From: a virus
IMG/VR virus record: IMGVR_UViG_3300047552_000127
Span: 1 to 28,778 of that record
Reading direction: 5' to 3' (one strand)
DNA length: 28,778 nucleotides
Shown here in pieces: positions 1 through 28,778 of this stretch. Every line of letters begins with the position of its first letter. Position 1 is the stretch's first letter. Under the pieces are notes generated by a model. That model was not told the DNA's origin and did no database searches. It saw only the letters and a program-made list of their open reading frames with translations. The position numbers and the translations under genes are program-made.

Positions 1-103
1 TTGGTTTGTTAGGTTAGTAAGCGCTTACATTCATTTTTAAGCACTTAGGCGCTCCGTTTTGCTTTGCGTATGCGGTACACCTAGAAAACAAATCGCGGCC
101 CGT

Positions 104-341
104 GGGCGGCGTTTTGCTGGGTTTACGGCGGCGCGTGCTAGGTGCATGAATGACGCGCGGCGGGTGCTGATTGAACCCGCGCGGTTTACTTTCCAGTAAT
201 GCACGGCGCGGCGCATGCGAAGCGGCGGCGGGTTAACCGATACGGCGGCGCGTATGCGGCGCAATACGGGAAAAACGGCGGCGTGGTACTGATACGGCGG
301 CGCGGTGACTGATTGACGGGAGCGGCGGTATCGCGGCGCGG
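104..341. repeat. Degenerate GC-rich CGGCGGCG repeat block
   Basis: ACGGCGGCG occurs exactly at 125-133, 242-250, 275-283 and 294-302. Variants occur at 104-111, 153-162, 203-213, 222-230, 321-328 and 332-340. Several copies are followed by a related tail of the type GGTRCTGATT (near 163-173, 285-293, 304-314), so the repeat unit is longer than the GC core. Spacing is irregular, which fits protein-binding iterons better than a simple tandem array. The block is much richer in GC than the AT-rich DNA on either side. Possible roles are terminase-binding sites (cosB/pac type) or another nucleoprotein site. Confidence 0.6.
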
Positions 342-440
342 TGCATACACTGAAGCGGTTTGTTAAGCGGTGCAAAACGTGATTTTATAAAAGGCAAATA
401 AAATCAAAGACTTAGCGCAGATTTCAAAATATTTTCTAGC

Positions 441-462
441 CGTGAAACACTATTGTTTCACG
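441..462. repeat. Hairpin with parS-like half sites in everted order
   Basis: CGTGAAACA (441-449) and TGTTTCACG (454-462) form a perfect 9-bp inverted repeat with a 4-nt loop. The halves match the halves of the chromosomal parS palindrome (TGTTTCAC/GTGAAACA) but in swapped order, so it is not a normal ParB site. There is no T-run on either side, so it is not an intrinsic terminator. Confidence 0.5.
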
Positions 463-497
463 TAAGAATTGTAAGTTTTGTAAGGTTTGTAAGGTTC
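462..497. repeat. Four tandem copies of a 9-bp repeat
   Basis: GTAAGAATT (462-470), GTAAGTTTT (471-479), GTAAGGTTT (480-488) and GTAAGGTTC (489-497) follow each other with no spacer. The first copy overlaps the end of the hairpin at 441-462. A related TTTGTTAGG lies at the extreme left edge (5-13). It may be part of the same protein-binding region as the GC-rich block. Confidence 0.6.
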
Positions 498-592
498 ACG
501 GCCATTTTTTCGTGCCTAGACCCCCTCCCGTGGATTTTTTGGAGAAAAAACAGCTTCGATTCCCAGCGAGAAAATTTTTTCTGGAGAATTTC

Positions 593-871
593 TCAAACTG
601 GCCAACCATCGAGTCCAACAAACGGCTTTGCGTCTGAGCCGTTTTCTATTCTCTGCTTGTCAACGTTGTGGCACTCTGCGCACAAACTCTGAAACGGGCC
701 AGACCAAAACTTCTCCAAATCACCACGATGCGGCTCAACGTGATCGCACACAGTCGCTGCCGTGATGACTCCACGAGCCAGACAGAATTCGCACAGCGGC
801 TGCTTCTGCAATTGGTTGCGCCGGAGGTCTTTCCAGGCGTTGTTTTGGTACAGGTGGGTGTGGCGGCTCAC
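593..871 (-). CDS. HNH endonuclease, packaging-associated
   Basis: This 92-residue protein is a small HNH nuclease of the type found beside terminase genes in HK97-like phages, where it helps terminase cut at cos. Zinc-binding pairs are seen at C27/C30 and C64/C67, the HNH core starts with D43-H44, and the second half holds H68-N69 and K72. The length is typical of the family. The start is GTG at 871, with GGAG about 11 bases upstream. It lies between the iteron region (872-1183) and the repeat-rich non-coding region (1-592), reading toward where a small terminase gene would be expected. Family assignment is firm; the packaging role is inferred from position. Confidence 0.85.
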   Translation of the reverse strand: MSRHTHLYQNNAWKDLRRNQLQKQPLCEFCLARGVITAATVCDHVEPHRGDLEKFWSGPFQSLCAECHNVDKQRIENGSDAKPFVGLDGWPV

Positions 872-892
872 GAATTACTGCTCTCCAATTGT

Positions 893-1182
893 CTCTACCC
901 TATAGGGTAGAGTGTTTTTTATCTCTACCCTCGCTGGAAACCGCATGGTTGCTGGCTTTCCAGTGAAATAGGGTAGAGAGGGTGGGTGAGTGACTCAATT
1001 TCCTAGAGTTCAAATAAATCATAGTTATCCACAGGCTGATCCTATATTCACTACTCTTTTAAAGTTTGCTATTTTACCTACCCTCTCTACCCTCTCTACC
1101 CTATAGTAGAAAGAAACCTAGTAACCATGCGGGTTCCAAGAGTTTTATACATAGGGTAGAGATGAGGGTAGAGAGGGTAGAG
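893..1182. repeat. CTCTACCC iteron cluster
   Basis: CTCTACCC reads rightward at 893-900, 923-930, 1085-1092 and 1094-1101. Its complement GGGTAGAG is at 905-912, 971-978, 1154-1161, 1166-1173 and 1175-1182. The copies at 893 and 905 form a perfect 20-bp palindrome with a central TATA. The group at 1078-1101 is a 9-bp-period direct repeat (with a partial copy at 1078), and the group at 1154-1182 faces it in inverted orientation. The last copy ends one base before the stop codon of the primase gene. Confidence 0.85.
1025..1033 (+). promoter_or_regulatory. DnaA box
   Basis: TTATCCACA at 1025-1033 is an exact match to the consensus DnaA box. It sits between the two groups of iterons and beside AT-rich DNA, which is what is expected if the host initiator helps open the phage origin. 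Confidence 0.6.
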
Positions 1183-1183
1183 A

Positions 1184-3526
1184 TTAGAACTGACCAATCT
1201 TCAGGGCTGGCGGAACGCATACGAGACTCTTTCCGCTACTTTTTCGTTTCTGCACGTTCATCTTGCGCAGAAAGACTCCGGCCGTCTTCGTATCACTGCT
1301 GGTTGGCCTGTCGATGCCGCACTCCATGAGCATCTGGGTGGCCGTAACCCAACGCCAGTTTGACTGATCAGTTTTCCAATCTAAGCGGAACGAAAGGCGC
1401 TCATCAATCGGGTCGATCTCGGTATGGTTGTCGTTATGCTCATTTAGGTCTGCAACCTCCTGATTTGATAAAAACCAGCTCATCCCTTTTAAATACATCG
1501 ACTCGTACACCTCAGCCCAGAGTTGCTGCATATCAATTTTGTGATCGCAGTCAATCGCTTGGCAGTTGATCGTCCAAAAGCGCCTGTTCCCTGTCTTGTC
1601 CTTCAGGAACTGATCGTCGTTGACAGATCCAAAGAACACTGTGCGTCGAGCAAACGTGCGCTCCTCGCGTCCGTATGACAGGCGCATCACGTCACGGTCA
1701 CTTGTGATGAAAGCCTTCAGTGCTGCAATGTCAGCCTTGCGAAAGGTAGCGTCCAATTCACCCAGCTCGACCATCCAGTAGCTGACGGCTCGTTTCACGC
1801 TGTCACGGTCATCTGGGCGCAGGCTGAGGCCATCTTTTGTTACGTCCAGACTCTTTGGCGTCAACGACTTGAACCACTTCGTCTTGCCCATGTATTGCGC
1901 ACCAGTGAATACCAGAACGCCAGCAGTAGAAGCTCCGTTTGGCTCGAATGCCGCGGCGATTGCAGATAATAACCACTTTGTCATCATGGTTTCTTTCAGT
2001 CGCTTGATCTTCTGATCTGAATCCTGATTCGCCGCGGTGACTGTGTTGTGGAAATCGCCAATACGAGATACGCCATCCCACGGTTTGCTTGTCACCCACG
2101 TCGTGACGGGGTTGTAAATGTTGCTATCCGCGATGTACCACGTATATGCGTCCAGCTCAGCGGTTGGCAACTCAAACTTCTTGCAGCTTGACGTGAACCA
2201 CGCAAACGCCGCCTCAGCTTCGTTATCCATGCTGAAGCTCTGATTCGGGATGATGATCTCGCGCTTTTTCTTGATGATGTTGTAGCGAATCGTCACACCA
2301 AGCCGATGCGCAGCCGCGGCTACGTTGCTGATCGTTGACTGGGGTTTTCCCTTACCGTTCACGTCAGGCAAGGGGCTGTACCAGTCAACTGGATCGCCAT
2401 GATTGTGTTCAATGATTTCTCCTGTATCTGGATCAATCGTTTCAGGAACTCTGGAAACTGTTTGTGCAGCAACGGCCCGTTGCTTTACCTCAGGAGCCTT
2501 GCGAGGCTGCAATTTTCCTTTGTTGAACGCGCTGTGAAGCGTCGAGTCAATCTCGGATGTTTGTAGACCATTGATCTCAGCAGCCTCAGATAGAGCATTC
2601 CATGCAAGGCTCTCGTTTAGTTCTCCACCACCAACAAACTGAGCAATGCAAAACGCCTCTGAGTTAAGCGTGTCGTTACGCTGGCCAGGCGGTGCGTTCT
2701 GCACTTTCTGAATTGCACTGTCAAGCGCAGATAGAACGTATTTTCTGTTTGGAGTTCCAGTATTGGCGTGAGTCTCTGTTTGTTGCTTCTTTACGCGCTC
2801 TACAACAGACTCAACAAACTGGTGAGCCATAAGCATATCCATCGTGACGAATCCTGCGTCTTGATGGCATTCAAGCAGCTCAGATCGTCTGTGCGGACGA
2901 TCTGGAGAGTTGTCACCTTTTGTTGACATTGTTCCGTACAGCTTAACGATGCGTGATGCGTTTGAAACCTTAACGTCAACGTGCGCAATATCAGTACTGA
3001 ATTTTGCGTGAAGGTATTTCAGAAATCCTTTGACAGCATCATTGACTTCACTTGTGTTTTGCAAATCACATTTGTAAAGCAAATGAAATCCATTGCCTGA
3101 GTCAGCAACAAAAGGCAGAGGAAATCCAGCAGAAGACATTTCATCTCGAATGCGCATTGCTACGTCATAAGATTCTTTCTTCTCATCGTCAGTGCTTGCG
3201 CAATCTGCCGGACGTTTTGGGTCAACGTCAACAAGAATCAAAGCTCTACGCTCAATGTCTTCATCCTTCGTCAAAAGGTTTCGATCTGCGTAGTCGATTG
3301 TTTTGTTCTTGATGCGATCAAGAAGCTCAGGCTTCACTGGGTTAAGCGTGATGTAGATTGACGGAACATTACCATCAAGCTCTTGAACAGCCTTTAGAAA
3401 AGAAGTTCCACCGCCAGCGCCAAAGAATCCTGAAACTGTTCCTCTTGATGTTTTTGGAACTCGAAGTTCAAAGACACCATGATCTTTAAACAGTGATTTG
3501 TATGTTTTAGCAATGAGTGATTTCAT
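1184..3526 (-). CDS. AEP primase / VirE-type helicase fusion
   Basis: This is a replication initiator enzyme of about 780 residues with two parts. Numbering from the first possible start (3532), the N-terminal half has archaeo-eukaryotic primase motifs: VDVD at 101-104, SGNGFH at 145-150, and D186 with R194. The C-terminal half is a virulence-associated-E / D5-like helicase with a Walker A loop (GAQYMGKTK, 544-552) and a Walker B-like stretch (VELGELD, 588-594). GTG (3532) and ATG (3529, 3526) are possible starts; AAGGAG is 5 bases before the ATG at 3526, so that start was chosen. The upstream gene ends at 3529. An iteron cluster follows the stop directly, so this protein is the likely origin-binding and unwinding factor. 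Confidence 0.9.
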   Translation of the reverse strand: MKSLIAKTYKSLFKDHGVFELRVPKTSRGTVSGFFGAGGGTSFLKAVQELDGNVPSIYITLNPVKPELLDRIKNKTIDYADRNLLTKDEDIERRALILVDVDPKRPADCASTDDEKKESYDVAMRIRDEMSSAGFPLPFVADSGNGFHLLYKCDLQNTSEVNDAVKGFLKYLHAKFSTDIAHVDVKVSNASRIVKLYGTMSTKGDNSPDRPHRRSELLECHQDAGFVTMDMLMAHQFVESVVERVKKQQTETHANTGTPNRKYVLSALDSAIQKVQNAPPGQRNDTLNSEAFCIAQFVGGGELNESLAWNALSEAAEINGLQTSEIDSTLHSAFNKGKLQPRKAPEVKQRAVAAQTVSRVPETIDPDTGEIIEHNHGDPVDWYSPLPDVNGKGKPQSTISNVAAAAHRLGVTIRYNIIKKKREIIIPNQSFSMDNEAEAAFAWFTSSCKKFELPTAELDAYTWYIADSNIYNPVTTWVTSKPWDGVSRIGDFHNTVTAANQDSDQKIKRLKETMMTKWLLSAIAAAFEPNGASTAGVLVFTGAQYMGKTKWFKSLTPKSLDVTKDGLSLRPDDRDSVKRAVSYWMVELGELDATFRKADIAALKAFITSDRDVMRLSYGREERTFARRTVFFGSVNDDQFLKDKTGNRRFWTINCQAIDCDHKIDMQQLWAEVYESMYLKGMSWFLSNQEVADLNEHNDNHTEIDPIDERLSFRLDWKTDQSNWRWVTATQMLMECGIDRPTSSDTKTAGVFLRKMNVQKRKSSGKSLVCVPPALKIGQF

Positions 3527-3528
3527 CA

Positions 3529-3711
3529 TCACTCCTTAGCAATTATTGCGGCAGCAAGCAGGGCTATCGAAATGTTGTACGAGTCAGATCCTCGCGAGTA
3601 AATGATTGTTGAGTTTGCGTCAAATTTCTCATAGACAGCTTGGAACACATCAACTGCGTGTTGAGCTTTTTCGTCAATGGATTTGCCAATGGAAATGTTT
3701 TCTTGTGTCAT
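3529..3711 (-). CDS. Small protein upstream of primase
   Basis: This protein of 60 residues is of unknown function. It ends within the start region of the primase gene, so the two are translationally coupled. The preferred start is the ATG at 3711, preceded by AAAGG about 8 bases upstream. An in-frame ATG at 3735 would add eight residues beginning MVAL; it lies immediately after a T-run and a set of hairpins. The leader before it resembles C4-type antisense RNAs, whose neighbouring Icd/Ash-type genes often begin with a similar MVAL stretch. The rest of the protein has no motif that I recognise. Confidence 0.65.
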   Translation of the reverse strand: MTQENISIGKSIDEKAQHAVDVFQAVYEKFDANSTIIYSRGSDSYNISIALLAAAIIAKE

Positions 3712-3735
3712 TGTCCGACCTTTCAAAGCGACCAT

Positions 3736-3806
3736 TAAAAAGACAGAGGGCAGGCGGTGGTCGAATCCGCTTTTCGGGAGGGGAGCTACCCCGAGAACCT
3801 AGCCGT
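3736..3806 (-). ncRNA. Structured leader RNA, C4/P4-CI antisense-like
   Basis: Read leftward, this non-coding stretch can form TCGGG/CCCGA around 3774-3794 (with a competing GGGG/CCCC pairing) and GCGG/CCGC at 3754-3770 with a 9-base loop. It ends in a T-run (3741-3737). The loop holds CGACC, which can pair with GGTCG at two places just downstream, one of them overlapping the AAAGG ribosome site of the next gene. Layout and wording are close to what I recall of the C4 antisense RNA family (P1/P7 C4, P4 CI RNA), which silences the genes behind it. No covariance search was possible, so family membership is inference. Confidence 0.45.
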
Positions 3807-3812
3807 GTCAAG

Positions 3813-3824
3813 CAAATATATCAC
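3813..3824 (-). promoter_or_regulatory. Extended -10 promoter for leader RNA and primase genes
   Basis: On the leftward strand GTGATATATTTG contains an extended -10 (TG-A-TATATT). The identical 12 bases occur in the rightward early promoter at 8744-8755. The -35 region is weak. Transcripts from here would begin just before the structured leader and continue, if not terminated, into the small gene and the primase gene. Confidence 0.4.
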
Positions 3825-3829
3825 AAAAA

Positions 3830-4018
3830 CTATTCGCGCCTCAGCTTAGGCAACGGAGCCCAATGCGTGTAGAAGTCACCCTTGCCATGATATTCACCAT
3901 ACATGGCCACGCCGCCTTTGCCGAGTAGCTGCACCTTGGCTCCACGAGGACACGTTTCAATCGGTTGCCAAAAGTAGCTGTGATCTACGGCTGCTTTACC
4001 TGTGCTGTCGAGCTTCAT
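3830..4018 (-). CDS. DUF551-like small phage protein
   Basis: This 62-residue protein has the pattern W-x-PI-x-TCP-x-G, a KVQLL strand and a C-terminal THWAPLP, as in the DUF551 group of small phage proteins of unknown function. The start at 4018 was chosen because AAGGAG lies about 10 bases upstream; a longer frame opens at 4045 but has no such site. It overlaps the end of the gene before it by 23 bases and ends in TAG, showing that TAG is used as a true stop in this genome. Confidence 0.75.
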   Translation of the reverse strand: MKLDSTGKAAVDHSYFWQPIETCPRGAKVQLLGKGGVAMYGEYHGKGDFYTHWAPLPKLRRE

Positions 4019-4190
4019 CACTGCGCTTCTCCTTATAAATAACACGCAGCTTCGGCAGCAACTTCGCGTGTGAATCTGGGTATTTTTCTTTCAGCCATTG
4101 CACGACTCTGAAGACATAGAAAGACGTATTGCTACGTCTTTCTAAGAACTTCAGCAGCTCTGCTTCAGCTGCATGGGTTTTGTTGCTCAT
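3996..4190 (-). CDS. Hypothetical small protein
   Basis: This 64-residue protein is charged and mostly helical in appearance (many K, R, E and L residues). No family is recognised. The start at 4190 gives an ATGA overlap with the stop of the preceding gene (4187-4190). There is no strong ribosome site, so translation probably depends on coupling. Confidence 0.6.
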   Translation of the reverse strand: MSNKTHAAEAELLKFLERRSNTSFYVFRVVQWLKEKYPDSHAKLLPKLRVIYKEKRSDEARQHR

Positions 4191-4438
4191 GGCTTGCTGG
4201 ATAGGCCGCGCCATTGAGATCTAGGTAGAACCATGCTTGAGCAATTCATCGCATCTATGAATTTTTCTGCGTTAGCCCCACTTATGTTTGACGAGCAAAG
4301 CCTCCAGCCTTTCGCGTCATAGTACGCATATCTGTTGGCCCTGTTATTTGGCGTTGAAACCTCATAAACTCCAGCACGCACAGGCTTGGTGCTGGACGGA
4401 AACCACTCAGTCACCGCACGGATTTTTTCTGACTTCAT
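4187..4438 (-). CDS. Hypothetical phage protein
   Basis: This 83-residue protein has a central stretch with WFPSSTKPVRAGVYEV followed by YYDAKGWRLC. A pattern of 'pay attention to the price of the wild-type phrase WFP...P-x-R-x-GVYEV' recurs in small phage proteins of unknown role. ATG 4438 has AAGGAG seven bases upstream and is a firm start. It overlaps the preceding nuclease gene by 32 bases and the next gene by four. Confidence 0.65.
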   Translation of the reverse strand: MKSEKIRAVTEWFPSSTKPVRAGVYEVSTPNNRANRYAYYDAKGWRLCSSNISGANAEKFIDAMNCSSMVLPRSQWRGLSSKP

Positions 4439-4781
4439 CAATAAACTCCTTCATCTGTTGTGGCGACCTGATAAGACGATACCGGCCACCCCGCTTTTTG
4501 AATGCCTCTTCCCACTTAACCTGCGCATCTCGTTGCTTGCCTTTAAGCGTTTTGAACTCAGCGGCTGCGCAGACTGCGACAGACTTTCCAACCATTTCTG
4601 GTGTGATTGTGACTCTGACGATTGCAATCGAGTCAGATACGCCTGGCGTTCCGACTTTAACGATTCGATGTGGATCATCCATTGAGCGAAAGACGCCCGA
4701 TTGAAGTCGCATTGCCAAAACGTCTGGATCAGAACCGATTGCAAGTAGTGAAGCATTTTGAATATTTTTTTCTTTTAACAC
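4407..4781 (-). CDS. VRR-NUC domain nuclease
   Basis: This 124-residue protein matches the VRR-NUC fold, a PD-(D/E)XK-type nuclease common in phage replication modules. Visible motifs are G-V-S-D near residues 47-50, the catalytic E-F-K (about 75-77) followed by T-x-x-G, and a Q-x-x-W segment before a GGRYRLIRS strand. It may process branched or flap DNA during replication. The start is GTG (4781) with GGAG six bases upstream. It follows the SSB gene after a 93-base gap holding a strong hairpin. Confidence 0.8.
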   Translation of the reverse strand: MLKEKNIQNASLLAIGSDPDVLAMRLQSGVFRSMDDPHRIVKVGTPGVSDSIAIVRVTITPEMVGKSVAVCAAAEFKTLKGKQRDAQVKWEEAFKKRGGRYRLIRSPQQMKEFIDEVRKNPCGD

Positions 4782-4833
4782 GACAACTCCAGTAAAATTT
4801 CAACCGCAAGTTGCCGTTTCTCCAAGGGACGTT

Positions 4834-4868
4834 AAATGCCGTGACTTTGAACGAGAGTCACGGCATTT
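4834..4868. terminator. Strong hairpin after ssb
   Basis: A perfect 13-bp stem (4834-4846 with 4856-4868) has a 9-base loop. A run of T follows on the rightward strand, where no gene ends. On the leftward strand, which carries the operon, only TTTAAC follows. It can act as a weak or partial terminator after ssb that lowers expression of the genes further along. Confidence 0.5.
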
Positions 4869-4874
4869 TTTTCG

Positions 4875-5342
<468 letters not shown>

Positions 5343-5343
5343 T

Positions 5344-5544
5344 TTATTTCTCCTGAGTTAATGCGTTGTGGGATTCTTGTGCAGCCTTGATTTCCTCAAG
5401 CGCTGCATTTCTCATCATCTCGAACAGTGGCTTTGCCTGTGCTGGATCTCTGGTTTTTAAACCTTCGAGAATCAAATTGATATCGTCGATACCAAGCACG
5501 AAGTTGACCTTGACTGCTCGATGATCAAAACATGGGTTCGTCAT
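5344..5544 (-). CDS. Hypothetical small protein between sak4-like gene and ssb
   Basis: This 66-residue protein has a hydrophobic VKVNFVLGIDDINLILEGL strand-helix start and a helical C-terminal half. No family is recognised. The start at 5544 overlaps the end of the Sak4-like gene by 20 bases, and the stop is one base from the ssb start (TAAAATG arrangement). A longer frame reaching 5622 lies fully inside the preceding gene and was not used. Confidence 0.6.
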   Translation of the reverse strand: MTNPCFDHRAVKVNFVLGIDDINLILEGLKTRDPAQAKPLFEMMRNAALEEIKAAQESHNALTQEK

Positions 5545-6523
5545 CGTCTGCTTTCTCTGGTTGTGATTGTGATTGTTGTTTCTGTGTTTCAGCCACTGGC
5601 TTCTGCTGGTTAGCCAACGCATTCAACGAAGCAATGCTCTCATTCTCGTTTGCCGTGCCGAATGCTCGCTGGTCGTCGAATGCTTTAGCCGAAGCTGCAA
5701 CAGAATCAACAAACGTCTTGCTGAATTTTGCTTGAATGTCTTTCGGGATTTTTGTCCACTGATCACGCATCGACTGAATACCAGCCTCAGCAGAGTTCAA
5801 CAGCAAACCACGATAGTGTTCAATCTTAGGATCAACTTTGTCAGCGCCGTCTACCCAATTGCGCAATGACATACCGTCTTCAGGCGTGATGTAACCTTGA
5901 CCGCGACCAAGAATGCCTTGCAACTCAGCCGGACACTTCAGCACGTCTTGCGAGTAACCTTGATTCTGCATCATCAAACTTACAGTTGCTTCGTATGAAA
6001 AGTTCTTCTCTTGGATTGGTTGGATGCCAAGTTTGATTGGATCTTTTGGATTCGAGAAATCAACCTTCTCACGAGCGCGTGTGCAAGCGATGATGTGCGC
6101 TGGGCATTGCAACATATACGTCATGAAACGCTTGTGCAGCTTCTTTGCTGTCTTCCAATCTGGAAAGCGTGATTGGTTCGCGATCCACTCGCAGCCGCCT
6201 TCTGACTCCCATTCATGCGTCACAGAGTCGATCACGATCACTTCAGCGCCAGCATTGCACGCAGCTTCGATTGCTGCAATGTAGCGATCTGGGCTGAATG
6301 GTGAATAGAAGTCGATGATGTTGAACGGCTGTGGCAGTGCGTTTGCGTACAGTGAGCCACGGCGGTTCTCGGTGTCTATGAGAACAATCTTTTCAGCATC
6401 GTTGCCAGCCAGACCGTAGGCCAACTGCAACGCTGTGTACGTCTTGCCAGAGCCAGACACACCAGACAGTTGGATCAATAAACGTGCGCCTTGGCGCTGT
6501 GCTTTGCGTATTTCGAAACTCAT
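5525..6523 (-). CDS. Sak4-like RecA-fold ATPase (recombinase)
   Basis: This 332-residue protein has a RecA-type ATPase core: Walker A GVSGSGKT at 21-28 and Walker B VIVIDS at 95-100. It fits the phage Sak4 group of single-strand annealing or strand-exchange proteins, which work with SSB and an exonuclease. Its C-terminus is acidic and ends DDDEPMF, much like the tip of SSB (DDSDIPF), after a Q-rich linker. The start at 6523 has AAGGA seven bases upstream and overlaps the preceding gene by four bases. The nearby RecE-type exonuclease and SSB complete the recombination set. Confidence 0.85.
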   Translation of the reverse strand: MSFEIRKAQRQGARLLIQLSGVSGSGKTYTALQLAYGLAGNDAEKIVLIDTENRRGSLYANALPQPFNIIDFYSPFSPDRYIAAIEAACNAGAEVIVIDSVTHEWESEGGCEWIANQSRFPDWKTAKKLHKRFMTYMLQCPAHIIACTRAREKVDFSNPKDPIKLGIQPIQEKNFSYEATVSLMMQNQGYSQDVLKCPAELQGILGRGQGYITPEDGMSLRNWVDGADKVDPKIEHYRGLLLNSAEAGIQSMRDQWTKIPKDIQAKFSKTFVDSVAASAKAFDDQRAFGTANENESIASLNALANQQKPVAETQKQQSQSQPEKADDDEPMF

Positions 6524-6708
6524 TTTTCATCCTTAGTAAAAACAACAGCCCGTCGAAACGATTTCTCAGAGCAAAATTTATTGACATCTCCGCCATCGGA
6601 GTACGAAACGAATCCGCCATGAATTGCAACAACTCGACGGTGTGTGCTTCGTGCGTTTGGTTTGCGTGGCAAATACACCTTGCCAAGCTCAATCACGTTT
6701 TTCTTCAT
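6520..6708 (-). CDS. Hypothetical small basic protein
   Basis: This 62-residue protein is rich in lysine and arginine and begins MKKNVIELGKVYLPRKPN. Its strand-like pattern (VYLPR, RRVVAI, FVSYSD) suggests a small beta fold, but no family is recognised. GGAGG lies five bases before the ATG at 6708, an excellent ribosome site. It shares an ATGA overlap with the Sak4-like gene. Confidence 0.65.
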   Translation of the reverse strand: MKKNVIELGKVYLPRKPNARSTHRRVVAIHGGFVSYSDGGDVNKFCSEKSFRRAVVFTKDEK

Positions 6709-6868
6709 GCTTGCCTCCTGATTTACATTTACCGTGTTGGTTAATAAATTTCTTCATCTCCAACGTGTACTCGCTAACCTGAATTGGAAACTTCACAGAC
6801 TTTTTTACGCCACAAGCATGGCATTGAAAGTTTCCGTTTTTGTATTCCATGTGATCGTTGTTAGACAC
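6689..6868 (-). CDS. Small putative zinc-binding protein
   Basis: This protein of about 59 residues has CHAC followed later by HGKC, a spacing that could bind one zinc ion. The GTG at 6868 was chosen because AGGAG is seven bases upstream; the ATG at 6889 lies too deep in the preceding gene and lacks a site. It overlaps the PAPS-reductase-like gene by eight bases and the next gene by 20. The function is unknown. Confidence 0.55.
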   Translation of the reverse strand: MSNNDHMEYKNGNFQCHACGVKKSVKFPIQVSEYTLEMKKFINQHGKCKSGGKHEEKRD

Positions 6869-7787
6869 CGTCAATCTCCTTTTCTCCATCTAAGATTGTT
6901 TCAAAAAGCTCACAGGACTCTGAGCATCCGCCGTTTTCATCTTTTATTTCAATCAGGCGCTTCGGATCGTTTCCGTACTCTGCAAACTTCTCAAACAGTT
7001 GAATCGTGCTGGTATCTCCACGAAAAAAATGTCTGTGACCCTTTTGTGGCCCTGTATACCTATGATCCGCTTCCATTTGCATATGAAAGTCATAAACACG
7101 CGGATCTCTTTGTATCTGTAAGAAATGCTTTTTAAATGACTTTTTCCAACAGCCAAGGCAATTACCCTCAAACTCATCAATTCCCAAATCAAATGACTGA
7201 TCTTCCCACCATGACAAAACATCTTGTTTATCTGTTGGCCATACATCTATCAACGGATACTCAAGAGTCCTTGATTTTGCTGTTTTAGGATTAACGCGCC
7301 TTGTCTCATCAGTGCGTATTCCGATTGCCGTTCTTATTTTTGATTCTTGTATTCCAAGCGACTTCAGATAGCTTTTGATTGGAGATAGCTTTAGATCACG
7401 CGTGCATCCTGGGAATGCAGAGTTTGGAATGCCATACTTTTCAATGGCAGACTTAAATGGAGATCCATCTCTTGATGCCGAGTTGAAATCTACTATCTTG
7501 TGGCTTGGCGCCAATCTAGAACCATGATGAACAACAGCCTCAAGCCAAACTGTATTAAATTTGAACTTCTCATCACAGTTGCGAATGAACTCAAGAGTTT
7601 TCGGGTGTTCAAGTCCAGTATTTGCAAATGTCACAATGAAATCATAACGATCAGACCAGTTGTCAAGAATTAACTTTGTCATATAGGCGCTTGTTCTGCC
7701 GCCTGAGAATGAAATATGATATTTTTCTTTCTCATTTTCTGCGTTCTGTTTAGCCATTTTTTCTCTGTAGCTCTTGAGTGTTTTCAT
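6861..7787 (-). CDS. PAPS reductase-like PP-loop protein
   Basis: This 308-residue protein belongs to the PAPS reductase / adenine nucleotide alpha hydrolase group (COG0175 type). The ATP-pyrophosphatase loop SGGRTS is at 28-33. Cysteines at 128, 210, 213, 288 and 292 could carry an iron-sulfur cluster, as in DndC-like members. Such genes are common in phage replication modules; a role in sulfur or DNA modification is often suggested, but the substrate is unknown. It is the second gene of the leftward operon, with an ATGA overlap to the exonuclease gene. No other dnd-type genes are seen nearby. Confidence 0.8.
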   Translation of the reverse strand: MKTLKSYREKMAKQNAENEKEKYHISFSGGRTSAYMTKLILDNWSDRYDFIVTFANTGLEHPKTLEFIRNCDEKFKFNTVWLEAVVHHGSRLAPSHKIVDFNSASRDGSPFKSAIEKYGIPNSAFPGCTRDLKLSPIKSYLKSLGIQESKIRTAIGIRTDETRRVNPKTAKSRTLEYPLIDVWPTDKQDVLSWWEDQSFDLGIDEFEGNCLGCWKKSFKKHFLQIQRDPRVYDFHMQMEADHRYTGPQKGHRHFFRGDTSTIQLFEKFAEYGNDPKRLIEIKDENGGCSESCELFETILDGEKEIDGV

Positions 7788-8647
7788 TTTTCACCCCCTG
7801 TAAATTCATCAACTTTTTTCTCAGCCCAAACTGGCAAATTTAGAGACACGATTTCGTTTCCGTAGCCTGGCCAGACTCCAGTCTTCTTGCATTCGTGAAT
7901 CGTCTTCAATCGTTCTTTGTATAGCTTGCGTCCGTAGTCCATGACTTTTGATGTGACTGAATACATTGCAGTCGCATATGGTGCAGATTTTTCTTGCGCA
8001 AAAAAGACAAACGGAGGCAGTGATTCAGTTTTCCAGAATCTTTGCCATACATCTGCATAGTAAGCAGCCTGCATATGGTATTGAAGATCCCATGATGAGC
8101 GCCCAAATGACTCTGGCTGAGCGTCCTGCGTTGTTTTGCCATCCAGAATCAATCCATTTGGAAACTGCTCGCAAGGCATGATGGCCAGATCTGGGCGAAT
8201 CTTCAGCGTGAGAGATGTCTCTTCGTCGGTGATGAAGATTGAGTTTTCGATGATGCAGTTCTCGTGAGCGAGAAGCATTGACATGACTGGATGTTTACTG
8301 GCAAGCTCAGCCATCTTTAGGATCTCGCGATACTCATCAGGCTTGAATGGCGTCTTTCCGCTTGCTTCAATCTCAGCGAAAAACGCCTTGCCTTCTTTGG
8401 TGCGACGATCAATGCCTTCTGGAACTTCGACGAAGTCCTTGCGGAAGTTCTCTGGCTCAAACAGTGCTGTATGCCATGCAGTGCCAGTTAGCATTGCTGC
8501 TGTTGCTTCTTTCTTTTCGCGATCTGGATTTACGTAGGCTTGCCAGTAGTGAAGCGCAGAGCGTTCCATTACTTTGAAGTGGCTACTTGAGATGCCATCC
8601 ATTGCATGATATTCCTCGTTGGTGAGGGTTGTGGTGATGTAGTTCAC
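7784..8647 (-). CDS. RecE-type PD-(D/E)XK exonuclease
   Basis: This 287-residue protein fits the putative exodeoxyribonuclease VIII / DUF3799 family. Landmarks are GTAWH at 55-59, E134, RPDL with D153, LDGKT with D169 and K171, and QAAYY at 193-197, which together make up a PD-(D/E)XK active site. It would resect double-stranded ends to give single strands for the Sak4-like protein. It is the first gene of the leftward operon, starting with GTG at 8647 behind a predicted promoter in the divergent region. Confidence 0.88.
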   Translation of the reverse strand: MNYITTTLTNEEYHAMDGISSSHFKVMERSALHYWQAYVNPDREKKEATAAMLTGTAWHTALFEPENFRKDFVEVPEGIDRRTKEGKAFFAEIEASGKTPFKPDEYREILKMAELASKHPVMSMLLAHENCIIENSIFITDEETSLTLKIRPDLAIMPCEQFPNGLILDGKTTQDAQPESFGRSSWDLQYHMQAAYYADVWQRFWKTESLPPFVFFAQEKSAPYATAMYSVTSKVMDYGRKLYKERLKTIHECKKTGVWPGYGNEIVSLNLPVWAEKKVDEFTGGEK

Positions 8648-8675
8648 GACTTACTTTCGTTGTTGATGAGATTGC

Positions 8676-8704
8676 AGTGTATCACAGAACTTCACGCTTG
8701 TGAA
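8676..8704 (-). promoter_or_regulatory. Leftward early promoter
   Basis: On the leftward strand TTCACA (8704-8699) and TACACT (8681-8676) are separated by 17 bases, and TG-A precedes the -10 (extended -10). It would drive the exonuclease-to-primase operon. One operator-like site overlaps its -35 element. Confidence 0.5.
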
Positions 8705-8747
8705 AAAATATTTTTAAAATATTTCTTGTAAAACTTCACAGGTGTGA
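8688..8747. promoter_or_regulatory. Two operator-like sites AACTTCAC-N4-GTGA
   Basis: The same 16-base pattern occurs at 8688-8703 and 8732-8747, 44 bases apart, with inner symmetry TCAC-N4-GTGA. The first overlaps the leftward -35; the second fills the spacer of the rightward promoter. One repressor could therefore shut both early operons. Confidence 0.5.
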
Positions 8748-8753
8748 TATATT
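8726..8753 (+). promoter_or_regulatory. Rightward early promoter
   Basis: TTGTAA (8726-8731) and TATATT (8748-8753) are 16 bases apart, with TG-A before the -10. The first rightward gene starts 26 bases after the -10, with AGGAG upstream of its ATG. An operator-like palindrome occupies the spacer. Confidence 0.5.
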
Positions 8754-8778
8754 TGAGTTTTCACAACAGGAGAACGCA

Positions 8779-9045
8779 ATGAAATACGTGATCGAAATAC
8801 ATGAGGTGGATTTAGCACCAACAGATTGGAACCTAAAGAAGAGCTGGCCTCATGTTGGCTTGTTCACTGCGAAAAACGAGTCGTACTCTATGTATCACGT
8901 AACGAACGAGTCTGAGCACGTAGCATTCATTAGCTACCCAGAGTTCTTCAAGAAAACCCCATACGTTGAAGCGGGAGAAGCAGTCAGCGAATCACTGCTG
9001 TTGAAGGCTATTGCTGCGGCTGCTCATGCGAAGGTGTTGTCATGA
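8779..9045 (+). CDS. Hypothetical early protein
   Basis: This 88-residue protein is the first gene of the rightward operon, with AGGAG six bases upstream of its ATG. It is acidic to neutral and has no family that I recognise. Being first behind a regulated early promoter, it could act on the host, but this is only position-based. Confidence 0.65.
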   Translation: MKYVIEIHEVDLAPTDWNLKKSWPHVGLFTAKNESYSMYHVTNESEHVAFISYPEFFKKTPYVEAGEAVSESLLLKAIAAAAHAKVLS

Positions 9046-9323
9046 GTGGAAAATATTTGCTACTTGGTGGCCCTCACTCCGGAAAGCAGATGCCAGACGT
9101 GGGTCACGTATTAAAGATGCCAAAGCTGATTCCATTAAGCACTGTTTTGCATGGAGAAGGATCTGATCAAATTGTTACTCAATGTGAAACAGACAGGTAT
9201 GTTGCGACGAGCGTAAGAGGCGCAGACAGGACTTTTATGGTGTACGTTTACGAGTACGACTTGCATAAAAATCTTGTTGGAATGATGATTTCTGAGTTGA
9301 TGCGTATTGGAGAAAAGTCATGA
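9042..9323 (+). CDS. Hypothetical phage protein with GGPHSGK start
   Basis: This 93-residue protein starts MSGKYLLLGGPHSGKQMPD, a beginning shared by a group of small phage proteins of unknown function. The GxxxxGK-like stretch is not a real Walker loop, since no ATPase core follows. The rest is strand-rich (RYVATSVRG, TFMVYVYEY). It shares an ATGA overlap with its upstream neighbour. Confidence 0.65.
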   Translation: MSGKYLLLGGPHSGKQMPDVGHVLKMPKLIPLSTVLHGEGSDQIVTQCETDRYVATSVRGADRTFMVYVYEYDLHKNLVGMMISELMRIGEKS

Positions 9324-9511
9324 GATTTCCACCTCCACCTACTCCCAGCAAGCCTGACCTGACACTTTACGCAAGAAGCGCGACCATGCGAGATTACTTT
9401 GCTGCTAAGGCGATGCAGGCATTTGTCTCACTTGACCACATGGTATATGAGCGTGTTGCAGAGGAAGCGTACCAAGTTGCAGACGCAATATTGAAAGCGA
9501 GGGAATCATGA
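9320..9511 (+). CDS. Hypothetical small phage protein
   Basis: This 63-residue protein has a proline-rich N-terminus and the pattern DYFAAKAMQAFV ... AYQVADAILKAR, which recurs in small early phage proteins of unknown role, often listed only as phage hypothetical. GGAG is seven bases before the ATG, and the start overlaps the preceding stop by four bases. Confidence 0.7.
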   Translation: MRFPPPPTPSKPDLTLYARSATMRDYFAAKAMQAFVSLDHMVYERVAEEAYQVADAILKARES

Positions 9512-9747
9512 TAAAAAACTGGCTATACGCCCTAGCAATCGCAATCATCCTGAGTTGCTCCTATATGCTAGACGGTCACGCATTCGAGCCAAGTCGTTTT
9601 TACTTCGACACGAAGCCAGACAAGATCAAGGCTTACCAAGCGTGCAAGAAAATTGGTGGGCCGAATGCTTGGTTCGTTGTCACGGACTCGGGAAAGATTG
9701 TCTGCGTGAACAAGCGTGGCAATAAATTGTCGGAGCAGCCGAAGTGA
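9508..9747 (+). CDS. Small exported or membrane-anchored protein
   Basis: This 79-residue protein starts with a hydrophobic segment (about 4-20) that contains ILSC, so it could be a signal anchor or a lipoprotein signal. The remainder has two cysteines (about 46 and 66) that may form a disulfide in the periplasm. The function is unknown. It overlaps the previous gene by four bases and the helicase gene by four (GTGA). Confidence 0.65.
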   Translation: MIKNWLYALAIAIILSCSYMLDGHAFEPSRFYFDTKPDKIKAYQACKKIGGPNAWFVVTDSGKIVCVNKRGNKLSEQPK

Positions 9748-11420
9748 CAATCACACTACGACCATATCAGCAAGATGTCGTCAACGAAGTTCGCAAGTCG
9801 TTCGCTGAAGGCTACAAATGCCCATTGCTTGTAGCCGCCACAGGAGCTGGAAAGACTGTGATGTTTAGCTACATTGCAAAGAACGCCGCTGACAAAAACA
9901 ACGCAATCCTGATTGCTGCGCACCGCAAGGAAATCATTCGTCAGATCAGCCTGTCTTTGGCCAGATTTGCTTTGCCGCACAACGTCATCGCTGCGCCTGC
10001 ATTGGTTCGCGCAATCAAGATCGCCCAGTTCAAAGCATTTGGCAAATCATTCGTCGATACAACATCATCGACCATGGTTGGATCTGTGCAGACAATCGTA
10101 GGCCGGTTCGATTCAATCGACGCCGCGATTGCCAGACTGTCGAAGCGAATTGCGAAGCCAGCCAAGGCGATCGTGATTCAGGATGAGGGTCATCACGTGG
10201 TGCAAAACACCGCATGGGGTCACGTCATGGATCGCTACGGGCCAGCCGTCGGAAACGTCAGCCTGATCGTCACGGCATCGCCTCAGCGCCTAGATGGTCG
10301 AGGACTCGGAAAAGGCCACGGAGGTTACGCAGACACAATCATCGAAGCGCCACCGATGTCGTGGCTGATCGAAAACGGATTTCTGTCGCCATACCGCGTT
10401 TTCACTGCGCAACACCAGATCGACGTGTCATCCGTTAAAACAAGGATGGGTGACTATGCCGCATCAGAGCTGCAAGAGGTGGTCGATAAGCCGCAAATTA
10501 CAGGTGACGCTATCACTCACTGGCGTAAGCACGCAAACGGACTCAAAACGGCTATTTTCTGCGTCTCAGTCGAACACAGTAAGCACGTAGCTGCCGAGTT
10601 CAATGCGAACGGAATTCCTGCGGCTCACATCGACGGTGGAACTGACGACGCAGAGCGCGACAAGGCAATCATTGATTTTGCGAATGGAAAGATTCTCGTC
10701 ATCACGAACGTCAACATTCTGAGTGAGGGATTCGACCTGGCCAGTATCGCCCAACAGGACGTGACGATTGATTGCGTGGTTGACTTGGCTCCAACACAAT
10801 CACTGGTGAACGCATTGCAGCGCTGGGGTCGTGCATTGCGTCCAGCTCCGAACAAGACGGCCATTCTGCTTGATCACGCTGGCAACGTGATGCGTCATGG
10901 CTTGCCAGACGAAGATCGGGCATGGACTCTTGAAGGCGTCAAGAAAAAGAAACGCAAGACTGAAGAGGATGACGAGGACGATGTAAAAGTCAAATGCTGC
11001 CCAGAGTGCTTCTCGATTCACGCGCCAGATCCAGTGTGTCCGAACTGCGGCCATGTGTACGAGATCAAGGCGCGAAAGATTGAGCACATCGAAGGAGAGC
11101 TGAAAGAGATTCAGCAAGCGCAGATCGAACAGATGCGCAGAACACGGATGCTCCAGCAAGGCAAGGCTCAGACAGTCGAAGATTTGATGGCGCAAGGCAT
11201 GAGCCGTGGCAGAGCCGAAAAGATCATCGAAGCCAGACTCGCCAAGCAAGCATTGCAAGAGGAGATCTTCAACAAGCTCTCAGACATTCAGGTGAAAACT
11301 GGTTTCGGCCCGTACCAGACCTGTGGATTCACGCGAGCAGACATTCTGAGAATGAAGCCAAAGGAGCTGAAAGCCTTGAGTGCTACAATCACAACTGTGA
11401 ACAATTTGGAGTCTGTATGA
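9744..11420 (+). CDS. SF2 DEAD/DEAH-type helicase with zinc ribbon
   Basis: This 558-residue protein is a superfamily 2 helicase. Motif I ATGAGKT is at 32-38, motif II DEGH at 147-150, motif III TASP at 177-180 and motif VI QRWGRALR at 359-366. A zinc ribbon (C419/C422 and C432/C435) and a coiled C-terminal part follow a charged linker. It likely unwinds or remodels DNA or branched structures during replication. It starts with GTG at 9744, with GGAG eight bases upstream and a four-base overlap with the preceding gene. It is placed on the opposite operon from the primase-helicase. Confidence 0.92.
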   Translation: MTITLRPYQQDVVNEVRKSFAEGYKCPLLVAATGAGKTVMFSYIAKNAADKNNAILIAAHRKEIIRQISLSLARFALPHNVIAAPALVRAIKIAQFKAFGKSFVDTTSSTMVGSVQTIVGRFDSIDAAIARLSKRIAKPAKAIVIQDEGHHVVQNTAWGHVMDRYGPAVGNVSLIVTASPQRLDGRGLGKGHGGYADTIIEAPPMSWLIENGFLSPYRVFTAQHQIDVSSVKTRMGDYAASELQEVVDKPQITGDAITHWRKHANGLKTAIFCVSVEHSKHVAAEFNANGIPAAHIDGGTDDAERDKAIIDFANGKILVITNVNILSEGFDLASIAQQDVTIDCVVDLAPTQSLVNALQRWGRALRPAPNKTAILLDHAGNVMRHGLPDEDRAWTLEGVKKKKRKTEEDDEDDVKVKCCPECFSIHAPDPVCPNCGHVYEIKARKIEHIEGELKEIQQAQIEQMRRTRMLQQGKAQTVEDLMAQGMSRGRAEKIIEARLAKQALQEEIFNKLSDIQVKTGFGPYQTCGFTRADILRMKPKELKALSATITTVNNLESV

Positions 11421-11608
11421 CATTAGATGAAGCAATCAGACACTACAAGACGCAACGAAAACTTGCTGAAGTGTTAGACGTGTGTGAGCCGTGCATCAGC
11501 AACTGGCGATCACGAGGAAAAATCCCTGCAATGGCGCAGCTGAAGATTCAGAAACTGAGTCGCGGCAAGCTCAAGGCAGACATCAACGTATTCGGGGTGA
11601 AAGCATGA
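11417..11608 (+). CDS. Cro-like HTH repressor (P22-Cro type)
   Basis: This 63-residue protein has the compact helix-turn-helix pattern of the P22 Cro family: A-I-x-H-Y at the start, LAEVLDVCEPCISNWRSRGKIP as the DNA-binding region, and A-x-L-x-I-x-x-L-S-x-G at the end. It is a candidate binder of the operator-like sites at 8688-8747. It overlaps the helicase stop by four bases. No CI-type partner is seen in the window. Confidence 0.75.
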   Translation: MTLDEAIRHYKTQRKLAEVLDVCEPCISNWRSRGKIPAMAQLKIQKLSRGKLKADINVFGVKA

Positions 11609-11907
11609 GCTATTCAGAAGTGGAAATGAAACTTATTCAGTGGGGTGAAGCTCGCAAGATCATCAAGAATGGCACAGCTATCTCGCAGGCAATCAAGACG
11701 CTTGAAGAAACAACCGAGCTACTCGATGCGATCAACCGCGACGACATGGATGAGATCAAGGATGCCGTTGGCGACATCGTTGTGACGCTGATCATGGTTT
11801 GCGCGATCAAAGACATTGACTTGGTGCAGTGCTTGGAAGGCGCTTACCAGCAGATCAAGGATCGCAAAGGCTATCTCACACCGCAAGGCACGTTCATAAA
11901 AGAGTGA
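11605..11907 (+). CDS. MazG-like nucleotide pyrophosphohydrolase
   Basis: This 100-residue protein fits the small MazG-like group: EETTELLDA (acidic helix), a KDAVGDIVV segment with the second acidic pair, and a final RKGYLTPQGTFIK. These residues bind magnesium in MazG enzymes, which hydrolyse nucleoside triphosphates or alarmone-related nucleotides; in phages they may alter nucleotide pools or host stress signalling. The start at 11605 shares an ATGA overlap with the Cro-like gene. Confidence 0.8.
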   Translation: MSYSEVEMKLIQWGEARKIIKNGTAISQAIKTLEETTELLDAINRDDMDEIKDAVGDIVVTLIMVCAIKDIDLVQCLEGAYQQIKDRKGYLTPQGTFIKE

Positions 11908-11948
11908 TTTGCAAAAAATAAAAAATTTGTCTGTTTCTTTAACAAATC

Positions 11949-11958
11949 GTGATATACT
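11949..11958 (+). promoter_or_regulatory. Extended -10 promoter before the AlpA-like gene
   Basis: GTGATATACT carries TG-A-TATACT. No good -35 is seen, as is allowed for extended -10 promoters. It shares the GTGATA core with three other promoters in the window. It lies in the 82-base gap before the AlpA-like gene, one of the few gaps in this operon. Confidence 0.4.
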
Positions 11959-11989
11959 TATTTCACAGCAAAACAATCAAAGGATGAAA

Positions 11990-12190
11990 ATGCAAAAACT
12001 ATTGAAGATTAAAGATGTAGCCGAGATCCTTGGCCGATCGCCAGTGACGGTGCGCGTTGACGTTTCTCGCCGCCCAGAGACGCTGCCTCCGCGCATCGTA
12101 ATGCCAGGATCAAATCGCGTCGTTTGGGATGCCAATGACGTGTCTGAGTGGCTGGCCAAGCAGAAGCGTAGCGATGAGGTGACTGTATGA
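11990..12190 (+). CDS. AlpA-like HTH regulator
   Basis: This 66-residue protein has a winged helix-turn-helix of the AlpA / MerR-like type: LLKIKDVAEILGRSPVTVRV, a middle part with PPRIVMPGSNRVVW, and a final DANDVSEWLAKQK. Members act as excisionases or transcription regulators. The ATG at 11990 has AAAGGA five bases upstream; a longer frame from 11909 crosses the predicted promoter and was rejected. It has its own promoter and leads the second part of the rightward operon. Confidence 0.8.
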   Translation: MQKLLKIKDVAEILGRSPVTVRVDVSRRPETLPPRIVMPGSNRVVWDANDVSEWLAKQKRSDEVTV

Positions 12191-12462
12191 CCGACATCGT
12201 AGAGACATTGACTGAGCGTGGATCTCGCTATGGCACGTTCACTGGTCATGCCGAAGCAACCCAGACGCTGAAGGCAATCTTTCGCTCAAAGATGGGCGAG
12301 AAGTGGGACAGGCTGGCTGACGACCAGAAAGAGTCACTTGAGATGATCGCCCACAAGCTGGGCCGCATCATCAATGGCGACCCAAACTACGCAGACAGCT
12401 GGGTAGATATTGCAGGCTACGCCAAGCTCGTCGCAGATCGACTGGAGGGCATCGTTCGATGA
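12187..12462 (+). CDS. DUF6378-like phage protein
   Basis: This 91-residue protein has the pattern RGSRYGTFTGHAEATQTLK ... DDQKESLEMIAHKLGRI ... DSWVDIAGYAKLVADRL, seen in phage proteins of the DUF6378 kind with unknown function. It is sometimes found beside nucleotide-metabolism genes. It shares an ATGA overlap with the AlpA-like gene and has a GAGG-type ribosome site. Confidence 0.7.
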   Translation: MTDIVETLTERGSRYGTFTGHAEATQTLKAIFRSKMGEKWDRLADDQKESLEMIAHKLGRIINGDPNYADSWVDIAGYAKLVADRLEGIVR

Positions 12463-12848
12463 AAGCCACAACCAAACAAAAAATCAGGGATGAGCTACTC
12501 CGTTGCAGGCCAAATGGTCTTACGTCAAACGAGTTGTCAGATCGACTCTCGATCAATCCAAACTTGGTGCGTGTAACGTTGACAAACATGGATGACGTTT
12601 ACATTTACAAATGGATGGTCACAAAAGCTGGCCACGGATTTATTGCGGTGTGGAAGTGCGTGCCAGTGCCAGAGAATGCCGCGCGTCCTGAAACGCCACC
12701 ACCAAAGCCTCGCAGAATTTATGACGAGAAATACAAAGCTCGCAAACGCGCCATGTACGCAGCCAAGTGCGGCAAGGTGATTCAAGACGCAGGCTCAGGC
12801 ATTAGAACCCAAATTCGCGGCCCATGGACAACGCAGGTGCAGCTATGA
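12459..12848 (+). CDS. Putative winged-HTH protein
   Basis: This 129-residue protein begins with a likely winged helix (KIRDELLRCRPNGLTSNELS ... NPNLVRVTLTNM). The C-terminal half is basic with a KARKRAMYAAK stretch and could contact DNA. The function is unknown; regulatory or replication roles are possible. GGAGGG precedes the ATG, with a four-base overlap to the preceding gene. Confidence 0.65.
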   Translation: MKATTKQKIRDELLRCRPNGLTSNELSDRLSINPNLVRVTLTNMDDVYIYKWMVTKAGHGFIAVWKCVPVPENAARPETPPPKPRRIYDEKYKARKRAMYAAKCGKVIQDAGSGIRTQIRGPWTTQVQL

Positions 12849-12994
12849 ATGACGACGACCAAGAAGACGAAATCTGCTCATGGTGCAGCGGGTCAGGTGA
12901 AGGAATGTATGACGGTGCTACGTGCGCCAAATGCCATGGCTCTGGCGTTGAGCCAGTAGAGAAAGATGAGGATGACTGTTATGACATTGACTAA
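12845..12994 (+). CDS. Tiny CxxCxGxG zinc-finger protein
   Basis: This acidic protein of 49 residues has CSWCSGSGEG (C11, C14) and CAKCHGSG (C27, C30), the paired zinc motif of the DnaJ cysteine-rich domain. Small proteins with this motif are common in phage early operons; their role is unknown. The ATG at 12845 overlaps the preceding stop by four bases, and an AGGTG site lies upstream. Confidence 0.7.
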   Translation: MNDDDQEDEICSWCSGSGEGMYDGATCAKCHGSGVEPVEKDEDDCYDID

Positions 12995-13097
12995 CTGGCC
13001 CTTCCCACCAGCAACAGGCGCAGTTCCTTGGACTGCTAAACAAATCAAAGAATACGCACAACAGCAACGTCAACAAGCAGAGGATGCACCGCTATGA
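12981..13097 (+). CDS. Tiny hypothetical protein
   Basis: This 38-residue frame starts MTLTNWPFPPATGAVPW and ends in a glutamine-rich helix. It overlaps the previous gene by 14 bases and the next by four (ATGA at 13094-13097). GAGGA lies about 10 bases upstream. The tight overlaps suggest that it is real; no family is recognised. Confidence 0.5.
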   Translation: MTLTNWPFPPATGAVPWTAKQIKEYAQQQRQQAEDAPL

Positions 13098-13504
13098 GTA
13101 AAGAAGCAAGAGAACTTGCGCAGCGTTTTGGCGTTCGCATGTGCGATGAAAATGGCATGACGCACGGCGAGGAGCTTTATTGTTTAGGCTTGGATGACAT
13201 CATCGCTATGAAAGAAGCACTAGCCAAGCAAGAGCAGGGTGAGCCTGTGGCGTGGGGATTTCAAAACACATCAATCACGGGAAGCAATCGCTGGATGATG
13301 CTGAGAGAAGAAGTGCCAGCTAACGACCAGTATGGCGGTGCATTGTGGACGCCTCTTTACACCACACCACAACAACGCAAGCCGCTGACGGATGAGCAAA
13401 TCAAAGAAGCATTGGCTGACATGAGCGCACTACAAATGCCGTTCAACAAACTGATTCCATCAATCGCCAGAGCAATCGAAGCCGCCCACGGCATTAAGGA
13501 GTAA
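13094..13504 (+). CDS. Hypothetical phage protein (EPVAW / TPLYTTP type)
   Basis: This 136-residue protein has EPVAWGF near residues 50-56, WTPLYTTPQQRKPLTDEQI at about 85-103 and a final AIEAAHGI. This arrangement is common in phages and prophages of betaproteobacteria and enterics, with unknown function. It shares an ATGA overlap with the preceding tiny gene and is followed by a GGAG-bearing gap to the next. Confidence 0.7.
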   Translation: MSKEARELAQRFGVRMCDENGMTHGEELYCLGLDDIIAMKEALAKQEQGEPVAWGFQNTSITGSNRWMMLREEVPANDQYGGALWTPLYTTPQQRKPLTDEQIKEALADMSALQMPFNKLIPSIARAIEAAHGIKE

Positions 13505-13507
13505 GAC

Positions 13508-13828
13508 ATGACACAAGATGAAATTATTGAGATGGCTGAACAGGCTGGTATGTATCAGGATTTAAATGTGAGTTGGAATCAATCAATCCAAAACTTTGCC
13601 AAACTGGTAGCAGACAAAACAAGAAAAGAATTGCGCGAGGAAATAATTTACAAATGGGTTCCACCTCATTTTGTTGATCTTGCTGTTAAAGAGGAGCGTG
13701 AGGCTTGTGCAAAGGTGTGTGAGGACATTTCACCAAAAACGGAGCCAGTTGAATATGGCGACATTCGATGGGGTTGGAAATACAAGTGTCCATACGCCGC
13801 AGCAATCCGAGCAAGAGGTGAAGCATGA
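13508..13828 (+). CDS. Hypothetical phage protein (EREACAKVCE type)
   Basis: This 106-residue protein has MTQDEIIEMAEQAG at the start, FAKLVADKTRKELRE in the middle, EEREACAKVCED and a final AAAIRARGEA. These blocks recur in small early proteins of betaproteobacterial and enteric phages whose role is unknown. GGAG lies eight bases before the ATG. Confidence 0.7.
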   Translation: MTQDEIIEMAEQAGMYQDLNVSWNQSIQNFAKLVADKTRKELREEIIYKWVPPHFVDLAVKEEREACAKVCEDISPKTEPVEYGDIRWGWKYKCPYAAAIRARGEA

Positions 13829-13950
13829 CCTGCAAACACCTCTACGAGCCAACAAACTTCGGCATCGCAGGCCGCAAGCCAAACACCCACTGGTGGAGCT
13901 GCAAACGATGCGGACACACCATCTTCTCTGAACTCAAGGACAACACATGA
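13825..13950 (+). CDS. Tiny zinc-ribbon-like protein
   Basis: This 41-residue protein has C3-x2-H5, then WWSCKRCGHTIF (C26, C29 with H31), which could bind zinc. It shares ATGA overlaps with both neighbours (13825-13828 and 13947-13950), strong support for translation. The function is unknown. Confidence 0.6.
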   Translation: MTCKHLYEPTNFGIAGRKPNTHWWSCKRCGHTIFSELKDNT

Positions 13951-14138
13951 CCCCAGCCCGCGAACAATTCGAGAAACTGTACGGCCACCTTGGCCTTGCC
14001 ACATCAGACGCCGCGTGGTTTGTTTTTCTATCCGGATGGAACTGCGCACTAGAGCAGACCGCCAAGAACTTCGAGCGCTTGCCATTTGGTGACACAGCGA
14101 CAAGCACAGCCACATACATCAGAAACAACAAAGAGTAA
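13947..14138 (+). CDS. Hypothetical small phage protein
   Basis: This 63-residue protein starts MTPAREQFEKLYGHLGL and has a FLSGWNCALEQ helix; similar short proteins occur in early phage operons. Its role is unknown. It overlaps the previous stop by four bases and is followed by a short AATCAC gap before the next ATG. Confidence 0.65.
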   Translation: MTPAREQFEKLYGHLGLATSDAAWFVFLSGWNCALEQTAKNFERLPFGDTATSTATYIRNNKE

Positions 14139-14142
14139 TCAC

Positions 14143-14406
14143 ATGACCATCATCAACGCATTTCACCCAGACTACGTGCAGACATACATGCCAGAGTTTT
14201 TGTCTACCATCAGAGCCGAAGGCATCCAGCAAGCCAGCGGGTAGAAGTACGGATCAAGGGCCAAGGCAACTCGCGAATCAGCAGACAAGGCAGTGTTCAC
14301 CATTGCCACATTCCCAAAGACACAACGCGTCAGCCTTGCGCCAAAAGAAATCATGTACTACAGCAAAGCAGGCACGGCCAACACAACACAGAAGAAAAAA
14401 AAATGA
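14143..14406 (+). pseudogene. Early gene interrupted by in-frame amber codon
   Basis: The frame starts at ATG 14143, runs 33 codons, meets TAG at 14242-14244, and then stays open for another 53 codons to TGA at 14404-14406. The second half is a coherent basic protein (KYGSRAKATRESADKAVF ... IMYYSKAGT) and its TGA shares an ATGA overlap with the next gene, as everywhere in this operon. So an 87-residue protein was probably the original product; TGG to TAG would need one base change. It could be a broken gene, an amber mutant that needs a suppressor host, or a readthrough gene. TAG ends other genes here, so the genetic code is not changed. Confidence 0.6.
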
Positions 14407-14528
14407 GCGAAGAAATAAAAAGCCTGCTGACGTTGATCGGGTTAATCTTTGCATCAGCAGGCTTGACTGCGGTTGTTCTCTACTGGTTCGTCAGAAGAAG
14501 CGTCTACAACCACGACGATCAAGCGTAA
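14403..14528 (+). CDS. Small single-TM protein
   Basis: This 41-residue protein has one hydrophobic segment (about residues 8-29) followed by RRS, so a membrane protein with the C-terminus in the cytoplasm is likely. It is the last gene of the rightward operon and overlaps the end of the leftward endolysin gene by ten bases. Its start overlaps the TGA of the amber-interrupted frame. The function is unknown. Confidence 0.55.
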   Translation: MSEEIKSLLTLIGLIFASAGLTAVVLYWFVRRSVYNHDDQA

Positions 14529-15007
14529 GCGCGTGTGCCTTGCTTGTCGATGATGAGCTTTGACTTCATTGGCACATCGCCTTCGTTTGTAGTAATTGCT
14601 ACATGAGTCCAACCTCCGCCGTTAACTGGATCTGAGAACTCGCGAATGACTTGCTGATATGGCAGATTGCTCGCGATGATTGCCTTCACAACTTGCTCAG
14701 GAATCATGCCTGGCACGCGAATATCGGCTGCACAACCACGGCGGTGGTCGCTTTTGTTGCTTGATCCGACTGCGTTATTTACTGCTTCGCTGCGGAATGC
14801 GCTATTCACCATGATTGGCTTGCCACCCAAAACAACTTTGAGTTGCTCCAAAAAGTCGGCCAAGCGCGGCAGGTTTGCTACAGCGTTCACGAACACTTCT
14901 TGACCGTTGATGATGCACTTCTCGCGCTCAGTCGGAGTGTTGTCCAACTCGCGATGATCGGTGTGTGTCAATTCTTCAAGCGTGAAGTGTGGGGTTAAGT
15001 TTGTCAT
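14519..15007 (-). CDS. Peptidase M15 endolysin
   Basis: This 162-residue protein is a phage endolysin of the M15_3 type, cutting peptide cross-links of the cell wall. It begins MTNLTPHFTLEELTHTDHRE as usual. Zinc ligands H88 (in KSDHRRG), D95 and H135 (in GGWTHV) are present, with SAFRS at 69-73. It has no signal peptide, so it needs a holin for release. It follows Rz with an ATGA overlap, an unusual order since the endolysin usually precedes the spanins. Confidence 0.92.
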   Translation of the reverse strand: MTNLTPHFTLEELTHTDHRELDNTPTEREKCIINGQEVFVNAVANLPRLADFLEQLKVVLGGKPIMVNSAFRSEAVNNAVGSSNKSDHRRGCAADIRVPGMIPEQVVKAIIASNLPYQQVIREFSDPVNGGGWTHVAITTNEGDVPMKSKLIIDKQGTRAYA

Positions 15008-15405
15008 TTAATAGCCTTCAGGTTGTTGTAAAAATCAATGCACGAATTCAGTTCGATGATTGCTTGGTCGCCGTCTGCGGTGATGGCGATAAGGTCGTCA
15101 GCAGTCTTTGGGTCAAGTTCGGCTCTCGCTTCTGAATCCCCTGTGGCAGCTCCGGCAGTGCAACTGGCACGGACTGACAGCCGGACAGCGCCAGCAGCGA
15201 CATCAGCGCGAAGCTGGTCAACTTTGATTTGAGCATCTCGTTTTTCCCTTTCAAGTTTTGCTGTTGTTGCGGCAGCTTTATCGCGCATCGACGATTCAAT
15301 GCGCTCTACCTCTGCTTTTATCGCTTGGCGCTCGTCGTACTTGCCAGCGAAGAATGCAATCAGCAAGCACGCGATGAAGACGCCTAGATTACGCAGCATT
15401 TTCAT
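15004..15405 (-). CDS. Rz: Rz-like inner-membrane spanin
   Basis: This protein of about 133 residues has an N-terminal transmembrane segment (about 5-20) followed by a long charged coiled coil (AIKAEVERIESS ... KLEREKRDAQIKVDQL), the standard form of an Rz i-spanin, which joins Rz1 to fuse inner and outer membranes at lysis. The ATG at 15405 was preferred to the TTG at 15408. A second frame inside the gene codes for Rz1. Confidence 0.85.
   Translation of the reverse strand: MKMLRNLGVFIACLLIAFFAGKYDERQAIKAEVERIESSMRDKAAATTAKLEREKRDAQIKVDQLRADVAAGAVRLSVRASCTAGAATGDSEARAELDPKTADDLIAITADGDQAIIELNSCIDFYNNLKAIK
15048..15236 (-). CDS. Rz1: Rz1-like outer-membrane lipoprotein, nested in Rz
   Basis: This 62-residue frame lies wholly inside Rz in another reading frame. 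It starts MLKSKLTSFALMSLLALSGC, a lipoprotein signal with lipobox LSGC, and continues with a proline-containing stretch (VPVALPELP) as in Rz1 o-spanins. The start at 15236 was chosen because it begins the signal peptide. Nested Rz/Rz1 pairs are known from lambda, so the assignment is firm. Confidence 0.85.
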   Translation of the reverse strand: MLKSKLTSFALMSLLALSGCQSVPVALPELPQGIQKREPNLTQRLLTTLSPSPQTATKQSSN

Positions 15406-15769
15406 CAACCTGTGGTGGCGGAGTTTCGTCCGTCAATTTCTTGTAGACGTAGTTCACGCCAGCGTTCACGAATGTCATGCCAGCAACGCCACCAAGAACG
15501 CCGCCAGACAGCAGCATGGCATCGTTCACCTGCTTGGCAAAGATTGCATCAATTGGAGCCATACGCAGCATTGGCTGGATGGTGAAGATCAACGATGTGA
15601 TGGCAATCAACACGGTGGACGCGAACACAAATGCAATTGTGAGGATCACAACAGCCCACACGCGCACTTGAATCTGCTCGACGCTCATGCGCTCTTCTGG
15701 GATGAATGGCTGTCCATCAATGCCAAGCATGATGCACAGAACTTTTTTCAGTTTCTCGGTGAATGTCAT
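15389..15769 (-). CDS. Two-TM membrane protein of the lysis block
   Basis: This 126-residue protein has a long hydrophobic segment (about 38-65) and a second, glycine-rich one (about 84-107), with a proline-rich acidic tail. It sits between a small exported protein and Rz, so it may be a holin, antiholin or other lysis factor. The family is not recognised. It overlaps the Rz start by about 17 bases. Confidence 0.65.
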   Translation of the reverse strand: MTFTEKLKKVLCIMLGIDGQPFIPEERMSVEQIQVRVWAVVILTIAFVFASTVLIAITSLIFTIQPMLRMAPIDAIFAKQVNDAMLLSGGVLGGVAGMTFVNAGVNYVYKKLTDETPPPQVDENAA

Positions 15770-15957
15770 TTTTCGTCCTTTATCAACATTTCAGGTGGAA
15801 GTAGTTTGTCTGGGCAAGTGCCTTCAACTGTGCAAATTGGTGGCTTGCATTCTGCGTTTTCCCAGTTGCGCGGGTTCTGGCATGGGTAGCGATAACGATC
15901 CTCACCAAAGATGAAAACCGATGCGACCAATGCGATCATCAAAAGTACGTATCTCAC
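15766..15957 (-). CDS. Small exported cysteine-rich protein
   Basis: This 63-residue protein has a hydrophobic start (about 3-18) and then RYRYPCQNPRNWENAECKPPIC ending with a TCP motif; four cysteines may pair in the periplasm. Similar CQNP/ECKPPIC proteins occur in tailed phages, without known function. It starts with GTG at 15957, sharing one base with the TAG stop of the preceding gene, and overlaps the next by four bases. Confidence 0.65.
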   Translation of the reverse strand: MRYVLLMIALVASVFIFGEDRYRYPCQNPRNWENAECKPPICTVEGTCPDKLLPPEMLIKDEK

Positions 15958-16178
15958 TATTCACCTTTCTCGGTGTTATTCACCAGTTTTAACAGTCTCT
16001 CCAGCTTCTCACGTTCCTCACGCAGCACAAGTGCGGCCTTCTGGTTTTCGCGAGTACTGTTCTTTAACTCACCCTTCATCTTGCGACCTTCGAGCAAAAA
16101 CAAAAACATCAAGACAAGCAAGATGCCAAACAAGAGGCACAGCAGGAAAGTTATTGCGTTGAATTCGCGCTTATCCAT
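15957..16178 (-). CDS. TM plus coiled-coil protein
   Basis: This protein of about 73 residues has a transmembrane segment (about 7-28) followed by a charged coiled coil (RENQKAALVLREEREKLERLL). Its shape is like a small spanin or a membrane-bound structural protein. The ATG at 16178 was chosen because an extension to 16232 lies inside the preceding gene. It ends with TAG. Confidence 0.6.
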   Translation of the reverse strand: MDKREFNAITFLLCLLFGILLVLMFLFLLEGRKMKGELKNSTRENQKAALVLREEREKLERLLKLVNNTEKGE

Positions 16179-16930
16179 ACTGTTCCCATCAACGTCCAGA
16201 AGTAAATCACCGTCACAATCGCCCAGAACCAAGTCATGTTGCGGTCAATGTCGTCGCTGCGCTTCTGTGCAGCCTTCGCCTCTGTTGCCGCCTTCTCGCG
16301 CTTTTGCTTCATCTGGCGAGCCGCTTGACCAACTTTGACCTTGTCCTGCATCTCCTTGAACTGGCTCCAAATTGGGCCGAGTTGCCAAGGCGCATTGGTA
16401 GTCATCAAGCTCATGAGTGCTGGGTAGGCTGAGTCCACCTCAACCTGCAATTGCGTCAGCTCTAGCACTTCCTTTTGGTCGATTTCGTCCTTTCCAAAAA
16501 CCTCTGCGTACCGCTTCTCCGTGTACGTCTTCAGGGTGTGATAGTTGTCAAACCAGTCGCCAACGTGCCCGATGAACTGCTGGACGATTTCGTCTTGGGT
16601 TGGGATGTGGTCGATGTATCCATCATCCTTCTTAGATTTCTTTCCAGTTGTTTTTGCTGGCGTTGCAGGCGCCTGATTTCCTGTTGGCTGGGTGGTAGCT
16701 GCGGCTTGTACTGGCGCATTTGACTTTGCGCCTCCGAGAAGACCTTTAAACCATCCCCAAATCCCCGTAACCTCTGCGTAAATTTTCTTTGCGTCAGTAA
16801 CACCGCCTTCAACAGTTTTCTTAACGCGCTGAATCTCAACAGACCCTTCGCGAAGGCAATCGCAGCAGAACTGTATGCCAGCCCACGCACCACGCATGGC
16901 TTGGAGGGCGAGCATAATTTCTGGGCCCAC
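16151..16930 (-). CDS. Hypothetical late protein with C-terminal TM
   Basis: This 259-residue protein starts MGPEIMLALQAMRGAWAGIQ, has an alanine-, threonine- and proline-rich linker with a KKSKKDD stretch (about 75-103), a helical middle with charged coiled-coil parts, and a C-terminal transmembrane segment (about 233-255). A virion or lysis-linked membrane role is possible; similar proteins occur in other phages without function. It starts with GTG at 16930, two bases past the holin stop. Confidence 0.65.
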   Translation of the reverse strand: MGPEIMLALQAMRGAWAGIQFCCDCLREGSVEIQRVKKTVEGGVTDAKKIYAEVTGIWGWFKGLLGGAKSNAPVQAAATTQPTGNQAPATPAKTTGKKSKKDDGYIDHIPTQDEIVQQFIGHVGDWFDNYHTLKTYTEKRYAEVFGKDEIDQKEVLELTQLQVEVDSAYPALMSLMTTNAPWQLGPIWSQFKEMQDKVKVGQAARQMKQKREKAATEAKAAQKRSDDIDRNMTWFWAIVTVIYFWTLMGTVWISANSTQ

Positions 16931-16931
16931 A

Positions 16932-17123
16932 TTACTCTTCGCGCACTTCCTTGACGATCTGCCAGCACTTATGCCCGATCATCAAAACCGTGTAGATCAA
17001 GGTTGCCCACAACACCAACTCGCTGACTTGGTAGCCAGCAACCGTTGCGAGAGAGATTGTTGCAGGAGGCGCAACCTTAGTCACCACAGCAGCAGCCGTT
17101 TCGGTTGTGTGTTCTGTTGCCAT
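16932..17123 (-). CDS. Single-TM holin candidate
   Basis: This 63-residue protein has a threonine- and alanine-rich N-terminus, one transmembrane segment with the pattern VSELVLWATLIYTVLMIGHKCW (about 33-53), and a charged tail KEVREE. The combination is typical of small phage holins, which open the inner membrane for the endolysin. It starts at ATG 17123, sharing one base with the upstream TAA (TAATG). Confidence 0.7.
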   Translation of the reverse strand: MATEHTTETAAAVVTKVAPPATISLATVAGYQVSELVLWATLIYTVLMIGHKCWQIVKEVREE

Positions 17124-17290
17124 TACTGAGCCTCGTCAGCTGGTTCAGGCGTGTTGCCCTCTGCCAACCATTCTAAGTAGGCTTGGTAGTCTGCGTTTGC
17201 TAGATCAAAGGGAATGAAAGCGTTGTCAGCAATACGCTCAATTGACAACGAATTAATAGCCCCTTCTGGTGTTTTCACAAGTTTATACAT
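17123..17290 (-). CDS. Small tail-fibre-associated protein
   Basis: This 55-residue frame starts [20 protein letters not shown] and contains [21 protein letters not shown]. The pattern [22 protein letters not shown] is common in short proteins encoded right after tail fibres in phages, and resembles the XkdW group. Its role is unknown; fibre assembly is one guess. It lies between the tail fibre and the holin gene with a TAATG junction. Confidence 0.7.
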
Positions 17291-18766
17291 TTATAGTTCC
17301 GCTGTTGCTGAAAGTGTTGCTGCATATTGAGTTAATGCAGTAGAAGAAGCTGTAACAATGAACGAATTACCACTTGTCGTGATAAAGTCTGAAGGGTATA
17401 CTGCCGAAGTATTGACGTTGCTAATAATAGTTTTAACTGCCATAGTAGGCGCGGCTCTCTTAGTGACAGCAAAATTAACTGCACATCCTTCAGTCACACC
17501 AGACGTACCGTTAAAACGTGTATATCCAAGAGGTTCTTCATAATACCGCTGACACAAAGCCAACTCAGTACCATACGGGCGGTAGTCAAACGATGTGGCT
17601 GTGCTGCCTTTTTCTAGTTGAACGCCTGTGATGTAGAAGGTGGCTCCAGTAGTTGAGGCAAGTTTGGTTGTGCCAGTAACGCCGAAGTAGTTTGCACCTG
17701 TGTTCAGTTGGTTGGCTGTTCCGCTGTATGTTGAGCCAACACCCAAATCCCAGAAAACAGCAAGTCCCGCAGTATTGTCAGTTGTCCACGTTCCTGAGTT
17801 GATCGCTCCAGCAGCCACAGAAACTGTTTTATATTCCCAAGTGTTGGCTGCGCTGATGGTGTATGTTGAACACCAAGTAGCTGTGGCTGCATTGTTCCTA
17901 AAAGAAACACCGAAAGTTCCAGTTACGCTGGATTGAACCCAAAAAGACAGCGTAAATGCCGACGAACTTGCAGAACCAAGGTTGAGGTCGTATACGTTAT
18001 AGCCTTCAATTGATTGGCGGAAAAACGCATAGTCAGTTGCATCAATAGTTACCGCAGTCCCCATTGTGCATTTCAAGCTGTTTTTAAACCCTGTCGGTGC
18101 GGTAGTGCTTTGCTGCACCGTAAAAGCATTCATGCCACCTTCATCAGCCAGCCAACGGTCAAGGGTATACACGTTGGCTGAAACTGTTACCGCAGCCCCA
18201 GCATTACGCTGGTCAATCATCATCGCACCATTGATGATGCGGTTTTTCATGGCGTTTGTGCCGTTGTTTGCAGCGATTGCTGCTAGTGCGGCATTAAATG
18301 CTTGAACGTCAACACCGATCTCAACGCCTAGATTGTCACGAGCTGTTGCGGGACTTGCCAGTCCAGACAGGTTGCCAGCTTTCGTCAACAACGATGCAGG
18401 ATCAATGGATGCAGCCGAAGCAGCAGCGGCATCAGCCGAAGCATCTGCAGCAATGGCGCTCAGATTGGCGGCATCTGCAGAAGCGTCTGCAGCGTTTGCG
18501 CTTGTCGCAGCTTCGCTAGCTTTTGTCGTTGCAATGCCAGCCTGAGTCGTTGCAGTTCCAGCTGCCGTGGTAGCAATGCCAGCCTGCGTTGTAGCCGTAG
18601 CAGCATCTGCATCGGCAGCTGCCGCATCAGCATCAACAGCTGCAGCGACAGCGTTTGCAGCTGTACCCCAGTCATCAAGAGCAGCAACGAAAGCAAACGC
18701 CTTCGTGTTAAATTGTTCTGGCGAGTCGCCTAACGCTGGTGCGTCTGGTAGTGCTGGGATTGTCAT
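17291..18766 (-). CDS. Tail fibre with carbohydrate-binding-like C-terminus
   Basis: This 491-residue protein is a tail fibre or receptor-binding protein. An N-terminal part (1-35) is followed by an alanine-rich coiled coil (about 38-120), then a spot with NNGTNAMKNRIINGAMMIDQRN, a jelly-roll-like domain (about 185-390) that ends in FYITGVQLEKGSTATSFDYRP, and a distal tip. This domain order is frequent in phage fibres that bind surface glycans. It shares an ATGA overlap with the preceding tail protein. It is likely to set host range. Confidence 0.85.
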   Translation of the reverse strand: MTIPALPDAPALGDSPEQFNTKAFAFVAALDDWGTAANAVAAAVDADAAAADADAATATTQAGIATTAAGTATTQAGIATTKASEAATSANAADASADAANLSAIAADASADAAAASAASIDPASLLTKAGNLSGLASPATARDNLGVEIGVDVQAFNAALAAIAANNGTNAMKNRIINGAMMIDQRNAGAAVTVSANVYTLDRWLADEGGMNAFTVQQSTTAPTGFKNSLKCTMGTAVTIDATDYAFFRQSIEGYNVYDLNLGSASSSAFTLSFWVQSSVTGTFGVSFRNNAATATWCSTYTISAANTWEYKTVSVAAGAINSGTWTTDNTAGLAVFWDLGVGSTYSGTANQLNTGANYFGVTGTTKLASTTGATFYITGVQLEKGSTATSFDYRPYGTELALCQRYYEEPLGYTRFNGTSGVTEGCAVNFAVTKRAAPTMAVKTIISNVNTSAVYPSDFITTSGNSFIVTASSTALTQYAATLSATAEL

Positions 18767-19680
18767 GTAAGACCCTCAAGTTCAAGTGTGCAGTCAGAAT
18801 GCGTTGGGTACGAGATCGAGACTTGGAAGTCTTTGTAGATCCCGAAAATGATCGTCGATTCGTAGTCGCCGTGGCCAATCCAAAGACATGGAGTTGCACG
18901 CACATCAGCCAAATACGAAACCGTCGAATCCACATCTTTCTTTTCCAGTAGCATACCAAAACTTGCACGCTTTGAAAAGGCTCGGCGAACCAGAACGGTG
19001 TCTCCGAACTCGTTTGTTTCCTTGCGCGAATAGTCCTGAATGCCAACGTTCGCGCCAAGGTTTACTCCAAGGCCGATGCTTCGGATCTGGCCAAACAAAA
19101 TGACGCCAACCGACATCTCTCCGCCACCAGTCAGGTCAATCAGAATGTCAGCCTCTGGATACGATGGCAGATCTGCCTGCACAGACAGCTCTGCGACAGA
19201 TCGGATGCTGAAGAACCACTCCCACCAGCCAACGATGTCGGGGTGCGATAAAAGCTGTGTCGTTTTGTCATAAACCGTTCCGTATGTCGGGTCGATCATG
19301 CGCACACGAACCGTGTCTACACCAGTCATATTTAGCACTGACACGTTGTTCACGACCAATCCAGGCGTGATTCTGTAGCTGATACTGTCTGCCTGAGTGG
19401 TCTGAGTGCTATTGGATGTGTCGAAAACTTTCCAACGGTTTGTCGGGCCAACCTCAACCCAATACGTCAACTCTGTCGTCGGGTTCTTATTCAGATTCGA
19501 CGCCTGCAATGACTCATACACCTTGTGTGTACTGGTCAAAATTACGCGATCACCGACAGCGTAGGTGGTTCCACTAGACCACGCTGCATAGTCGTTCTCA
19601 GGCACGTCAGATGACACCAGCATGGCTGTAGTCATGGCCAATGGCTTGACCACTTTCAGTGCATACGTTGCTGCTGTCAT
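18763..19680 (-). CDS. Distal tail protein with CBM5/12-like insert
   Basis: This 305-residue protein follows the tape measure gene and precedes the tail fibre, so it is a tail-tip component. Residues about 27-85 look like a carbohydrate-binding module of the CBM5/12 kind: W-x-x-GTTYAVGDRVILTSTHKVYES, then YWVEVGPTNRW. The rest is strand-rich. It may help the tip contact host polysaccharides. ATGA overlaps join it to both neighbours. Confidence 0.75.
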   Translation of the reverse strand: MTAATYALKVVKPLAMTTAMLVSSDVPENDYAAWSSGTTYAVGDRVILTSTHKVYESLQASNLNKNPTTELTYWVEVGPTNRWKVFDTSNSTQTTQADSISYRITPGLVVNNVSVLNMTGVDTVRVRMIDPTYGTVYDKTTQLLSHPDIVGWWEWFFSIRSVAELSVQADLPSYPEADILIDLTGGGEMSVGVILFGQIRSIGLGVNLGANVGIQDYSRKETNEFGDTVLVRRAFSKRASFGMLLEKKDVDSTVSYLADVRATPCLWIGHGDYESTIIFGIYKDFQVSISYPTHSDCTLELEGLT

Positions 19681-22600
19681 ACCACCGCCCTCGTTTCTGG
19701 AATGCCGTCAATATCCCAACGCTCGACGACTTTTGTAAGTCTTGATTGTAGTTGGACAATCGCTCTGGCTTGTGCCTGATTGTCAACTCTCAAGGCAGAA
19801 ATCTCCTCAATCAGCATGGCTGTCGATGACGATCCAGACATCAATCCAGCGGTTGTCGATGTTGGAGTCAGCTCCAAACCGTCAGTCTGCGTATTGGCTG
19901 CCAGGTCAACCGATGAGATCGTGGAAATTGCCTTTTCAGCAGATCCGGCCCCAAGCACTGCCAGCGTCTCAGACAGGCTACCAGCCAAGAAGCCACGCAT
20001 ACGCGCAACTTCGCTCGCCGTGCTTGCAGTTAGGGTAAACGCTTGTTCCAGCGCGGTGCTGATTGTTGGTAGCTTCGACAACGCAGTCAGATCGCCTGCG
20101 CGAGCCTGAGCTGTAGTTGTCGCGAACTGAGCCTGCAATGCAGCAGCTGATTGCTCTGCCGTCGATCCTGTCATGGATTGCTTGAGTCGTTCAATCTCGC
20201 TTACAGTACCTTGGCTTGCCTGTTGCAATGCCTCTTGCGCAGCCTTCTCGTCCTGCAATGCCCAGATGCGCTCTTGCAGTGCGCGATTCGATTCATTCAG
20301 CGATCCAAGCTCAATCTTGCGAATCTCGGCCACATTGTTCGTCTCTTGCAGCAATTGCATCTCAAGGCTGCTACGCTCATTGGCCAGATTCTGCTCAGCT
20401 AATGCAGCCTCTTCAGCTGCCGCTTTAGCGTCTTGCAGCGCAGTCACCTGATCAAACAATGCACGGTTTGTTTCGCTCAGTGCAGCACGCTCAAGCTCAC
20501 GAAGCGCTTTTGTGTCACCTTGCAGCTGCAAGATCTGCTTGTCTAGACCTGCACGCTCCTGAGCTACAGCGTCCTCTTCTTGCTTGCGTGTTGCCGCAGC
20601 TTGATCTGCCGCAGCTTGCGCCGTATTAGCATCTTGCAGAGCCGTAATCTTGTCGTACAAGGCTCGGTTAGTCTCATCCAATGCGGCACGCTCACGGGCG
20701 CGTAAAGCAACCGTGTCGCCCTGCAAATTCAGCAGAGTTGTCTCAAGACCGTATCTCTGACTTGCGATTGCTTGCTTTGCCTGCTCAAGCGAATCAATGT
20801 AGGCCGCAAACTGAGGAGCCAACTCAAGCAAGGCATCGCGCTGGCGCTTGCCAGCTTCTGTTGCTGTGTCTTGGGCATCGACCAATTTCCTGTACTCTTC
20901 GATGGTTGTTGGCAGTTTTGCCGAAACCATATCTGGCAAGAGTTCTTTAAACGTCCTGTACAGGTAGCCTTTAAACAGAGAGAAGCCAGTAATTTGCTTG
21001 CTCGTAACCTCAACCCATCCAGCCTGAGTCTTGATGCCAATTGCATCAAACGATGCTTGCAAGTTCTTCAGGTAATCAGCTTGCTGTGCGGCAGGATCAA
21101 GCAAATACTGCGTGTAGTTGCTTTGCAGATTCTGGCTGGCTTTTGTCACAGCATCAAATGCTGGGGCAAGCGAGATCAGTGCAGCGTATGTCTTCTGGCC
21201 AGCGTCAGTGTTTAGATTCTGAGCGTTGACCAATTGCTTGTACTGCTCGACACTCTTTGGAATTGCCAAACCAATTGAGGAGAAACCCTCTTTCAGAACC
21301 TTTGCAACCTGAGCGTTTTTCTCCAAATCAGAGAAGAATGCCTCGTAATATGCAGATGTCTGGCTGCGGAAGTTTTCAACGCCGCCGAACACGTCGATCA
21401 GGTTGCTTGCAGCAACGGATGATTGAACTGAAATTGAAAGCAGGTTGTCATTAAACAGCTTCAACACCGAGTTGACAGCGCCAAGACTTTCACTCAATCG
21501 CATCAGTGTCTGGGTTGCAGTCTCGCCCTCTTTCTTAACTGGCACAAACCAGCCGTCGAAGAACGCAAATGCGTTGTCGTTGATGATTCGCTTGGCCAGA
21601 TCTTCAGAGAATCCACCCAGCGCGTCTTCAATGGCTTTGCCTTGAGCAGTTGCATCAAGTCCAGCCAAGCTGATCTTGATTGACTTGGCGTAGTTGTTGA
21701 TTGAGCTCGCGCCTGCACCAATAGACTTCGCATACTCACGAGTCGAGTCGGTGATGTTTTTGACCGAAGAGTCAAGGAAGCGATCCAACTCAGTCGACAC
21801 TGCGCTGAAGTTAGTGCCAGATCTGCTTGAACGGAACCAGCCACCAGACTGAGACCACTCTTGGAAGTTGCGCACATCAGCCCCAGTCTGTGTGGAGAAC
21901 GTGCCAGAGATGCCGGAGCCAGTTGTGCGCACTGCGCCCATGCCGAATGCGCGGTTGATAATGCCAGACACAACGCCAGCCAGAGGGCCTATGTACGCAG
22001 AGCCAACAACCGTGGCGATGTCCATCAGCTTTCCGTTGCCGATCTTGTATTCGCCGCTGATTGCCTTGCTCATGGCGTATGCGGCAATCGCGTTGCCAGC
22101 CACAGTCAGCGCTTGTTGTGTTGCTAGGCCGCTTTGGGTAAGCGCGTAAGATCCTTGGCCAGCTGCTGTCGTTGGGCCAGCCGCCTGAGTGGCCAATCCT
22201 AATGACTGGCCAGCACTGGTTGATGCTACAGCTCCAAAACCTTGAGCGATAGCAGATGCAACACCATCAGTCAAAACGGTCTTGATGCCGCTGAGCATCT
22301 GGAACGTAGACATTCCATTGGCAAAGCTCAACGACGATGAGCTTGCTCCAGCAGATCCAGATGCAGCCCCAGCAGCCTGTGCACCGCCAGAGAACAGCGA
22401 CAAGATACCACCGCCAACAGGAGCAATGATCGCAGAGATAGTCGGACGAAGAATCATCGTCTTAAACATATTCTCAAGCGTGTCTCTTAGGTTCTGGCCA
22501 AAGCTCTTACCGCTTTCGAAGCCGCGCATCAATGCGTCAGTCAATGACTGGTTGATTTGGTCTGCTGTTTTGGCGAAGTCGTCTTGGATGACTTTGTTGA

Positions 22601-24758
22601 TTGCGGCAGATTTCTCGATTGCTTTGGCTTCGTCTATAACCTCAATTGCAGCCTTCTTTTTGTCGGCGTTCATGCCTGATTGTTCGATCTCTCGAATCTG
22701 CTTCGCATACTTCAGATCAACTGCGCGAGCAGCGACGATTTTCTGACGCTCAAGCGCTGTCAAACCAGTCAAGCGAAGCTCATCCTCATAGACTTTCGCG
22801 ATCTCTTTTGCATTTGCCAAAGACTCCTCAGCTCCAGCCATGATTGTTTCTGACTGGATCTGCTTTTGCACTTCGCCAAGCGACGTGTATGCGCCTTCCA
22901 GATCCTTGAGCAACTTACGCTCGCCAGCGCTCTTCGCGTTGGCAATCTGCTCAGACACGCGAGCTGCTTCTTTTTCGCCTTCGGTAATCTTGGCTGCAAA
23001 CTTTCCACGCTCTTCAAGTCTGGATAGCATCTCTTTCTCGGACTTGATGCGAGCTTGAACTGCCGAAATCTGATTGTTGATCGAGTCTGCGTATTCCTTG
23101 CCAGCTCCGCGATTAATGCCAGCGATGACGGTTTCGTAGTCACGCAAGACTGAGTTGTACTCCTTAGAGCCTTCAACCAAGCCTTTCAGTGCAGTGTCCC
23201 GCTTCTCAGCGGCCTGCTGTCGCTCAAGTTCGCGTTTTTTCTCATCGGAGTAGAACGACTTCGCCTGCTCGCCAAGCGCGATAGCAGATTTGTTTGCTGC
23301 GTTTTCATCGTCCTTGGCTTTGATTCTTTGCTGATTTACGTCGAGATACTTTTCAGCAAGGCGAATATTCTCCTTCAGTGCATCAGCCTCAGCTTGAAGC
23401 ACCTTTTCTGCATTTGTACCTTTTGTGTTTGCAATTCCTTGCTCTTTCAAGGCAAGCACTCGCTTCATTCGCTCAAGCTCAGCTTCAGGTGTGCTTTGAC
23501 GGCCAATCTCAAGAATTGCATCGCGAGCTTGCTTAATCCAGCCAGTCAAAGAAATCCAACCGCGCTCGACAGAGCCGAGGTTGGACAGCAACTTTGGCGT
23601 CATTCCTTCAAGAGATGCTGCGTAAGCCTCTTGCGCGACACGAGCCGCTTCCGACATCTTGCCTTGCTCTTCTAGCGCTCTAATCTGGTCGTATACGGCC
23701 TTTGTCAAATAGTTCGATGACTCAGCCAGCTTCATTGAAGCCTGCAATGGAGCCTTACCAAGAGACTCAAACGCCTTTACCGTGTCCTCAACAGCGCCGC
23801 CGCCAGCCTTCTCAAATTCAATTGCGGCCTTGGTGAATCGAGCGAAATTCTCAGCTCCAACTTTTCCGGTCTGAGCGAATAAATTTAAAACCTCAGCAGC
23901 CTTTGACTGCGTGGTGGTTCCGCTATCAAGGCTGGCTGCAATATTCGACAGTTGTGCGGCAGTCGTTCCGGCAGCATTGCCAGTCAAGATCAATGTCTTC
24001 TGGAATGCCTCAGCCTCTGCTGCTCCTTTAAAATATCCATATCCAAGCGTACCAACTGCTGCGGCAGCAATAGTGAACGGATTCACCAATCCAGCGACGT
24101 ACTTGCCAAGTGCGCTAGCCGCAGCGCCAGCGCTACCAAAAATATCGCGGAGCTGGCCACCCTGCTGCAAAAGCACAGTCAATGGAGCTTGACCACCTTG
24201 CAACGATACAACAATGTCGGTGAACTGCGCTGGAACCTGACGCAGAGCAGCGGCCGTAGCCTTGGCTGTCATGCCGTATTCGTTGAGCTGCTTGCTACCC
24301 TTGCCAAGAGAGCCGTTTACGGCTTCGTTGGCTTTTTCAATTTCGCGCAGCTTGGCCAGGTATGGCTCCAGCTTTGTCAGGTCTGCGCCGCGCTGCTCGG
24401 CGATTTTGGCCTGATATGCAGCTGTACCCTTGCCACCAGCCTCAAGCTCGGCTGTGGATCGCTGTACGGCCGCAATGATGCTGTTTGTGGCGCGTTCTTG
24501 GCGCTTAGCGACCTTTTCGGCCTCTTCCGCGAGCTTCTTTTGCTCTTGAATGACTTTTTTGATGCCAACGCCAGTTTGATCAGCAGCCTCCTGAGTCTTG
24601 TTGAACGACTCAGTGGCTTTCTTGCTTTGCTGATCTAGCGCCTGCGACAGCTCGTTGATCGAGTCCTTGGCTACCTTGGTTCCGTCCTTAACACCAGAGG
24701 CGTCAACGCCCATCTCAATGTTAATTTTTGGATTGTTTGAGTTACCTTGAGTAGCCAT
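19677..24758 (-). CDS. Tape measure protein
   Basis: This 1693-residue protein sets tail length and is placed in the tail tube before DNA ejection. The N-terminal part has the prophage tail length tape measure pattern of the lambda gpH group (DASGVKDGTKVAKDSI, then the PAQFTDIVVSLQGGQAPLTVLLQQGGQL stretch in residues about 185-215). Long coiled coils and two hydrophobic glycine/alanine-rich parts follow. A threefold repeat near the C-terminus lies at 20215-20755. At a usual 1.5 angstroms per residue a tail of roughly 250 nm is expected, which is inference. It starts eight bases before the stop of the chaperone frame. Confidence 0.92.
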   Translation of the reverse strand: MATQGNSNNPKINIEMGVDASGVKDGTKVAKDSINELSQALDQQSKKATESFNKTQEAADQTGVGIKKVIQEQKKLAEEAEKVAKRQERATNSIIAAVQRSTAELEAGGKGTAAYQAKIAEQRGADLTKLEPYLAKLREIEKANEAVNGSLGKGSKQLNEYGMTAKATAAALRQVPAQFTDIVVSLQGGQAPLTVLLQQGGQLRDIFGSAGAAASALGKYVAGLVNPFTIAAAAVGTLGYGYFKGAAEAEAFQKTLILTGNAAGTTAAQLSNIAASLDSGTTTQSKAAEVLNLFAQTGKVGAENFARFTKAAIEFEKAGGGAVEDTVKAFESLGKAPLQASMKLAESSNYLTKAVYDQIRALEEQGKMSEAARVAQEAYAASLEGMTPKLLSNLGSVERGWISLTGWIKQARDAILEIGRQSTPEAELERMKRVLALKEQGIANTKGTNAEKVLQAEADALKENIRLAEKYLDVNQQRIKAKDDENAANKSAIALGEQAKSFYSDEKKRELERQQAAEKRDTALKGLVEGSKEYNSVLRDYETVIAGINRGAGKEYADSINNQISAVQARIKSEKEMLSRLEERGKFAAKITEGEKEAARVSEQIANAKSAGERKLLKDLEGAYTSLGEVQKQIQSETIMAGAEESLANAKEIAKVYEDELRLTGLTALERQKIVAARAVDLKYAKQIREIEQSGMNADKKKAAIEVIDEAKAIEKSAAINKVIQDDFAKTADQINQSLTDALMRGFESGKSFGQNLRDTLENMFKTMILRPTISAIIAPVGGGILSLFSGGAQAAGAASGSAGASSSSLSFANGMSTFQMLSGIKTVLTDGVASAIAQGFGAVASTSAGQSLGLATQAAGPTTAAGQGSYALTQSGLATQQALTVAGNAIAAYAMSKAISGEYKIGNGKLMDIATVVGSAYIGPLAGVVSGIINRAFGMGAVRTTGSGISGTFSTQTGADVRNFQEWSQSGGWFRSSRSGTNFSAVSTELDRFLDSSVKNITDSTREYAKSIGAGASSINNYAKSIKISLAGLDATAQGKAIEDALGGFSEDLAKRIINDNAFAFFDGWFVPVKKEGETATQTLMRLSESLGAVNSVLKLFNDNLLSISVQSSVAASNLIDVFGGVENFRSQTSAYYEAFFSDLEKNAQVAKVLKEGFSSIGLAIPKSVEQYKQLVNAQNLNTDAGQKTYAALISLAPAFDAVTKASQNLQSNYTQYLLDPAAQQADYLKNLQASFDAIGIKTQAGWVEVTSKQITGFSLFKGYLYRTFKELLPDMVSAKLPTTIEEYRKLVDAQDTATEAGKRQRDALLELAPQFAAYIDSLEQAKQAIASQRYGLETTLLNLQGDTVALRARERAALDETNRALYDKITALQDANTAQAAADQAAATRKQEEDAVAQERAGLDKQILQLQGDTKALRELERAALSETNRALFDQVTALQDAKAAAEEAALAEQNLANERSSLEMQLLQETNNVAEIRKIELGSLNESNRALQERIWALQDEKAAQEALQQASQGTVSEIERLKQSMTGSTAEQSAAALQAQFATTTAQARAGDLTALSKLPTISTALEQAFTLTASTASEVARMRGFLAGSLSETLAVLGAGSAEKAISTISSVDLAANTQTDGLELTPTSTTAGLMSGSSSTAMLIEEISALRVDNQAQARAIVQLQSRLTKVVERWDIDGIPETRAVV
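20215..20755 (-). repeat. Threefold coiled-coil repeat in tape measure gene
   Basis: Three copies of a 60-67 residue unit begin near 20750, 20551 and 20372. Each has a leucine-rich start, an E-R-A/G-x-L-x-E-T/S-NRAL core and an ALQD-x-K/N-A end. The DNA copies have drifted, so the duplication is not recent. Tape measure proteins often vary in length by gain or loss of such units. Confidence 0.75.
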
Positions 24759-24765
24759 GCAGCAC

Positions 24766-25002
24766 CTAACTGTTTGCTTGGCGCATTGATTCCAATGCCG
24801 CCGATTCCATTACACGAATGTCATCGAATGCAACTTTCCAGTCGTTCGATGGCAGACCGAGATTATCAATCATGCGGAATAGGACGTTGTAGTCCAAACC
24901 TTTCGGCCCACCCATCCCGATTCGCCACTGTGTAGCTATCGCGATAAACAGGTCTACAGTTTGCCAGTTTTCGGGCCAAACTTCAACTGTTTGAGATGCC
25001 AT
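24766..25002 (-). CDS. Tail assembly chaperone, C-terminal (T-like) part
   Basis: This 78-residue frame resembles the DUF1799 / gpT-like half of tail assembly chaperones (EVWPENWQTVDLFIAIATQW, RIGMGGPKGLDYNVLF). The ATG at 25002 has no ribosome site, so the frame is probably reached by -1 frameshifting from the upstream chaperone gene. The fusion would be about 234 residues (130 + 26 linker + 78). Chaperones of this kind wrap the tape measure protein during tail assembly. It ends with TAG. Confidence 0.8.
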   Translation of the reverse strand: MASQTVEVWPENWQTVDLFIAIATQWRIGMGGPKGLDYNVLFRMIDNLGLPSNDWKVAFDDIRVMESAALESMRQANS

Positions 25003-25076
25003 AAAGCCAGAAAGATCAAACCCATTTCTGGGCTTGTCTTTCGGCTCTGGCAGGTATAAAGCCGAAGCGACCCGTC

Positions 25077-25469
25077 TTAGTTTCCCAGACGGCCTTCAGT
25101 GATGGCCGAACGATATGTGTTCATGATGGCCATTGCAGCTGCTGGCAGCTCGTCGCACAGCTGAGCAACGGCACGGCGACTGAATTCGATGTCCAAATTC
25201 CAGCCGTCAGCGACCTTCATGATGTAATCGGCATTGGTTTCTTTGGTCTTCTCAAGAGCATCTGTCAACGAGAATTTTTGCTCTTCCTCGCCAGATCCTG
25301 TTGGAGCAACGCCAGCATCGTCCATCAGTGTGTCGATCATCTTGCCAAATTCGGTGCGCGTGCGGTACACATAGCTCATCTCAATTGAGCCTTCGCCGCC
25401 CTCAAGCATTGGAATGTTGACGATTGCTTTGAAATTCTTTGGGCGTGAGCCGAGTACGATTTTTGCCAT
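25077..25469 (-). CDS. Tail assembly chaperone, N-terminal (G-like) part
   Basis: This 130-residue protein, starting MAKIVLGSRPKNFKAIVNIP, holds the place of lambda gpG between the major tail protein and the tape measure gene. The ATG at 25469 has AAGGA about nine bases upstream; a longer frame from 25568 is in the insertion zone next to the homing nuclease. Its last codons, CTG GGA AAC TAA, contain the slippery heptamer GGGAAAC, so part of the ribosomes go on into the T-like frame. Confidence 0.8.
   Translation of the reverse strand: MAKIVLGSRPKNFKAIVNIPMLEGGEGSIEMSYVYRTRTEFGKMIDTLMDDAGVAPTGSGEEEQKFSLTDALEKTKETNADYIMKVADGWNLDIEFSRRAVAQLCDELPAAAMAIMNTYRSAITEGRLGN
25080..25086 (-). other. Programmed -1 frameshift site (GGGAAAC)
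   Basis: On the leftward strand the heptamer G GGA AAC lies in the correct phase just before the TAA of the G-like frame. After a -1 slip the reading goes on with CTA AGA CGG without any stop for 26 codons to the ATG at 25002 and through the T-like frame. CCGTCT and AGACGG flank the site and could pair around it. It matches the lambda G-GT system (GGGAAAG). Confidence 0.85.
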
Positions 25470-25568
25470 TTGGATGTTTCCTTTGGGTGTTGAAAATGCC
25501 AGTAGAAGAGCTGTCAAGCAGATCATTTGGTTCACCCATTGTATTCCAAAACTTTTCAGTTGTGACAT

Positions 25569-26270
25569 TCACAACTTTACTCTTGGATATTTTTTACCAG
25601 TTCTAGATGCAGATATCTTTGCTCTAGTTTCATCGGAAACTATTCTTCCAATTGATGATTTTGATATTTTCGCCCTGTATTCATCGCTAAGATTTTTCCC
25701 GAACAATGGATGATTTGATCCTAATTTTGATCTTGACATCTTTCTTCTTGATTCTTCAGAGAAAACTTTTCCCAAATGAGACTCAGACATCTTTCTTCTG
25801 GTTTTTTCGGATGCTTTTCTTCCCGTATTCTTTTTCGCAACCTTCTGAGAAATTTCCTTGCTCCTCATTGGATTAGCATCGCCCATCATTTTTTCTGACT
25901 TAGCCAATCTAACTTCTGGCCTTTTCGATACGTTTTTATCTCCCATCAATCTGTTCGATAAATTTTTTCTAGCTTCATCTGACATCTTCATTCCAGATGC
26001 GCCTTCTCCACCATCCGTAAGATTAACAAGAACACCTCCAAATTGACGCCTTCCATATTGCTTTATTAGTGAGGCTTCAACTCTAAATGCCTCGTCTTCT
26101 GACAAATGTTGAGAATGTATCTCAACATCAACACCATGTATTGATGCAACAGAAGCCCAAAATTTAGATCTTCTAGAAAAATCAACAGATCTATTTCCCC
26201 TGCCTTTTCCTACATAAAACACCTCTCCACTTGATTTTTTCTTGTGAAGATAGACGTAAAAATTGTTCAT
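25569..26270 (-). mobile_element. GIY-YIG homing endonuclease (free-standing)
   Basis: This 233-residue protein is a homing endonuclease of the Seg type. YVYL (6-8 area) and YVG (19-21) form the GIY-YIG core, R27 and E65 fit the catalytic residues, and four NUMOD3-type DNA-binding repeats (SDEARKNLS, SEKTRRKMS, SEESRRKMS, SDEYRAKIS / SDETRAKIS) fill residues about 92-230. It sits between the major tail protein and the chaperone genes and is more AT-rich than both. The ATG at 26270 directly follows the T-run of a terminator and lacks a ribosome site. It is likely a selfish insertion that cuts related phages. Confidence 0.9.
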
Positions 26271-26275
26271 AAAAA

Positions 26276-26303
26276 AATAGGGCCATCAAACGATGGCCCT
26301 ATT
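26276..26303 (-). terminator. Rho-independent terminator after the major tail gene
   Basis: On the leftward strand AATAGGGCCATC and GATGGCCCTATT form a perfect 12-bp stem with a 4-base loop, followed by seven T (26277-26271). It stops part of the transcripts after the major tail protein gene, which is often made in excess over the later tail proteins. Confidence 0.85.
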
Positions 26304-26329
26304 GTATCAGTTAGCTAGTGTAACTAATA

Positions 26330-26977
26330 TCAGCTCGCGTAGGAGATTGAGCGGCCCAACAAAGTCAAGGCAGCAGTGACGCTGTTTGCTTGGTTGACGT
26401 TCAACGATGGAGCTTCAGACACGCTCATGTAGCCGTAACCGTAAGTCACAGCGCCGCCAGACAAGACCATCTTGAATGCGACTTTAGACAATGTGCGGCT
26501 AATGTCCAACATGGCTTGGTAGTTGGCGTTCGCTGGATCGTGACCCAAAGTCAGCGTGATGCTGGTGGCGTTGAAGCCAGTAGGGATGTTGATCGCGTTG
26601 CGACGAGCGATTGGGTTGATGGTTGTGAAGCGAGCGTCACCGCCGGAAGTGGCAATGGTCAACACTTGAGGGATTTCAGTCCAGCTAGACACCTTCTGTG
26701 CGCTACCAGTACCAGTACCAGCAGAGTAGAAGTCAGTGTCAGTAGAGTTCAAGCCAGTGACGCCGAATGTGTCAGCAGTCAATGAATCGACTTTATACAC
26801 GGTGTCAGTCGCATCTTCCCAGCCAGAAGTCAAAACAACTTCATCGCCATCGGAATAACCGTGCGATGTAGCGCTTGCTACAGCTGGTGAAGCGTTAGAC
26901 AACGCTGTGATTGTTTTTGCAGATGCGAAGTCCTGAGAAAAATAGAACTTGCTGCCTTCGGGGAAGAAATAGGCCAT
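26330..26977 (-). CDS. Major tail protein (tail tube)
   Basis: This 215-residue protein, starting MAYFFPEGSKFYFSQDF, is the likely tail tube subunit. It has an N-terminal domain with a GYSDGDEVVLTSGWEDATDTVYKVDS stretch and a later tube-like part with TITLTLGHDPANANYQ and a strand-rich end. Its place between the tail terminator gene and the chaperones fits. AGGAG lies eight bases before the ATG at 26977. A strong terminator follows. Confidence 0.85.
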   Translation of the reverse strand: MAYFFPEGSKFYFSQDFASAKTITALSNASPAVASATSHGYSDGDEVVLTSGWEDATDTVYKVDSLTADTFGVTGLNSTDTDFYSAGTGTGSAQKVSSWTEIPQVLTIATSGGDARFTTINPIARRNAINIPTGFNATSITLTLGHDPANANYQAMLDISRTLSKVAFKMVLSGGAVTYGYGYMSVSEAPSLNVNQANSVTAALTLLGRSISYAS

Positions 26978-27087
26978 GATTAAAACTCCTGTGAAATGTC
27001 CGGCCGGACGAAGCACTTACGTGCGCCATTGAGCGAAAACCACTCTACGTAGATTTTAGAGTGATTTTCAGATGAGTTGCAAGCTCT
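26978..27087. other. Gap before the major tail gene
   Basis: This is one of the few longer gaps in the late region. It holds the 12-bp palindrome GTCCGGCCGGAC (26998-27009), an inverted repeat CACTCTA / TAGAGTG (27041-27063) and a promoter-like pair on the leftward strand. No gene is seen. Confidence 0.5.
27053..27082 (-). promoter_or_regulatory. Possible promoter of the major tail gene
   Basis: On the leftward strand TTGCAA (27082-27077) and TAAAAT (27058-27053) are 18 bases apart. It would give extra transcription of the major tail gene, with the terminator at 26276-26303 at its end, forming a one-gene unit. Confidence 0.3.
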
Positions 27088-27441
27088 TTATCGTAAGTCT
27101 CGGATGACAAAATCCTGAATCGCGCCACGCAAACCAGTCTCTTGATCTGCAACTGAAACCAACTCTGCTGAGGCCTGCGCAGCAAACAGAGTCGATGTGC
27201 GCAAAGCTGAATCTGCGGCCAATATCAATTGAGATGCGCCAAGCCTGGTTTCTGCCCATACGTTGATCTGGATCACGGCCTCGCGCATATTCGGCACTGA
27301 CTTGCCAAGCGGCTTGATTGACGTGCCGCCAATTTGGTTCCAAGTGATGAACGGACGCGCAGTGTTCTCTGGCGCGAAGTCTGGATAGACGTTATCGCAC
27401 ACTGTTTTCAGGACTGTGTAGACGTTTGATTCGAGGCTCAT
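27088..27441 (-). CDS. Tail terminator-like protein (DUF3168)
   Basis: This 117-residue protein starts MSLESNVYTVLKTVCDNVYPDFAP and has RPFITWNQIGG and VIQINVWA, the pattern of DUF3168 / tail completion proteins (lambda gpU type). It caps the tail tube and joins it to the head. It overlaps the gp10-like gene by four bases. Confidence 0.85.
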   Translation of the reverse strand: MSLESNVYTVLKTVCDNVYPDFAPENTARPFITWNQIGGTSIKPLGKSVPNMREAVIQINVWAETRLGASQLILAADSALRTSTLFAAQASAELVSVADQETGLRGAIQDFVIRDLR

Positions 27442-27917
27442 AGTTCACCTAACTTTTTCATGATAGCTCCCTCAGCTGCCGCCAAGGCTTCTTTGTATTT
27501 GTTTACAAGTGCAGGACGTAAGAATGGCTGTCTATCTGGTGCGAATGGGTTTAATCCGTACTCAACAAACAAACCATACGGAGCTTTCTCGTAGTTCCAG
27601 CTCACATGATATGTAGCCCTAGTTGGACTTGAGTTGTCCTTTGAATACACCTGATAAATTGCTTTTTGCAGCGTTCCAGGATTGAATCTGTATCGACCCT
27701 CTTTGCTCTCGCTGCCTTTCTTCCATGATTTGCCATAAAAGAAGTGAGGCTTTGTGCTGCGTCCCGCAAGCCTCCTTGCCTCTTCGTAAATTACGTTTGC
27801 TCCAGCCTGTGCAGCCGGACGAATCGCCTCAACAGCGGCATCTTCTAGTCTTGAAAGCAAATCATCAAACTGGGATGTATCCATCCCGTATGTGACGCTA
27901 TTCTGACCTTTAGCCAC
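27438..27917 (-). CDS. HK97 gp10-like head-tail or tail protein
   Basis: This 159-residue protein fits the HK97 gp10 family of connector or tail completion proteins (FDDLLSRLEDAAVEAIRPAAQAGANVIYEEAR at the start; APYGLFVEYGLNPF ... QPFLRPAL later). The GTG at 27917 was chosen because GAGG lies six bases upstream; the frame further upstream is inside the head closure gene. It overlaps that gene by eight bases. Confidence 0.85.
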   Translation of the reverse strand: MAKGQNSVTYGMDTSQFDDLLSRLEDAAVEAIRPAAQAGANVIYEEARRLAGRSTKPHFFYGKSWKKGSESKEGRYRFNPGTLQKAIYQVYSKDNSSPTRATYHVSWNYEKAPYGLFVEYGLNPFAPDRQPFLRPALVNKYKEALAAAEGAIMKKLGEL

Positions 27918-28230
27918 CGTATACCTCGCAGGCCAGATCCATGTATTCCTTGTTCTGCTTATCGCGCAAAACTGCTTTGATCTGGTAAACGATCGAGCCG
28001 TGTGAAACGCGCATTGCAGCAGTAATTCCGGCCTTGTAGCGCACTCGAATGCTGGCACGAATAGTCGATGTCACTTCGCCGGATTTGATCTCTTCCAAAC
28101 CGCTGCGATGGCGAATATCAGCCCAGACTGTCGCGTATGTCGTCCAAGTATTGACTGGCTGGCCAATCTCATCCTGCGTTGTCGATTGCTGCTGGATGAT
28201 CACTCGATTTTTAAGTTGGCCTGCTCTCAT
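27910..28230 (-). CDS. Head closure protein (SPP1 gp16-like)
   Basis: This 106-residue protein starts MRAGQLKNRVIIQQQ, with a W-x-TYATVWADIRHRSGLE stretch and a final KEYMDLACEV, as in phage head-tail adaptor / head closure proteins that seal the connector after packaging. The start at 28230 is one base past the stop of the preceding connector gene, while the frame upstream to 28293 lies inside that gene. Confidence 0.88.
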   Translation of the reverse strand: MRAGQLKNRVIIQQQSTTQDEIGQPVNTWTTYATVWADIRHRSGLEEIKSGEVTSTIRASIRVRYKAGITAAMRVSHGSIVYQIKAVLRDKQNKEYMDLACEVYGG

Positions 28231-28231
28231 G

Positions 28232-28555
28232 TCACATTCCCATATTGATTCGGTACGGATCAAGCAGCCACTTGATGCCAAGCGGAAGCTCAATCACGTT
28301 GCCGCCAGATTGCTGGGTCACAGACTCGCGATTTTCGTAGAGCGTGCCAACCTGAAGCAGCACAGCAGCTTTAACTGCGTCTGTCATCACCAATCCATCC
28401 AAGTCGCTGCCAATGCTGGATGCGTATAGATTTCGGTTCAAATAGCTTGATGCCGCCTGCTCGCAGCCGTCCAGATACATCTGAATCAGAGTGTCTTCGT
28501 CTGAATGATCTACGCGAAGATGAAGTTTGGCCGCAGCCAGCGTGATGATGCTCAT
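28232..28555 (-). CDS. Head-tail connector (gp6-like)
   Basis: This 107-residue protein starts MSIITLAAAKLHLRVDHSDEDTLIQ with YLDGCEQAASSYLNRNLY, typical of gp6-like connector proteins (HK97 gp6 / SPP1 gp15 group). It binds the portal and the head closure protein. It overlaps the preceding gene by four bases. Confidence 0.88.
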   Translation of the reverse strand: MSIITLAAAKLHLRVDHSDEDTLIQMYLDGCEQAASSYLNRNLYASSIGSDLDGLVMTDAVKAAVLLQVGTLYENRESVTQQSGGNVIELPLGIKWLLDPYRINMGM

Positions 28556-28778
28556 GGTCTTTCTTCCCAGCGTGCTTTAAATACGCCTTGTGCAGTTTGG
28601 TTTCCAATGTTTGTGATCGAGATATAGTATGTACCAGCAGGCATACCAATTGGGTCTGAACTGCCGCCGGACACAGAATCGCTCTTGTTTCCACTGTTCA
28701 CCTGAAACACATCGAGCAGGTTGCCACCAGTTACAACTCCGCCATTGTCCATGTCTACGTGCGTGACATACGAAAAGT
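28552..28778 (-). CDS. Partial virion-region protein at the right edge
   Basis: The frame has an ATG at 28752 (66 residues: DNGGVVTGGNLLDVF ... GTYYISITNIGNQTAQGVF) but stays open to the window edge (SYVTHVD before it), so the real start may be outside. It lies where a small head or head-decoration gene is expected, just before the connector. The glycine-rich, strand-like sequence could be a small beta-structured protein. The function is unknown. Confidence 0.6.
   Translation of the reverse strand, partial: FSYVTHVDMDNGGVVTGGNLLDVFQVNSGNKSDSVSGGSSDPIGMPAGTYYISITNIGNQTAQGVFKARWEERP

Follow-up and report, generated by a model that had tools for sequence, protein, structure and literature searches.

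The window analysed here, the whole 28,778 nt of the viral record IMGVR_UViG_3300047552_000127, carries on its minus strand a small folded RNA that is very probably a brake timing the production of the genes behind it, a gene of 60 aa and a gene for a VapE-like primase. Judged by its sequence, it is related to int-alpA RNA, though divergent, and is not a C4 RNA. Hundreds of phages and their satellites hold related RNAs with joint changes in loop and target. We consider it likely that it acts as an antisense leader of the int-alpA kind, which would block translation of its operon by pairing of a loop with the SD sequence and in this respect would work like the C4 and P4 CI RNAs.

Anatomy of the leader and its operon

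The first-pass annotation had described an extended -10 promoter followed by an RNA of about 70 nt with two hairpins and a T-run, all of which are present on the minus strand:

3823-3815, minus strand: extended -10 promoter TG-A-TATATT (TGATATATT), read from the sequence
3809-3737, minus strand: int-alpA-like RNA of about 70 nt, made up of P1, P2, P3 and a terminal T-run (RF02996 match 3809-3732)
3809-3802 (5' strand, GACACGGC) and 3751-3742 (3' strand), minus strand: outer stem P1, GACA.GGC / GCC...UGUC, with an internal loop
3798-3777, minus strand: P2 hairpin, GGGG-UAGCU-CCCC, hallmark of the window's clade and common to 16 scanned loci
3770-3754, minus strand: P3 hairpin, GCGG-AUUCGACCA-CCGC, with compensatory GCGA/UCGC in the related locus L244
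3766-3758, minus strand: antisense loop AUUCGACCA (core CGACC), complementary to and covarying with sites 1 and 2
between 3802 and 3751, minus strand: junctions UAG (P1-P2), CGAAAA (P2-P3) and CU (P3-P1)
3741-3737, minus strand: terminator-like T-run (T5) after P1, read from the sequence, with a T-rich stretch in clade members
3734-3729, minus strand: target site 1, UGGUCG, just behind the T-run, 6 bp with the loop
3720-3716, minus strand: target site 2, GGUCG, overlapping the SD AAAGG (3723-3719), 5 bp with the loop
3726-3711, minus strand: weak SD-presenting hairpin, UUG-(AAAGGUCGGA)-CAA, read from the sequence
3711-3529, minus strand: 60-aa leader gene (ATG at 3711), predicted to be translationally coupled to the primase
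3532-1184, minus strand: VapE-like DNA primase/helicase (PF05272, 4.9e-51; PHROG primase/helicase)

The last base of the promoter is six positions ahead of the first base of the RNA (3809). The stretch TGTGATATA is retained in the relatives L002 and L244, despite a different upstream gene in L244, and a TAnnnT hexamer begins 15-21 nt ahead of CTAG in 11 of 11 clade members compared. A sigma-70 scan, which requires a -35 element, gave no match here, and the promoter consists of an extended -10 with no convincing -35. The T-run was not flagged by a simple terminator scan, which admits only loops of 3-8 bases.

Downstream of site 1 lies GAAAGGUCGGACAAUG, containing the SD AAAGG of the 60-aa gene, and the regulatory unit runs beyond position 3736, where it had earlier been taken to end, to the start codon at 3711. 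The layout of the SD hairpin (3 bp plus 10 nt) recurs with UCG/CGA in L244 and UUG/CAA in the clade member L255. The start of the primase gene overlaps the stop of the 60-aa gene (TGATG). The 60-aa protein has no Pfam or PHROG match, and neither the leader (blastn) nor the protein (tblastn) finds a match among INPHARED phages; however, the six codons that differ between it and L002 differ synonymously in every case, and this is therefore probably a real gene. Elsewhere in the window, positions 1-400, at the start of the contig, are GC-rich and hold many cggcggcg-type repeat words without an obvious gene, and positions 895-1180, between an HNH gene and the primase end, contain repeated CTCTACCCT words that are possibly iterons or an origin.

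Affinity with int-alpA RNA

By far the best Rfam match is to int-alpA RNA, RF02996, at 26.1 bits over the full length of the model (1-71), with an E-value of 3.5e-5 in the 28.8-kb record and 0.016 when 3 kb are searched against all families; this lies below the gathering cut-off of 35.8 bits, and no other Rfam family scores above its own curated threshold in the window either. The conserved letters of the family (CUAG, CGAAAAGCGG and CCGCCUG) are all present, as are the order P1-P2-P3 and the position as a leader, and the antisense loop with its two sites is found in Rfam-positive relatives too. Three model pairs of P1 are off in a strict RF02996 alignment, and the two strands of P1 do pair. 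Besides its lower score, the window's copy differs from the family in a longer P2 with a UAGCU loop, in the T-run after P1 and in its location, since it precedes the 60-aa gene and the primase of a replication operon, whereas the Escherichia coli copy sits between int and an AlpA-type gene.

When twelve loci with int-alpA-like RNAs were rescanned, nine reached the RF02996 cut-off, and L244, L255 and L260, which belong to the window's own clade, fell below it; the clade is thus a divergent branch missed by the Rfam cut-off.

The first-pass annotation had described the leader as a C4 / P4-CI-like antisense RNA and proposed a search with the C4 model (RF01695). Even at E-values as high as 10, that search gave no match in this region of the window, while the CI RNA of phage P4, used as a positive control, matched the same model at 74.9 bits. 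The rescanned int-alpA loci likewise yield int-alpA matches and not C4 matches. The C4 assignment does draw on real likenesses, as in both RNAs an outer stem closes two hairpins, the second loop is antisense to a downstream SD and a second copy of the target is present, and P4 CI also stands before a primase operon (its loop AUCCUGUGAA fits both UUCACAGGAGG, the stretch with the SD, and a copy further upstream). However, junction lengths and conserved letters differ, and P4 CI has one target upstream and one downstream of the RNA whereas both targets of the window's RNA lie downstream. Membership of the C4 family is ruled out at the level of the covariance model, and we regard it as very improbable overall. 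One element of E. coli, the satellite L261, holds both kinds between 2915 and 6140, with int-alpA RNA at 6140-6074 and, apart from it, an isrK/C4 pair at 3100-2915, which marks the two as distinct RNAs.

A match to the sRNA isrJ stops a few bases before the int-alpA RNA at L045 (4572-4648, minus strand) and also at L050, L059 and L097, and shares with that RNA the word TATCGTC and the P1 strand CCATAGC. IsrJ may represent a shortened copy acting in trans on those targets; the adjacency is not general in the int-alpA family.

Covariation of the loop with two downstream sites

The window's copy would be unconvincing by itself. Its minimum free energy (MFE) fold is not significant against shuffles (z -0.11) and is uninformative as proof of structure; the MFE fold (-21.3 kcal/mol) prefers a slightly different inner pairing from that of the family fold (-18.2 kcal/mol). 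At least 6 complementary bases occur anywhere in 2.6% of shuffles (P 0.026), and at least 6 at site 1 together with at least 5 at site 2 occur in 0.015%. No other convincing ribosome-site target of the loop was found within the window. As neither the fold nor the 6-nt match convinces alone, it is comparative evidence that carries the claim.

Relatives were collected with the pattern CTAG-N-CGAAAAGCGG-N-CCGCCTG, which gave at least 119 viral and at least 120 host-genome stretches, some of the latter lacking P1 and matching by chance. Among the matches listed, 65 non-redundant viral relatives show a longest complement between loop and site 1 of 5.48 nt on average, compared to 3.19 nt after permutation of the loops among loci (z 20.5), and between loop and SD site (the 15 nt holding the SD, site 2) of 4.95 compared to 3.54 nt (z 12.9), with 0 of 2000 permutations as extreme for either site. 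Three controls in these 65 listed relatives were null: matches in the same sense, the region upstream and the coding sequence after the start. With host genomes added (120 non-redundant relatives among the matches listed), the values rise to z 23.3 for site 1 and 15.5 for the SD site (0 of 5000). No enrichment was seen in either listed set for a target upstream of the RNA, as in P4 seqA, and same-sense loop copies upstream are not a general feature.

The start codon lies 35-46 nt past the RNA in nearly all relatives among the matches listed, and in the 65 viral ones a small hairpin usually presents the SD in its loop, with an arm of 4.35 on average compared to 3.11 in simple shuffles. In 36 relatives, helix covariation is 0.738 compared to 0.164 when shuffled, 95.4% of the P1-P2-P3 cells are paired and seven of the eight P1 pairs have changes on both sides. 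The junction letters are invariant across relatives. P3 is invariant among relatives found with the pattern because the pattern fixed it; it varies in L244 and in multi-copy genomes.

The clearest example of this covariation is L244, whose primase is 73% identical to that of the window. Its loop has changed from CGACC to UGACC and both of its sites, in concert, from GGUCG to GGUCA, as seen in a script-compiled table of loops and sites in the clade, and it has a compensated pair in P3 (GCGA/UCGC). In this locus the RNA stands directly ahead of the primase, with no 60-aa gene between and a different gene upstream, and promoter and RNA are retained. In the more distant primase relative L245 no RNA was seen by eye in the upstream region (the L245 and L246 primases are 42-45% identical). 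Genomes and contigs with several copies often carry differing loops, each fitting the sites behind its own RNA; in the viral contig L063, for instance, RNAs at 4107-4171 and 7804-7869 have the loops ACTTCGCCC and CTTCATTCA, each matched to its own sites, with tRNA genes in the vicinity.

Pairing of the loop with both downstream sites is therefore strongly supported across many relatives, as the first-pass annotation had proposed for CGACC and two GGTCG copies, one of them at the ribosome site. Hairpins and a short repeated word brought together by chance might explain the insignificant MFE fold and a 6-nt match found in 2.6% of shuffles. However, this would leave unexplained both the match to Rfam and the covariation, which extends over more than 100 relatives; we regard chance as refuted, its remaining probability being negligible.

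Mode of action and distribution

Comparison of relatives establishes how the RNA folds, that its loop pairs with both sites and that the clade is tied to replication genes; we infer a real transcript, its termination at the T-run and repression. The RNA would be transcribed from its own promoter and fold into P1-P2-P3. In this clade some transcripts may stop at the T-run, releasing an RNA of about 70 nt with a free loop, and read-through transcripts would bear both loop complements, the second lying over the SD of the gene that follows. By pairing with the SD hairpin, the P3 loop would then block the ribosome and prevent translation of the 60-aa gene, and translation of the primase would fall too through stop-start coupling. 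Site 1, which is missing from the terminated RNA, may be a first or closer docking site, or an in-cis competitor that prevents the message from silencing itself. The loop could address its own message, other messages (as in prophage immunity in P4) or both. Points that weigh against the antisense-leader explanation are the Rfam score below the curated cut-off, an MFE fold no better than shuffles that prefers another inner pairing, the missing T-run in most of the wider family, the promoter without a -35 and a loop pairing of just 5-6 bp. The mode of action proposed earlier, an antisense loop with two targets ahead of a primase operon, nevertheless draws strong support from covariation.

Related mechanisms are known from other phages. 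P4 CI pairs with seqA and seqC, causing termination (PMC4825925), and c4 RNA blocks the ribosome site of the ant mRNA (PMC12197685). IsrK of Gifsy-1 (RF01394) is also a small phage RNA with its own terminator and a read-through message in which a short ORF is coupled to a regulatory gene, but it activates translation in trans and differs in sequence and structure (PMC4825925).

The leader may act on its own molecule, on others, or on both. A purely cis-acting switch, in which the loop picks either site 1 (SD free, on) or the SD (off) of the same molecule, perhaps under the control of a ligand or protein bound at the invariant junction, is a possibility that we hold tentatively, at a little below even chances. 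The fixed distance from RNA to start codon and the position of site 1 close behind P1 favour it, since action in trans would not call for a constant distance, and the invariant junction letters agree with it. However, the genes downstream are too diverse and unrelated to point to a single metabolite, and in the window's clade P1 and the T-run would release an RNA without site 1. The RNA's own promoter and T-run in this clade fit a mainly trans-acting immunity RNA, as in P4 CI, by which a prophage copy would silence the replication genes of incoming related phages and changes in the loop would define immunity groups. The architecture is that of P4 CI, the differing loops of multi-copy genomes and contigs would suit such groups, and loop and sites have changed in concert between related primase loci, just as loop and site have between the c4 RNAs of P1 and P7. 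On the other side, the temperate lifestyle of this phage is putative, the only regulator seen being Cro-like, and we put this reading, too, somewhat short of an even chance.

Within the window's clade, comprising 16 loci in a scan for the P2 signature, the first genes behind the RNA resemble replication genes: a VapE primase (L244), DUF1376-like and HTH-type replication initiators and primase-like or Prim-Pol-like genes (L255), the kinds being assigned partly by inspection of protein starts. In the window the primase comes second, behind the 60-aa gene. Clade members also have a T-rich, terminator-like stretch after P1 and a TAnnnT hexamer ahead of the RNA; a clear T-run is missing from the majority of other family members, and termination is thus not general. 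The clade's link to replication genes agrees with control of replication by the RNA, and an on/off switch of replication, as first suggested for this phage, is plausible.

In the wider family the first genes are highly varied, 105 proteins giving matches to 34 Pfam families, none of them in more than four members, and including HNH, endonuclease VII, Rha, antirepressors, replication initiators, integrases and methyltransferases. Defence-gene cargo was not supported as a general rule. Of 233 pairs of near-identical leaders (similarity of at least 0.90), 149 have first proteins that are not homologous, and the leader therefore seems to persist through exchanges of the gene that follows it. L006, L009, L012 and their relatives have near-identical leaders before unrelated genes, resembling a fixed landing platform for exchangeable genes. 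L272 (G329:C35:40-370) holds two tandem orphan copies that share one loop, and no ribosome site was seen downstream of either; behind the second copy stand three ACAGGT words complementary to the loop, an arrangement that looks like a sponge or a decayed target. Int-alpA-like RNAs occur in 36 of 274 sampled Gammaproteobacteria genomes (~13%) and 17 of 199 sampled Planctomycetota genomes (9%), the groups being named from the loci used as centres.

Rfam lists int-alpA RNA as an sRNA family; we found no description of its function in the literature searched, and the family's defining paper may already mention parts of the mechanism. Covariation of the loop with two sites gives this RNA a concrete, testable mechanism and ties it to the classic immunity RNAs of P1 and P4 by mode of action, not by covariance model. 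We judge it an evenly balanced question whether int-alpA RNAs form another class of C4-like antisense leaders, independent of the first and spread well outside the phages of enterobacteria. They would then be a portable control module whose loop code evolves freely, each loop fitting its own two sites; phages and satellites across several bacterial phyla would have placed it before arbitrary genes, and one clade would have joined it to replication genes to serve as an RNA switch for immunity. Given its frequency in the sampled genomes, int-alpA RNA could be a widespread but overlooked layer of gene control in phages and their satellites.
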